From an uncultured Pelagibacteraceae bacterium (GTDB lineage: Bacteria; Pseudomonadota; Alphaproteobacteria; Pelagibacterales; Pelagibacteraceae), in assembly GCA_902606835.1 (NCBI GenBank), contig CACLHW010000001.1, positions 62,001-126,000 of the forward strand: 64,000 bases of DNA. Direction: 5' to 3'. A program made the position numbers and the translations under genes. Positions 1 through 64,000 of the stretch are shown one piece after another; the stretch's first letter is position 1, and every line of letters starts with the position of its first letter. Below the pieces are notes generated by a model. The model was not told where the DNA came from, ran no database searches, and saw only the letters and a program-made list of their open reading frames with translations.

Positions 1-1
1 T

Positions 2-628
2 TTTTCTGAAGTAGAAGATATTGTTTGTAAACACCTTAATCAAAAAACAAAAATAATTTCACTACAACCCAATACGTTAGCTGAAGTCTTTGATGATATT
101 AGGAGAGTCGCAGATGATTTGAAAGTAGATAACGTAATGAGTAATAAGCTTATCAAAAATTTAAAGACAAGGTTAGAAAACATAAAAAACAAAACTTTAA
201 ATCTAAAAAAAAAACCAACAGTAGCTTGCATTGAATGGATCGATCCTCTTATGATTGCTGGAAACTGGATACCAGAAATGGTAACCATATCAGGTGGAAT
301 TGATACTTTTGGAAAACCTGGTAACAATTCTCATTGGGTAAAATTTAATGAAATTAGAAATCATGACCCAGATATAATAATTTTTTTACCTTGCGGATTT
401 GATATTAAAAAAACTAAAAAAGAATTAGATAATCTTTTAAAAAAAGATAGTATTTGGAGCACTTTAAAAGCTTTCAAAAATAAAAAATTATTTGTGGCAG
501 ACGGAAATCAGTTTTTTAATAGACCTGGACCAAGATTAATTGAATCAATAGAAATATTTGCTGAAATAATTCACCCAGAATTATTTAATTTTAAGCATGA
601 AAAAACAGGATGGATCAATTTTAAATGA
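2..628 (+). CDS. BtuF-like cobalamin/metal ABC-type substrate-binding protein, 5'-truncated by window start
   Basis: Frame is open from base 2 (FSEVEDIVCKHLNQKTKIISLQPNTLAEVFDDI...) into the listed ORF; motifs ACIEWIDPLMIAGNWIPEMV and RPGPRLIESIEIFAEIIHPE typical of BtuF-like proteins. Confidence 0.75.
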   Translation, partial: FSEVEDIVCKHLNQKTKIISLQPNTLAEVFDDIRRVADDLKVDNVMSNKLIKNLKTRLENIKNKTLNLKKKPTVACIEWIDPLMIAGNWIPEMVTISGGIDTFGKPGNNSHWVKFNEIRNHDPDIIIFLPCGFDIKKTKKELDNLLKKDSIWSTLKAFKNKKLFVADGNQFFNRPGPRLIESIEIFAEIIHPELFNFKHEKTGWINFK

Positions 629-2994
629 AAAAAATTTTGGCACTTGTAGTTCTGGGTTTGCTTTTCAGTGGAAAAGCCTATGCCGCTGATTGTAATCAAG
701 CATCAGGAGATATTACTGGAACTGAAGGCAGTCCAGATACTACGCTATATGTTTGTGAAGATGACGATGTATTTGTTCTTGACGAAGGTGTTCACACCAC
801 AGCCAGTACAATTCGTGTTAACCTAAGCACAAACAATGCTCAAAATGTTACAATAACTAACTCAGGAACAATTAGAAGGACTGGAGACAATAGTGGTGTT
901 ATTTTAGGGGCAGGTTCTGACACAGTTACAGTTACCAACAACAGCACAGGTACAATTCAAGGCAAGGACCAGGGAATATTTATAAACACAGGAAGCAATT
1001 GGACAATAGATAACTCAGGAACTATTTATGGTGTAGATGCGAAAGGATTTAATATTAAAGGTGGAGACAATACAAAAATTACCAATCAATCAGGTGCTAC
1101 AATTAAAACTGATGGCGCTAACGGAATATTAATATGGGGCACTGACTCTAATGATGGGGAAAATACAGAAATACATAACTATGGAACCATCTCTGCGAAC
1201 ACTAGCACAATCAAAGCTGGAGATTATTCAGACGGAACTACGATAACCAATTATAGCGGCGGAATTATTCAAGCCACTAAAACTACAGGCTCAACAGCGG
1301 CAGTACAGATTGACGGCGACAATACAACAATCACTAACAAAGGAACCATAACTGCTAGCGGCACACAACACTCAATCGAAGTTAAAAACGGAACAACAGG
1401 CACAAAAATTTATGTTGATGGCGCTCCAACATTTACAGGAGAAGTTGATTTTAATAACGCAGCTGCAAATACCACAATGTATTTGGGATGTAGCATGACA
1501 CAAGACACAACTATAGAAATTCATAACAAACCTAGTCTAAACATTACTAATAATCTTTGTGGAAATGATACTTATACAATACAAGATAGTTCCCAAGTAG
1601 CTGATGTAGATAATTCTGAAACAAATGGATACTTAGTCATTGATGAAGGTCTCGAAGTTGTAAGCAATAATGCAAAATATAGAAGTGAAAATGTTGCAAC
1701 AAAATTGAAAGGTTTATTCAGTGCTGCAAACTACATTGATGGAGTTGAACCAGAAGATAAGTTCTTTAGAGTATTTTACAGCAGCGTAAAAAGAGAAAAT
1801 ATGTATAAGGGCAGCATGAAGGGTGTTGTGGGACAATTGAGTCCAATTAACTGGGGAAATATAACGAGTAATATCTTTTTAGGTTACAGCAAACATCATG
1901 GTGATTTTGATAACGGAGAATTTTTAGGGGGAGGAAATTATGCTTTAGGACTAAAGAACGTTTTTACAAAAAATGGATTAAAAGTATCTTTCTCACCCAT
2001 GATAGGACTCAATGATTTAGATCTTACTGATTTTGACTCAGATTCTTCCGCTAAAGTAAAAACTAATTTATTAAGCGAGTTTTTGGCACTTAATGGTAAA
2101 ATAGACAAAGAAATACAAACAAGTGACGATGCTTCGCTTAACTTAAGCGTTCAATCGACTTTAGGTCTACAAAGATTTCCAGATTATTTATCTAGTTTTA
2201 GTGATGGTGATTTGTCAGTTGATGAAGCTATTGAGCAAGTATTAAGTGGAGGGTTTGAGGTTAAATACAACGAGGAACTTGGCAAAGGTTTCATCATCAG
2301 ACCTTATGTTGGTGTAAGCTTAAATCATAACTTAAATAATAATATTGATATGGTAAAAGATGATGATAGCTTACCCGCTTCGCCAGCAGATTCATCTACA
2401 GCAGGTTATTATGTAGGCCTAACTCTAAATAAGGAAGCTAAAGATATTAATTTCGACTTAGATTTAATGTACGGAAACGAAGATGGATTAATTAATCAAA
2501 TTGCGGCTGTTTCATTAACCAAAAAGTTTGGTAAAGTTAAAACTGCAAAGCTTGAGACAAAATCTGACTCTTCAAAAATTGATTTAAGTTCCATTACCCA
2601 AGATCAAGATAAAGATCTAAAAGAAATTGAAGAATTAAAAAAAGCAGTAGAAGAAGTAAAAGCTAAAAATGAAGTATTAAGAACTCAAAACGAGAAGCTG
2701 AAATTTATGGCAGAAAAAGTTATAGAAGAAAATAAAACAAGCAAGGCATTAATTATAGATTTGATTAAAACAAATGAGAAAATCAAATTAGAGAAAGAGA
2801 TGCTGAAAAATCAAATTTTGGAGAAAGAAAGCGAAGAGCTTCGTAGGCAAATTGAAGAAAGCAATCAGGTTAATAAACCTTCTATAAAATTTTTAACGAT
2901 GTTCGGAGCAATCTTTACTTTTGTGGTATTAAGCTTAACTTCTTTAATTGGATCTATTATCAACAGAATTTTTTATAGGCCTATAAAAGCTTGA
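625..2994 (+). CDS. Autotransporter-like surface protein: signal peptide, beta-solenoid repeats, barrel-like region, C-terminal coiled coil and TM helix
   Basis: Signal peptide MKKILALVVLGLLFSGKAYA; about 7 repeats of N-x-T-I-x-N-x-G-T-I type; amphipathic beta-strand-rich middle; heptad-like Lys/Glu-rich C-terminus followed by FLTMFGAIFTFVVLSLTSLIGSII. Confidence 0.7.
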   Translation: MKKILALVVLGLLFSGKAYAADCNQASGDITGTEGSPDTTLYVCEDDDVFVLDEGVHTTASTIRVNLSTNNAQNVTITNSGTIRRTGDNSGVILGAGSDTVTVTNNSTGTIQGKDQGIFINTGSNWTIDNSGTIYGVDAKGFNIKGGDNTKITNQSGATIKTDGANGILIWGTDSNDGENTEIHNYGTISANTSTIKAGDYSDGTTITNYSGGIIQATKTTGSTAAVQIDGDNTTITNKGTITASGTQHSIEVKNGTTGTKIYVDGAPTFTGEVDFNNAAANTTMYLGCSMTQDTTIEIHNKPSLNITNNLCGNDTYTIQDSSQVADVDNSETNGYLVIDEGLEVVSNNAKYRSENVATKLKGLFSAANYIDGVEPEDKFFRVFYSSVKRENMYKGSMKGVVGQLSPINWGNITSNIFLGYSKHHGDFDNGEFLGGGNYALGLKNVFTKNGLKVSFSPMIGLNDLDLTDFDSDSSAKVKTNLLSEFLALNGKIDKEIQTSDDASLNLSVQSTLGLQRFPDYLSSFSDGDLSVDEAIEQVLSGGFEVKYNEELGKGFIIRPYVGVSLNHNLNNNIDMVKDDDSLPASPADSSTAGYYVGLTLNKEAKDINFDLDLMYGNEDGLINQIAAVSLTKKFGKVKTAKLETKSDSSKIDLSSITQDQDKDLKEIEELKKAVEEVKAKNEVLRTQNEKLKFMAEKVIEENKTSKALIIDLIKTNEKIKLEKEMLKNQILEKESEELRRQIEESNQVNKPSIKFLTMFGAIFTFVVLSLTSLIGSIINRIFYRPIKA

Positions 2995-3064
2995 ACTATT
3001 GTGTTCAGGATGTGTTCAGAAAAACTTCTGCAACTAACTTAAATTAAAAAAGTGTTGGTGTGAT

Positions 3065-3141
<77 letters not shown>

Positions 3142-3191
3142 ATAAATCTGATTTAAATATTATATTTTAACTAATAGATTAGCAAATGAAA

Positions 3192-3386
3192 TTAGAAGTT
3201 GTTTCTCATCCTTTGGATTTTTTTTGCTCTTCTAATGTTTTCTGATTTTTCTCTTTTTTTTCTTTCGGATGGTTTTTCGTAATTGCTTTTAATTTTAAGT
3301 ATCTTAAAAAAACCTTCTCTTTGAAGTTTTCTTTTAAGAATCCTTAAAGCTTGATCAACATTGTTATCTTTAACTTCTATTTTAAT
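3192..3386 (-). CDS. rpsU: 30S ribosomal protein S21 (bS21) with apparent ATT start codon
   Basis: Not in ORF track. Translation (I/M)[64 protein letters not shown]21 signatures [18 protein letters not shown] and YEKPSE; AGGAGG 5 nt upstream of ATT; in-frame TAG at 3396-3398. Confidence 0.9.
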
Positions 3387-3446
3387 AACTACCTCCTAAT
3401 TAAAGATGCACTAATTAACATTAAACAAAAAGATTGTCCACCTAGT

Positions 3447-3938
3447 TTAAAATGGTTTTTTAGGTACCTTTTTTTCAAAATTTCTTCTGTAAGCCCTAAG
3501 TTTATTTTCAATTTTTTTATATCTTACTGACAATATTGAAGCAGCCAATAATGCTGCATTAATTGCCCCGGCTTTTCCTATTGCTAAAGTTCCAACTGGT
3601 ATTCCACTTGGCATTTGAACTGTTGAAAGCAAACTATCTAGACCTTTTAGTTTACTTTCCGTTGGGACCCCTAGGACTGGTAAAGTAGTTAGAGAAGCTG
3701 TTACCCCAGCTAAATGAGCAGACATTCCTGCAGCGGCTATTATTATTTCCATTTTATTTTTTTCTGCTTCTTTAAGAAATTTATGTAATCTTTTTGGCGT
3801 TCTATGAGCAGATATTACTCTTACATCGTGCTTAATTCCAAATTCTTTTAAAGTATTACTACAATACTCCATAGTACCAGCCCAGTCAGATTTACTTCCC
3901 ATAATAATTCCAACTAAGTTATTATTTTTGTTTTTCAT
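3447..3938 (-). CDS. purE: 5-(carboxyamino)imidazole ribonucleotide mutase
   Basis: GIIMGSKSDWAGTMEYCSNTLKEFGI, VISAHRTPKRLHKF and AAAGMSAHLAGV motifs. Confidence 0.95.
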   Translation of the reverse strand: MKNKNNNLVGIIMGSKSDWAGTMEYCSNTLKEFGIKHDVRVISAHRTPKRLHKFLKEAEKNKMEIIIAAAGMSAHLAGVTASLTTLPVLGVPTESKLKGLDSLLSTVQMPSGIPVGTLAIGKAGAINAALLAASILSVRYKKIENKLRAYRRNFEKKVPKKPF

Positions 3939-3950
3939 TTATTTTAAATA

Positions 3951-4529
3951 TTATATAGAGGGTTCTATTTTCTTATTTTGTTTTTCTATTTCTTTTCTTT
4001 TTCTTTCAGCTTTTCTTTCTGCTTTTTCTAAAGCTTTTTTAATATCTGCTTGTGTACAAAGATTGGAAACGACAGGATCTTTGGGAGATAAGTTTGAAGA
4101 ATTCCAATATCTTTTATTTCTTATAAGTTCGACAGTTTTTTTTGTACTTCCAACTAGTTTTACAATTTGACTGTCAGCAAGTTGAGGACAATTTTTAGTC
4201 AACCACAAGACAGCTTCTGGCCTGTCTTGTCTCTTAGACAAAGGTACATATTTATTTGTTTTCTTCTCAGATTTAATATCAAGAACTTTTTTATTTAAAA
4301 CTAGCGGCCTATCAATATCTTTAGATGAGGCTTCTATTTCTTCTCTAGTTAATTGACCTGATAAAATAGGATTATAAGCTTTTATTCCTTTTGCGACATC
4401 TCCATCTGCTATACCTTTTACTTCAAGTTCATGCAGATCACAAAAAGCAGCAATTTGCTTAAAACTTATTTTAGTATTTTCTACCAACCAAACAGCAGTG
4501 GCTTTTGGCATAAATGGTTTATCAGTCAT
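3951..4529 (-). CDS. DUF1013 family protein (TrcR-like cell-cycle regulator)
   Basis: MPKATAVWLVENTKISFKQIAAFCDLHELEVKGIADGDVAKGI resembles the alphaproteobacterial DUF1013 family. Confidence 0.8.
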   Translation of the reverse strand: MTDKPFMPKATAVWLVENTKISFKQIAAFCDLHELEVKGIADGDVAKGIKAYNPILSGQLTREEIEASSKDIDRPLVLNKKVLDIKSEKKTNKYVPLSKRQDRPEAVLWLTKNCPQLADSQIVKLVGSTKKTVELIRNKRYWNSSNLSPKDPVVSNLCTQADIKKALEKAERKAERKRKEIEKQNKKIEPSI

Positions 4530-4759
4530 TATTTTTTTTCTGCCGATCTTAAATTTTTAAATTTTTTAAAAAATTTGTTGACTCTTCCTTTATCCAATAT
4601 TTTTTGGGATCCACCTATCCAAGCCGGATGTGATTTTGAGTCAATATCAAGTTTTAAAGTTTCTCCTTCTTTCCCCCATGTTGACATTGTCTCAAATTGA
4701 CTACCATCTGTCATTACTACTTTTATCTTGTGATAATCTGGATGTATTTTTTTTTTCAT
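4529..4759 (-). CDS. rpmE: 50S ribosomal protein L31
   Basis: [32 protein letters not shown]...[10 protein letters not shown]. Confidence 0.95.
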
Positions 4760-4804
4760 AACGACAATTTAATATAATAAAATAAAATAATTAACAACAA
4801 CTAA

Positions 4805-5593
4805 TTAGCAATTTAACACCTCCATCATTTCATTATTTATTTTAGAATTAGTTGCTAATATTGATTGGTTTTGCAAATATTCATCTTTTCCACTAAAATC
4901 AGTAACAAATCCTCCAGCTTCTTTTATTAAAATAATGCCAGCTGCAATGTCCCAGTAATTTAAATTTCTTTGCCAAAATCCATCACATCTTCCAGCAGCT
5001 ACATAAGCCATATCAAGCGCAGCACTTCCTAATTTTCTTACTGGCAAAAGGACTTTTGATGAAAAATTAACATATTCTTTTAACGACAATTCTCTATTTT
5101 TTGAATTATTTCTTGGTCCACCTGTGAAAATAATACAATCTTTTAATTTTTTTCTTGAAGATACGCGCATACGCTGATTGTTTAAATAAGATCCATTACC
5201 TTTTTCAGCAACAAACATTTCATCTTTAATTGGATCATAAATTATACCGCAAATTATTTCTTTTTCTTTTTCCAAACCTATCGATATTGCAAAATGAGGT
5301 ATGCCGTGAAGGAAATTTGCAGTTCCATCAATAGGATCAATAATCCATCTAAAAGATTTGTCATTATTTATTTCACCAATTTCTTCACTTAAAATAGAAT
5401 AGTCAGGTCTGGCCTTTTGAAGTTCTTCTATCAGAATTTTTTCTACTCTTTTATCAGATGCAGTTACAAAATCACCTGGCCCTTTAAGTGAGACTTGAAG
5501 TTTTTCAATTTCTCCAAAATCTCTAATTAAAACTTTAGAAGCTTTTCTGCAAGCTTTCACCATTACATTAATATTTGCAGAATTCAGTTTCAT
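4805..5593 (-). CDS. suhB: Inositol monophosphatase family protein
   Basis: WIIDPIDGTANFLHGIPHFAISIGLE and WDIAAGIILIKEAGG motifs. Confidence 0.9.
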   Translation of the reverse strand: MKLNSANINVMVKACRKASKVLIRDFGEIEKLQVSLKGPGDFVTASDKRVEKILIEELQKARPDYSILSEEIGEINNDKSFRWIIDPIDGTANFLHGIPHFAISIGLEKEKEIICGIIYDPIKDEMFVAEKGNGSYLNNQRMRVSSRKKLKDCIIFTGGPRNNSKNRELSLKEYVNFSSKVLLPVRKLGSAALDMAYVAAGRCDGFWQRNLNYWDIAAGIILIKEAGGFVTDFSGKDEYLQNQSILATNSKINNEMMEVLNC

Positions 5594-6157
5594 TTATTTT
5601 ACCTTTTTTAAATATTCTAAAGTTCGAGTATCTAAAACAATATTGTCTCCTATGTTTATAAATGGGGGCACCATGATTTTAATACCATTTTCAAGTGTTG
5701 CTGGCTTATAAGAGGAAGAAGCAGTTTGACCTTTAATTGCAGCATCAGTAGTTTCAATTTTTAGTTCTACCGACGAAGGTAGTTCAACAGAAAGTGCTTG
5801 ATCATCATGAAATTGAACATTTACTTCCATATTTTCTTTAAGCAATTTATTTCTATCACCCAGTAAAGATTTATTAATTTGAATTTGTTCGAAATTAGTT
5901 TGGTCCATAAAGTGGCAATTATTTTCATCTTCATAAAGAAAATTAAATTTTTTATCATCTAAAATTGCTCTTTCAACAGAATCGCTAGATCTAAATCTTT
6001 CGTTTAATTTTGTCCCTTTCTTAACGCTTTTAAGTTCCACTTGATTAAATGCACCACCTTTTCCTGGTTTAACATGTTGCGTTTTTAAGACAGACCATAA
6101 ATCATTTTTATGTTCTATTATCATTCCTGGTTTAATTTCATTTCCTAATATTTTCAT
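5594..6157 (-). CDS. efp: Elongation factor P
   Basis: EIKPGMIIEHKNDLWSVLKTQHVKPGKGGAFNQVELK. Confidence 0.95.
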   Translation of the reverse strand: MKILGNEIKPGMIIEHKNDLWSVLKTQHVKPGKGGAFNQVELKSVKKGTKLNERFRSSDSVERAILDDKKFNFLYEDENNCHFMDQTNFEQIQINKSLLGDRNKLLKENMEVNVQFHDDQALSVELPSSVELKIETTDAAIKGQTASSSYKPATLENGIKIMVPPFINIGDNIVLDTRTLEYLKKVK

Positions 6158-6158
6158 T

Positions 6159-6767
6159 TTACTTAAATTTTTTAATAGCTGAAACAGGATCTAATGTTTT
6201 ATTATTCCAAACATAATTTGAGCAAGCAATAAAATCTGCCCCATTCGATAAAATTTTTTTATAATTAGAATTATTAATTCCACCTATTGCAACGGTGGGC
6301 ATATTAATTTTTTTTTTGGCCCAACGCAATATTTCTAAGTTGGCTCTAAAAGCAGTTTTTTTTGTTAAAGATTTAAAGAAAGATCCAAACGCAACATAAT
6401 TTGCTCCATTTTTTTTTGCATTAATAGCTAATTTTTTTGAGTTATGACAAGTTAATCCAATAATTTTATTTTTTCCCAAAATTTTTCTAGCAATTTTAAA
6501 ATTTGTATCTGTCTGTCCAATATGACACCCATCAGCGTTAATAATTTTTGCAACTTTGGGCTTGTCGTTAATTAAAAATTTAACATTATTTTTTTTCGTT
6601 ATACGTTTAATTTTTTTAGATATTTTTATCAGTTTTTTTGAAGAAATTTTTTTTATTCTTAATTGAAAATATTTTACTTTGTTAGTTTTAAGTATGTTAT
6701 TTAGGCTCTTATAAAAATTATCCCCCCTTATATTTTGAGGTGATATCAAATAAATATATCTTTTCAA
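6159..6767 (-). CDS. thiE: Thiamine phosphate synthase
   Basis: FLINDKPKVAKIINADGCHIGQTD and VAIGGINNSNYKKILSNGADFIA. Confidence 0.85.
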   Translation of the reverse strand: MKRYIYLISPQNIRGDNFYKSLNNILKTNKVKYFQLRIKKISSKKLIKISKKIKRITKKNNVKFLINDKPKVAKIINADGCHIGQTDTNFKIARKILGKNKIIGLTCHNSKKLAINAKKNGANYVAFGSFFKSLTKKTAFRANLEILRWAKKKINMPTVAIGGINNSNYKKILSNGADFIACSNYVWNNKTLDPVSAIKKFK

Positions 6768-6773
6768 TTTAAA

Positions 6774-7793
6774 CTAGGCTGTTAATTGTTTTTCTAAATC
6801 TATACTCCATTTTGCTGAAGTTGATAGCCCATTCATTTTAGATCTATGATTAAAGATTTTTTGCGTATTATTTATATCTTTAATATTTTTTGCCCAATTT
6901 TTAAGAGCACTTTGTTGCAAGGCCCTTCCATATGAGAAGCTCATTAAAAAATTTGTATTATTAATTTTATTTATTTCATTTAAATTTTGTGTAGCTTCTA
7001 TTTCTGTTTGGCCGCCTGATAAAAAAGCAATTCCAGGAACTTCAGCAGGCACATTATCTTTTAAGCACTTGAGAGTCATTTTTGCAATTTCCTCTTTAGT
7101 GCTTTTATTTTTTGATTTGCTTCCAGGTAATATCATATTAGGTTTTAATATTGTTCCTTTGAGATTCACATTATTTAATTTTAATTCTTTATAACATTCT
7201 TTTAAAACTTTAGATGTTACTTCATAGCAATGAGCTATATTATGATCTCCATCCATTAAAACTTCTGGCTCAACTATGGGAACCATTCTTGCTTCCTGTA
7301 CTAAAGCTGCATATCTTGCTAAAGCGTGAGCATTTGATTTAATTGCTAATTCCGAAGGATATTTTTTTGAGATATTATAAACAGCTCTCCATTTTGTAAA
7401 TCTTGCTCCAAGTTTATAATATTCTTCCAGTCTCTCTCTTAAACCATCTAAACCTTCAGTAACTTTTTCTTCGGGAGATCCAGCCAACTTTTTTGCGCCA
7501 GTATCTACTTTTATTCCAGGAATAGAACCAAAACTTTTAATTAAGTCCGGTATTGATTTACCCGAGGAGGTTTTTTGTTTTATTGTTTCGTCATATAATA
7601 TTACTCCTCCAATATGATTTTTCATACCTTCTGCTGAAAATAATGTTTCTCTAAATTTAAGTCTGTTCTCTGTAGTGGATTGAACATTAACGCTGGATAA
7701 TCTTTTTGTCATTGTTCCAGTGCTTTCATCGGCAGCCAATATACCTTTTCCTTTTGCTACCATTTGTTTTGCAATATTTTCTAATTCACTCAT
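6774..7793 (-). CDS. Class I fructose-bisphosphate aldolase
   Basis: GKGILAADESTGTMTKRL, VPIVEPEVLMDGDH, LKGTILKPNMILPG, FLSGGQTE. Confidence 0.95.
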   Translation of the reverse strand: MSELENIAKQMVAKGKGILAADESTGTMTKRLSSVNVQSTTENRLKFRETLFSAEGMKNHIGGVILYDETIKQKTSSGKSIPDLIKSFGSIPGIKVDTGAKKLAGSPEEKVTEGLDGLRERLEEYYKLGARFTKWRAVYNISKKYPSELAIKSNAHALARYAALVQEARMVPIVEPEVLMDGDHNIAHCYEVTSKVLKECYKELKLNNVNLKGTILKPNMILPGSKSKNKSTKEEIAKMTLKCLKDNVPAEVPGIAFLSGGQTEIEATQNLNEINKINNTNFLMSFSYGRALQQSALKNWAKNIKDINNTQKIFNHRSKMNGLSTSAKWSIDLEKQLTA

Positions 7794-8982
7794 TTATTTC
7801 TAAGGCTTTTATACCAGGTAAAATTTTTCCTTCAAGAAGTTCTAAAAAAGCTCCACCAGCAGTTGATATATAAGTAAATCCATCTGAACAGCCTGATTTG
7901 TTTATTGCGGCGACAGTATCACCGCCACCGGCAATTGAAGTAAGAGATTTACTTTTAGTATTTTCACTTATTTTTTTTGCAATTTTATTGCTTCCAGAAC
8001 AAAATTCTTCAATTTCAAAATAACCAGCTGGACCATTCCATAAAATTGTTTTTGATTTTTCAATTATTTCTGAAATTTTTTCAACAGTTTTTTCACCAAT
8101 ATCAAGAATTAAATCGTCATCATCTATTTTATCTAGAGTTTTTATATGGCCCTTAGAATTAATATCTTTTGCAACAATTACATCCTCAGGTAAAACAAGA
8201 TCACAATTATTTGTTTTGCATTTTTCAGTTATTTTTTTTAACAAGTTTTCTTGATTTTTTTCAAAGAATGATTTTCCAATATTATATCCTTTATATTTAA
8301 TAAAATTATTTGCCATGGCTCCAACAACAATGATAGCTTCCATTTTTTTTATTAAATTAGACAAAACCCCAATTTTAGTAGAAATTTTTGATCCACCAAT
8401 AATGCATGCGACTGGTTTTTTAGCATTAGAAGTAAGCATTTTTATAAAATTTACTTCTTTAAACAACATTTCCCCAGCAAATGAATCAATATATTTTGTT
8501 ATTCCGCTTACCGACGCATGAGCTCTATGGGAGCAGGAAAAAGCTTCGTTTATGTAAATATCCCCATTTTTTGAAAGTTCTTTGGCAAAAGATGCAACAT
8601 TTAACTCCTCCTCATTACAAAATCTTAAATTTTCTAGTAACAAGACTTTGCCATTAGGAATTTCCTTTGATTTTTTAATTACATTTTTGCCAACATTTTC
8701 TTCTAAAAAAACTACATCTTGACTTAGGTAGCTAGATAATTTTTTTGCAATTGGTTTTAATGTTAATTTAGGTGTTATTACACCTTTGGGTCTGCCCAAA
8801 TGCGAAATAATTATTATTTTTGCTTTTCTATTTATTAATGATTTTATAGTAGGCAAAACTTTTTCAATTCGAGAAGTTTCTGTAACAATACCATCATTTA
8901 ATGGAACGTTAAAATCTACTCTTAGTAAAACTCTTTTTCCTTCTATATTTTGATTATTGTTTAGCTGTTTTATTTTTAGCAT
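7786..8982 (-). CDS. pgk: Phosphoglycerate kinase
   Basis: KRVLLRVDFNVPLNDG, ISHLGRPKG, SIAGGGDTVAAI. Confidence 0.97.
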   Translation of the reverse strand: MLKIKQLNNNQNIEGKRVLLRVDFNVPLNDGIVTETSRIEKVLPTIKSLINRKAKIIIISHLGRPKGVITPKLTLKPIAKKLSSYLSQDVVFLEENVGKNVIKKSKEIPNGKVLLLENLRFCNEEELNVASFAKELSKNGDIYINEAFSCSHRAHASVSGITKYIDSFAGEMLFKEVNFIKMLTSNAKKPVACIIGGSKISTKIGVLSNLIKKMEAIIVVGAMANNFIKYKGYNIGKSFFEKNQENLLKKITEKCKTNNCDLVLPEDVIVAKDINSKGHIKTLDKIDDDDLILDIGEKTVEKISEIIEKSKTILWNGPAGYFEIEEFCSGSNKIAKKISENTKSKSLTSIAGGGDTVAAINKSGCSDGFTYISTAGGAFLELLEGKILPGIKALEINE

Positions 8983-8989
8983 GCCCCAA

Positions 8990-9991
8990 TTAAATCTTAC
9001 CGAAATAATTAGCTAAATCACACATTCTACAAGCAAAACCCCATTCATTATCGTACCAAGCAGAAACTTTTGCCATTTTATTATCAATTACTTTTGTTAA
9101 TGCAGTATCAACTATTGCTGAGTTTGAGTTGTGATTAAAGTCAGAAGAGACAAGTGGTTCATCACTTGTTGCTAAAATATTTTTTAATTTGGCTTTAGAA
9201 GCTTTTATAAAAGAATTATTTATTTTTTCTACGTCTAAACTTTTTGGAGAAGAAAATATAAATTCAATTAAAGATACATTGGGAGTCGGCACTCTTATTG
9301 AAATTCCCTCAACTTTATTTTTTAAATTAGGTATAACATCGCCAAGTGATTTTGTGGCTCCCGTTGTTGTCGGTATCATTGAATTTGGAGCACTTCTTGC
9401 TCTTCTTAAATCTTTATGTGAATTATCCAATAGTCTTTGATCAGTTGTATAAGAGTGAATGGTTGTCATAAAACCTCTTTCAATTCCAAACTCCTCATTT
9501 ATTACATGTGCAACCGGCGCAAGGCAGTTGGTTGTACATGAAGCTGCAGAAACTATCTGGTCACTTTTTTTTAAAATGTTATGATTCACTCCAAAAACAA
9601 TATTAATGGCTCCTTTACATGGAGCCGAAACAATAACTTTTTGAACACCAGACTTAATATGTTGTGCAGACTTTTCTTTAGTATTAAATTTGCCCGTACA
9701 TTCTAAAACAATATCAACATTGTGTTTTTTCCAATTAATTTTTGAAATTTCTGTTTCATGCATCATAGCTATTTTTTTTCCATTGATATCGAGAGATTGA
9801 TCTGAATAATTTAATTTAGCTTTGAACTTTCCATGAATAGTGTCATGTTTTAATAGAAAATTACTAACTTCAGATTTAGCTTTATTATTTATAGCGACCA
9901 CATCAATATCATTTCTATTATTTTCAATAATGGACCTTAAAACCATTCTTCCAATTCTTCCAAATCCATTAATACCTATTTTTATAGCCAT
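8990..9991 (-). CDS. gap: Glyceraldehyde-3-phosphate dehydrogenase, type I
   Basis: IGINGFGRIGRMVLR, SAASCTTNCLAPVAHV, WYDNEWGFACRM. Confidence 0.97.
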   Translation of the reverse strand: MAIKIGINGFGRIGRMVLRSIIENNRNDIDVVAINNKAKSEVSNFLLKHDTIHGKFKAKLNYSDQSLDINGKKIAMMHETEISKINWKKHNVDIVLECTGKFNTKEKSAQHIKSGVQKVIVSAPCKGAINIVFGVNHNILKKSDQIVSAASCTTNCLAPVAHVINEEFGIERGFMTTIHSYTTDQRLLDNSHKDLRRARSAPNSMIPTTTGATKSLGDVIPNLKNKVEGISIRVPTPNVSLIEFIFSSPKSLDVEKINNSFIKASKAKLKNILATSDEPLVSSDFNHNSNSAIVDTALTKVIDNKMAKVSAWYDNEWGFACRMCDLANYFGKI

Positions 9992-9993
9992 AA

Positions 9994-11976
9994 TTATTTG
10001 TCCAACATTTTTTTTGCGATCATAACGACACTATCGCTTGTTAAATTAAAATCTTCATAAATTGATTTATAGGGCGCGCTTTTTCCAAAAGATTTAAGTC
10101 CTAAGGAAACTCCATCAGAATTAACATATTTTTCCCACCCAAATATACTGCTTGCTTCTATAGATATTTTTTTAGAACTTTTTTCTATTACTTTTTCTCT
10201 GTATTCTTTAGGTTGCTTGTCGAAAAGTTCCTGACAAGGCATAGAAACTACCTTTGAACTTATGTTTAGATCTTTTAATTTATTTAAGGCATCAATGGCA
10301 ATTTCAACTTCCGAACCAGATGCAATTAAAGTAATTTCAGGATTAGAATTAGTTTTTTTGAGTTCGTAACCTCCAAGAGCACTCATGTTATTTTTTGTGA
10401 GCGTTTCAGTGACAAATGGAAGTTTTTGTCTTGATAAAGCTATCACACTGGGATTAGTACTACTTTTTAAGGCTATTTCCCAACATTCTAATGTCTCAAT
10501 TGTGTCGGCAGGTCTAAAAACATTTAAATTTGGTATCGCTCTTAAGTGAGCAAGATGTTCTACTGGTTGGTGGGTAGGACCATCTTCTCCTAAACCAATA
10601 GAGTCATGAGAAAATATATAAATAACTTTTAATCCCATTAAAGCTGACAATCTTAATGAAGGCTTGCAATAATCTAAAAAAATTAAAAAGGTACCTCCGT
10701 AAGGAATTATACCTCCATGCAAAGCCATCCCATTCATTATACCTGCCATACCATGCTCTCTAACTCCGTAATGGATATAGTTTCCATTAAAATTGTTAGG
10801 TTTAACTATTGTTGAATTTTTTGTTTTTGTATTATTTGAACCACTTAAATCTGCTGAACCACCAATTAATTCAGGAATAATTTTAGTAATTTCTTCTAAA
10901 ACGTTAGCTGAACTTTGCCTTGTAGCTATATTAGATTTTAAAGAAAAAATCTTTCTCTTCTGTTCTTGAATAAGAACATCAAAATTTTTTGGCAATTTAT
11001 TATTAATTATTCTTGAAAACTCTTCTTTTATTTTTTTACTTTTTTTGCCTAAATTATTACCCCACTTCTTCTCTATCAGAACACCTTTTTGACCAATTTT
11101 TCTCCACTCATTTAAAATTTCATTAGGTATCTCAAATGGTTTATATTTCCATTTCAATTTCTTTCTAACGAGTTGAATTTCTTCTTGACCTAAAGGAGAC
11201 CCATGCGAAGATGCTTTTCCAGCTTTATTTGGCGAACCATACCCAATAATAGTTTTACAAGAAATTAAATTTGGTTTTTTTGAATTTAAACTTTTTTTAA
11301 TAGCTTTAGATATTTGTTTTTCATTATGCCCGTTTATCTCTTGAAAACTCCATCCATAACTTTCAAATCTTTTTTTATAGTTATCAGATACAGTTAAATT
11401 TGTAGATCCATCAATAGATATTTTGTTATTATCAAAAAAAACAATAAGATTTTTTAATTTTAGGTGACCAGCTAAACTCATTACCTCATGACTTATTCCT
11501 TCCATAAAGTCACCATCACTAGCAATAACGTATGTTTTGTGGTTTATTAAATTATTACCAAATTTTTTTTTCATTATTTCTTCTGCAACTGCCATACCCA
11601 CTGCATTTGAAAGGCCCTGACCTAATGGCCCAGTTGTAGTTTCTATCCCAGAATTTTTTTCATACTCTGGATGTCCAGCGCATATAGAATTTAATTGTCT
11701 AAAATTTTGGATATCTTTTATAGATACGCTTTTGTAGCCAGTTAAATAAAGGAGTGAATATAAAAGCATGGAACCATGTCCCGCAGATAAAATAAAACGA
11801 TCGCGATTTATCCAATCTGGATTTTTTGGGTTAAACCTAAGGTAGTATTTAAATAATACTGTAGCTACATCGGCCATACCCATTGGCAAACCCGGATGGC
11901 CGGAGTTAGCTTTTTGTACTGCATCCATAGACAAAAATCTTACCGCATTTGCTAAATCTTTGAAGACTGGGATCAC
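9994..11976 (-). CDS. tkt: Transketolase
   Basis: ANSGHPGLPMGMADVATVLF, ASDGDFMEGISHE, HDSIGLGEDGPTHQPVEHLA. Confidence 0.97.
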   Translation of the reverse strand: MIPVFKDLANAVRFLSMDAVQKANSGHPGLPMGMADVATVLFKYYLRFNPKNPDWINRDRFILSAGHGSMLLYSLLYLTGYKSVSIKDIQNFRQLNSICAGHPEYEKNSGIETTTGPLGQGLSNAVGMAVAEEIMKKKFGNNLINHKTYVIASDGDFMEGISHEVMSLAGHLKLKNLIVFFDNNKISIDGSTNLTVSDNYKKRFESYGWSFQEINGHNEKQISKAIKKSLNSKKPNLISCKTIIGYGSPNKAGKASSHGSPLGQEEIQLVRKKLKWKYKPFEIPNEILNEWRKIGQKGVLIEKKWGNNLGKKSKKIKEEFSRIINNKLPKNFDVLIQEQKRKIFSLKSNIATRQSSANVLEEITKIIPELIGGSADLSGSNNTKTKNSTIVKPNNFNGNYIHYGVREHGMAGIMNGMALHGGIIPYGGTFLIFLDYCKPSLRLSALMGLKVIYIFSHDSIGLGEDGPTHQPVEHLAHLRAIPNLNVFRPADTIETLECWEIALKSSTNPSVIALSRQKLPFVTETLTKNNMSALGGYELKKTNSNPEITLIASGSEVEIAIDALNKLKDLNISSKVVSMPCQELFDKQPKEYREKVIEKSSKKISIEASSIFGWEKYVNSDGVSLGLKSFGKSAPYKSIYEDFNLTSDSVVMIAKKMLDK

Positions 11977-12036
11977 TATAAAACCTATATAGACTTGAAC
12001 GTATCAAATCAATAATATGATTTTATAATAAATCAA

Positions 12037-12360
12037 ATGAAAAATTACGAAGAAAAAGAAAAAAAATTGAGCAATGTTCTCAAAAAATTAAACACAATGT
12101 CCAATAGAGTTATAAAAATGAATAACGATATCAATTCCTTAAATCAAGAAAAAAATCAATTATTAAGGGAAAAAGAAGAATCAGACAAAAACTTTGAAAA
12201 GCTTTCACAACAACATGAAGAATTAAAATCTGAGCTAGAAAAAATCAATAAAGAGGTAGGCTTTAAATTTGGCGACAAAACTAGTTTTAGCAAGAAAATT
12301 GATGAACTTAATCAAGAAACCGAGACACTTATAGATGAAATAGATAAATGGCAAACGTAA
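12037..12360 (+). CDS. Short coiled-coil protein upstream of zapA
   Basis: 107 aa, Lys/Glu-rich heptad pattern; overlaps the zapA start. Confidence 0.65.
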   Translation: MKNYEEKEKKLSNVLKKLNTMSNRVIKMNNDINSLNQEKNQLLREKEESDKNFEKLSQQHEELKSELEKINKEVGFKFGDKTSFSKKIDELNQETETLIDEIDKWQT

Positions 12361-12794
12361 ATATAAAATTCAATAATAAAGATTATTTGCTTTCATGTGA
12401 CGATGGACAGGAAGAAAATCTTAAAGAGTTAGCGAAGCACTTAGACTCAAAATACAATAAACTTAAAGATAATCTTGGAAATATTGGTGAAAATAAACTT
12501 TTGCTAATAACTGCAATTCAAATGGTTGACGACTATTTTGATCTATTTAAAAAAGTAAAAAATACAAAAAATGACTTCGAAAAGCTATCTATAAGATTTA
12601 AGGAGTTGCGATCTTTAGCCATACAATACAAGGATGAAAAAGATAAAGAGATTGAAAAATTAAAAAGCGAATTGGATAATTTTAAAGAAATGGTAGAAAA
12701 GAGCAGAAATTCTTATGAAGAAATTTTAGATAAAACAACAAAATCAATAGAGAAATTTATTGAAAATGCTGAAACAGAAAAAAATATTCAATAG
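12348..12794 (+). CDS. zapA: Cell division protein ZapA
   Basis: VNIKFNNKDYLLSCDDGQEENLKELAKHLDSKYNKL...NKLLLITAIQMVDDYFDL. Confidence 0.85.
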   Translation: MANVNIKFNNKDYLLSCDDGQEENLKELAKHLDSKYNKLKDNLGNIGENKLLLITAIQMVDDYFDLFKKVKNTKNDFEKLSIRFKELRSLAIQYKDEKDKEIEKLKSELDNFKEMVEKSRNSYEEILDKTTKSIEKFIENAETEKNIQ

Positions 12795-13364
12795 ATGAAA
12801 TATGGAAAATCCCATTTACGAAAAAAATTTCTTTTACAAAGAAAAAAAAGATATTTATATAAAGAAAAACCTAACTTTAGCAAAATATTTAAATTAATAA
12901 AAAAACATTTTGAAAAAAAAAGAATAGTAATTGCCGGTTACTATCCATCTAGTTATGAAATGAATATATTAAGTTTTTTAAGTGAAGCGGCAAAAAAAAA
13001 ACACAAAATTGTTTTACCTGTTATTAAATCTTCAAATCAAATGAGTTATAAACCTTGGATTTTTAAATTTCCTTTATATGTAAATAAATATGGCATATTA
13101 GAGCCTGAAAGTGTTAAAAAAGAAATTATCCCTGATTTTGTAATGGTGCCTTTAGTGGCTTTTGACAATCAGCTAAATCGCATCGGTTATGGTAAGGGTT
13201 ATTATGATAGAAGTTTAAGAAAAATAAGAAAAAATAAAAAAAAAACTATATTTTTGGGAATAGCTTATTCTTTTCAAAAGTGCAAAAGAATACCAATTAA
13301 TAAACATGACTTTAAATTGGACTATATTTTTACTGAACGAGGCATTATAAGTTCGAATAAATAA
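12795..13364 (+). CDS. ygfA: 5-formyltetrahydrofolate cyclo-ligase
   Basis: PDFVMVPLVAFDNQLNRIGYGKGYYDRSL. Confidence 0.9.
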   Translation: MKYGKSHLRKKFLLQRKKRYLYKEKPNFSKIFKLIKKHFEKKRIVIAGYYPSSYEMNILSFLSEAAKKKHKIVLPVIKSSNQMSYKPWIFKFPLYVNKYGILEPESVKKEIIPDFVMVPLVAFDNQLNRIGYGKGYYDRSLRKIRKNKKKTIFLGIAYSFQKCKRIPINKHDFKLDYIFTERGIISSNK

Positions 13365-13367
13365 TAT

Positions 13368-14177
13368 ATGAATATTTTATTACTCGGAGATATTTTTGGT
13401 CCTTCAGGAACAAAAGCTATAATTGAAAAATTACCTGAACTAATTAAAAAAAAAAAATTAGATTTTGTAATTTTAAATGGTGAAAATGCAGCTGATCCAG
13501 GCGTAGGTATAACAAAAAAAATTTTTGATGAATTTTTAAATGCAGGAGCCGACGTAGTTACTACTGGCAATCATGTATGGGATCAAAAAGAGACTATGGA
13601 ATTTATTACTTCAGAAAAAAGATTGTTAAGACCTCAGAATTTACCACAAGGATCGCCTGGTAATGGGTACGGTATTTTTGAAGCAAAAAATAAAAAAAAG
13701 GTTGCAGTAATTAATTTAATGGGAAATATTTTTATGAAGAAAAGTGATGATGTTTTTCAAGAAGCAAAAAAATTTATTCAAAACGTTCAACTAAAAAAAA
13801 ATGCTGACTTTATTGTTGTTGATATGCACGGAGAAATAACAAGCGAAAAGATGGCAATGGGATATTTATTTGATGGCAAAGCCACAATGGTTGTTGGAAC
13901 GCATACACATGTGCCAACTTCAGACCATAGAATTATGGAAAGAGGAACTGCCTACCAAACTGACGTAGGAATGTGTGGTGATTATAATTCTGTTATAGGA
14001 ATGAATAAAGATAATTCATTAAAAAGATTTCTTAAAGATCCGTCGGCTTTAAAACATTACCCGGCAGGTGGAGAAGCAACCATTTCTGGACTAATGGTTA
14101 TTGCTGATAATAAAACCGGATTAGCAAAAAAAGTTAAACCAATTGTTTTAGGAAAATTGTTAGAAAATCGATTATAA
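13368..14177 (+). CDS. YmdB/TIGR00282-type metallophosphoesterase
   Basis: LLGDIFGPSGTKAI, VILNGENAADPGVGITKK, TTGNHVWDQKE, VVGTHTHVPTSDHRI. Confidence 0.9.
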   Translation: MNILLLGDIFGPSGTKAIIEKLPELIKKKKLDFVILNGENAADPGVGITKKIFDEFLNAGADVVTTGNHVWDQKETMEFITSEKRLLRPQNLPQGSPGNGYGIFEAKNKKKVAVINLMGNIFMKKSDDVFQEAKKFIQNVQLKKNADFIVVDMHGEITSEKMAMGYLFDGKATMVVGTHTHVPTSDHRIMERGTAYQTDVGMCGDYNSVIGMNKDNSLKRFLKDPSALKHYPAGGEATISGLMVIADNKTGLAKKVKPIVLGKLLENRL

Positions 14178-14180
14178 TTT

Positions 14181-14927
14181 ATGGCAGGTCATTCACATTG
14201 GGCTGGAATAAAACATAGAAAAGGACGTGCGGATAAACAGCGTTCAAAAATTTTTTCAAAGCTTTCAAAAGAGATTACTGTTGCTGCTAAACTTGGATCA
14301 AAAGATCCAGATATGAATCCAAGATTAAGAGCAGCAGTTCAAGCAGCTCGAACAGCAAATATGCCTAAAGAAAATATTGTTAGAGCTATTAATAAATCCG
14401 AAGTTAATAAAAATTTAAATTATGACAGTCTTCTCTATGAAGGCTTTGGCCCTGAAAAAATAGCAATTCTTATTGAAGCGCTTACAGATAATAAAAATAG
14501 AACAGTTTCCAATATTAGAACTATATTTCAAAAATTTGGTGGAAATCTAGGGGAATCAGGAGTTGCATCACATCAATTTAGAAAAATGGGAGTTATAAGA
14601 ATTGATAAAAAAAGAATTTCAGATAATGAAATGTTAGAATTAGCAATTAATTGTGGAGCTGAAGATTGTATATCTAGTTTTTCGCATCATGAGATAATTA
14701 CTTCTAAAGATAATTTTTATAAAGTTAAGACAGAAATAGAAAAAAAAATAGTGGAATTTATTTCTTCAGGAATAGAATGGTTGCCTATCAACAAGATTTT
14801 ATTGGATGAAGAAAAAACTAAGTTTGTGATAAATTTTCTTGAAACATTAGAAAATGACGATGATGTTCAATATGTGTATGCAAATTTAGATATTAATAAT
14901 TTTTCAGAAAAAACGTCAACAGCATGA
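14181..14927 (+). CDS. yebC: YebC/PmpR family regulatory protein
   Basis: MAGHSHWAGIKHRKGRADKQRSKIFSKLSKEITVAAK. Confidence 0.95.
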   Translation: MAGHSHWAGIKHRKGRADKQRSKIFSKLSKEITVAAKLGSKDPDMNPRLRAAVQAARTANMPKENIVRAINKSEVNKNLNYDSLLYEGFGPEKIAILIEALTDNKNRTVSNIRTIFQKFGGNLGESGVASHQFRKMGVIRIDKKRISDNEMLELAINCGAEDCISSFSHHEIITSKDNFYKVKTEIEKKIVEFISSGIEWLPINKILLDEEKTKFVINFLETLENDDDVQYVYANLDINNFSEKTSTA

Positions 14928-15403
14928 TTATTTTTGGAATAGACCCTGGAGTTAGTGGAGCAATAAGTGTTTTAGAAAACAAAAAAGTTATCGATATTTT
15001 TGACATGCCAACTATGATTGATGGAAAAAAAAATAAAAAACAAGTAAATGGCTCACAAGTTACAAATATAATAAAAGACAAGCTGAAAGAGGGAAAAGAA
15101 GTTATAGTTGTTGTGGAACATGTAAATGCAATGCCAGGTCAAGGTGTAACTAGCATGTTTAATTTCGGACAGTCATTTGGTGTAATTAAAGGAATTTGTT
15201 CCGCTTTAGGTTTGCCTATATATTTTGTTAGACCAACTAAATGGAAAAAGTATTTTAATTTGATTAAAACTAACAAGGACGCAAGTAGAACAAAGGTAAT
15301 AGAAGCCTATCCCGAAATATCAAGCAAACTCTCTAGAAAGAAAGATTCCAACAAAGCTGATGCAATTTTAATTGCTAGATATTTCAATGATACACAACTT
15401 TAA
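14924..15403 (+). CDS. RuvC-fold Holliday junction resolvase, MOC1/phage-like
   Basis: FGIDPGVSGAISVL (D7), VVVEHVNAMPGQGVTSMFNFGQSFGVIKG (E65), RPTKWKKYF, RKKDSNKADAILIARY (D141/D146); unlike canonical RuvC. Confidence 0.75.
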   Translation: MIIFGIDPGVSGAISVLENKKVIDIFDMPTMIDGKKNKKQVNGSQVTNIIKDKLKEGKEVIVVVEHVNAMPGQGVTSMFNFGQSFGVIKGICSALGLPIYFVRPTKWKKYFNLIKTNKDASRTKVIEAYPEISSKLSRKKDSNKADAILIARYFNDTQL

Positions 15404-15464
15404 GCATTATAAAATTTAGTTTTGGTGCCAAATTCATGACACATTTAGATGCACATTAGCTCTA

Positions 15465-16145
15465 ATGGAACAAGAAGTAGCAACGCAAGTAGTTGGATTA
15501 GGAGGGTCAACAGATTTTTCTTTATTTCAGCTTTTTTTAAGGGCAGATTTTGTTGTTAAAGGTGTTATTGTTATTTTAATTGCAGCATCTATTTTTTCTT
15601 GGGCTTTAATTTTTGAAAAATATAAACTTTTCAAAAGAATTGAAAAAAGCACAACAAGTTTTGAAGATAAATTTTGGAAATCAAGGTCTGCAGAAAGTTT
15701 TTATAATAGCCATAACAATCGAGATAAAGATCCCATGGCGAATATTTTTCAATCAGCAATGGCAGAATTAATTAAAACAAAATCAAAATCATCTGCTGTT
15801 CAAACATCTAGAGTAAGTAGAGTTATAGAAATTTCAGCAGATAAAGAAATTAAATTAATAGAAAAACATTTTACTTTTTTAGCCACAGTAGGATCAACAG
15901 CCCCGTTTATTGGTTTGTTTGGAACAGTCTGGGGAATAATGAATTCTTTTCAATCTATTGCTATTTCAAGAAATACCAGTTTAGCTATAGTTGCTCCTGG
16001 AATAGCAGAAGCGCTTTTTGCTACAGCTTTAGGCTTATTAGCAGCTATTCCTGCAGTAGTGGCTTACAACAAGTTTAATAGTGATTCAAAAAAATATAGT
16101 GGAAGAATTGAAAATTTCTCTAAGAGATTTATTTCAATTATTTAA
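15465..16145 (+). CDS. tolQ: Tol-Pal system protein TolQ
   Basis: MotA/ExbB-type membrane protein; FLATVGSTAPFIGLFGTVWGIMNSF; position before tolR. Confidence 0.95.
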   Translation: MEQEVATQVVGLGGSTDFSLFQLFLRADFVVKGVIVILIAASIFSWALIFEKYKLFKRIEKSTTSFEDKFWKSRSAESFYNSHNNRDKDPMANIFQSAMAELIKTKSKSSAVQTSRVSRVIEISADKEIKLIEKHFTFLATVGSTAPFIGLFGTVWGIMNSFQSIAISRNTSLAIVAPGIAEALFATALGLLAAIPAVVAYNKFNSDSKKYSGRIENFSKRFISII

Positions 16146-16154
16146 AATATAATA

Positions 16155-16568
16155 ATGGGATTTCAACTAAACCGTTCATCTAAAGAACCAATGAGTGAAA
16201 TAAATGTAACTCCATTTGTGGACGTTATGTTAGTTTTGCTTATAATTTTTATGGTCACTGCACCTTTATTAACCGTTGGAGTGCAAGTTGATTTACCAGA
16301 ATCTGCAGCAGATTCATTACCCGATGATCAAGAACCGCTTACATTAACAATTAATTCTAAAGGAGAAGTTTTTATTCAAGAACACCAAGTTGGGTTTGAT
16401 AAAATTATTCCAAAAATTTTAGCTATTTCAAATAATAGAACTGATACAAGAATATATGTTAGGGGAGATAAAACTATTAATTACGGCAGAGTCCTTGAGG
16501 TTATGGGAATGCTTTCTGGTGCTGGATTTTCAAAGGTTGCCCTAATATCAGAACCATATAAAAATTAA
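16155..16568 (+). CDS. tolR: Tol-Pal system protein TolR
   Basis: MSEINVTPFVDVMLVLLIIFMVTAPLLTVGV. Confidence 0.95.
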   Translation: MGFQLNRSSKEPMSEINVTPFVDVMLVLLIIFMVTAPLLTVGVQVDLPESAADSLPDDQEPLTLTINSKGEVFIQEHQVGFDKIIPKILAISNNRTDTRIYVRGDKTINYGRVLEVMGMLSGAGFSKVALISEPYKN

Positions 16569-16573
16569 CAAAT

Positions 16574-17386
16574 ATGACTAGAAGTATTTTTTTGTCGCTG
16601 GTCTTTCATTCTGCAATGGTTGTAATTACTGCACTCACTCTACCATTTATGAAAAGAGCTCCAATTGATTTGCCACCAATTTTATCTGTTGATTTAATTC
16701 AAATTACCGATAAGACTAGTATTCCATTCGCAGCTAAAGCGGCAAAAACTTTAGAAAAAATAAAAAAAAATGAAGAAGAAAGAGTAGTTTCCGAGCAAGC
16801 ACCACCATCTGAGAAAAAAAAAGAAAAGCCAGATAAAATTCCTTTACCCGACGATTTAAATAAGGAAAAAAAACAGATAGTTAAAAAAAAACAAAACCCA
16901 GAAGAAGTTAAAGAACAAGTTAGACAGGCTTCAGAATTTGAAAAAAAAGAACTTTTTGATCCAAATCAAATAGCTGCATTAATTGACAAATCAAAAGAGG
17001 AAACTGCGGAAACTTTACAAAAAAGCAACAAACTGACGCAAAGCAGTGTAAAAACCTCATTTACAAATGCATTAACTTTAAGCCAGGAGGATGCTCTAAA
17101 AGCTCAAATTTTTGGTTGTTGGAGCTTGCCGTTAGGTTTACCTTACCAAGAAAACTTGTTGGTTAGAATTAAATTAAGGTTGAAGCCAGATGGTACTGTT
17201 TTAAGATCGGAAATATTAGATCATGCGAGAATGAATCAACCTGGGCAAGGATTTTATAAGGTTTTGGCAGAGAGCGCTCTTAGAGCTATTAGAATATGTC
17301 AACCACTAAGGGTTCCTCCAACGGGGTACGAAAAATGGAAAGATTTACAACTAAACTTTGATGCTAACGAAATGTTAAAAGGATAA
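16574..17386 (+). CDS. tolA: TolA-like protein
   Basis: N-terminal TM, Lys/Glu-rich middle, C-terminal domain [29 protein letters not shown]; operon position. Confidence 0.85.
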
Positions 17387-17387
17387 T

Positions 17388-18731
17388 ATGAAAAAATTAA
17401 TATTAACTGTTTTTTGTATATTTTTATTTAATGGCAAAGCTTTATCATTAGTTCAGGTAGATATAACAAGAGGAAATTTAGATCCTTTGCCTATAGCTGT
17501 TTCTCCACTTCATGTTGAGTCAGGCTCAAAAGATATCAAACAAGACGGTAAAATTATTAAAAATGTTGGAGAAAAAATTTCTAAAGTTATAGAGGTAAAT
17601 TTTAGGAGATCAGGTTTATTTAATCCTTTAAAGAAAGATTCATTCGTTCAAAATCCTGATATAGCTCATGTTAAACCAAGATTTGAGGACTGGAGATTAA
17701 TAAAAGCACAAGCATTAGTAACTGGAAAAGTAAAAGTAACAGACGATAAGTTAAGAGTAGAATTTAGATTGTGGGATACAGTTGCTGCTAAAGAAATGAT
17801 TGCTTTAGCTTTCTCAACTACACCTAATAACTGGAGAAGAGTAGCTCATATAATTTCTGATAAAGTTTATAAAAGATTGACTGGAGAAGAAGGTTATTTT
17901 GATACAAGAATAATTTATGTTTCAGAAACTGGCCCAAAAACTCAAAGATATAAAAAACTAGCAATTATGGATCAAGACGGAGCAAATGTTAAATATCTGA
18001 CTTTAGGAAATGAGTTGGTTCTAACTCCAAGGTTCAGTCCAAAAAATCAATTAGTAACATACCTGTCATATTTTAGAAATTTACCCAGAGTATATTTATT
18101 AGATATAGAAACTGGTGTTCAGGAAGTGGTTGGTGATTTTCCTGGCATGACATTTGCACCAAGATTTTCTCCTGATGGAAAAAAAATTATCATGAGTTTT
18201 GCGAAAGATGGAAATTCAGATATTTATACTATGAATTTAGAAACTAGAGTTGTAGAAAAAATTACTGATCATACTTCAATAGATACCTCTCCCTCATACT
18301 CACCTGATGGAAAATATATTGTTTTTAATTCTGACAGAAGTGGACTTCAACAAATTTATGTAATGAGAAGTGATGGTTCTCAAGTTAAGCGAATAACTTT
18401 TGGAAAAGGTTTATACGGAACTCCTGTTTGGTCACCTAGAGGCGATTTAATTGCGTTTACAAAAGTACACAAAGGAAAATTTTATATAGGTGTAATGAGA
18501 ACAGATGGAAGCGGAGAAAGATTGCTAACAGAAAATTTTTATCAAGAAGCACCATCATGGTCACCAAATGGGAGAGTTTTAATATTTTATAGAGAAACAA
18601 AATCTGATTCACAAGGTAAGGGTTTTTCAGCTAAACTTTGGTCAATTGATTTAACAGGATACAATGAAAGGCTAATAGAGACCGAAACAGATGGTTCGGA
18701 CCCATCTTGGTCTTCATTATTGTCAAAGTAA
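17388..18731 (+). CDS. tolB: Tol-Pal system beta-propeller protein TolB
   Basis: Signal peptide; [33 protein letters not shown]. Confidence 0.95.
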
Positions 18732-18829
18732 GCCTTTTTTTAGGGGAAATTTCGCTTGCAACTTTAAATTTAATTTGAAATATTATATTTGAAATTACAA
18801 AATAATAACGTTATTGGGAGTAATTACAC

Positions 18830-19306
18830 ATGATTTTGGGAATGGATTTTAAAAAGTTTCTAATGGTTGTTCTTGCTGGAATAGCACTAAGCGCTTGTGC
18901 TACTCAAAAAAAAGCAGGAATGATGGCAGGCGATGTTTACACAGGATCAGATACTGTAGAATATTTAGCCACTGGTGTTAAAGATAGAGTTTTCTTTGCA
19001 ACAAATAAATCAACACTTACAACTGCATCAAGAGATACATTACGTAAGCAAGCTGCGTGGATGAGAAAGAAAAAAGATCTGAAATTTACTATTGAAGGAC
19101 ATGCAGACGAAAGAGGTACAAGAGAATATAACTTGGCACTTGGAGAAAGAAGAGCGAATGCAGTTAAAGATTATTTAATGACTTATGGTATTAATGGAAG
19201 CAGATTATCAGTTATCAGTTATGGTAAAGAAAGACCAGTTAACTCTGGATCTAGTCCATTAGCATGGTCACAAAACAGAAGATCAGTAACTGTAAAAGCA
19301 GATTAA
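18830..19306 (+). CDS. pal: Peptidoglycan-associated lipoprotein Pal
   Basis: Lipobox LSAC; EGHADERGTREYNLALGERRANAVKDYL; start may be the second ATG at 18842. Confidence 0.95.
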   Translation: MILGMDFKKFLMVVLAGIALSACATQKKAGMMAGDVYTGSDTVEYLATGVKDRVFFATNKSTLTTASRDTLRKQAAWMRKKKDLKFTIEGHADERGTREYNLALGERRANAVKDYLMTYGINGSRLSVISYGKERPVNSGSSPLAWSQNRRSVTVKAD

Positions 19307-19322
19307 TATTAAAATATATTTT

Positions 19323-19364
19323 AAAAAAAGACCTACGACTTATTAGTTTGTAGGTCTTTTTTTT
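19323..19364 (+). terminator. Rho-independent terminator after pal
   Basis: AAAAAAAGACCTAC-gacttattagttt-GTAGGTCTTTTTTTT perfect hairpin plus T tract. Confidence 0.9.
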
Positions 19365-19383
19365 GCCTTAATTTTCCTTAAAT

Positions 19384-20367
19384 ATGAAAAAACCAATGAT
19401 TAAGTTTTTTAATTTAATAACAAAAATATTTTTAATTTTTATATTTTTTAGTTTTTTTTCATATAAAATTTATGCAGAAGAAACTGAATCATTATTAGAA
19501 CAAATTAAAATTTTACAACAAGATATAAAGACTTTAGAAAAAGCGGTTTACAGTCAAGGTGTAAAAACAAATAATATAAGCGACGGTATATCCGGGGACA
19601 GTGGAGATATTTTAACAAAACATTTGCTTAAGTTATCTGAGCTAGAGGAACAATTTAAAATTTTAACAAATAGTTTTGAAGAAATTAATTTTAAGTTAGA
19701 TAAATTATCTAATAGAATTACAAAAGTACAAACTGACAATCAGATGCGTTTCCAAGATTTGGAGGGTGGAAACAATTCACTTAACACAGCTTCAACCAAG
19801 AAAAAAAAATTACCTGGGAGTGGTGAAGCACAAGATTTAGGACAAGCATTAGAAATAGAAAAGGATACAGAAGTTGCTGCTGCTGAACAAATTCAAAAAA
19901 CACAATCTATAGAATCAGTTGGTACTGTAGTTACAGAAACAGCTGAACGTGCTGAAAAAATATTACCTGACGCATCTCCAGAAGAGCAATATAAATTTGC
20001 TGTAAGTTTTATAAAGGTTGGTGATTATGATACTGCAGAGTTAGCTTTAAGAGAATTCGTAGATAACAACTCCGAACATAATCTTGCTGGCAATGCTCAG
20101 TATTGGTATGGAGAAACTTTCAGAGTTAGACAACTCTATCAGGATGCTGCCACTGCGTACTTAGATGGTTATCAAAAGTATCCAAAAAGTAGTAAAGCAC
20201 CAGTTAACTTACTTAAGCTAGGAGTCATGTTGGTGCAAATTGGAGAAAAAGAACAAGGCTGCTCCATGATTTTAGGAATAAAAGAACAATATCCAAAAGC
20301 AAATCAATCTGTTATCCAAAAAGCTGAGTATGAAAAGAAAAAATTTAATTGCGAAAAGAAAAGCTAA
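19384..20367 (+). CDS. cpoB: CpoB/YbgF Tol-Pal-associated coordinator
   Basis: Signal peptide, coiled coil, TPR region SPEEQYKFAVSFIKVGDYDTAELALREFV. Confidence 0.9.
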   Translation: MKKPMIKFFNLITKIFLIFIFFSFFSYKIYAEETESLLEQIKILQQDIKTLEKAVYSQGVKTNNISDGISGDSGDILTKHLLKLSELEEQFKILTNSFEEINFKLDKLSNRITKVQTDNQMRFQDLEGGNNSLNTASTKKKKLPGSGEAQDLGQALEIEKDTEVAAAEQIQKTQSIESVGTVVTETAERAEKILPDASPEEQYKFAVSFIKVGDYDTAELALREFVDNNSEHNLAGNAQYWYGETFRVRQLYQDAATAYLDGYQKYPKSSKAPVNLLKLGVMLVQIGEKEQGCSMILGIKEQYPKANQSVIQKAEYEKKKFNCEKKS

Positions 20368-21400
20368 AAAAAATAAATTATTATATAAAGATCCTAAAAT
20401 TTTAAATTTTTATAAAGAGTTTAAATCTAATATTTCTCAAAATATTAAAAATAAGAGTTTTGCCTTAGCAGTTTCAGGCGGTCCAGATAGCTTATGCTTA
20501 GCTTATTTTAGCAAAATCTATTCTTTTGAATATGGTAATAAAATTCACATACTTATTGTTGATCATAAACTCAGAAAAGAATCTTCAAAAGAAGCATTAA
20601 AAGTTAAAAAAATTTTAAAAAGAAAAAACATATCTAGCAAGATTCTTGCTTGGAAAGGAGAGATCCCCACGAGCAATATCCAGAAAAGAGCTAGAGACAT
20701 GAGATATTTCTTATTATCCAATTATTGTATTCAAAATAAAATAAAATATTTAATTACTGCGCATCATAAGGATGATCAAATAGAGAATTTTTTTATTAGA
20801 TTATTTAGAGGAAGTGGCTTAACCGGATTATCTTCAATGTCAATAAACGCTAAATATAATAATCTTTTAAGAATTATAAGACCTTTTTTGAACCTAAATA
20901 AAAAAGATCTAAAGTATGTAACTATGAAATATTTTAAAGATTATATTAATGACCCATCAAATGAAAATGAAAAATTTTTAAGAATCAGAATTAGGAAATA
21001 TAGAAAAAATATGGAAAAAGAAGGTTTGGATACAAAAAAGATTATTAATACTGTTCAGCATCTTGTATCAGCCAATCAAGCTTTAAATTTTTATAAAAGT
21101 AAAGCGTTGCAAAAACATGCTTCTTTTGTTTCAAAAAATAAATGTTTAGTAAACAAACAAATATTTTTACAAGAATCTAACGAAATTATTTTTAAATCTT
21201 TCTCCGATATTTTGTCTCTTGTTTCAGGCACATACTATCCTCCAAGGTCAAAAAAGGTCACTAATTTGATTAGCAGACTAAAGAAAAACAAATTTAGCAA
21301 GTCCACTTTAGGTGGTTGTATTGTTGAAGAAAAAGATAATTTTATTTTAGTTTCTAAGGAGCTTAAAATAAAAAAAATGTTACATCAGCTAGGAAAGTAG
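20330..21400 (+). CDS. tilS: tRNA(Ile)-lysidine synthetase
   Basis: LAVSGGPDSLCLAYF PP-loop; TAHHKDDQIENFFIRLFRGSG; true start may be slightly internal. Confidence 0.93.
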   Translation: MKRKNLIAKRKAKKNKLLYKDPKILNFYKEFKSNISQNIKNKSFALAVSGGPDSLCLAYFSKIYSFEYGNKIHILIVDHKLRKESSKEALKVKKILKRKNISSKILAWKGEIPTSNIQKRARDMRYFLLSNYCIQNKIKYLITAHHKDDQIENFFIRLFRGSGLTGLSSMSINAKYNNLLRIIRPFLNLNKKDLKYVTMKYFKDYINDPSNENEKFLRIRIRKYRKNMEKEGLDTKKIINTVQHLVSANQALNFYKSKALQKHASFVSKNKCLVNKQIFLQESNEIIFKSFSDILSLVSGTYYPPRSKKVTNLISRLKKNKFSKSTLGGCIVEEKDNFILVSKELKIKKMLHQLGK

Positions 21401-21470
21401 TATTTTCATTATAATTACATGATAAAATGCCACTTGTTTACCAAAAAATAATGCTTATCTTTAATATAGA

Positions 21471-23360
21471 ATGAATTTAAAAAATTTAATGATGTGGGGA
21501 GTAATAATACTGCTTGTAGTAGGGCTTACTCAATTATTTCAAAATCCAAAGAAAAACCCTGTTTCAGATAAAATGCCATTTTCTGAGTTTGTAAAAAATA
21601 TAGATGAAGGCAGAGTGATACAAGTAGAAATTCAAGGTAATAATATTGAAGGTGTTTTATCAGACGGAACTGTATTTAGCACTTATGCTCCTAACGATCC
21701 AAATTTGGTTGAGAAATTAACTTCAAAAGGTGTAACGATAACTGCATCACCGACAGAAGATAAAATGCCATCCTTGCTTGGAATACTTTTGTCTTGGTTC
21801 CCAATGCTTTTGCTTATTGGAGTATGGATATTTTTCATGCGTCAGATGCAAGGTGGAAGAGGTGGAGCAATGGGTTTTGGAAAATCTAAAGCAAAATTAT
21901 TATCAGAAGCCAGAGGAAAAGTTACATTTAATGATGTTGCCGGCATTGATGAAGCTAAAGAGGAAGTGGAAGAAATAATAGAATTTTTAAAAGATCCAAG
22001 AAAATTTAGAAGATTGGGAGGAAAAATTCCTAAGGGAGCGCTTTTAATAGGTCCTCCAGGAACAGGTAAAACTTTGCTTGCAAGAGCAATAGCAGGAGAA
22101 GCAAATGTTCCGTTTTTTACAATTTCAGGATCAGATTTTGTAGAAATGTTTGTTGGAGTTGGCGCTTCAAGAGTAAGAGATATGATGGATCAAGGAAAAA
22201 AAAATGCGCCATGTATTATTTTTATAGATGAAATAGATGCCGTTGGAAGAAGTAGAGGAGCAGGTCTTGGCGGTGGAAATGATGAGAGAGAACAAACTTT
22301 AAACCAGTTACTGGTAGAGATGGATGGTTTCGATACAAATGAAGGGGTAATTATTATTGCCGCTACCAACAGACCAGATGTTTTGGATCCGGCGTTATTA
22401 AGACCAGGAAGGTTTGATAGACAGGTAGTAGTACCTAATCCCGACATTGTTGGCAGAGAAGCTATTTTAAAAGTTCACATAAAAAAAATTAATATAGGAC
22501 CAGATGTAAAATTAAGAACAATTGCAAGAGGAACACCCGGTTTTTCTGGCGCTGATTTAGCAAATTTATGTAACGAGTCAGCTTTATTAGCTGCAAGAAA
22601 AAATAAAAGAATTGTAACAATGTCAGATGTTGAAGAAGCTAAAGATAAAGTAATGATGGGAGCAGAAAGAAGGTCAATGGTTATGACTGAAGATGATAAA
22701 AAGTTAACTGCATACCATGAAGGAGGGCACGCTATTGTTGCTCTTAATGAAAAAGCATCTGACCCAATACACAAAGCTACAATTATTCCAAGAGGAAGAG
22801 CATTAGGAGTTGTTTGGACTTTACCAGAGAGAGATAAATATTCTCACACTAGAGAATATTTAGAAGCTAATATATCAAAAGCTATGGGAGGAAGAGTTGC
22901 AGAAGAAATAATTTTTGGTCATGATAAAGTAACTTCCGGAGCTTCATCTGATATTCAAATGGCTACAAAACTTGCTAAAGATATGGTTACTAAATTTGGA
23001 ATGAGTGATGAACTAGGACCTCTATCATATGGAGAAAATGAAGACGAAGTTTTCTTAGGAAGACAAATAGCTAGACAAACACACATGTCTGAAGAAACAT
23101 CTAAGAAGGTAGATATTGAGGTTAAAAAAATAGTTGATACTGGATATCAAAGAGCAAAAAAAATCCTGTCTGATAAAAAAGACGATTTACATAAATTAGC
23201 AAAAGCTCTTTTGGTATATGAAACTTTAAGTGGCGAAGAAATAAAAGATTTAATATTGAAAAATATCCAACCAAAAAGAACAAATGAAGACAAAGATACA
23301 TATAAGGAAGAATCTTCGGCTCTAGGTTCTTTAGGTTTAAAACCAAAACCTGCTCACTAA
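21471..23360 (+). CDS. ftsH: ATP-dependent zinc metalloprotease FtsH
   Basis: [46 protein letters not shown]. Confidence 0.98.
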
Positions 23361-23366
23361 CTTTTA

Positions 23367-24443
23367 ATGCGAAAATATTACACAAGACCGTGTAATTTCT
23401 ATTATGGAAATTATGCTAGAAATCTTGTTAAAAAAAATAAGGCTTTATTTTTAGCTGGAAATAAAAATATAGCATTTGATCAAGTAGAGATTTTTGCAAG
23501 AAAAAAAGATAAAAAAACAAAAAGCAATATCTATGCAATTAATGAAATAAAATCCTTAAGCAAAGAAGTTAAAACCATAATTGATTTAGATATAAGTCAG
23601 ATCACCTCAAATAGACAAAATATTTGCGGGATTAAATTTAATAATCCTAAAATTATGGGAATTCTTAATGTTACCCCAGACAGTTTTTCAGATGGAGGTT
23701 TATTCTTAAAGGAGAAGAAAGCATATAATCAAGCAAAGTTAATGATAAATAGTGGAGCAGCCATTATTGATATTGGTGGAGAATCAACTAGACCTGGTTC
23801 AAAAATTGTTAGTGAGGAGAATGAATGGAAAAGAATAAAAAAAATTATTTTTAAAATAAAAAAAAAATTTCCAAAGATTGTTTTATCTCTGGATACAAGG
23901 AAATCTTATGTAATGAAAAAAGGTGCGGAATGTGGAATAGATCTCATTAACGATGTTTCTGGTTTAAATTTTGATAAAAAATCTTTTAATGTTGTTAATT
24001 CTAAAAAAATACCTTTTATTTTGCACCATATGCAAGGTACACCCAAAACAATGCAAAATAATCCAAAGTATAATGATGCAATTCTCGATATTTTTGATTT
24101 TTTTGAAGAAAAAATTAATTTTTGTTTGAAAAAAAAATATAAAAAAGATTTTATAATATTAGATCCAGGAATAGGATTTGGAAAAAATTTAGGGCACAAT
24201 TTAAGAATTATGTCTAAAATTTCTATATTACATAGTTTAGGGTGCCCTATATTAATAGGAACCTCTAGAAAAAGATTTATTGAACATATCGTAACAAAAT
24301 TTGATACCAAAGATCGAACAGGAGGAACTTTAGCCTCAGTGTTGTCTGGACTTTTGCAAGGAGTTCAGTTATTCAGAGTTCATAATGTTAAAGAAATTAA
24401 TCAAGGAATATTAGTTTTTAATAAAATTTTAAACACAAATTAA
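23367..24443 (+). CDS. folP: Dihydropteroate synthase
   Basis: PKIMGILNVTPDSFSDGG, IIDIGGESTRPGS, DPGIGFGK. Confidence 0.95.
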   Translation: MRKYYTRPCNFYYGNYARNLVKKNKALFLAGNKNIAFDQVEIFARKKDKKTKSNIYAINEIKSLSKEVKTIIDLDISQITSNRQNICGIKFNNPKIMGILNVTPDSFSDGGLFLKEKKAYNQAKLMINSGAAIIDIGGESTRPGSKIVSEENEWKRIKKIIFKIKKKFPKIVLSLDTRKSYVMKKGAECGIDLINDVSGLNFDKKSFNVVNSKKIPFILHHMQGTPKTMQNNPKYNDAILDIFDFFEEKINFCLKKKYKKDFIILDPGIGFGKNLGHNLRIMSKISILHSLGCPILIGTSRKRFIEHIVTKFDTKDRTGGTLASVLSGLLQGVQLFRVHNVKEINQGILVFNKILNTN

Positions 24444-24446
24444 TCC

Positions 24447-25777
24447 ATGAGCAATAAATATTTTGGTACTGACGGTATTAGAGGTACCGTTAACAAAGGC
24501 AATATAACTGGTGAAAAATTCTTTAAGTTTGGTTTAGCAGCAGCTACTTATTTTAAAAACCAAAAAAAAACTAAACAAATAGCAATAATAGCAAAAGATA
24601 CAAGATTATCAGGATATACCCTAGAACCTGCCTTGGTATCAGGTTTAGCATCAGGAGGTATGCATATTTTTACTTTAGGTCCATTACCGACTAATGGACT
24701 TGCAATGTTAACAAAATCAATGAAAGCAAATATGGGAATTATGATTACCGCTTCCCACAATCCTTATTACGATAATGGTTTAAAATTATTCGGTCCTGAC
24801 GGAATGAAACTATCAGATCGTATAGAAAAAAAAATTGAAAAACTAATAGATGCTAAAAATACAAAACAACTTACTAACCCTAAATTGTTGGGCAGAGTAA
24901 AAAGACTTGAAGACGGTAACGACAAATATATTTCAATATTAAAAGCAAATTTCCCAAGTAATTTTAAACTTGCAGGCACTAAAATAGTCTTAGATTGTGG
25001 AAATGGAGCAGGCTACATAGCGGCTCCAAAATTATTAAAAATGCTTGGCGCTAAAGTAATTTCAATTGGAGTAAAACCTAACGGTTTTAATATTAACAAT
25101 AAATGTGGATCTACTTATCCATTTAAAATTAAATCAGCTGTAAAAAAACATAGAGCTCATGTTGGTATTTCATTTGATGGTGATGCAGACAGAATAATTA
25201 TGTGTGATGAAAAAGGTAAAATTGTTGATGGTGATCAAATAATTGCAATGTTAGCCAAAAGATGGAAGTCAAAAAAAATTTTAAGAGGAGGTGTAATAGG
25301 TACTTTAATGTCTAATTATGGATTGGAAAGTTTTTTAAGAAAAGAAAAAATTAAATTTTTTAGATCCAAAGTAGGTGATAGATATGTAAAAGAGAAAATG
25401 AAAAAACTTAATTTTAATTTGGGAGGAGAGCAATCTGGTCACATAATTTTAGGAAAGTTTGCTACAACAGGAGATGGTTTAATGGTAGCGTTGGAAGTTC
25501 TTTTTTCGCTGCGTAAAGGAAAAAAAGCTAGTAAATTACTTAATGTTTTTAAACCTTTGCCGCAAATATTAGAAAATATAACAGTTAAGAATAAAAGTAT
25601 TATAAATAAAACTAAATGTAAAAAAGCAATTAAAAAAGCAAATAAGTTAATGAGTGGATACGGAAGACTATTAATAAGAAAATCGGGAACAGAACCAAAA
25701 ATAAGAATAATGGGGGAATCCTATGATAAAAATTTAATTTTTAAGTGTATTAAAATAATCAAGAGATCGATAAAACA

Positions 25778-25781
<4 letters not shown>
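24447..25781 (+). CDS. glmM: Phosphoglucosamine mutase
   Basis: YFGTDGIRGTVN, MITASHNPYYDNGLKLFGPDG, SFDGDADRIIMCDEKG. Confidence 0.97.
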
Positions 25782-27875
<2,094 letters not shown>

Positions 27876-27876
27876 A

Positions 27877-28776
27877 TTAATTTTTTGGCAATAAATTTCT
27901 AGACTGAGCAGTATTAAGCATTGCCTTTTGAAGTTTTTCAAAAGCTTTAGATTCGATTTGTCTTACTCTTTCTCTACTAATTTTATATTTTTTACTAAGA
28001 TCTTCTAACGTAGCAACTTCTTCGGACAATCTTCTTGCAACTAATATTTCTTTTTCTCTTTTATTTAAAATATTAATTGAATCATCCATTAATTTTTTTC
28101 TTTGAGAAAGTTCTTGCTGTTGAGAAAATTTTAATTCTTGGTCAATTTTTTCATCTGCTAACCAATCCTGCCATTCAGAACCATCTTCATCTTTTACCGG
28201 AGCATTAAGTGATTTTTCTTTACCAAGAAGCCTCCTATTCATTGAAATGACTTCTTCTTTTTTTACATTTAGTCTTTTTGATATTTCATCAACATGTTTG
28301 TCATTTAAATCTCCAGAACTATTTGCAGATAATTGATTTTTTATTTTTCTTAGATTAAAAAAAAGTTTTTTTTGAGCAGATGTGGTTCCCATTTTTACTA
28401 AGCTCCACGATCTTAATATATACTCTTGGATTGAGGCTTTAATCCACCACATAGCATAAGTAGCTAGTCTAAAACCTTTTTCTGGATCATATTTTTTAAC
28501 AGCTTGCATTAAACCAATATTACCTTCCGACACCATTTCACTAACTGGCAAACCGTATCCTCTGTATCCCATTGCAATTTTTGCTACTAATCTTAAATGA
28601 CTGGTAATTAGTTTTTGTGCAGATTTTAAATCTCCTCTTTCTTTCCAACTTTTAGCCAACATATATTCTTCTTCAGCACTTAACATAGGAAACTTTTTAA
28701 TTTGCGTTAAATAACTGGATAAACTTCCCTCAACATCTATTGATGGTAAATTTGTACTAATAGTTTTGGTGCTCAT
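27877..28776 (-). CDS. rpoH: RNA polymerase sigma-32 factor
   Basis: LVAKIAMGYRGYGLPVSEMVSEGNIGLMQAVKKYDPEKGFRLATYAMWWIKASIQEYILRSW. Confidence 0.95.
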   Translation of the reverse strand: MSTKTISTNLPSIDVEGSLSSYLTQIKKFPMLSAEEEYMLAKSWKERGDLKSAQKLITSHLRLVAKIAMGYRGYGLPVSEMVSEGNIGLMQAVKKYDPEKGFRLATYAMWWIKASIQEYILRSWSLVKMGTTSAQKKLFFNLRKIKNQLSANSSGDLNDKHVDEISKRLNVKKEEVISMNRRLLGKEKSLNAPVKDEDGSEWQDWLADEKIDQELKFSQQQELSQRKKLMDDSINILNKREKEILVARRLSEEVATLEDLSKKYKISRERVRQIESKAFEKLQKAMLNTAQSRNLLPKN

Positions 28777-28822
28777 AAAATTAAAATCTATGTATTATTA
28801 AATTAAGGCAAATACAAGGTAG

Positions 28823-29806
28823 CTAAATACTAGCCTTTCCAAGGCTTTTGATCAATGTGTCAAAATCTTTAGGTCTTTTTGCTTCAAAAAATACCTCCCT
28901 CATAGTGCTAGGGTGATAAAAACCTAAACTTTTTGCGTGTAAGGCCTGTCTATTAAAATTATTTATTTTATTTTCAATTAAAGGATTTATTTTTTTAAAT
29001 TTTTTTTTTAATTTACCGTAAGATTTGTCACCTATAATTGAATTACCTTTAAAATTCATATGAACTCTAATTTGGTGAGTTCTACCTGTTTCAAGTTTGC
29101 ATTCTATTAGACTTATCTTTGGCAGATTATTATTTTGAAATACTTTTATAGTTTTATAATTTGTTATAGCTATTTTACCTTTTTCCTTTCTTACTGCCAT
29201 AAGCTGTCTATTTTTAAAACTTCTAGATATTTTTTCTCTTATTTTTCCACTCTGGGGCTTTAAAGAACCCCACACCAAAGCTTCGTAAGTCCTTTTAATA
29301 GTATGATCACTAAATTGTTTAGATAAACTTATATGAGCCTTATCATTTTTTGCTATAACAATTACACCGCTTGTATCTTTGTCAATTCTGTGAACTATAC
29401 CAGGTCTGAGTTTTCCTCCTATGCTGGAAAGATTATTTTGGTACAAATACAACAACCCGTTAACTATTGTTTTTTCATAATTACCTGCTCCAGGATGAAC
29501 AACTACTCCCGGAAGTTTATTTATAACTATAAGATCATCATCATCATACAAAATGTCCAACGGTATTTTATTAGGTTTAATAATGGTAGTTTTTGGAGGC
29601 GGAAAATTAATTTTTATTTGATCTTTTTCTTTAATTTTTTTTGCAGGATTATTATTTATAATATTATTTAAGGATACATGACCTTCTTTAATTAAGTTTT
29701 GGAGCCTAGTTCTGCTTAGTTCTTTTATTTGAGATTGCAAAAATTTGTCTATTCTGCATCCATTATATTTAAGATGCACATCTACATTAAATATTTTTTT
29801 ATTCAT
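28823..29806 (-). CDS. rluD: RluA-family 23S rRNA pseudouridine synthase
   Basis: S4 domain; GIVHRIDKDTSGVIVIAKND; GRTHQIRVHM. Confidence 0.93.
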   Translation of the reverse strand: MNKKIFNVDVHLKYNGCRIDKFLQSQIKELSRTRLQNLIKEGHVSLNNIINNNPAKKIKEKDQIKINFPPPKTTIIKPNKIPLDILYDDDDLIVINKLPGVVVHPGAGNYEKTIVNGLLYLYQNNLSSIGGKLRPGIVHRIDKDTSGVIVIAKNDKAHISLSKQFSDHTIKRTYEALVWGSLKPQSGKIREKISRSFKNRQLMAVRKEKGKIAITNYKTIKVFQNNNLPKISLIECKLETGRTHQIRVHMNFKGNSIIGDKSYGKLKKKFKKINPLIENKINNFNRQALHAKSLGFYHPSTMREVFFEAKRPKDFDTLIKSLGKASI

Positions 29807-29842
29807 TAATTATAAATTATAAATTTATCTTAACTAATTAAC

Positions 29843-30652
29843 TTAAATTATCCAGTCTTTAAGTTTTTCTTTGTTTTCAATTATATATTTTGGAAAAGTA
29901 TGATCTATATCAATTTTTTTGTAGGAATACCCCAAATCAAAAATATTTTTTTGCATTTTAATTTTTTCTTCTATTTTTTGAGGATTTGCAAATTCCGGTT
30001 TATTATGTTCTCCATGTGAAAATGAAGCAATTTTCTTTGTTAAATTATCTGGACTTTGTAAATATGAAAAATGCCAACCACCATTTTTAATTATTTGCAA
30101 ATCTCTTATTTTATCTATTCTCCAAAAAGGATACTTTTTAAATTTTAAATCTCTTAACCACTGAGGTGATTTTAAATTTTTTTTTAGGCAAATTTTTGAG
30201 CCATACCAATCACCTTCTGTTTCATTTAATAAATTTAATTTATAATCAAATTTTCTTTGGCAAAAGACTCCATATCTATTTTTTTTATTAAACAGATTAA
30301 GTTTATTTAAATCAGGAATTTCATCTACATCGGATATGATAACTAGATCATTATCTTCACATTTTTTCAGGCCTTTCGTTATAGAATTACGTTGATGTCT
30401 TTCAACTAATGAATTTTGTCCTATATGTGACTTTTTAATACTATCCAAAGTATCTTCAACAACTATATAAATAATTTTCTTTTCAAATCTTTTAAACTTT
30501 CCTATGTCAAAATTTAATTTTTTATTTTTTCCTTGATGATCAGTGGTAGATTCAGTAATTACAAAAAAATTAACAAACTCATCTAAAATATTTAAACGTA
30601 TATCTAATACGTTTTCCTCATTAAAATATTGGAAACAATCATAAATTTTCAT
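29843..30652 (-). CDS. Glycosyltransferase family 17-like (beta-1,4-GlcNAc transferase family)
   Basis: MKIYDCFQYFNEENVLDIRLNILDEFVNFFVITES.TDHQG and ISDVDEIPD motifs. Confidence 0.85.
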   Translation of the reverse strand: MKIYDCFQYFNEENVLDIRLNILDEFVNFFVITESTTDHQGKNKKLNFDIGKFKRFEKKIIYIVVEDTLDSIKKSHIGQNSLVERHQRNSITKGLKKCEDNDLVIISDVDEIPDLNKLNLFNKKNRYGVFCQRKFDYKLNLLNETEGDWYGSKICLKKNLKSPQWLRDLKFKKYPFWRIDKIRDLQIIKNGGWHFSYLQSPDNLTKKIASFSHGEHNKPEFANPQKIEEKIKMQKNIFDLGYSYKKIDIDHTFPKYIIENKEKLKDWII

Positions 30653-30658
30653 TTTTAT

Positions 30659-31450
30659 TTATTCTCCCATATTAATCAAAGTGCCTTTTTTACGCGCACC
30701 ATAAAAAGCTAAATAAAAAACTACAACAGAAGATGTGAAATAAAATAAATTTAATATTAACGCAGTCATGATATTTTTGTAATCTACTACATTATTTACC
30801 AAAATAGATCTTGCTTCCTCAAATATATAAACTAATGGAAGTCCCTTAGCTAATATTTGTAACCAATCCGGTAAAATTGACAATGGATAATAAACACATC
30901 CTAGTGGCGCTAAAAGAAAAAGAGATGACCAAGCAGTATTTTCAAAAGCTGGACCAAATCTTAAAAGTCCTGAGGTTACTAACAGTCCTAATGTTGTTCC
31001 AAAAAGATACAAGCTCAAAAAAAGCAAAAACAGTGGAGGCCCCATTTCCAGCAAAGAGACTCCAAATAGTGGACTCATAAGAATTATTGCTGGAATTATT
31101 CCAATTAAAGTTCTTAACAAAGCAGTAGATGTAAGAGCTGTTATAATTTCACTTATTTTTAATGGTGCAATAAATAAATTTGTAAAATTTCTACTCCATA
31201 TCTCTTCTAAAAATAACATATTAAAGCTTATGCTTGATCTAAATAAAAAATCATAAAGAATTGCACAGCTCAAAATGACTCCAATAGTGTTATTATAATA
31301 GTCGCTGTACATTGTAAAAAATTGAGAAATAAAACCCCAAAGAATTATTTGTATTGTTGGCCAGTAAATGAGGTCTAAGATTCTTGGAAAAGAGCCTTTA
31401 ATTAAATAAAGGTGTCGAATAGATAATGCATACATTCTACCAAATTTCAT
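30659..31450 (-). CDS. ABC-2 type transporter permease
   Basis: Multi-TM protein adjacent to its ATPase; LFIAPLKISEIITAL, FGPAFENTAWSSLFLLAPLGCVYYPLSILP. Confidence 0.88.
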   Translation of the reverse strand: MKFGRMYALSIRHLYLIKGSFPRILDLIYWPTIQIILWGFISQFFTMYSDYYNNTIGVILSCAILYDFLFRSSISFNMLFLEEIWSRNFTNLFIAPLKISEIITALTSTALLRTLIGIIPAIILMSPLFGVSLLEMGPPLFLLFLSLYLFGTTLGLLVTSGLLRFGPAFENTAWSSLFLLAPLGCVYYPLSILPDWLQILAKGLPLVYIFEEARSILVNNVVDYKNIMTALILNLFYFTSSVVVFYLAFYGARKKGTLINMGE

Positions 31451-31451
31451 A

Positions 31452-32183
31452 TTATTCCCTTACTATTTTTAAAAAAGTTTCTTCTAAATTTTTTCTTCCA
31501 TGTTTATTTATTAAACTGTCGCATGTACCTTTATCAATTATTTTACCTTTCATCATCATCATTACTTCACTACAAAGTCTCTCCACTTCATTCATATTAT
31601 GTGAAGCTAATAAAATAGTTGTACCATTTTTTGATGCAAAATTTTCTAAGTAACTTCTAATATAATCACCCACATCAGGATCAAGGCTAGCAGTTGGCTC
31701 GTCAAGAAGAAGTATTTCAGGATCGTTAATTAGTGCTTTAGCTAAAGCTACTCTATTTTTTTGACCAGATGACAATTCACCAGTTTTTCTATTTTTAAAA
31801 TCTAATAAATTTAGCTCTTTCATTAAGTTCAAAATTTTTTTTTGCAAGTTATTTACACCATATAATTTTCCATAAACTTTTAGATTTTCTTCTACAGTAA
31901 GTTTTTTTGGCAGTTCTACATAAGGAGAAATAAAATTTACTTTTTCTAATATTTTCGTTCTATTATTTTCATTCTCAATATTTTTATCATTAATATAAAT
32001 TGTACCAGAAGAAGGTTTAACTAATCCTAGCATCATACCTATTGTTGTTGTTTTTCCACAACCATTTGGACCCAAAAGCCCAATTATTGATCCTTTATTA
32101 ATTGTGAAGTTTATATTCTCAACTGCCTGAATGTTATTATATTGTTTATTTAAATTTTTTATTTCAATAGACACTTTACTCAT
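31452..32183 (-). CDS. ABC transporter ATP-binding protein
   Basis: GLLGPNGCGKTTTIGMMLGL, LSSGQKNRVALAKALINDPEILLLDEPTASLDP. Confidence 0.95.
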   Translation of the reverse strand: MSKVSIEIKNLNKQYNNIQAVENINFTINKGSIIGLLGPNGCGKTTTIGMMLGLVKPSSGTIYINDKNIENENNRTKILEKVNFISPYVELPKKLTVEENLKVYGKLYGVNNLQKKILNLMKELNLLDFKNRKTGELSSGQKNRVALAKALINDPEILLLDEPTASLDPDVGDYIRSYLENFASKNGTTILLASHNMNEVERLCSEVMMMMKGKIIDKGTCDSLINKHGRKNLEETFLKIVRE

Positions 32184-33136
32184 TTGTTTGATGCTTTCTT
32201 TAATCTATCATTTATAGCGCATCCAATATCTTTATTAGGTATTCTGTTTACAGCTATAGATTTAAATTTTCTTTTTTTAATTATTCTCATAGTTTTGTAT
32301 AAGTTATTTGCAGCTTCTTTCAAGCTGCCATTTTTACTAAGATTAAAGTGATTTTTGGCAACTTTAAATTTTTTACCAAATCCAATGAGAGCTTGATGTT
32401 TTTTCGCATATTTTTTATTTATTTCAACTGGTATACCGGGTGAATAATGTAATTTTAATTGTCCTGGGGCAGTAATTTTAATAAATTTTTTTTTAAGTAT
32501 AACTTTTTTTTTTATTATATTTTGAATTTTTTTTACACTTATACCACCAGGCCTTAAAATAGTAGGTTTTTTAGTCAAATCAATTATAGTTGATTCTAAT
32601 CCTATTTTACACTTTCCACCATCGAGTATAAATTTAATTTTATTTCCAAATTCGTCAAACACATCTTTTGCTGAAGTAGGACTCAATTTTGAAGAAATAT
32701 TGGCACTAGGTGCAGCCAAAGGAAATTTTAAAATATTTAATAAATCTTTTATAACCCTGTGTTTTGGAATTCTGACAGCCACAGTTTTTTTTCTTGCAAG
32801 AGCAAAATTTGAAATTTTTGATTTTTTATTTTTATTTAAAACGAAAGTAATTGGGCCGGGACACAAAGCATTATAAAGTTTAATAAAATCTGCATTCAAT
32901 ATAACATCTTTTTTCAAGTCACTTAAATTTTTAAAATGTATTATAAGAGGATTAATTGAAGGTCTTTTTTTTAATTTAAAAATTTTTTTTACAGATTTAT
33001 TGCTATATGCATTCCCAGCTAATCCATATACAGTTTCAGTTGGCACACCAATAACATTATTATTTTCTATGTTTCTTTTTGCTTTTTTTAAATTTAATAA
33101 ATTAGGCTTATGTATATTTAAATAGATATTTTTCAT
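32180..33136 (-). CDS. tsaC: L-threonylcarbamoyladenylate synthase (TsaC/Sua5)
   Basis: GVPTETVYGLAGNAYS, KKRPSINPLIIH, APSANISSKLSPTSA; C-terminal Sua5-like domain. Confidence 0.92.
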   Translation of the reverse strand: MKNIYLNIHKPNLLNLKKAKRNIENNNVIGVPTETVYGLAGNAYSNKSVKKIFKLKKRPSINPLIIHFKNLSDLKKDVILNADFIKLYNALCPGPITFVLNKNKKSKISNFALARKKTVAVRIPKHRVIKDLLNILKFPLAAPSANISSKLSPTSAKDVFDEFGNKIKFILDGGKCKIGLESTIIDLTKKPTILRPGGISVKKIQNIIKKKVILKKKFIKITAPGQLKLHYSPGIPVEINKKYAKKHQALIGFGKKFKVAKNHFNLSKNGSLKEAANNLYKTMRIIKKRKFKSIAVNRIPNKDIGCAINDRLKKASNK

Positions 33137-33161
33137 AAATTAATTAGTATATGGATATAGT

Positions 33162-33407
33162 ATGAAATCTAAAAATATTCCACCTGATATAAGATCAAAA
33201 ACAATAAAAGATGCACAGACTGAAATCAAAGATATTATTGAGAAATTGGAAAATACCCAAACAGACCTAGAGGCTTCCCAAGGGCTATATATTAGAATGA
33301 TGCAGTTAAATCATCATATTCAAGACTTATTTAAGAGGAAAGCAGACGAAATTAAAAAAAGCGTTTTATACAGAAAAAAAAAGAAACCAGGTAAAAAATC
33401 AAGATAA
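33162..33407 (+). CDS. xseB: Exodeoxyribonuclease VII small subunit
   Basis: IKDIIEKLENTQTDLEASQGLYIRMMQLNHHIQDLF; immediately before ispA. Confidence 0.75.
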   Translation: MKSKNIPPDIRSKTIKDAQTEIKDIIEKLENTQTDLEASQGLYIRMMQLNHHIQDLFKRKADEIKKSVLYRKKKKPGKKSR

Positions 33408-33411
33408 GCAT

Positions 33412-34296
33412 ATGTCAAAATTTTTAAGTAAACTAAATATTATTGCGAAAAATACAAATTCTTATTTAAAAAAATTTTTCTTAAAACAAAAAAATAGTTC
33501 TTACTTATTGTTTCCAATGAAATATGGAATTTTTTCTGGTGGAAAAAGATTTAGATCAGCAATAGTAGTGAATACTGGAAAGATTTTAGGACTAGAATAT
33601 AAAAAATCAATTATTATTGGTTCAGCAATTGAATGTATGCATTCATACTCACTAATTCATGACGATTTACCTTCAATGGACAATGACGAATTAAGAAGAG
33701 GCAAATTGACTGTTCACAAAAAGTTTAATGAATTTACAGCAATATTAGCAGGCAACTCACTACTTACTCTTGCATTTGAAATTTTATCAGGAAAAGATCT
33801 AAAATTACCACATAACTATAAAAATGAACTAATAAAAACACTATCCAAATGTTCAGGACAAGCTGGTTTAGCAGGTGGCCAGTATTCTGATTTAACTTTT
33901 GAAAATAAAAAAATAACAAAAAGAAAAATAATAAATATGCAAATGAAAAAAACAGGTGAATTATTTGGGTTTTGTTGCGAAAGTGTTGCAATCGCAAAAG
34001 GAGCAAGTTTCAAACAAAGAAAAAAATTTAAAGCGCTCGGTTTAAGCATTGGTTTGTTATTTCAAACCGTTGATGATTTAATTGATTATTCTGGAGATAG
34101 TATAACCGTTGGAAAACCAACGAAGAGAGATAAAAAAAAGGGAAAAGCAACACTTGTAAATTTGTTAGGATATAAAAAAACTGTAGCTTTTGCGGAAAAC
34201 TTAAAAAAAAATATTGATAGTCAAATTAAAAATCTTAGTCCTAAATCAAATGATTTATTAGACTCATTAGATTTTATATTAAAAAGAAAATTTTAA
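33412..34296 (+). CDS. ispA: Farnesyl diphosphate synthase-type polyprenyl synthetase
   Basis: SLIHDDLPSMDNDELRRGKLTVHKKF; LFQTVDDLIDY. Confidence 0.93.
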   Translation: MSKFLSKLNIIAKNTNSYLKKFFLKQKNSSYLLFPMKYGIFSGGKRFRSAIVVNTGKILGLEYKKSIIIGSAIECMHSYSLIHDDLPSMDNDELRRGKLTVHKKFNEFTAILAGNSLLTLAFEILSGKDLKLPHNYKNELIKTLSKCSGQAGLAGGQYSDLTFENKKITKRKIINMQMKKTGELFGFCCESVAIAKGASFKQRKKFKALGLSIGLLFQTVDDLIDYSGDSITVGKPTKRDKKKGKATLVNLLGYKKTVAFAENLKKNIDSQIKNLSPKSNDLLDSLDFILKRKF

Positions 34297-34298
34297 AA

Positions 34299-35381
34299 TC
34301 AGCCACATTGTGCCCTATTTAGCAAATAATGGTCTAACAGCACACAGGACAACATAGCTTCTCCTATTGGAACAGCTCTAATACCTACGCACGGATCATG
34401 TCTTCCTTTAACAGAAATTTTAGTATTTTTTCCTTTTTTATTAATTGTTTCTCTATTGCTTAAAATTGAGGAAGTTGGTTTGACTGCAAACGAAACAATA
34501 ATTTCTTGCCCAGAAGATATTCCACCTAGTATACCTCCAGCATTATTAGTTTTAAATTTTGCTTTTCCTTTAACACCTCTTATTTCATCAGAATTTTCTT
34601 CTCCACTTAAAAAAGCTGCACTCATTCCTGCTCCAATGTTAACACCTTTTACAGCATTTATACTCATCAAGGCGTTTGCTAGGTCAGCATCAAGCTTAGA
34701 ATAAATTGGTGCTCCCAAACCTGCAGGTATGCCCGAAGCTCTTAATTCGATTATAGCGCCACAAGAAGAACCAGCTTTTCTGACTGCTAATAAATATTTT
34801 TCCCAAAGTTTAAGTGAATTTTTATCTGGACAGAAAAATGGATTTTTTCTTATTTCTTTTTCATTCCATTTATTTTTATTGCAACCAAGTAAACCTAATT
34901 GTATGACTCCACCAACAACTTTAAACTTGTTTCCAATTAATTTTTTTAAAACAGTTTTTGCAATAGCTCCAGCAGCCACTCTTGCCGCAGTCTCTCTAGC
35001 TGACTGTCTGCCCCCACCTCTGTAATCTCTTATTTTATATTTTTGAAGGTAAGTATAATCTGCATGCCCAGGTCTAAATTTATTTTTAATACTTTCGTAA
35101 TCTCTAGATTTTGCATCTTTGTTGTAAATAATCATTGATATAGGAGTGCCTGTAGTTTTACCTTCAAAAACTCCCGATAAAATTTCTACTTTATCACTTT
35201 CTTTTCTTTGAGATGTAAATTTCGATCTTCCTGGACGTCTTCTATCCATGTCTGCCTGTATGTTTTTTTCAGATAATAGAATGTTAGGTGGACAACCATC
35301 GACCACGCATCCTATTGCAGGCCCATGAGATTCCCCCCATGTTGTGAAACGAAATATCTTTCCAAATGTATTAAATGACAT
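34299..35381 (-). CDS. aroC: Chorismate synthase
   Basis: [42 protein letters not shown]. Confidence 0.97.
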
Positions 35382-36039
35382 TAAATTACATTATATAGAA
35401 TATTTTGACTATTTTATGAATCAAAAAAACTCATTAGGTCTGGACTCTTGTTTTATGGATTTAGATAATCCCTTAGAATTATTTAAGATATGGATGTCTG
35501 AAGCTGAAAAAAAGGAGATAAATGATCCAAATGCTCTATCTCTAGCTACAACGAACAGTAATAATGAACCTAAAGTTAGAATGGTTCTTTTAAAGGGATT
35601 AAGTGAAAAAGGATTAGTTTTTTATACAAATTTAAATAGCCCAAAAAGTGAAGATCTTAAAAAAAACTCGAAAGCAGAAATGTGTTTCCATTGGAAAAGT
35701 ATTCAAAGACAGATTAGAATTTTTGGGGAAATTACCCAAGTGAGTGACGGGGAAGCAGATGCATATTTTAACAGCAGACCATACGAAAGCAGAATTGGCG
35801 CTTGGGCATCTGATCAATCAAAAGTCATGAATAAAAGGGAGGACTTTTTAAAAAAAATTAATGAATTTAAAAAAAAATATAAAGATATAAATAATGTGCC
35901 TAGACCTAAACATTGGTCAGGGTGGTGTTTAAATCCATTGTCATATGAGTTTTGGCTTGGTGACAAATATAGAATTCATGAAAGACTTAAATATAATAAA
36001 ATTTCTGAGAGTTGGAAAAAGGAAATTTTGTATCCTTAA
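35344..36039 (+). CDS. pdxH: Pyridoxamine 5'-phosphate oxidase; start probably 35416
   Basis: [49 protein letters not shown]. Confidence 0.95.
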
Positions 36040-37049
36040 AAAGATCTATTAAGACTAAAATCAGTTAAATTTTGTAGCACTTCTTTTTCCAGGCTATGTT
36101 GGAATATACCTAGAGCATCATAAGAAACATTAACAAAATATTCTGCTCTTTTAAAGCTAGCCTCAACCGCTTTATATTTATTTATCAAAGCTAAAGTTTC
36201 ACTAAAATCATCCTCATTTCTTTTTTTCTTTTTAAAAATTTCTTTAAGAAAATTTCTTTCTTCGTTATTCCCTCTTTGAAAAATTATAATTAAAGGTAAA
36301 GTAGTTTTTCCTTCATAAAAATCTTTTCCAATTTCTTTTCCAAAAACTGTTTTTGAAGAAAAGTAATCTAGTGCGTCATCCGCAATTTGAAATGCTAGAC
36401 CAATATTTTTCCCATAAGATTCTAGTGCATCTTTTTCTTTTTTACTTTTATTTCCTAAACATGCACCAACTTTAGCAGCTGCAGCAAATAGTGCAGCTGT
36501 TTTCATGCTTATGATATTAAAATAGGTTTCTTCTAAAAGATCTATCTCTCCTTTATGCTCTAGTTGTAAAACTTCCCCTTGCGCTATTCTTGATGATGTT
36601 GAAGATAATAATTTTAATATTTCTTCAGATCCATCTTCTACCATCATCTCAAAACAACGACTAAAAAGATAATCTCCAACCAAAATAGAGGATTGATTTC
36701 CCCAAACTGAATTTGCAGTTTTAACTCCTCTTCTTAAATCACTATTATCAATTACGTCGTCGTGCAATAAAGTTGCGTTGTGAATTAGTTCAATGCAGGC
36801 TGCTAAATTTACATCTCTATTTCCATCTTTGTATCCACATAACTTTGCTGAAGCCAAGGTCAATAAAGGCCTGATTCTTTTTCCACCAGATTTTACGTGG
36901 TAGTCTGTCATTTTGTGAATAAGATTTATTTCGCTGGCAAGCTTATATTTTATTCGTTGAGTAACATCGTCTAATTTGCCCCCTACAAGATTTTTAAGCC
37001 TTAAATAGGAATTATCTAATTCTTTTTTTAAAGGTATTACAGATCCCAT
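36036..37049 (-). CDS. ispB: Long-chain polyprenyl diphosphate synthase
   Basis: GGKRIRPLLTLASAKL, LLHDDVIDNSDLRRG, AFQIADDALDY. Confidence 0.93.
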   Translation of the reverse strand: MGSVIPLKKELDNSYLRLKNLVGGKLDDVTQRIKYKLASEINLIHKMTDYHVKSGGKRIRPLLTLASAKLCGYKDGNRDVNLAACIELIHNATLLHDDVIDNSDLRRGVKTANSVWGNQSSILVGDYLFSRCFEMMVEDGSEEILKLLSSTSSRIAQGEVLQLEHKGEIDLLEETYFNIISMKTAALFAAAAKVGACLGNKSKKEKDALESYGKNIGLAFQIADDALDYFSSKTVFGKEIGKDFYEGKTTLPLIIIFQRGNNEERNFLKEIFKKKKRNEDDFSETLALINKYKAVEASFKRAEYFVNVSYDALGIFQHSLEKEVLQNLTDFSLNRSF

Positions 37050-37202
37050 ATATAAATATTTATAGCTATTATTTTATATTAAAAAAAACTCTTCTAGTTC
37101 AGTAATGACGCACCCAAAAAATTACAACCTAAGGTAGCTTTAAAACTTTACTTAAACTTTTAAAGGATCTAAAAACTATGATAATTAGAATATAATCATC
37201 AA

Positions 37203-38024
37203 ATGTTTTCAATTTTTAAAATTTTTAAAAAGAAAAAAATAGTTCCTCATATAAGGTTGTCAGGAATTATAGGGTCTGTAGGCAGATTTAAGCAAGGTAT
37301 AAACTTTGCTGGCCAACAAGAAATTATAGATAAAGCCTTCTCAATTAAAAAAGCTTTAGCAATCGCAATATCTATAAACTCTCCAGGGGGTTCTCCTGTT
37401 CAATCACACTTGATGTATAGTTACATAAAAAAACTAGCAAAAAAAAATAACAAAAAAGTTTTAGTTTTTGCTGAAGATGTAGCAGCATCAGGAGGATACC
37501 TTATAGCTTGCGCAGGAGATGAAATTTATGCAAATTCAAGTTCGATTGTAGGGTCAATAGGAGTAATTTCTGCGTCTTTTGGATTTCAAGATGCTATTAA
37601 AAAAATTGGTATAGAAAGAAGAGTTTATACTGCAGGTAAAAACAAGAGTACTTTAGATCCATTTAAAGAAGAAAAAGAAGAAGATATTCAAAGATTAAAA
37701 AAAATACAGCTAGAGCTGCACTCAGATTTTATCAATGTTGTTAAATCTAGCAGAGGTTCAAAACTCTTAGATACTGAAAAAAATAATACTTTTACAGGAG
37801 AGTTTTGGTCAGGTTCAACTTCTTTAAAATTAGGACTAATAGATGGAATTGGTAACGCTGAGGATATTTTAAGAAAAAAATTTGGAGAAGATATTGTAAT
37901 TAAAAAGCTTGAAAAACCAAAAAGTTTTATAGCTAAAAAACTATCATCGTCACTTGATAATCAAATTGAAAGTATTGCAAATGTTTTAGAGGAAAGAACA
38001 GAATGGCAAAAATTTGGTTTATAA
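37203..38024 (+). CDS. S49 family serine peptidase (SppA/SohB-like)
   Basis: INSPGGSPVQSHLMYSYI; EDVAASGGYLIACAGDEIYANSSSIVGSIGV. Confidence 0.92.
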   Translation: MFSIFKIFKKKKIVPHIRLSGIIGSVGRFKQGINFAGQQEIIDKAFSIKKALAIAISINSPGGSPVQSHLMYSYIKKLAKKNNKKVLVFAEDVAASGGYLIACAGDEIYANSSSIVGSIGVISASFGFQDAIKKIGIERRVYTAGKNKSTLDPFKEEKEEDIQRLKKIQLELHSDFINVVKSSRGSKLLDTEKNNTFTGEFWSGSTSLKLGLIDGIGNAEDILRKKFGEDIVIKKLEKPKSFIAKKLSSSLDNQIESIANVLEERTEWQKFGL

Positions 38025-38918
38025 ATGTCCAAAAAAAATAAATTAAATAAAAAAAAAACTAAGCCTACTCCGGTAAATTTTCAAAACACAATTTTAAACT
38101 TACAAAAATTTTGGGGAGATTACGGATGTGTTATATTGCAGCCATATGATATGGAAGTGGGAGCGGGAACTTTTCATCCAGCGACAACTTTGCGGTCGTT
38201 AGGCCCAAAATCTTGGAAGGCGGCTTATGTCCAGCCATCGAGAAGGCCTACCGATGGTAGATATGGAAAAAATCCAAATCGCTTGCAACATTACTATCAA
38301 TTTCAAGTTATTGTTAAACCCTCTCCAGACGATATTAAAAAAATTTTTTTAAGAAGCTTATCTAAAATAGGAATTAACCATAATGAACATGATATCAGAT
38401 TTGTCGAAGATGACTGGGAAAGCCCCACTCTTGGTGCAGCAGGACGCGGTTGGGAAGTATGGTGCGATGGTATGGAAATAACACAATTTACTTATTTTCA
38501 GCAAATGGCAGGAATAGAATGCAATCCTGTTTCAGTGGAACTAACTTACGGTTTAGAAAGAATATGTATGTTTACTCAAAAAAAAAGTAACGTATTTGAA
38601 TTAGATTGGAATGATGATGGAATTAAATATAAAGATGTTTTTCATCAGGCTGAAAAAGAATTTTCATCTTATAATTTTGAATTTGCAAATACTGAAAGCT
38701 TATTAAAAAATTTTGAAATAGCTGAAAATGAATGTAAATTCTTGTTAGAAAAAAAACTTTCACTACCTGCATACGATCAATGTTTAAAAGCTAGCCATAT
38801 TTTTAATCTTTTAGACGCTCGAGGAGTTATAGGTGTTGCGCAAAGAACAGAATATATTTCTAGAATAAGAGAATTAGCAAAAGGTTCTGGACAATGTTGG
38901 TTAGAAAGTCAAAAATAG
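38025..38918 (+). CDS. glyQ: Glycyl-tRNA synthetase alpha subunit
   Basis: [48 protein letters not shown]. Confidence 0.98.
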
Positions 38919-38921
38919 TAA

Positions 38922-40988
38922 ATGGCTGAACTCTTTATAGAATTATTAAGCGAAGAAATACCAGCAAAACTTCAAATTGAAGCTAGAAAAAAAATAAAAC
39001 AAGCGCTTGATGAAAAACTTCAAAAAAGTGAAATCTATTTTAAGTCAAGCTCATCTTATTCAACCCCTAAAAGACTTGTTTTTGTAATAGACGGTATTCC
39101 AGAGAAAATTGAGCAAAAGAAAAAAGTAATAAAAGGGCCAAAAATCGATGCCCCACAAGTTGCTCTTGAGGGATTCATGAAGTCAAATAATTTAAAAAAA
39201 ACAAATATATATAAAAAAAAAATTGAAAAAGGAGAATTTTATTTTGCTGATACTAAGCCAAAAATTTTAAATCTTTTAAAAGAATTTCAAAGTATTATTC
39301 CAGAAACCTTAAAAACTTATTCATGGAAAAAGTCAATGAAGTGGTCCAACTATAGTTTGAATTGGGGAAGACCGCTTAGATCAATAGTTGCCATATTCAA
39401 TAATAAAATAGTAAGTTTTGATTTTTTTCATCTTAAAAGTGGTAATCAAACTTTAATTGAAAGCCTAAATGAAGAAAAAATAAAAAAAGTAAGTGATTTT
39501 AAGTCTTATTTAAATATTCTTGAATCTGAAAATATAGTTTTAGACCAAGAAAAAAGAAAGAAGATAATTTTAAATAAAATGAACAATATTTGTAAATTGA
39601 AGAATTTGAAAAATAAATTTAGCGAAAACCTAGTAGAAGAAGTTGTTAATTTAGTGGAAAAACCCAATGTTATTCTTGGTAAATTTGACGAAATTTATTT
39701 AAAGATACCTAAAGAAATTTTAATTGTCACAATGCAGCAGCACCAAAAATATTTTCCACTTTTTGACGAAAATGACAAAATAACAAATTTGTTTTTATTA
39801 GTAGCTAACTTATCAGATAAAAAAGGTTATATAAAAATTGGAAATCAAAAAGTTGTAGAAGCCAGATTATCTGATGCCAAATTTTTTTGGGAAAAAAATA
39901 AAAATCAGAGCTTAGTTAAACAAGTTCGCAAATTAAAAGATTTGTCCTTCTTTAATGAATTGGGAACTTTTTATGATAGGACACAAAGATTAAGAAAACT
40001 TGCAAGCCTTATATCTGAACAACTAAACTTAAATAAAGAAAAAGTGGAAATAGCTTCCTCAATTTGTAAAGTTGATTTAGTTTCAGACTTGGTCGGAGAG
40101 TATCCCGAGTTACAAGGCGTAATGGGAAAATATTTTGCTGCAGAACAAGGTTTTGAACCTGATGTTTCGTTAGCAATCAGTGAACACTATTTGCCAAAAG
40201 GTATTGAAAGTGAAGTTCCAAAAAAACCTATAAGTATTGCTGTTTCTTTAATTGATAAAATAGACATGTTGGTAGGTTTTTTTGGAATTAATGAAAAACC
40301 GACAAGTTCTAAAGATCCTTTTGCATTGAGAAGAAATGCTATCGGATTGTTAAGAACAATAATAGAAAATAAGTTAGATGTTCATTTAAAAGATTTAATT
40401 AATTACTCAATTGTAATATATGGAGAACAAAATATTAAATTTAAAAATAATTCAATTACAAAGGAAATTTTAAATTTTTTAAGAGAAAGGTTCAAAAATC
40501 TTTTAAAAGATAAAAAAATTAGAAATGATATAATTGAAGCTGTAGACGTGTCACATACTGGCCATGATTTTTTATTATTGTATAAAAAGTGTTTAATAAT
40601 TAATAAAAATATTTCAAAGGATATAGTCAAAAATATAATAGGTACATATAAAAGAGCATCAAACATTATTGATCAAGAATTAAAGGATAAAAAACAAGAG
40701 GTGTCTGGACAACCTGAGTCATTTTTATTCAAAAAAGATGAGGAAAAAAATTTATATAACAAAATAAATGAAATACGCCAATACTTTACGAGTACTAAAA
40801 AAAATGAAAGTTATGATGAAACATTAAAAATATTAGCTGGGGCAAAGGTCACTACTGATAATTTTTTTGATAATGTAATTGTAAATGATGAAAATTTAGA
40901 TATAAAAAAAAATCGTTTAGAATTATTGCAATTATTTTGTAAGACCTATAATAATTTCATAGATTTTTCGAAAGTGGAAGGAGTTTAG
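38922..40988 (+). CDS. glyS: Glycyl-tRNA synthetase beta subunit
   Basis: MAELFIELLSEEIPAKLQ; SDAKFFWEKN; position after glyQ. Confidence 0.97.
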   Translation: MAELFIELLSEEIPAKLQIEARKKIKQALDEKLQKSEIYFKSSSSYSTPKRLVFVIDGIPEKIEQKKKVIKGPKIDAPQVALEGFMKSNNLKKTNIYKKKIEKGEFYFADTKPKILNLLKEFQSIIPETLKTYSWKKSMKWSNYSLNWGRPLRSIVAIFNNKIVSFDFFHLKSGNQTLIESLNEEKIKKVSDFKSYLNILESENIVLDQEKRKKIILNKMNNICKLKNLKNKFSENLVEEVVNLVEKPNVILGKFDEIYLKIPKEILIVTMQQHQKYFPLFDENDKITNLFLLVANLSDKKGYIKIGNQKVVEARLSDAKFFWEKNKNQSLVKQVRKLKDLSFFNELGTFYDRTQRLRKLASLISEQLNLNKEKVEIASSICKVDLVSDLVGEYPELQGVMGKYFAAEQGFEPDVSLAISEHYLPKGIESEVPKKPISIAVSLIDKIDMLVGFFGINEKPTSSKDPFALRRNAIGLLRTIIENKLDVHLKDLINYSIVIYGEQNIKFKNNSITKEILNFLRERFKNLLKDKKIRNDIIEAVDVSHTGHDFLLLYKKCLIINKNISKDIVKNIIGTYKRASNIIDQELKDKKQEVSGQPESFLFKKDEEKNLYNKINEIRQYFTSTKKNESYDETLKILAGAKVTTDNFFDNVIVNDENLDIKKNRLELLQLFCKTYNNFIDFSKVEGV

Positions 40989-43625
40989 TTGGAAAAGTTA
41001 ATTTTTAGATTTAATAACAAAGGCTCAAAAAGCAGCTTTATCTCCAAAGATATTCTTGGAGGAAAGGGGGCTAATTTAGCACAAATGGCTAAATTAAAAT
41101 TACCAGTGCCTCCTGGTTTTACTATATCTACGAAAGTATGCGAATATTTTTATGAAAATAATAAAAAAATACCAAAAAAAATTATTCAACAAGCTAAAAA
41201 AGAATTAGCTGTAATAGAGAAAATCACAAAGAAAAAATTTGGGGATTCATCTAACCCTTTGTTGGTTTCGGTTAGATCAGGTTCAAAAATTTCTATGCCT
41301 GGTATGATGGATACAATTTTAAACTTAGGCCTAAACGATAAAACAGTTCTTGCGCTTAAAAACAAAACTTCAAATGGAAGATTTGCAAAAGATAGTTACA
41401 GAAGACTTATTCAAATGTATGCAAATGTTGTACTTGGGATAGAGGCACATTTTTTTGAAGAACTCATTGAAAATTACAAATTAACAAAAGGTGTTATACA
41501 AGATACTGAATTAGAAGAAGATGATTGGGATGGTTTGATAAAAAACTTTAAAGAAATTATAAAAGAAAAAACTAAAAAAGATTTTCCCCAAGATATAAAT
41601 GAACAATTTTTGGGAGCAATTAGCGCTGTTTTTTTATCCTGGAATAGCAAAAGAGCAAAAACTTACAGAAAAATAAATTACATACCAGATCATTGGGGAA
41701 CAGCAGTTAATGTTCAAACAATGGTATTTGGAAATATGGGAGAAAATTGTGCGACTGGAGTAGCTTTTACAAGAAATCCTTCCACAGGAAAAAAAGAACT
41801 ATTTGGAGAGTATTTAATAAATGCACAAGGGGAAGATGTGGTTGCAGGAACCAGAACCCCAAAAAATTTAATTTCTATGAAAAAAAGTATGCCTAAAATT
41901 TTTAAGGAATTAAAAAAAATTTTTCATTTATTAGAAAATTATTACAGAGATATGCAAGACATTGAATTTACTGTAGAAAATAATAAATTATGGATGTTAC
42001 AAACCAGATCTGGAAAAAGAACAGCTAAAGCGGCAATTAAAATTGCAGTTGACATGGTTCAAGAAAAGTTAATTTCAACAAAGGAAGCCGTTTTAAGAAT
42101 AGATCCTAATACTTTAGATACTTTGCTACATCCTACTTTAGATGAAAAAACAGAAAAAAAAATAATTGCCAGTGGTCTTCCTGCTTCGCCAGGGGCAGCA
42201 AGTGGTAAAGTTACTTTTTCAGCTGAAGAAGCGGAGAGATTAAAAGAACAAATGCAAGATATAATTTTAGTTAGAATTGAAACTTCCCCTGAAGATATAA
42301 ATGGTATGCATGCAGCAAAAGGAATTCTTACGGCAAGAGGTGGGATGACAAGTCATGCTGCGGTTGTAGCAAGAGGAATGGGAAAACCATGTGTTTCAGG
42401 ATCAAGTGAAATTAAAATTGATTATGAAAATAAATTTTTTATATCTGGCAATTATAAAATAAAAGAGGGCGATATGATTACCATAGATGGCGGTAGCGGC
42501 AAGGTAATGCTTGGAAAAGTTCCTACTGTAAAGGTTGATATATCAGGAGATTTTTCAAAACTAATGAAATGGGTGGATAAATTTAGAAAGCTTAAAGTGA
42601 GAACTAATTCTGAAACACCAATTGATACAAAAACAGCAAGAGATTTTGGCGCCGAAGGAATTGGCTTATGCAGAACTGAACATATGTTTTTTGATGAAAA
42701 AAGAATTATTTCTGTAAGAGAAATGATATTATCTAAAACCTTAAGTGATCGGAAAAAGGCTCTTTCAAAACTTCTTCCCTATCAAAAAGGTGATTTTTTA
42801 GAAATATTTAAAATTATGAATGGTTTGCCAGTAACGGTAAGACTTTTAGACCCTCCTCTTCATGAATTTTTGCCAAAAACAGATAAAGACATTGATGATA
42901 TTGCTAAAGCTTTAAATATTTCTCACAACGATATTAAGGCAAGAATTATTGAACTACATGAACAAAATCCTATGTTGGGCCATAGAGGATGTAGGTTAGG
43001 AATTTCTTTTCCCGAAATTTATGAAATGCAGTGCCAAGCAATTTTTGAAGCATTAGCTCAATGTAAAAAACAAAAAATAAAATTAGTTATACCTGAAATT
43101 ATGATCCCACTAGTTTCCACGGCTGCAGAGATACAAATACTTAGAAATTTAGTTGATAATATAGCTAAAAAAATTCAAAAAGAACATTCTATAAAAATAA
43201 AATATTATGTTGGTACCATGATAGAGTTACCGCGTGCAGCAATAAGAGCAAAAGATATTGCAAAATATGCAGATTTTTTTAGTTTTGGAACTAATGATTT
43301 AACCCAAACCACTTTTGGAATTAGCAGAGATGACTCAGGAAAATTTCTTAACGATTATGTTGACAATAAGATTTTTAATAAGGATCCATTTGTAAGCATA
43401 GACGAAAGAGGAGTAGGAGAACTGATTAAAATTGCAACTGAAAGAGGGAGGGATCAAAAAAAATCTCTCAAATTAGGCATTTGCGGAGAACATGGAGGAG
43501 ATCCTGCAAGCATTGAGTTTTGTGAAAAATCTAAACTAAATTATGTATCTTGTTCACCATATAGAGTACCAATAGCTAGATTGGCTGCGGCACAAGCTTA
43601 TTTAAAGAAAAAGATAAAAATTTAA
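40989..43625 (+). CDS. ppdK: Pyruvate, phosphate dikinase (TTG start)
   Basis: LGGKGANLAQMAKLKLPVPPGFTIST; GGMTSHAAVVARGMGKPCV; GLCRTEHMFF. Confidence 0.98.
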   Translation: MEKLIFRFNNKGSKSSFISKDILGGKGANLAQMAKLKLPVPPGFTISTKVCEYFYENNKKIPKKIIQQAKKELAVIEKITKKKFGDSSNPLLVSVRSGSKISMPGMMDTILNLGLNDKTVLALKNKTSNGRFAKDSYRRLIQMYANVVLGIEAHFFEELIENYKLTKGVIQDTELEEDDWDGLIKNFKEIIKEKTKKDFPQDINEQFLGAISAVFLSWNSKRAKTYRKINYIPDHWGTAVNVQTMVFGNMGENCATGVAFTRNPSTGKKELFGEYLINAQGEDVVAGTRTPKNLISMKKSMPKIFKELKKIFHLLENYYRDMQDIEFTVENNKLWMLQTRSGKRTAKAAIKIAVDMVQEKLISTKEAVLRIDPNTLDTLLHPTLDEKTEKKIIASGLPASPGAASGKVTFSAEEAERLKEQMQDIILVRIETSPEDINGMHAAKGILTARGGMTSHAAVVARGMGKPCVSGSSEIKIDYENKFFISGNYKIKEGDMITIDGGSGKVMLGKVPTVKVDISGDFSKLMKWVDKFRKLKVRTNSETPIDTKTARDFGAEGIGLCRTEHMFFDEKRIISVREMILSKTLSDRKKALSKLLPYQKGDFLEIFKIMNGLPVTVRLLDPPLHEFLPKTDKDIDDIAKALNISHNDIKARIIELHEQNPMLGHRGCRLGISFPEIYEMQCQAIFEALAQCKKQKIKLVIPEIMIPLVSTAAEIQILRNLVDNIAKKIQKEHSIKIKYYVGTMIELPRAAIRAKDIAKYADFFSFGTNDLTQTTFGISRDDSGKFLNDYVDNKIFNKDPFVSIDERGVGELIKIATERGRDQKKSLKLGICGEHGGDPASIEFCEKSKLNYVSCSPYRVPIARLAAAQAYLKKKIKI

Positions 43626-43637
43626 TTCAATAATTTT

Positions 43638-44273
43638 TTACTGAACAGTTTTGTTTTCTTGAAAATCCAAAAGGTTAAAATTTATAATTTCATTTAAAGC
43701 TTTAATTTTATCTTGAATTTTTACTGTTTCTATTAATTTTTGTTTTTCTTCAACAGAAAAAGGACTAATCATGGCCACAGTGCTTACCAAAAGATCTGTG
43801 TTCAGCTTTTCAAGTTCACCAAAGTCAATCGGATAACCAATTTTTCGAAAATAAGTTTTAATATTGTTTAATAGATATTTATCACTGTAATTTATTTTTT
43901 GATCTTTCTTATCTTCCAAGTCAGTTAAAAATTCAGAGTAATCAACCTCGAAATTTCGATACATTTTTTTTTCCTCAATTTCTTTTTTAATTCTAAATCT
44001 AATAATGCCCGAAAGGCTTATTATAAATCTTTTATCTGCTGTTTCGTTAAAACTAGTAATTCTACCTAAACATCCTATGCCATAAACCTCTGGTAGACTA
44101 GCATTCTTACTTTTTGGCTGCACCATTCCAAACATTCTATCTTCTTTCATGCAGTCATTTACTAATTGAATATACCGATCTTCAAATATATTTAATGGCA
44201 GTGTTGTTTGAGGAAAAAATATTGCACTTGAAAGAGGAAAAATTGCAATTTTATTTGGGAAGTTTATTTTCAT
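43638..44273 (-). CDS. LON N-terminal substrate-binding domain protein
   Basis: IAIFPLSSAIFFPQTTLPLNIFEDRYIQLVNDCM; GIGCLGRITSF; no ATPase or protease domain. Confidence 0.85.
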   Translation of the reverse strand: MKINFPNKIAIFPLSSAIFFPQTTLPLNIFEDRYIQLVNDCMKEDRMFGMVQPKSKNASLPEVYGIGCLGRITSFNETADKRFIISLSGIIRFRIKKEIEEKKMYRNFEVDYSEFLTDLEDKKDQKINYSDKYLLNNIKTYFRKIGYPIDFGELEKLNTDLLVSTVAMISPFSVEEKQKLIETVKIQDKIKALNEIINFNLLDFQENKTVQ

Positions 44274-44283
44274 TATTTTATTT

Positions 44284-45096
44284 TTATATTTCTAATTTAA
44301 AATTTGCAGAAGGGGCACTATGTGTTATTTGTCCCACCGATATTCTATCGATACCTGTTAAAGATATTTTTTTTATATTTTTAAGCGTAACGCCTCCAGA
44401 AGCTTCTGTTTCATAAAGTTTATTTATTAATTTAATTCCCTTTTTTATATTATTTGGAGTCATATTATCAAATAAAATTCTATCAAATTTTAGACCTATG
44501 ATTTTTTTAAGTTGGCTAATATTATCTATTTCTACAGTTATTTTTTTCCCTTTTTTATTTTTTATGGCTTTTTTTACCAAATTTGAAATACTACCTTCAA
44601 CTGCAATATGATTATCTTTTATTAATATTTCATCACTAAGATTAAACCGGTGATTTAATCCGCCTCCCAGTCTAACACCATATTTTTGAATTATTCTTAA
44701 ATTGGGAGCAGTTTTTCTAGTGCAGCAAATTTTACATGATTTTATTTTTACTTTATCAACAAATTTTTTTGTTAAAGTGGCAACTCCTGAAATTAAACTT
44801 AAAAAATTAAGGGCAACTCTTTCGCTTTTTAAAATTCCATAAGCATTTCCTTTAATTATAGCTACAGTTTTTCCTTTTTTTATTTTTTTTCCATCTTTTG
44901 TTTTTGTTTTAAAAATAATTTTTTTATCAGAATACTTAAATGCCTCTTTAGCATAATTTAATCCACCAATTATACAATCTTGGTTTGAAATAATTTTTGC
45001 TAATATTTTTTTATTATCGATAAGTTTAGAGGTTATATCGCCAAAAGGTCTAAGATCCTCCGACATAGCTTGTTTTACTAATTTTTTGCTTATCAC
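44284..45096 (-). CDS. nadC: Nicotinate-nucleotide pyrophosphorylase
   Basis: RVALNFLSLISGVATLTKKFVD; CTRKTAPNLRIIQKYGVRLGGGLNHRFNLSD. Confidence 0.95.
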   Translation of the reverse strand: MISKKLVKQAMSEDLRPFGDITSKLIDNKKILAKIISNQDCIIGGLNYAKEAFKYSDKKIIFKTKTKDGKKIKKGKTVAIIKGNAYGILKSERVALNFLSLISGVATLTKKFVDKVKIKSCKICCTRKTAPNLRIIQKYGVRLGGGLNHRFNLSDEILIKDNHIAVEGSISNLVKKAIKNKKGKKITVEIDNISQLKKIIGLKFDRILFDNMTPNNIKKGIKLINKLYETEASGGVTLKNIKKISLTGIDRISVGQITHSAPSANFKLEI

Positions 45097-45102
45097 TTTA
45101 AT

Positions 45103-46098
45103 TTAATGGTTACGACCTATAGCAACCATTCGTTCAACAGCTTTTTGAGCTTTTTTAATAATTAATTCAGGTATTAGAATTTCATTAGTTTCTTTATCGA
45201 GACATTCTAATATTTTTGGCAAACTTATAGTTTTCATGTAAGGGCATAAATTACAGGGCTTAATAAATTGAACATTTGGGTTTTCTACTTGAACATTATC
45301 GCTCATAGAACATTCGGTAACTAACATAACTTTTTTTGGTTGATTGTTTTTAACATAATTGCTCATACCGGAAGTAGAACCAGTAAAATCAGATGCCGCA
45401 ATTACTTCTGGAGGACATTCTGGATGAGTAAGAACTTTAATATTTGGATTCTGTTTTTTAATGTCTTTAATTTCCTGAGCGCTAAATTTTTCATGCACAA
45501 TACAAGTTCCTACCCAAGATATAATTTTAACTTTAGTTTTTGATTGTACATATTTTGCCATATATTGGTCAGGCAAAAATATAACTTTATCTGATCCTAA
45601 AGATTCTACTACTTTAATTGCATTAGCAGAAGTACAACAGATATCTGACTCAGACTTTACTTCGGCTGAGGTGTTTACATAAGTTACAACAGGAACCCCA
45701 GGATATTTTTCTTTAAGCATTCTCACATCTTTACCAGTAATTGATGAGGCCAATGAGCATCCGGCGCCCATATCAGGCAATAAAACTTTTTTATTTGGAT
45801 TCATTAATTTTGCGGTTTCGGCCATAAAATGAACTCCACATAAAATAATTATATCAGCATTAGTTTTTTCAGCTTCAACTGCTAGAGCTAATGAGTCTGC
45901 CGCAATATCGGCTATGCCATGAAAAATTTCTGGTGTTTGATAATTGTGTGCCAGAATTACTGCATTTTTTTCTTTTTTTAATTGGTTAATTTTATGTATT
46001 AAAGGAGCATGAAAAGCCCATTCGATTTCAGGAACAACTTTAGAAATTTTTTGATAAATTGGGTCAGTTTCTTTTTTTATCTGTTCACTTATTTCCAT
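45103..46098 (-). CDS. nadA: Quinolinate synthase
   Basis: [54 protein letters not shown]. Confidence 0.96.
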
Positions 46099-46153
46099 AA
46101 ATAAAATCTACCAACTTGAAGATAATTTGTCATTCATTTATTCTGACGCACAG

Positions 46154-46239
46154 GCGGTTATGCTGGAATTGGTAGACAGGCTTGGTTGAGGGCCAAGTGG
46201 GGTTTCCCGGTGAGAGTTCGAGTCTCTCTAACCGCACCA
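46154..46239 (+). tRNA. tRNA-Leu (GAG)
   Basis: GCGGTTATGCTGGAATTGGTAGACAGGCTTGGTTGAGGGCCAAGTGGGGTTTCCCGGTGAGAGTTCGAGTCTCTCTAACCGCACCA; anticodon loop TTGAGGG; long variable arm; encoded CCA. Confidence 0.95.
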
Positions 46240-46246
46240 GATTAAA

Positions 46247-46864
46247 ATGACATATTTTATATTAGGTTTTATAACAGGATTAAGTTTAATTTTGGCAATA
46301 GGAGCTCAAAATATATTTGTAATAGAACAAGGTCTTAAAAAAGAATTTGTTTTTATAGTTTGCCTAATTTGTGCTTTGTCTGATTTTTTACTTATTTTTC
46401 TTGGAATTTTTATATTTAATTACTTCCAAAACTTTTTTACTCCATTAGTTGAGTTGATATTAAATATATTACTTTTAATTTTTTTATTAAACTTCATCCG
46501 GGTTAAAATTTATAAAGAAATATATAAGTTAAATTTAAATTTTCAAAAGGATAAACATTCGTTACCAGAAGTTATTTCTAAAACATTAGGATTTACATAC
46601 CTTAACCCACATGTTTATTCTGATACTGTATTTTTTTTAGGAAATTTTTCTAAAGATTTTATACTTAATCAAAAAATTCTTTTTGGCATAGGAGCTTCAA
46701 TATCTTCTTTTATATTTTTTTTTATAATTGGATATATGTCAAAGCGTTTATCTAGTTATCTTAAAACTAAAAAAATTTGGAAAGCAATAAATATATTAAT
46801 AGTAATATTTATGTCTTCTTTAGCTATTTATGTTTTAATTAATATATTAAGCTTTTTTAATTAG
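46247..46864 (+). CDS. LysE/ArgO-family amino acid exporter
   Basis: GFITGLSLILAIGAQNIFVIEQGLKKE. Confidence 0.85.
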   Translation: MTYFILGFITGLSLILAIGAQNIFVIEQGLKKEFVFIVCLICALSDFLLIFLGIFIFNYFQNFFTPLVELILNILLLIFLLNFIRVKIYKEIYKLNLNFQKDKHSLPEVISKTLGFTYLNPHVYSDTVFFLGNFSKDFILNQKILFGIGASISSFIFFFIIGYMSKRLSSYLKTKKIWKAINILIVIFMSSLAIYVLINILSFFN

Positions 46865-47751
46865 ATCCAATCCGGAATTAATATTTTTACTTTTGAATTG
46901 CCGCAAGAAAGTTCAATGTTACAAAATTCTTTTATTTCTGGACTAACAACTTTTACTAATGCAAAAGAATAGGGTTTATTAATTATAATTTTTCCAACCT
47001 CATTTTCCTTATACTTGATAATATCATTTTCTAGCATTTCCCCAGAAATTTTTTGTACAGGCAAAATTCTTTTTCTTAATTTATTTCTTAACTTAATTCT
47101 AGATGTATTTTCTTGTCCTACATAACAACCTTTTTTAAAATCAATGCCGTTTAATTCATCCAGGTTATTTTCAATACCAAAAATTTTATCTTTTAGTTTA
47201 TCAAGATTAATTTGTGGAATACCCAGTTCAAAACTTTTTGTATAGTATTTTTTTTTATCTACAATATTTAGTTTTAATTTTTTAATTGATAAATTAACAT
47301 TTTTTAAACTAGATATAATTTTAGCTCCTAGTTTTACATTTCTTGGATCAATGTAAACCATATCATTTTGATAGTTAGCAGTATTACCTTTAGACAAATT
47401 TGTATTATCTATTTCTTTGAATTTTTCTATGGAAATAACAGCAGCTACATATTTGTTTGTCACGTCAACAAAATCAACTTTTGATCTTAATTTATAAAAA
47501 TTTAGAAGTTTTATAATTTCAGGCGTTGATTTTTTTTCACATTCAATAAGATAGCCGTTTTTTAATTTTAAAATAAAAAATTCAAATAAATATTTACCTT
47601 GAGGTGTCAAAATCGAGGAAAATATTGTTAATTTATTAGTTACTTTTTGTAAGTCATTCGTAACTATATTTTGTAAAAAATCTTTTGCCTCGGGCCCATT
47701 TACTTGAATAAATCCTTTATCTTCTAGAATTATAACTTCACTTTGTTCCAT
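46861..47751 (-). CDS. ygfZ: YgfZ/GcvT-domain folate-binding protein
   Basis: FIQVNGPEAKDFLQNIVTNDLQ; KGCYVGQENTSRIK. Confidence 0.92.
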   Translation of the reverse strand: MEQSEVIILEDKGFIQVNGPEAKDFLQNIVTNDLQKVTNKLTIFSSILTPQGKYLFEFFILKLKNGYLIECEKKSTPEIIKLLNFYKLRSKVDFVDVTNKYVAAVISIEKFKEIDNTNLSKGNTANYQNDMVYIDPRNVKLGAKIISSLKNVNLSIKKLKLNIVDKKKYYTKSFELGIPQINLDKLKDKIFGIENNLDELNGIDFKKGCYVGQENTSRIKLRNKLRKRILPVQKISGEMLENDIIKYKENEVGKIIINKPYSFALVKVVSPEIKEFCNIELSCGNSKVKILIPDWI

Positions 47752-47793
47752 ATTTGCAAATCTTATATCTATAATATATTAAATACTTTAATA

Positions 47794-49110
47794 ATGCCTG
47801 CTACTTTTGATCTTATTTTAAAAAATGGCACATGTTTTATTGATAACCAATTAAAAACTAGTGATTTGGGTATTTCAAAAGGAATCATTAAAACGATTGG
47901 TAAAGTTGAGTCTTCTTCTAATGAAAAAATCCTAGACGCAACAAACTTAGTAATTTTACCTGGATTAATAGATACCCAAGTTCATTTTAGAGAACCAGGC
48001 TCAACGGATGTTGAAGATTTAGAATCAGGAAGCAAAGCAGCTGTTTTAGGTGGAATAACTTCTGTTTTTGAAATGCCTAATACAAATCCACCCACATCTA
48101 ATCAAACAGAATTTAATAAAAAACTAAGCTTAGCTAAAAACAGAATGTTTTCTAACTATGCTTTTTATTTCGGTGCCACTCCACAAAATATGGAAGATTT
48201 AAAAAGGGTAGATAAGTTTGAAGGATGTTGTGGGGTAAAATTATTTGCAGGTTCTTCTACAGGAAATCTTTTAGTTAAGGATGAAAAAGATATAGAAAAA
48301 GTGATCTCAAACAGTTCTAAAATCGTTGCCATCCATTCAGAAGATGAAGATATCCTAAATATTAGAAAAAAATTTATAAAAAAAGGTGATGTTAGTTCTC
48401 ATCCAATATGGAGAAATGAAGAATGCGCAATGTCTTCAACTAGGAGAGTAGTAAAAATCGCAGAGCGTTATAATAAAAAAATTCATGTTTTGCATGTTAC
48501 TACAAAAGAAGAGGTAGAATTTTTATCAAGATACAAAGGTAATGTTAGTTTTGAAATTACCCCACAACACTTAACTATAAGCGCTCCGCATTGCTACAAA
48601 CTACTAGGATCGCTTGCCCAAATGAATCCTCCCATTAGAGAAAAGAAACACCAAGATATGCTTTGGAAAGCAGTCAAGGATAGTTTAGTTGATACCATTG
48701 GCTCAGATCATGCTCCGCACAGTTTAGAAAATAAAAAGAAAGAATATCCTCAAACACCATCAGGAATGCCAGGAGTTCAAACGCTTGTTCCGCTAATGCT
48801 TAATCATATTAACAATAATAAGTTAACCTTAAACCAATTCATAAAATTAGTTTGTGAAAATCCAGTAAGAATTTTTGGTATAAAAAATAAAGGTTACATC
48901 AAAGAAGGATATGATGCTGATTTAACCATCGTGGATATGAATATGAAAAAAGTTATTAAAAACGATTGGATTGCAAGTAAATGTGGATGGACACCATTTG
49001 ATGGTTATGAAGTAAAAGGTTTTCCTTTAGGAACGATTGTGAATGGAAAAGCAATTGTTTGGGGTGGTAAGCTTATTGAAAAAGCTAATGGTAAACCATT
49101 AAGATTTTAA
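47794..49110 (+). CDS. pyrC: Dihydroorotase
   Basis: LPGLIDTQVHFREPGSTDVEDLESGSKAAVLGGITSVFEMPNTNPPT; GSDHAPH; start chosen at MPATFDLILKNG within the ORF beginning 47743. Confidence 0.93.
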   Translation: MPATFDLILKNGTCFIDNQLKTSDLGISKGIIKTIGKVESSSNEKILDATNLVILPGLIDTQVHFREPGSTDVEDLESGSKAAVLGGITSVFEMPNTNPPTSNQTEFNKKLSLAKNRMFSNYAFYFGATPQNMEDLKRVDKFEGCCGVKLFAGSSTGNLLVKDEKDIEKVISNSSKIVAIHSEDEDILNIRKKFIKKGDVSSHPIWRNEECAMSSTRRVVKIAERYNKKIHVLHVTTKEEVEFLSRYKGNVSFEITPQHLTISAPHCYKLLGSLAQMNPPIREKKHQDMLWKAVKDSLVDTIGSDHAPHSLENKKKEYPQTPSGMPGVQTLVPLMLNHINNNKLTLNQFIKLVCENPVRIFGIKNKGYIKEGYDADLTIVDMNMKKVIKNDWIASKCGWTPFDGYEVKGFPLGTIVNGKAIVWGGKLIEKANGKPLRF

Positions 49111-51000
49111 AATATTATTTTTTTTTAGATCTTCTTTAATTTCATCTAGAATTGCAGGATCATCGATAGTTGCGGGCATTTTATATGTTTCGCCATCAGC
49201 AATTTTTCTAACAGTTCCTCTTAGGATTTTACCTGATCTTGTTTTAGGTAATCTTTTTATAACAATTGCAGTTTTAAAAGCTGCAACAGGTCCAATTTTT
49301 TGTCTGATCATTTGTACGCATTCTTTTGAAATGTCTTCATGTTTTTTTGTTACACCTGCTTTAAGCGTTAATAAACCAATGGGTAATTGTCCTTTTAATT
49401 TGTCAGCAATTCCTAAGACTGCACATTCCGCAACATCTTTATGTTCAGCTAAAACTTCTTCCATGGCACCCGTTGATAATCTATGACCAGCAACATTAAT
49501 AATGTCATCGGTTCGTGACATAATCCAAATGTAACCATCTTCATCAATATGACCCGCATCATATGTTTGATAGTAACCAGGATAGTTTGACATATAAGTT
49601 TCTTTATATCTTTGATCGGCACCCCAAAGTGTTGGAAAAGTTCCTGGAGGAAGAGGAAGTTTAACCACCACATCTCCCATTTCATTTGGTTTTGCCTGGT
49701 TGCCATCACTTTTTAAAATTTGTACATCGTAACCTGGAACTGGTCTGCATGCCGAACCATATTTAGTTTTTGAAAGTCCTAAACCAGCACAGTTTGCACT
49801 GATCGCCCAGCTTGTTTCTGTTTGCCACCAATGATCAATGACTGGAACTTTTAATAATCCTTCTGCCCACTTTAATGTATCTGGATCAGCTCTTTCTCCT
49901 GCAAGAAATAAAGATTCAAAATTAGATAAATCATATTTTTTAAAAAAAATTCCATTAGGATCTTCTTTTTTAATTGCACGAAATGCAGTAGGGGCAGTGA
50001 AAAGTGATTTAACTTTATGTTCAGAAATAATTCTCCAAAAAACTCCAGCATCTGGCGTTCCCACAGGTTTTCCTTCAAACAATACTGTTGTACATCCATG
50101 AAAGAGGGGAGCATAAACGATATAAGAATGACCTACTATCCAACCTATGTCACTAGCAGACCACCACACATCATCTGGATCAATGTTATAAATATTTTTC
50201 ATAGTCCATTTAAGTGCAACGATGTGACCACCGATATCTCTTACAATTCCTTTGGGGACACCTGTTGTACCAGATGTGTAAAGAATATAAGCATAGTCGT
50301 TAGCATTCATCTCGACGCACCCAACAGGCTTTGCAGTTTTTACAACATCATCCCAATCAATTTCATTTTTTTCTAAATCAACTTTAAAATTTTTTCTTTG
50401 GTAGATAATACATTTTTCAGGTTTGTGTTTTGCTAATTCAATTGCTTTTTTAAGAAGCGGTTTATATTCAATTGTTCTTCCTGGTTCATAACCACATGAA
50501 GCTGACAAAATAATTTTTGCTTTGGAATCATCTATTCTGCTAGCAAGCTCATTTGGAGCAAAGCCACCAAAAACCACAGAATGAACTGCTCCAATTCTTC
50601 CACAAGCCAGCATAGCAATAACAGCTTCTGGAATCATAGGCATATAAATTATTACCCTATCTCCTTTTTTTATTCCGTGATTTACAAGCGCTCCTGCAAA
50701 AATTGATACTTGTTCTTTTAATTGTTTGTAGGATATTTTTTTTTGTGAATTAGTTATTGGGCTATCATAAATAATTGCAATTTTTTCACCTTTTCCATTT
50801 TTAACATGAAGATCAACAGCATTGTAACAGGTGTTTGTAATTCCATCCTCATACCACTTATAAAAAGGAGGGTTATTTGAATTTAAAATTTTTGAAGGCT
50901 TTTTATACCAAAATATATCATTTGCTACTTCGGACCAAAAACCCTTGGCATCTTTAATTGATCTTTCGTATATTTCTTGATACTTCCCCTTCATAAGCAA
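49099..51000 (-). CDS. prpE: Propionate/acetate-CoA ligase, PrpE-like
   Basis: YILYTSGTTGVPKGIVRDIGGH; WWQTETSWAI; KTRSGKILRGTVRKIADGE. Confidence 0.93.
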   Translation of the reverse strand: MLMKGKYQEIYERSIKDAKGFWSEVANDIFWYKKPSKILNSNNPPFYKWYEDGITNTCYNAVDLHVKNGKGEKIAIIYDSPITNSQKKISYKQLKEQVSIFAGALVNHGIKKGDRVIIYMPMIPEAVIAMLACGRIGAVHSVVFGGFAPNELASRIDDSKAKIILSASCGYEPGRTIEYKPLLKKAIELAKHKPEKCIIYQRKNFKVDLEKNEIDWDDVVKTAKPVGCVEMNANDYAYILYTSGTTGVPKGIVRDIGGHIVALKWTMKNIYNIDPDDVWWSASDIGWIVGHSYIVYAPLFHGCTTVLFEGKPVGTPDAGVFWRIISEHKVKSLFTAPTAFRAIKKEDPNGIFFKKYDLSNFESLFLAGERADPDTLKWAEGLLKVPVIDHWWQTETSWAISANCAGLGLSKTKYGSACRPVPGYDVQILKSDGNQAKPNEMGDVVVKLPLPPGTFPTLWGADQRYKETYMSNYPGYYQTYDAGHIDEDGYIWIMSRTDDIINVAGHRLSTGAMEEVLAEHKDVAECAVLGIADKLKGQLPIGLLTLKAGVTKKHEDISKECVQMIRQKIGPVAAFKTAIVIKRLPKTRSGKILRGTVRKIADGETYKMPATIDDPAILDEIKEDLKKNNILKS

Positions 51001-51064
51001 AACTTATGAACTATTTAAGCACATCATTTTATCTATTGCATTATTTTAATTAGCATATATTTAG

Positions 51065-51397
<333 letters not shown>

Positions 51398-51404
51398 TCT
51401 AATT

Positions 51405-52427
51405 ATGATTAAAACAGATGCTTTAGTAGTGGGCGCAGGACCAGTTGGTTTATTTGTAGTGCACCAACTAGGTATCATTGGCCTCAAGGCCGAAGTGGTA
51501 GATAATCTAGACAGAATTGGAGGTCAGTGTATTGAACTTTATCCAGACAAACCAATTTATGATATTCCTGCGATACCAGAATGCACTGGAGAGGGTTTAA
51601 CAAATAGTTTGTTAGATCAAATTAAACCTTTTAAACCGAATTTTCATTTAAATGAAAGAGTGCAATCAGTTGTTAAAGAAAAAGACAATTGGAAAGTTAC
51701 AACAAGTAAAAATAAAATTTTTGTTACACCGAACGTAATTATCGCTGGTGGAGTTGGATCGTTTGAACCTAGAAAATTTTTAACCAAAGGAATAGAAAAG
51801 TTTGAAAATAAAGAAGTTTTTTATTCAGTCAAAGATAAAAATTTTTTTAAAAATAAAAAAGTATGTATTTTTGGTGGAGGTGACTCAGCTTTAGATTGGG
51901 CAATTGAATTATCAAAAATTTCAGAAGTTGTTTTGATACATAGAAGAAATGAATTTAGAGGAGCTGAAAATAGCGCTCAAATAGCAAAAAAATTAGAAAA
52001 AGATGGTAAACTTCAAATAAAAACACCATATCAAATTGATTCATTAGAAGGAGAAAATAAATTAACTGGAATAATTATTAAAAGTGAAGATGGAAAAACT
52101 GAAAAAATTTCAACCGATTACATACTCGGTTTTTTTGGATTAATAATGAAACTTGGTCCTATTGCTGAGTGGGGATTAAACTTAGATAAAAAAACAATAC
52201 CAGTAAACACAGAAAATTTTCAAACAAATAAAAAAGGTATTTTTGCCATAGGAGATATTTGTTCATATCCAGGAAAACTTAAATTAATTTTGTCCGGATT
52301 TCATGAAGGTGCTCTAGCAGCCAGAGCTTGTTTTAAATTAGCTAAACCAAGCGAAACATATAGATTTGAATATACTACTGTTTCAAAAAGCATGCAGGAA
52401 AGATTAGGCGTTAAAAAAAGTGATTGA
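51405..52427 (+). CDS. Ferredoxin/flavodoxin-NADP+ reductase, thioredoxin-reductase-like type
   Basis: ALVVGAGPVGLFVVHQLGIIGLKAEVVD; IFGGGDSALDWAIEL; FAIGDICSYPGKLKLILSGFHEGALAA. Confidence 0.92.
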   Translation: MIKTDALVVGAGPVGLFVVHQLGIIGLKAEVVDNLDRIGGQCIELYPDKPIYDIPAIPECTGEGLTNSLLDQIKPFKPNFHLNERVQSVVKEKDNWKVTTSKNKIFVTPNVIIAGGVGSFEPRKFLTKGIEKFENKEVFYSVKDKNFFKNKKVCIFGGGDSALDWAIELSKISEVVLIHRRNEFRGAENSAQIAKKLEKDGKLQIKTPYQIDSLEGENKLTGIIIKSEDGKTEKISTDYILGFFGLIMKLGPIAEWGLNLDKKTIPVNTENFQTNKKGIFAIGDICSYPGKLKLILSGFHEGALAARACFKLAKPSETYRFEYTTVSKSMQERLGVKKSD

Positions 52428-53046
52428 GTTATTTTATGCTCCGACTCCTAACGGAAGAAAAATATCTATCATGTTGGAGGAGATAAAATTTGATTATAAA
52501 ATTACAGAAATAGATCTTAAAAAAAATGAACAATTTAATTCTAATTTTAGAAAAATTAGTCCTTTAAGCAAAATACCAGCAATAACTGACCATAAAAATA
52601 AAACTAGTCTTTTTCAATCAGGAGCAATTTTAATTTATTTAGCGGAATTAAGTGAAAAATTTTATGAAATTAAAAATAGAAATCTTATCAATCAATGGCT
52701 AATGGCTCAGATGGGGGATGTTGGACCACTCTTAGGTCAGCACCATCAATTTCATCATTACAATCCTGGAAAAAGTGAATTTGCCGAAGAAAGATATTTT
52801 AAAATTGCTAAAAGAATATATAAAGATTTAGATGAACATTTATCAAGTTCAGATTTTTTAGCAGGGAAAAATTATTCAATCGCAGATATTGCTATGTTTC
52901 CTTGGATAGCAAGACATAATTGGCACGATGTTGGTCTAAAAAACTATAAAAGTTTAAGCAGATGGTATGAAACTATTTCCAAAAGAGAAGCGGTAATAAA
53001 AGGGTACGATTGTTTAGAAAAAGGAGAAAAAATTCCAAAGATATAA
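52420..53046 (+). CDS. Glutathione S-transferase family protein (GTG start)
   Basis: MIELFYAPTPNGRKISIMLEEI; SPLSKIPAI; FLAGKNYSIADIAMFPWIARH. Confidence 0.93.
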   Translation: MIELFYAPTPNGRKISIMLEEIKFDYKITEIDLKKNEQFNSNFRKISPLSKIPAITDHKNKTSLFQSGAILIYLAELSEKFYEIKNRNLINQWLMAQMGDVGPLLGQHHQFHHYNPGKSEFAEERYFKIAKRIYKDLDEHLSSSDFLAGKNYSIADIAMFPWIARHNWHDVGLKNYKSLSRWYETISKREAVIKGYDCLEKGEKIPKI

Positions 53047-53047
53047 C

Positions 53048-53455
53048 TTACATATCTGCAAATATTTTTTCATTTTTTTCGTGTTTTTCTTGAGCTTCAA
53101 TTGATAAAGTTGCTATCGGTCTTGCAATTAACCTTTTAAGTCCTATTGGCTCTCCTGTTTCTTCACAGTAACCATAAGTACCATCATCAATTTTCTTTAT
53201 AGTTTTGTTAATTTTTGCAAGAAGCTTCATTTGTCTATTTAACGTTCGCATTTCAACGTTTTTTTCTGTTTGAGATGAAGCTTGATCTATAATATCAGCT
53301 GAAGAAATTTCTCGATCTACTTCATTAACATACAGTCCTTTAGCGTTTGATTCCATTATTTCATTTTTCCAATCTAACAATTTTTTTCTAAAGAATTTTT
53401 TGTGTTTTTCACACATGTATTTTTCTTTTTCACTAGGGATATATTTTTTGACCAT
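53048..53455 (-). CDS. dksA: DksA/TraR-family RNA polymerase-binding protein
   Basis: KIDDGTYGYCEETGEPIGLKRLIARPIATLSIEAQEKHE. Confidence 0.93.
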   Translation of the reverse strand: MVKKYIPSEKEKYMCEKHKKFFRKKLLDWKNEIMESNAKGLYVNEVDREISSADIIDQASSQTEKNVEMRTLNRQMKLLAKINKTIKKIDDGTYGYCEETGEPIGLKRLIARPIATLSIEAQEKHEKNEKIFADM

Positions 53456-53544
53456 ATGATATAAGACTTAAATTATTTATGGCTGGGCAGTATATTTACG
53501 TTTTTACAGGTGTCAAGAGGCATAAACTCGTATAAATTCTCGGT

Positions 53545-54924
53545 ATGAAAATTAGTAAAAAAAATCTTAATAATATTTTAATATTTTTTCTATTAAGTCA
53601 TATTGCTATTTGGACCCTAGTTCCTTACTTATCTAATGATAATCTTCCTTTAGATGTTATAGAAGCAATTGCCTGGAGTAATGGCTGGCCATTAGGCTGG
53701 GAGAAACATCCTCCACTTAGCTCATGGTTTCCTGGCTTCTTTTTCCATATATTTGGCAATCAAGATTGGTCTTATTATTTTCTTAGCCAACTATTTGTTA
53801 CCGCTAGTTTTATTATTGTTTGGAAATTTTCATTAGATTTTTTTCAAAATAAAATTCATAGTTTAATTTCAATATTATTATTAGAGGGTATTTTCTTCTA
53901 TAATTTTACCACTCCAGAATTTAATGTTAATGTTTGTCAATTGCCATTTTGGGCCTTAGCAGTTTACTATTGTTGGGAAGGTATAAAAAAAAATAATTAT
54001 ATAAGTTGGTTGCTTTTTGGAGTTTTTGCGGCACTTGGAATTTTATCTAAATATTTATTTGTTTACCTATTGATCGCTATTGACGTTTTATTTATTTATC
54101 TTATTTATAAAAAAAAATTTAAGCTTAAAGCTTTGGTTTCTCTTTCCACTTTTTTTTTAATACTAATTCCTCATTTAATTTGGTTAACAGAAAATGATTA
54201 TATTACTCTTACGTACGCTCTAAGTAGAACTGGGGCAGAAGAATCAAATTACATAGATCATTTATATTATCCATTTATATTTTTAGTTAAGCAGATTGGA
54301 ATTTTAATACCTTTTTTCTTTTTGCTCTTGTTTGCAATCACTAAATTTAAAATTAAATTAAAGTTAAAAGATAAAAAATTAATATTTTTATTAATAATAA
54401 ATATAGTTCCTATAATTTTAATTTTTTTAACTTCAGTTATTATGGGAGCAAAAATAAGAACTATGTGGATGACCCCGTTTTATTTATTTAGTGGTGTTTT
54501 ACTAGTATATATCTTTCAAAAACAAATTAGTTTTAAAAAATTAAAATATTTTTTTTCAGCATTTTTAATTTTATTTATTTTTTCTCCAGTTGCCTATTTT
54601 TATATTTCAGTAACTCAAACTGATAAAAGAACAGATTATCCTGGAGTTGAAATTGCTCAAAAGGTTCAGAAGCAATGGGACAAAAATTTTGCTAACACTA
54701 TTGATTCTGTAATAGGAGATGAGTGGCACGCAGGAAACTTAGCATATCATTTACAGTCAAAACCAAAATGGTATTCTCATAGGGCAGCATTTGTAGAAAA
54801 ATCAGTAGATGATTTTATCGAAACAATTGGTAAAAACGGATTAGTCATCGTAAATGGAGAATGTTCTTTTGGAGTTTCTTTTACAATAGAAGGTAACAAA
54901 TTTTGTATGTCAGGAAGTCAATGA
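53545..54924 (+). CDS. GT39/ArnT-like multi-TM glycosyltransferase
   Basis: Multiple TM segments; LPLDVIEAIAWSNGWPLGWEKHPPLSSWFPGFFFHIFG resembles PMT_2-family N-terminal loop. Confidence 0.83.
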   Translation: MKISKKNLNNILIFFLLSHIAIWTLVPYLSNDNLPLDVIEAIAWSNGWPLGWEKHPPLSSWFPGFFFHIFGNQDWSYYFLSQLFVTASFIIVWKFSLDFFQNKIHSLISILLLEGIFFYNFTTPEFNVNVCQLPFWALAVYYCWEGIKKNNYISWLLFGVFAALGILSKYLFVYLLIAIDVLFIYLIYKKKFKLKALVSLSTFFLILIPHLIWLTENDYITLTYALSRTGAEESNYIDHLYYPFIFLVKQIGILIPFFFLLLFAITKFKIKLKLKDKKLIFLLIINIVPIILIFLTSVIMGAKIRTMWMTPFYLFSGVLLVYIFQKQISFKKLKYFFSAFLILFIFSPVAYFYISVTQTDKRTDYPGVEIAQKVQKQWDKNFANTIDSVIGDEWHAGNLAYHLQSKPKWYSHRAAFVEKSVDDFIETIGKNGLVIVNGECSFGVSFTIEGNKFCMSGSQ

Positions 54925-55811
54925 AAAAATTTATAATTTTAATTCCATTATTTAATGATTGGAAATCTGCTACAAAATTATTAAATGAAATTGATTTACA
55001 AATTATTAATTGGAAAGCTGAAGTTTCTGTAATTATTGTTAATGATGCTTCAACAGAAACGAGATCAGGTCTTGAATACAATTACAAAAAAATAAAATCT
55101 GTTAAGATTATAAATATGAAAGAAAACAGAGTACATCAAAGATGTATAGCTGCTGGTTTAAAATATATTTGTGAAAAAGAAGATTTTGATTGGGTAATTG
55201 TTATGGATGCTGATGGGGAAGACCGACCCGAAGAACTTAATGATTTTTTTAATAAAACTTTAGAAAATCCCGATAAAACAATAACAGGTAATAGATTTAA
55301 AAGATCAGAGGGAATTATTTTTAAAATTTTGTATGAAATTCACAAAATTCTTACATTCATTTTTACAGGTAAATTAATAAAATTTGGTAATTTTACTTGT
55401 TTACCAAAGCACCACGTTTTGCAATTAATTCGAAAACCTTATTTATGGAATTCTTATTCCAGCTCAATTGTGAAAACAATTAAAGATAGAACATCTACTC
55501 CTTCCATCAGAGGCGTGAGGTATGTTTTGCCTTCAAAAATGAATTTTATTGCACTTGTTTTTCATTCTTTAGCAATTATTTCTGTATTTAAGAGCACTGT
55601 TATTATTCGTTCAATCATTTATTTTACAATTTATTTGTTTTTTATTTTTAATAGTTTTTCTTTTTTTTCTCTTATTCCTATTTTTCTTCTATTGATATTT
55701 GTGTTTACTGTTTTAAAAATATCTATGCGTTCAAATTTTAAAGAATTTGATAAATGTTTAGATAATATTGGTAGTATTGATGTACTATCAGGTTTTGACA
55801 GCAGGCAATAA
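54921..55811 (+). CDS. GT2 family glycosyltransferase with C-terminal TM helices
   Basis: ILIPLFNDWKSATKLLNEID; VSVIIVNDASTETRS; WVIVMDADGEDRPEEL; start at ATGA overlap. Confidence 0.85.
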   Translation: MKKFIILIPLFNDWKSATKLLNEIDLQIINWKAEVSVIIVNDASTETRSGLEYNYKKIKSVKIINMKENRVHQRCIAAGLKYICEKEDFDWVIVMDADGEDRPEELNDFFNKTLENPDKTITGNRFKRSEGIIFKILYEIHKILTFIFTGKLIKFGNFTCLPKHHVLQLIRKPYLWNSYSSSIVKTIKDRTSTPSIRGVRYVLPSKMNFIALVFHSLAIISVFKSTVIIRSIIYFTIYLFFIFNSFSFFSLIPIFLLLIFVFTVLKISMRSNFKEFDKCLDNIGSIDVLSGFDSRQ

Positions 55812-57065
55812 ATCAAAACAAGCTGTATCAATTCTTGAAGAGTATTGCCTTTTGATGTTCCATTTTTTTTTAAATCCTGCTTGTGCAACGCTTAAAGCAT
55901 TTCTTCCATATTTAATATTTGTATAATCTATAGCTTTCATTAATTTTATTCTCTTTTCTTCATTGTTAATTTTTGAAAATAAATTTTTATTATAAATATC
56001 AATATCCTCTAGACTTGAAAAAATTATACCCGTTTTTTGGTATTGGTATCCTTTTTTATAAATACTTTCTAACGCCATTAAAGCTTGTTTAACCAATGTA
56101 ATGCTATCATTTGTTCTTATTGGTAAATCTATATCCTTTGAATTGGAATAGTAATTTTTTCCCATATGGAAAGGGCTTGTTCTTATAAAGACAGTTATTT
56201 TTTTTACTGTTTGATTGTCATTTCTAATTTTTTCTGCAGCGTTAAGACAATGCGTTGCAATGGATTCTTTTAATTCTTCTAGTTTTGTAACTTTTTTTCC
56301 AAATGATCTTGATACACAACAATTTTTTCTTTTTTCTTCATGAGGTTCTAAGGATATACATGTAATACCTCTTAGCTCCATTGCAGTTCGTGATCCAAAA
56401 ACACTTGTATTTTTTTTTATCCATCCGTTATGCATATTTTTAAGATCGCAAGCTGTATTTATTCCATTTTTAATATAAAATTTTGTTAGTTGACGGCCAA
56501 CACCCCAGACATCATTTATTTTAATTTTTGAAAGAAGCTCGTCTATTTTATTGGAATTTACTAAATCTATAACTCCTGATTTTTCCTTTTTTGCAATATA
56601 ATTTGCAGCTTTACTCAAAGTTTTTGTTGTTCCAATTCCAATACTGGTCGGTATACCAGTCCATTGTAAAACGGTTTTTCTAATTTTATGGATATGTTCT
56701 AATAAATTTTTATTTTTTACTGAAGACAAATCTAAAAAAGCTTCATCGATAGAATAAATTTCCATTTGTGGTGAAAATAATTTTAAAGTTTTCATAACTC
56801 TTCTTGATATATCTCCATATAATGCAAAGTTTGTTGAAAAAATTTTTACATCATTTTCTTTTACTATTTTTTTTACTTTAAAATATGGTTCACCCATTTT
56901 AATCCCTAAGATTTTTGCTTCCGTTGATCGAGAAATTACACAACCGTCGTTACTTGAAAGCACCACAACTGGTTTTTTATTTATTGATGGATTAAACAAT
57001 CTTTCACAAGAAACATAAAATGAATTACAATCAACCAGAGCTATTTTGTTTTTGTTATAAAGCAT
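55788..57065 (-). CDS. umuC: Error-prone DNA polymerase V subunit UmuC
   Basis: ALVDCNSFYVSCERLFNPSINKKPVVVLSSNDGCVISRS; YSIDEAFLDLS. Confidence 0.96.
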   Translation of the reverse strand: MLYNKNKIALVDCNSFYVSCERLFNPSINKKPVVVLSSNDGCVISRSTEAKILGIKMGEPYFKVKKIVKENDVKIFSTNFALYGDISRRVMKTLKLFSPQMEIYSIDEAFLDLSSVKNKNLLEHIHKIRKTVLQWTGIPTSIGIGTTKTLSKAANYIAKKEKSGVIDLVNSNKIDELLSKIKINDVWGVGRQLTKFYIKNGINTACDLKNMHNGWIKKNTSVFGSRTAMELRGITCISLEPHEEKRKNCCVSRSFGKKVTKLEELKESIATHCLNAAEKIRNDNQTVKKITVFIRTSPFHMGKNYYSNSKDIDLPIRTNDSITLVKQALMALESIYKKGYQYQKTGIIFSSLEDIDIYNKNLFSKINNEEKRIKLMKAIDYTNIKYGRNALSVAQAGFKKKWNIKRQYSSRIDTACFDLLPAVKT

Positions 57066-57447
57066 GAATCACGTAAGTAACTATTCCCCAAATAAAAATT
57101 TCCGGGTTTTCAGTTAAATCAATTTTATCTTTTATTTTTTTTGATCCAGAAGTTAAAAAAGATTGATTTTTTTCTTTTACAAAAGTTTTTACAACTAATT
57201 CTTCACTAACATTAGCAATTACTGTAGAAAAATTTTTTGGATTTAGACTTCTATCTACCACTAAAAGATCACCATCATGAATCCCAACATGATGCATGGA
57301 TTTGCCCTGGACTCTAATAAGAAATGTAGATGGTATATTTTTTATTAAATGGGAGTTGAGGTCTATATCATCTTCGACATAATCTGTAGCTGGAGAAGGA
57401 AAACCGGCTCCAACTTTATGCAAATGAAATGGTAACAATAATTTCAT
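57055..57447 (-). CDS. umuD: UmuD S24 peptidase-like SOS protein
   Basis: AGFPSPATDYVEDDIDLNSHLIKNIPSTFLIRVQGKSMHHVGIHDGDLLVVD; adjacent umuC. Confidence 0.95.
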   Translation of the reverse strand: MKLLLPFHLHKVGAGFPSPATDYVEDDIDLNSHLIKNIPSTFLIRVQGKSMHHVGIHDGDLLVVDRSLNPKNFSTVIANVSEELVVKTFVKEKNQSFLTSGSKKIKDKIDLTENPEIFIWGIVTYVIHAL

Positions 57448-57450
57448 AAC

Positions 57451-57465
57451 GTTCTACTTTTGTTC
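57451..57465 (-). promoter_or_regulatory. LexA (SOS) box, alphaproteobacterial GTTCN7GTTC type
   Basis: GTTCTACTTTTGTTC ending 4 bp upstream of the umuD start. Confidence 0.8.
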
Positions 57466-57488
57466 TAATTTATAACATTAAACAATAT

Positions 57489-57641
57489 ATGGCAAGGTGT
57501 GGAAAAGTGTCCAATAAGTTGTATTTTGAGTCCAAAAAAGAATCTAAACTGAATCAAAGCAAGAACATCAAAACTAGATTTAGATATGGTGTGGATAACT
57601 ATTACTACAATATGAAAACTGTGCTAAAAAATTTAAACTAA
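57489..57641 (+). CDS. Predicted 50-aa basic small protein
   Basis: ATG...TAA ORF below the track's size cutoff: MARCGKVSNKLYFESKKESKLNQSKNIKTRFRYGVDNYYYNMKTVLKNLN. Confidence 0.4.
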   Translation: MARCGKVSNKLYFESKKESKLNQSKNIKTRFRYGVDNYYYNMKTVLKNLN

Positions 57642-57645
57642 AAAA

Positions 57646-58014
57646 ATGCGAAAATTAACTTGTCACTGCGAAGGGGTAGAGATTCAAGTCAAAATACCTG
57701 AAGAAGGATTTAAAAAAATTATGCGATGCAATTGCTCTTTGTGCAAAAGAAAAGGATATATCATAGGAGTAATTGGCCCAGAAGATTTAAAAGTTGTTAA
57801 AGGGGAAAATCTTTTAAAACTTTACCAATATCATACAAAAACTGCCAAACATTATTTTTGCTCTAATTGTGGTATTCACACGCATAATAATCCTAGAAGT
57901 AATCCAAAAATATATGGAATAAATGTAGCTTGTGTTGAAGGTATAAATCCTTTTGAATTAAAAAATGTAGCAGTTAATGATGGTATAAACCATCCTCTTG
58001 ATAAAAAAAAATGA
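57646..58014 (+). CDS. GFA (glutathione-dependent formaldehyde-activating enzyme-like) family protein
   Basis: TCHCEGVEIQVKIP; RCNCSLCKRKG; HYFCSNCGIHTHN. Confidence 0.88.
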   Translation: MRKLTCHCEGVEIQVKIPEEGFKKIMRCNCSLCKRKGYIIGVIGPEDLKVVKGENLLKLYQYHTKTAKHYFCSNCGIHTHNNPRSNPKIYGINVACVEGINPFELKNVAVNDGINHPLDKKK

Positions 58015-58937
58015 GAAAAGCAGAGGAATGTTTTTTAAAAGTAAAAAATGATTATTTAAAATTTTTAAATAGAGAGCAAATTTTAGGAATATCTGCAAAA
58101 AATAAACTAAATAATTTAAAAAAAACATACATTCCGCTATCATTTTGGATTGAAAATAAATATAAAAAAAAGGGAGATACATTAATTTTAGGCTGTTCGG
58201 GTGGACAAGGTTCAGGAAAAACAACTATGGCAAAAATTTTAAAAATTATTTTAAATAAATTTTTTAATAGAAAAATTTTTGTTAGTTCAATTGATGATTT
58301 TTATAAAACTTCAAGAGAACGAGAAAAAATATCAAAAAATATACACCCCTTGCTTAAAATAAGAGGTGTTCCTGGCACACATGATATAAATTTAATTAAA
58401 AATTTTTTTAATATCATTAAAAAGAAAAAATTTAAAAAAATAATGCTACCTAGGTTTGATAAATCCAAGGATGATCGTTATAAAAAAAAATATTGGCATA
58501 CTATTAGTAAAAGACCAGAAATTGTAATATTAGAGGGCTGGTGCGTTGGTGCACAACCTCAATTAAATTCATCAATAATAAAGCCAATAAATATTCTTGA
58601 AAAATATGAAGATAAAGATTTATTTTGGAGAAGATATGTTAACGAAAAACTCAAAAATGAATATAAGAAAATTTTTAAAACAATAGACCATTTTATATTT
58701 ATTAAAGTTCCAAATTTTAAAATGGTTTTTAAATGGAGATTGCTTCAAGAAAATAAGCTGAGAAAAAAGTCGCATTGGGATAAAAAAATAATGTCTTATA
58801 ACAAAATAAAACGATTTATTATGTTTTATGAAAGAATTACTTTGCAAATGATTAAAGATTTGAGTAAATCTGCATCTGTAGTAATGTTATTAAAAAAAAA
58901 TCATGAAGTTAAAAAACTAATTTTTAGATCAAGATAA
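58011..58937 (+). CDS. P-loop kinase, D-glycerate 3-kinase (GLYK/Tda10)-like
   Basis: ILGCSGGQGSGKTTMAKIL; VSSIDDFYKTSRER; RGVPGTHDI; ILEGWCVG. Confidence 0.8.
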   Translation: MRKAEECFLKVKNDYLKFLNREQILGISAKNKLNNLKKTYIPLSFWIENKYKKKGDTLILGCSGGQGSGKTTMAKILKIILNKFFNRKIFVSSIDDFYKTSREREKISKNIHPLLKIRGVPGTHDINLIKNFFNIIKKKKFKKIMLPRFDKSKDDRYKKKYWHTISKRPEIVILEGWCVGAQPQLNSSIIKPINILEKYEDKDLFWRRYVNEKLKNEYKKIFKTIDHFIFIKVPNFKMVFKWRLLQENKLRKKSHWDKKIMSYNKIKRFIMFYERITLQMIKDLSKSASVVMLLKKNHEVKKLIFRSR

Positions 58938-60221
58938 ATGAAATATTTTTTTAAAATTATTTTAATTTTTGTATTATTTTCTGGATTTAACGAGTCCAAA
59001 GCTAATGAATTATTAAAATCTCTTAAATTGGCTTATTTAAATAACTCAAAGCTAAATGCTGAAAGAGCAAATATGCGCGCTTCCAGAGAAGAGAAAAGAG
59101 AAGCTGTAAGTGAATTTTTACCCAATGTAACAATTTCTGGATATAAATCATCACAAGATAGCTTTAATTCGAATTTAGATGACGTCAATATTGATCCTAA
59201 AGAAAGATCAATTTTAGTGGAGCAAAAGATTTTTCAAGGTTTTAGCGGAGTTGCAAATTTGCAGAAAAAAAGAAAAGGTCAACAATTAGGTCAATTTAAA
59301 CTTAAAAAAGTTGAACAAGAAATTTTATTAGAAGCTGCTAAAGCTCATACTGAATTGTTATTAAATAAAAAGAAGGTTGATTATAATTTAATAAATTTGG
59401 ATTTATTGGAAAGGCAAGTTGAAACTGACCAAAATAGACTAGAAAAAGGTGAAATAAGTTTAACAGATTTAGCCCAGTCAGAATCTTCTTTGGCTGGAGC
59501 CCAAGCTGATTTAATAGCTGCACAAAATGATTTAGTTACTAGTAAGGCTAATTTTGAGAAAATAGTTGGAGAAAAATTAACTAATGATATTAAAGGCACA
59601 GAAGAAACTAACTTAAATTTACCCAAAAGCCTTGCGGAGGCTTATAAGATAGCAAATTTAGAGAATCCAAATTTACAAATAGCGACTTTAGAATATATGC
59701 AGGCAAAACTTGATGTGACCATAGCTGGTTCAGAACTTTCTCCAACGGCTACTCTTTCTTATGAACGGGCTGAACAAGACAACATTAGCTCAACAATTCA
59801 AGAAAGAACTCAAGAGACAGTTAAGGCAACAGCCAAATGGCCTTTATTTGCTGGAGGCAAGAATGCTTTTAACTATAGAAAATTTAAAGAAATTAAAAAT
59901 CAAAAAGAACTTTTGCTTGAGGATCAAAAAAAAACTACAGAAACCGAAGTAGCAAATGCTTGGTCTAGTTATCAATCTTCTAAAAGTGTTTTAGATTCAA
60001 TTAGATCTCAGGTTAAAGCAGCAGAAATTGCTAACGAAGGTATAACCCTAGAATATGAGTCTGGGAGCAGCAGAAGCACTTTAGAAGTGATTCAATCTAG
60101 ATCTATTTTACTGAATGCGAGAATTGATTTAGCCAGCTCAGAAAGAAATTTTCTTATTTCTCAATTCAACCTTTTGTCATCAATTGGCCGACTCACTGCA
60201 AAACAGTTAAATTTAATTTAG
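58938..60221 (+). CDS. tolC: TolC-family outer membrane efflux protein
   Basis: Signal peptide; RANMRASREEKREAVSEFLPNVTISG; duplicated helical repeats. Confidence 0.9.
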   Translation: MKYFFKIILIFVLFSGFNESKANELLKSLKLAYLNNSKLNAERANMRASREEKREAVSEFLPNVTISGYKSSQDSFNSNLDDVNIDPKERSILVEQKIFQGFSGVANLQKKRKGQQLGQFKLKKVEQEILLEAAKAHTELLLNKKKVDYNLINLDLLERQVETDQNRLEKGEISLTDLAQSESSLAGAQADLIAAQNDLVTSKANFEKIVGEKLTNDIKGTEETNLNLPKSLAEAYKIANLENPNLQIATLEYMQAKLDVTIAGSELSPTATLSYERAEQDNISSTIQERTQETVKATAKWPLFAGGKNAFNYRKFKEIKNQKELLLEDQKKTTETEVANAWSSYQSSKSVLDSIRSQVKAAEIANEGITLEYESGSSRSTLEVIQSRSILLNARIDLASSERNFLISQFNLLSSIGRLTAKQLNLI

Positions 60222-60286
60222 TTAATTATTTTAACTAATATTAAAAAAGCCATAATTCGGTGGGTTTAATTAGCTATTGATAAAAA

Positions 60287-60301
60287 GAACAAAATGTGTA
60301 C
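60287..60301 (+). promoter_or_regulatory. Near-consensus LexA box upstream of recA
   Basis: GAACAAAATGTGTAC: one mismatch to GAACN7GAAC, about 50 bp before the recA ATG. Confidence 0.45.
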
Positions 60302-60350
60302 ATTGAAAACAATGATTCGTTAACTAAACTTTATAAAAAAAAGGAAATTT

Positions 60351-61457
60351 ATGACTAAAAATAATCTAAAAATAGTAAAATCTGGAAAAAACCAAGAAGT
60401 AGAAAATAAACAGAAAAGTAAGGCTTTAGAAGCAGCCATAAGTCAAATAGATGAAAATTTTGGCAAAGGTTCAGTAATGAAACTTGGTCAAAAGGCTGCC
60501 ATAAATGTTGAGGCTATATCAACGGGTTCGCTAAGCTTAGATCTGGCGCTTGGAATTGGAGGACTTCCAAAAGGAAGAGTCATAGAAATTTATGGCCCAG
60601 AATCATCTGGAAAAACAACTTTGGCATTGCAAGTGGTAGCCGAAGCTCAAAAAACTGGAGGCATTTGTGGATTTGTTGATGCGGAGCATGCTTTAGATCC
60701 AGTTTATGCTAAAAAATTAGGCGTTAAAACAGAGGAACTTTTAATATCTCAACCAGACACAGGTGAACAAGCTTTAGAAATAGCTGATACACTAATTAAA
60801 TCTGGATCAATTTCAGTTTTAGTTGTTGATTCTGTGGCCGCACTAACCCCAAGAGCAGAATTAGAAGGAGAAATGGGAGATCATCATGTTGGTTTACAAT
60901 CAAGACTGATGAGTCAAGCTCTGAGAAAATTAACAAGTTCAATAGCGAAAACTAATACAATGGTTATTTTTATAAACCAAATAAGAATGAAAATTGGAAT
61001 TATGTTTGGAAATCCAGAAACAACATCAGGAGGAAATGCACTAAAATTTTATTCTTCAGTAAGAATGGATATTAGAAGAATAGGCGCAATTAAAGAAAAA
61101 GAACAAATTATAGGAAATTCTACTAGAGTAAAAGTGGTAAAAAATAAAGTTTCACCTCCATTTAAAGTAATCGAATTTGATTTGATGTACGGCAAAGGAA
61201 TAAGCAAATCAGGCGAATTAATTGATTTAGGAGCAAAGGCTGATGTAGTTGAAAAATCAGGCGCATGGTACGCATATAAAGGTGAAAAAATTGGTCAGGG
61301 TAGAGAGAATGCTAAAATCTACCTTGAAAAAAATCCAAAAATAGCCGCTGAGATTGAAATGGCTATTAGAACTAAAGCTGGCTTAATTTCCAAGAAAATA
61401 GAGGGAAATCCAGCTGTTGAGAAAACAGATACTGACAAAAAAAATCCAAATAATTAA
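60351..61457 (+). CDS. recA: Recombinase RecA
   Basis: [58 protein letters not shown]. Confidence 0.98.
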
Positions 61458-61475
61458 TAATTAGCTCTCTTAAAA

Positions 61476-61505
61476 GAAAGGCGCCTTTAAAGGTGCCTTT
61501 CTTCT
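61476..61505 (+). terminator. Rho-independent terminator after recA
   Basis: GAAAGGCGCC-TTTAAA-GGTGCCTTTC hairpin (one G-U pair) followed by TTCT. Confidence 0.8.
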
Positions 61506-61548
61506 CTATCTAGACATCATTCTAAAAAACTGTATTTATATTAGATAG

Positions 61549-64000
61549 ATGGCTGAAAAAACATTAAAAAGTGTAAGAAAATCGTTTTTAAACTATTTTT
61601 CGAATAAAAATCACAAAATTGTAGATTCTAGCAATTTAGTTCCAAGCAATGATCCTACTCTTATGTTTACAAATTCTGGAATGGTACAATTTAAAAATGT
61701 TTTTACAGGTCTTGAAAAAAGAGATTATAAAAGAGCTACCACGTCACAGAAATGTGTTAGAGCTGGTGGAAAACATAATGACTTAGAAAATGTGGGTTAC
61801 ACACCAAGGCACCACACATTTTTTGAAATGCTAGGCAATTTTTCTTTTGGTGATTACTTCAAAGATGTGGCTATAGATTTAGCATGGAATTTAATAACTA
61901 AAGAATTCCAAATATCAAAAGATAAGCTTAGCGTTAGTGTATTTTCAGAAGATAAAGAAGCTTTCGATCTATGGAAAAAAATTGCAGGTTTGCCAGAAAG
62001 TAGAATTTACAAAATATCAACAAGTGATAATTTTTGGTCAATGGGAGATTTAGGTCCCTGTGGACCATGCTCTGAAATATTTTATGATCATGGAGAACAT
62101 TTGAAAGGTGGCCCTCCAGGAAGTAAAGACCAAGATGGAGATCGTTTTATAGAAATATGGAACTTGGTATTTATGCAATTTGAACAGGTTTCAAAAGATA
62201 AAAGAATAAATCTACCAAAACCATCAGTAGATACTGGAATGGGTTTAGAAAGAATTTCAGCCTTGCTTCAAGGCACACATGACAATTATGAAACAGATCA
62301 TTTTAAAACTTTAATCGAAGCCTCTTCAAATTTAACCAAAACTAAAGTAACTAAAGAAAATATATCAAGTCACAGAGTAATTGCAGACCATCTTAGAGCT
62401 AGTTCATTTTTAATTGCTGAAGGAGTTTTACCATCAAATGAAGGCAGAGGTTACGTTTTAAGAAGAATAATGAGACGAGGTATGAGACATTCGCATACTC
62501 TAGGCAGCAAGGAACCAATTTTTTATAAAATGATACCAACTTTGATTAGTGAAATGTCAGATTCTTATCCTGAGCTAAAGAGAGCGCAACCTTTAATTGT
62601 CGAAACTTTAAAAACTGAAGAAGAAAAATTTTCTTCATTGCTTAACAGAGGAATAGAAATTTTAGATGAAAATTTAAATAAAGTTAAAAATAATTACTTC
62701 CCTGGCGAAGTTGCATTTAAACTATACGATACTTATGGATTTCCACTAGATCTTACTGCAGATATTTTAAAAAATAAAAATATAAAAATTGATAATGCTG
62801 GTTTTGATAAAGAAATGGAAAAAAGTAAAAAATTAGCAAGAGCTAGCTGGAAAGGATCAGGTGATAAATCTTTAGATGAAAAATGGTTTAAAGTTAGAGA
62901 AAAACTTAATCCTACAGAATTTTTGGGCTATGAATTTGATAAACTTGAAGCTGTTGTTCTTAAAATATCTAAAGGTAAAGATTTTGTTAATGAAGCAAAA
63001 ACTGGAGATGAAGTGGAAATAATAACTAACCAAACACCGTTCTACGGTGAATCAGGAGGACAGGTTGGGGATCAAGGTATAATTTATTCTAATAAGTGTA
63101 AAATTGTTATCAAAGATACACAGAAAAAAATGGGAGATCTTCATGTTCATTATGGGAAAATTGAAAATGGATCTTTAAAGGTCAACGAAACTGTAAATTT
63201 AGAAATTGACTCGCGAAGAAGAAATGATGCTAGAGCTTATCATTCAGCAACACATTTGCTCCATGAGGCCCTAAGAAGAACTCTTGGCAAACATGTTACT
63301 CAAAAAGGATCTTTAGTTAGTCCCGAAAAACTTAGATTTGATTTTAGCCACAATAAACCTATTGAAAAAAAAGAAATTGAAAAAATAGAAAAATATGTAA
63401 ATGAAATGGTTCATTTAGGAACCGATGTTAAAACCAGGATTATGACACCTAAAGAAGCTGTAGCTAAAGGTGCTTTAGCTATGTTTGGAGAGAAGTACGG
63501 AGACGAGGTAAGAGTTCTATCTATGGGAAAAGAAAACGGTGGATATTTTTCTACTGAGCTTTGCGGAGGTACACATGTTAAAAATACAAAAGATATTGGA
63601 AAATTTAAAATTACCAGCCAATCATCAATCGCAGCAGGGGTTAGAAGAGTGGAAGCATTAAGAGAAAGACAATTAGAAGATTATGAAAAATCTTTAGAGA
63701 AAGATAAATCATTAAAAGAAAAAAATCTGAAAGATCAGATAGATTTAATAAAAAAAGAATTATCTAAATATAAAGTAAAACCTGATTACAAAGAAGATTT
63801 AGAATTATCAGAAAATATTAAAAGTTTAAATAAGCAATTAGATAAAATTAAAATTCAAAACATAATTAAGGATAAATCAAAAAATATTATTAAAGATAAA
63901 AAAATAGGTGCTTTTACTCTTAGACATCAAGTTCTTACTGATTTTCCTCCTAAGGAACTGAGAGATGTAGTGGACCAAAGTAAAAAAGATATCAAAAAAG
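61549..64000 (+). CDS. alaS: Alanyl-tRNA synthetase, 3'-truncated by window end
   Basis: Absent from ORF track because no stop in window; [69 protein letters not shown]. Confidence 0.97.

What the first reader, a model, noticed from the sequence alone, without database searches (positions are those of the whole stretch)
625..2994. Autotransporter-like protein with an extra coiled coil and TM helix after the barrel-like region
Sequence: signal peptide, about 7 degenerate repeats (NVTITNSGTI, NWTIDNSGTI, NTKITNQSGATI, NTEIHNYGTI, GTTITNYSGGII, NTTITNKGTI), a beta-rich region from about residue 370 to 655, then about 110 residues of Lys/Glu-rich coiled coil and a hydrophobic helix FLTMFGAIFTFVVLSLTSLIGSIINRIFYRPIKA. 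Classical type V secretion proteins end at the last barrel strand, which carries the BAM signal. Inference: the coiled coil may span the periplasm with the helix anchored in the inner membrane, tethering a surface fibre to the cell envelope.
Basis: partly seen in the sequence, partly recalled or inferred. Interest (0 to 1): 0.6.

Follow-up and report, generated by a model that had tools for sequence, protein, structure and literature searches.

The report
Surface protein possibly spanning both membranes
A small ocean bacterium (SAR11 group) carries a surface protein that is an ordinary self-exporting 'autotransporter' except that, after its outer-membrane barrel, it continues with a long helical rod and a membrane helix, so one chain may link the cell surface to the inner membrane.

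Summary
The ORF at 625-2994 (789 aa) is in a SAR11 (Pelagibacteraceae) genome. The model shows a repeat-rich beta passenger, a linker helix, a 12-strand barrel (residues 378-634), an 84-residue helix (662-745) and a hydrophobic helix (754-783). The barrel passes the Pfam cut-off for PF03797, and its best solved-structure matches are type Va autotransporters (EspP, EstA, BrkA, NalP). The extension is not an artefact: 13 sequences, down to about 46% identity, have coil plus helix, with a barrel-to-helix span of 111-124 residues and a cationic, acid-free tail, although the helix sequence itself drifts to 32-45% identity. A sister clade (17) has the coil without the helix; another (3) ends at the last strand. 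Of 30 strong alphaproteobacterial autotransporters, 29 end at the barrel and one in an OmpA domain. Best reading: a type Va autotransporter with a probably dimeric periplasmic coiled coil and an inner-membrane anchor, a one-chain envelope bridge. Localisation, dimerisation and tethering are inferred. Closest functional precedent: Veillonella MlaD (reverse order). The gene is accessory cargo beside a tRNA-Met, in tRNA-fragment-flanked cassettes in relatives. New variant of a known kind.

The parts
625..684 (+). Signal peptide MKKILALVVLGLLFSGKAYA (residues 1-20)
   Evidence: Sequence inspection (KK, hydrophobic core, A-Y-A); helix 2-13 in model; same leader in relatives. No signal-peptide predictor was run.
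685..1659 (+). Passenger, residues 21-345, degenerate xTITNxGTI repeats, probable beta-helix
   Evidence: Short regular strands at 40-340 in the model, pLDDT mostly 80-95; diverges faster than the barrel between relatives
1681..1728 (+). Alpha-helical linker just before the barrel (residues 353-368), as in type Va autotransporters
   Evidence: Model; equivalent helix 327-342 in L015
1756..2526 (+). 12-strand outer-membrane barrel (residues 378-634)
   Evidence: 12 long strands; PF03797 29.8 bits, cut-off 26; best PDB matches EspP, EstA, BrkA, NalP
2488..2532 (+). Last barrel strand with putative internal BAM signal ...INQIAAVSLTKKFG (residues 622-636)
   Evidence: Lines up with the true C-terminus ...LTINKRF of relatives L025-L027
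2527..2607 (+). Disordered linker (residues 635-661)
   Evidence: pLDDT below 50, no secondary structure
2608..2859 (+). Long helix with continuous heptads (residues 662-745), predicted coiled coil with Asn at many 'a' and Leu at 'd' positions
   Evidence: Model helix; heptad register shared by extended relatives
2884..2973 (+). C-terminal hydrophobic helix (residues 754-783), putative inner-membrane anchor
   Evidence: Helix in model; KD19 = 2.14 at residues 761-779; 2.0-3.7 in relatives
2962..2991 (+). Cationic tail NRIFYRPIKA (residues 780-789)
   Evidence: 3 K/R, 0 D/E; 2-4 K/R and 0 D/E in all 11 members checked
3065..3141 (-). tRNA-Met (cat) whose 3' end faces the autotransporter gene; insertion site in relatives
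   Evidence: ARAGORN (L053:13065-13141 = window 3065-3141)

Best explanation
A type Va autotransporter with a trans-envelope C-terminal extension. Proposed working: Sec export by the signal peptide; the terminal hydrophobic helix stops translocation and stays in the inner membrane with its cationic tail in the cytoplasm; the barrel is inserted in the outer membrane by BAM from the internal signal in strand 12; the passenger is exported through the barrel and displayed; the helix 662-745 pairs with a second copy, probably as a parallel dimer, and bridges the periplasm, so that surface fibre, outer membrane and inner membrane are held by one chain. Shown by computation: the domain order, the 12-strand type Va barrel, and conservation of coil, helix, span and tail charge. 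Inferred: membrane location of the helix, dimerisation, and the tethering role.
For: Barrel. Extension present in 13 sequences, span 111-124 residues in the 11 measured. Helix sequence falls to 32-45% identity between lineages while hydrophobicity (KD19 2.0-3.7) and an acid-free cationic tail persist; neutral simulation keeps both in only 8-13% of runs. Unbroken heptad register with Asn at 'a' and Leu at 'd', a pattern that favours parallel dimers (own knowledge). An 84-residue helix at 0.15 nm per residue is about 12.6 nm, plus a 27-residue flexible linker, enough for a usual periplasm (inference). Relatives without the extension end exactly where strand 12 ends here.
Against: No localisation data. 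A sister clade of 17 sequences has the coil but no hydrophobic helix, so anchoring is not essential to the coil's role. Coil and helix have low model confidence. dN/dS in helix and tail (about 0.14-0.93) is higher than in the barrel (0.04-0.27), so constraint on sequence is weak. No dimer could be modelled. The gene is accessory: found in 6 of 23 genomes of its genus, many of them incomplete.
Confidence: 0.6

Rival explanations
1. The coil is the working part (pairing of barrels, or binding of a periplasmic partner or the cell wall) and the terminal helix is a secondary reinforcement that some lineages gained or lost.
For: 17 relatives keep the coil core EENxxxKxLIIxLIKENxK and its register but lack the helix, with no continuation in any frame in those inspected.
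Against: In the helix group hydrophobicity, tail charge and span are kept throughout, which a dispensable tail would not need.
Confidence: 0.2
2. The helix is a biogenesis device: it holds the precursor at the inner membrane during export so that the barrel meets BAM, and is afterwards cleaved or irrelevant.
For: A hydrophobic stretch at the end of a Sec substrate would arrest in the inner membrane (established Sec behaviour, own knowledge); the helix sequence is only loosely constrained.
Against: Ordinary autotransporters fold without it (29 of 30 controls end at the barrel); the long conserved coil between barrel and helix would be unexplained; no cleavage motif such as PEP-CTERM was seen on inspection.
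Confidence: 0.12
3. The barrel never reaches the outer membrane; the protein is an inner-membrane-anchored periplasmic protein.
For: A hydrophobic helix normally retains exported proteins in the inner membrane, and outer-membrane proteins rarely have one (own knowledge).
Against: Clear 12-strand type Va barrel with linker helix and preserved strand-12 end; the barrel is under the strongest purifying selection in most pairs.
Confidence: 0.05
4. Inverse-type (type Ve) arrangement in which the part after the barrel is the secreted one.
For: It is the known autotransporter class with sequence after the barrel (own knowledge).
Against: A repeat-rich passenger and linker helix precede the barrel; the best matches are type Va barrels; the part after the barrel ends in a hydrophobic helix.
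Confidence: 0.03

Closest known systems
Type Va autotransporters (EspP, EstA, BrkA, NalP; Pfam PF03797)
   Same: N-terminal signal, passenger, linker helix, 12-strand barrel
   Different: These end at strand 12; here 153 more residues follow (coil and hydrophobic helix). 29 of 30 alphaproteobacterial controls end at strand 12.
Transenvelope MlaD of Veillonella parvula (PMC10665443)
   Same: One chain with an inner-membrane helix, a ~150-residue helical region and an outer-membrane barrel; full-length protein spread over both membrane fractions
   Different: Reverse order (helix first, barrel last), MCE domain, hexamer model, lipid transport; no surface passenger
Autotransporter barrel followed by an OmpA domain (L149, found here)
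   Same: C-terminal periplasmic envelope anchor after a PF03797 barrel
   Different: Would anchor to peptidoglycan through PF00691, not through a coil and membrane helix
SlpA of Deinococcus radiodurans (PMC9388160)
   Same: Connector of the outer membrane to an inner layer, with coiled coil and barrel (abstract and term counts)
   Different: Connects to the cell wall rather than the inner membrane; SLH domain at the other end (own knowledge)
SAR11 'autotransporters' of hypervariable region 1 (SAR11_0042, 0044, 0046; PMC2217521)
   Same: Same bacterial group, variable location, each listed with one TM helix
   Different: The passages read do not describe the domain order; whether that TM helix is the signal peptide or a C-terminal anchor was not tested

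Membership tests
Type Va autotransporter | 12-strand translocator barrel in one chain with a preceding linker helix | tested here: met
   two models; PDB matches; PF03797 29.8 bits against cut-off 26
Type Va autotransporter | Signal peptide and N-terminal passenger | tested here: met
   Sequence and model; signal peptide by inspection, no dedicated predictor
Type Va autotransporter | Passenger is a beta-helix | tested here: inconclusive
   Regular short strands at 40-340 in the model; the listed fold matches cover mainly the barrel
Type Va autotransporter | Protein ends at the last barrel strand with a terminal aromatic residue | tested here: not met
   153 residues follow strand 12; homologues L025-L027 do end there. 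Filed therefore as a variant, not a standard member.
Type Va autotransporter | Passenger displayed on the surface | not testable with these tools
   Needs surface labelling
Trimeric autotransporter (type Vc) | Four strands per chain, trimeric barrel | tested here: not met
   12 strands in one chain
Inverse autotransporter (type Ve) | Barrel first, passenger after it | tested here: not met
   Passenger and linker helix precede the barrel
Transenvelope MlaD | N-terminal TM helix, MCE domain, C-terminal barrel | tested here: not met
   Opposite order; no MCE match in the Pfam scan
Inner-membrane to outer-membrane tether (functional class) | Domains resident in both membranes | not testable with these tools
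   Architecture consistent; localisation needs fractionation

The most novel reading that the evidence does not exclude
SAR11 bacteria exchange, as tRNA-flanked cassettes, an autotransporter that is a paired one-chain bridge from the cell surface through the outer membrane and periplasm to the inner membrane, a tethering design not found described for type V secretion.
Probability: 0.45. Interest if true: 0.7.

Novelty: new variant of a known kind. Interest (0 to 1): 0.52.

Why it matters
Outer-membrane proteins are generally thought unable to carry a hydrophobic helix, because it would hold them in the inner membrane. A conserved family that has both a barrel and such a helix, separated by a coil of near-constant length, would show how one chain can be sorted to two membranes. 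It would also give some of the very small, abundant SAR11 cells a covalent envelope tether joined to a surface fibre. The three natural end-states (none, coil, coil plus helix) make the question testable by simple truncations.

Tried and rejected
Assembly or fusion artefact: rejected, the same architecture is in many independent single-cell and metagenome assemblies. Frameshifted or split helix downstream in the coil-only clade: no open continuation in any frame in the five inspected; weak read-through matches containing several stops may be remnants, but AT-rich chance is not excluded. Phage origin: no match in phage records or viral contigs. Whole-protein Pfam and NCBIfam scans gave only chance coiled-coil or membrane hits; the barrel alone passes PF03797. 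Type Vc and Ve assignments rejected by strand count and order. Conserved operon partner: none, neighbours differ between genomes. Paper searches for an autotransporter with coil plus inner-membrane helix gave no precedent in the open library; subscription papers were not covered. The cryo-tomography paper on Pelagibacter was not held, so the SAR11 periplasm width could not be checked. The coil was modelled only as a monomer.

Full report
What it is. The ORF 625-2994 lies on contig C1 of a 965 kb, 36-contig genome. Its closest named relatives are uncultured Pelagibacteraceae single cells at 90-91% identity, so this is SAR11.

Anatomy. Foldseek against the PDB places the barrel with EspP, EstA, BrkA and NalP (best E 1.5e-11; NalP 1uyo TM-score by target 0.82). 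A second model, of L015 (46-48% identical to the window protein), repeats the order: strands 354-607, helix 638-720, helix 725-757, with the same PDB matches. The two alignments share many rows, so the second model is a replicate on a diverged sequence, not fully independent evidence. The barrel portion alone scores 29.8 bits for PF03797 against a cut-off of 26.

The extension. In relatives lacking it (L025-L027) the protein ends at the position of F635 here (...LTINKRF), so the added residues begin right after the last strand. Heptads are continuous from residue 668; position 'a' is Asn in 52 of 121 cells and 'd' is Leu, Ile or Val in 78 of 121 for the coil-plus-helix group. The distance from strand 12 to the hydrophobic core is 111-124 residues in the 11 sequences measured. 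Tail: 2-4 Lys/Arg and no Asp/Glu in 11 of 11. Helix identity falls to 32-45% between lineages. A simulation of neutral drift with AT-rich mutation and only stops removed keeps both the hydrophobicity and the tail in 8-13% of runs; several divergent lineages all keep both, which argues for selection on the property. The simulation is simple and ignores the tree, so this is support, not a formal test.

Distribution. Barrel tree of 33 sequences: coil-only (17) and no-extension (3) are each one fully supported side of a branch; coil plus helix (13) occupies the rest, beside the no-extension clade; two changes explain all three states. The direction of gain or loss is not resolved because the root is not known. 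The full extension was found only in Pelagibacteraceae and in one genome of another family in the class (G550, two neighbouring copies; 3% contamination and a SAR11-like neighbour gene, so mis-binning is possible). As a control, 30 strong PF03797 hits from across the class were checked: 29 end within 37 residues of the Pfam match, at a strand, and one carries an OmpA domain.

Setting. In this genus the gene often sits between a CoA-binding/fumC side and a tRNA-Met-purE side, with the tRNA 3' end facing the gene. In L003 a 53-nt exact copy of the tRNA 3' part and the full tRNA flank the gene in a 2622-bp unit; L002 has three such fragments (spacings 2622 and 1015); other genomes have other cassettes at the same site (Methylase_S plus N6_Mtase, MORN, SNase, SHOCT proteins). 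The window itself has only the full tRNA-Met, with no second copy found. Other copies of the gene lie at other loci. So it behaves as exchangeable cargo.

Mechanism and limits. The C-terminal side of a 12-strand type Va barrel is periplasmic (established), so the coil must start in the periplasm. A hydrophobic helix ending a Sec substrate should stop in the inner membrane (established for Sec). Joined by about 120 residues these two give an envelope bridge; this step is inference. Asn at 'a' favours parallel dimers (own knowledge). The coil-only clade shows that the coil has value without the anchor. The precedent that one chain can sit in both membranes is MlaD of Veillonella, supported by fractionation (PMC10665443). 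SAR11 autotransporters are recorded in hypervariable region 1 (PMC2217521) and as a large coastal adhesin (PMC12636525), without this architecture in the passages read. The genome also has one OmpA-domain protein of 160 aa, probably Pal, so it is not without an ordinary envelope link.

Noticed in passing
window 3065-3141 (-); L002:4818-8507; L003:4818-7517; L057, L058, L093-L096: tRNA-Met 3'-fragments in tandem delimit small cassettes at one site across the genus (four tRNA-region matches in a row in L093), with varied cargo and no recombinase recognised in the stretches read; resembles tRNA-based islands such as tycheposons.
   Followed up: partly
L004:1237, L006:4962, L095:1943, L089:578, L110 and others (23 hits in 15 of 23 genomes): A near-invariant 38-60 nt sequence ATGAAAAAACTTTTAGGGATCTTGGTTCTGGGTTTGTT, encoding the signal peptide MKKLLGILVLGLL, starts at least 13 unrelated protein groups, synonymous sites included, with differing upstream DNA; some copies run straight into a stop. 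It looks like a mobile or gene-converted signal-peptide element.
   Followed up: partly
L149:1501-2745: An alphaproteobacterial autotransporter barrel followed by an OmpA peptidoglycan-binding domain.
   Followed up: partly
window 625-2994 compared with L012: Synonymous divergence is far lower in coil and helix (0.17, 0.08) than in barrel (0.53) and passenger (1.18), suggesting mosaic recombination within the gene.
   Followed up: no
L064, L066 (G550:C1:4692-8475): Two neighbouring copies of the coil-plus-helix autotransporter with near-identical C-terminal tails.
   Followed up: no
window 1-628: Upstream periplasmic-binding-protein-like gene (PF01497) whose stop codon overlaps the autotransporter start (ATGA), suggesting coupled translation; not seen beside the relatives whose flanks were read.
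   Followed up: no
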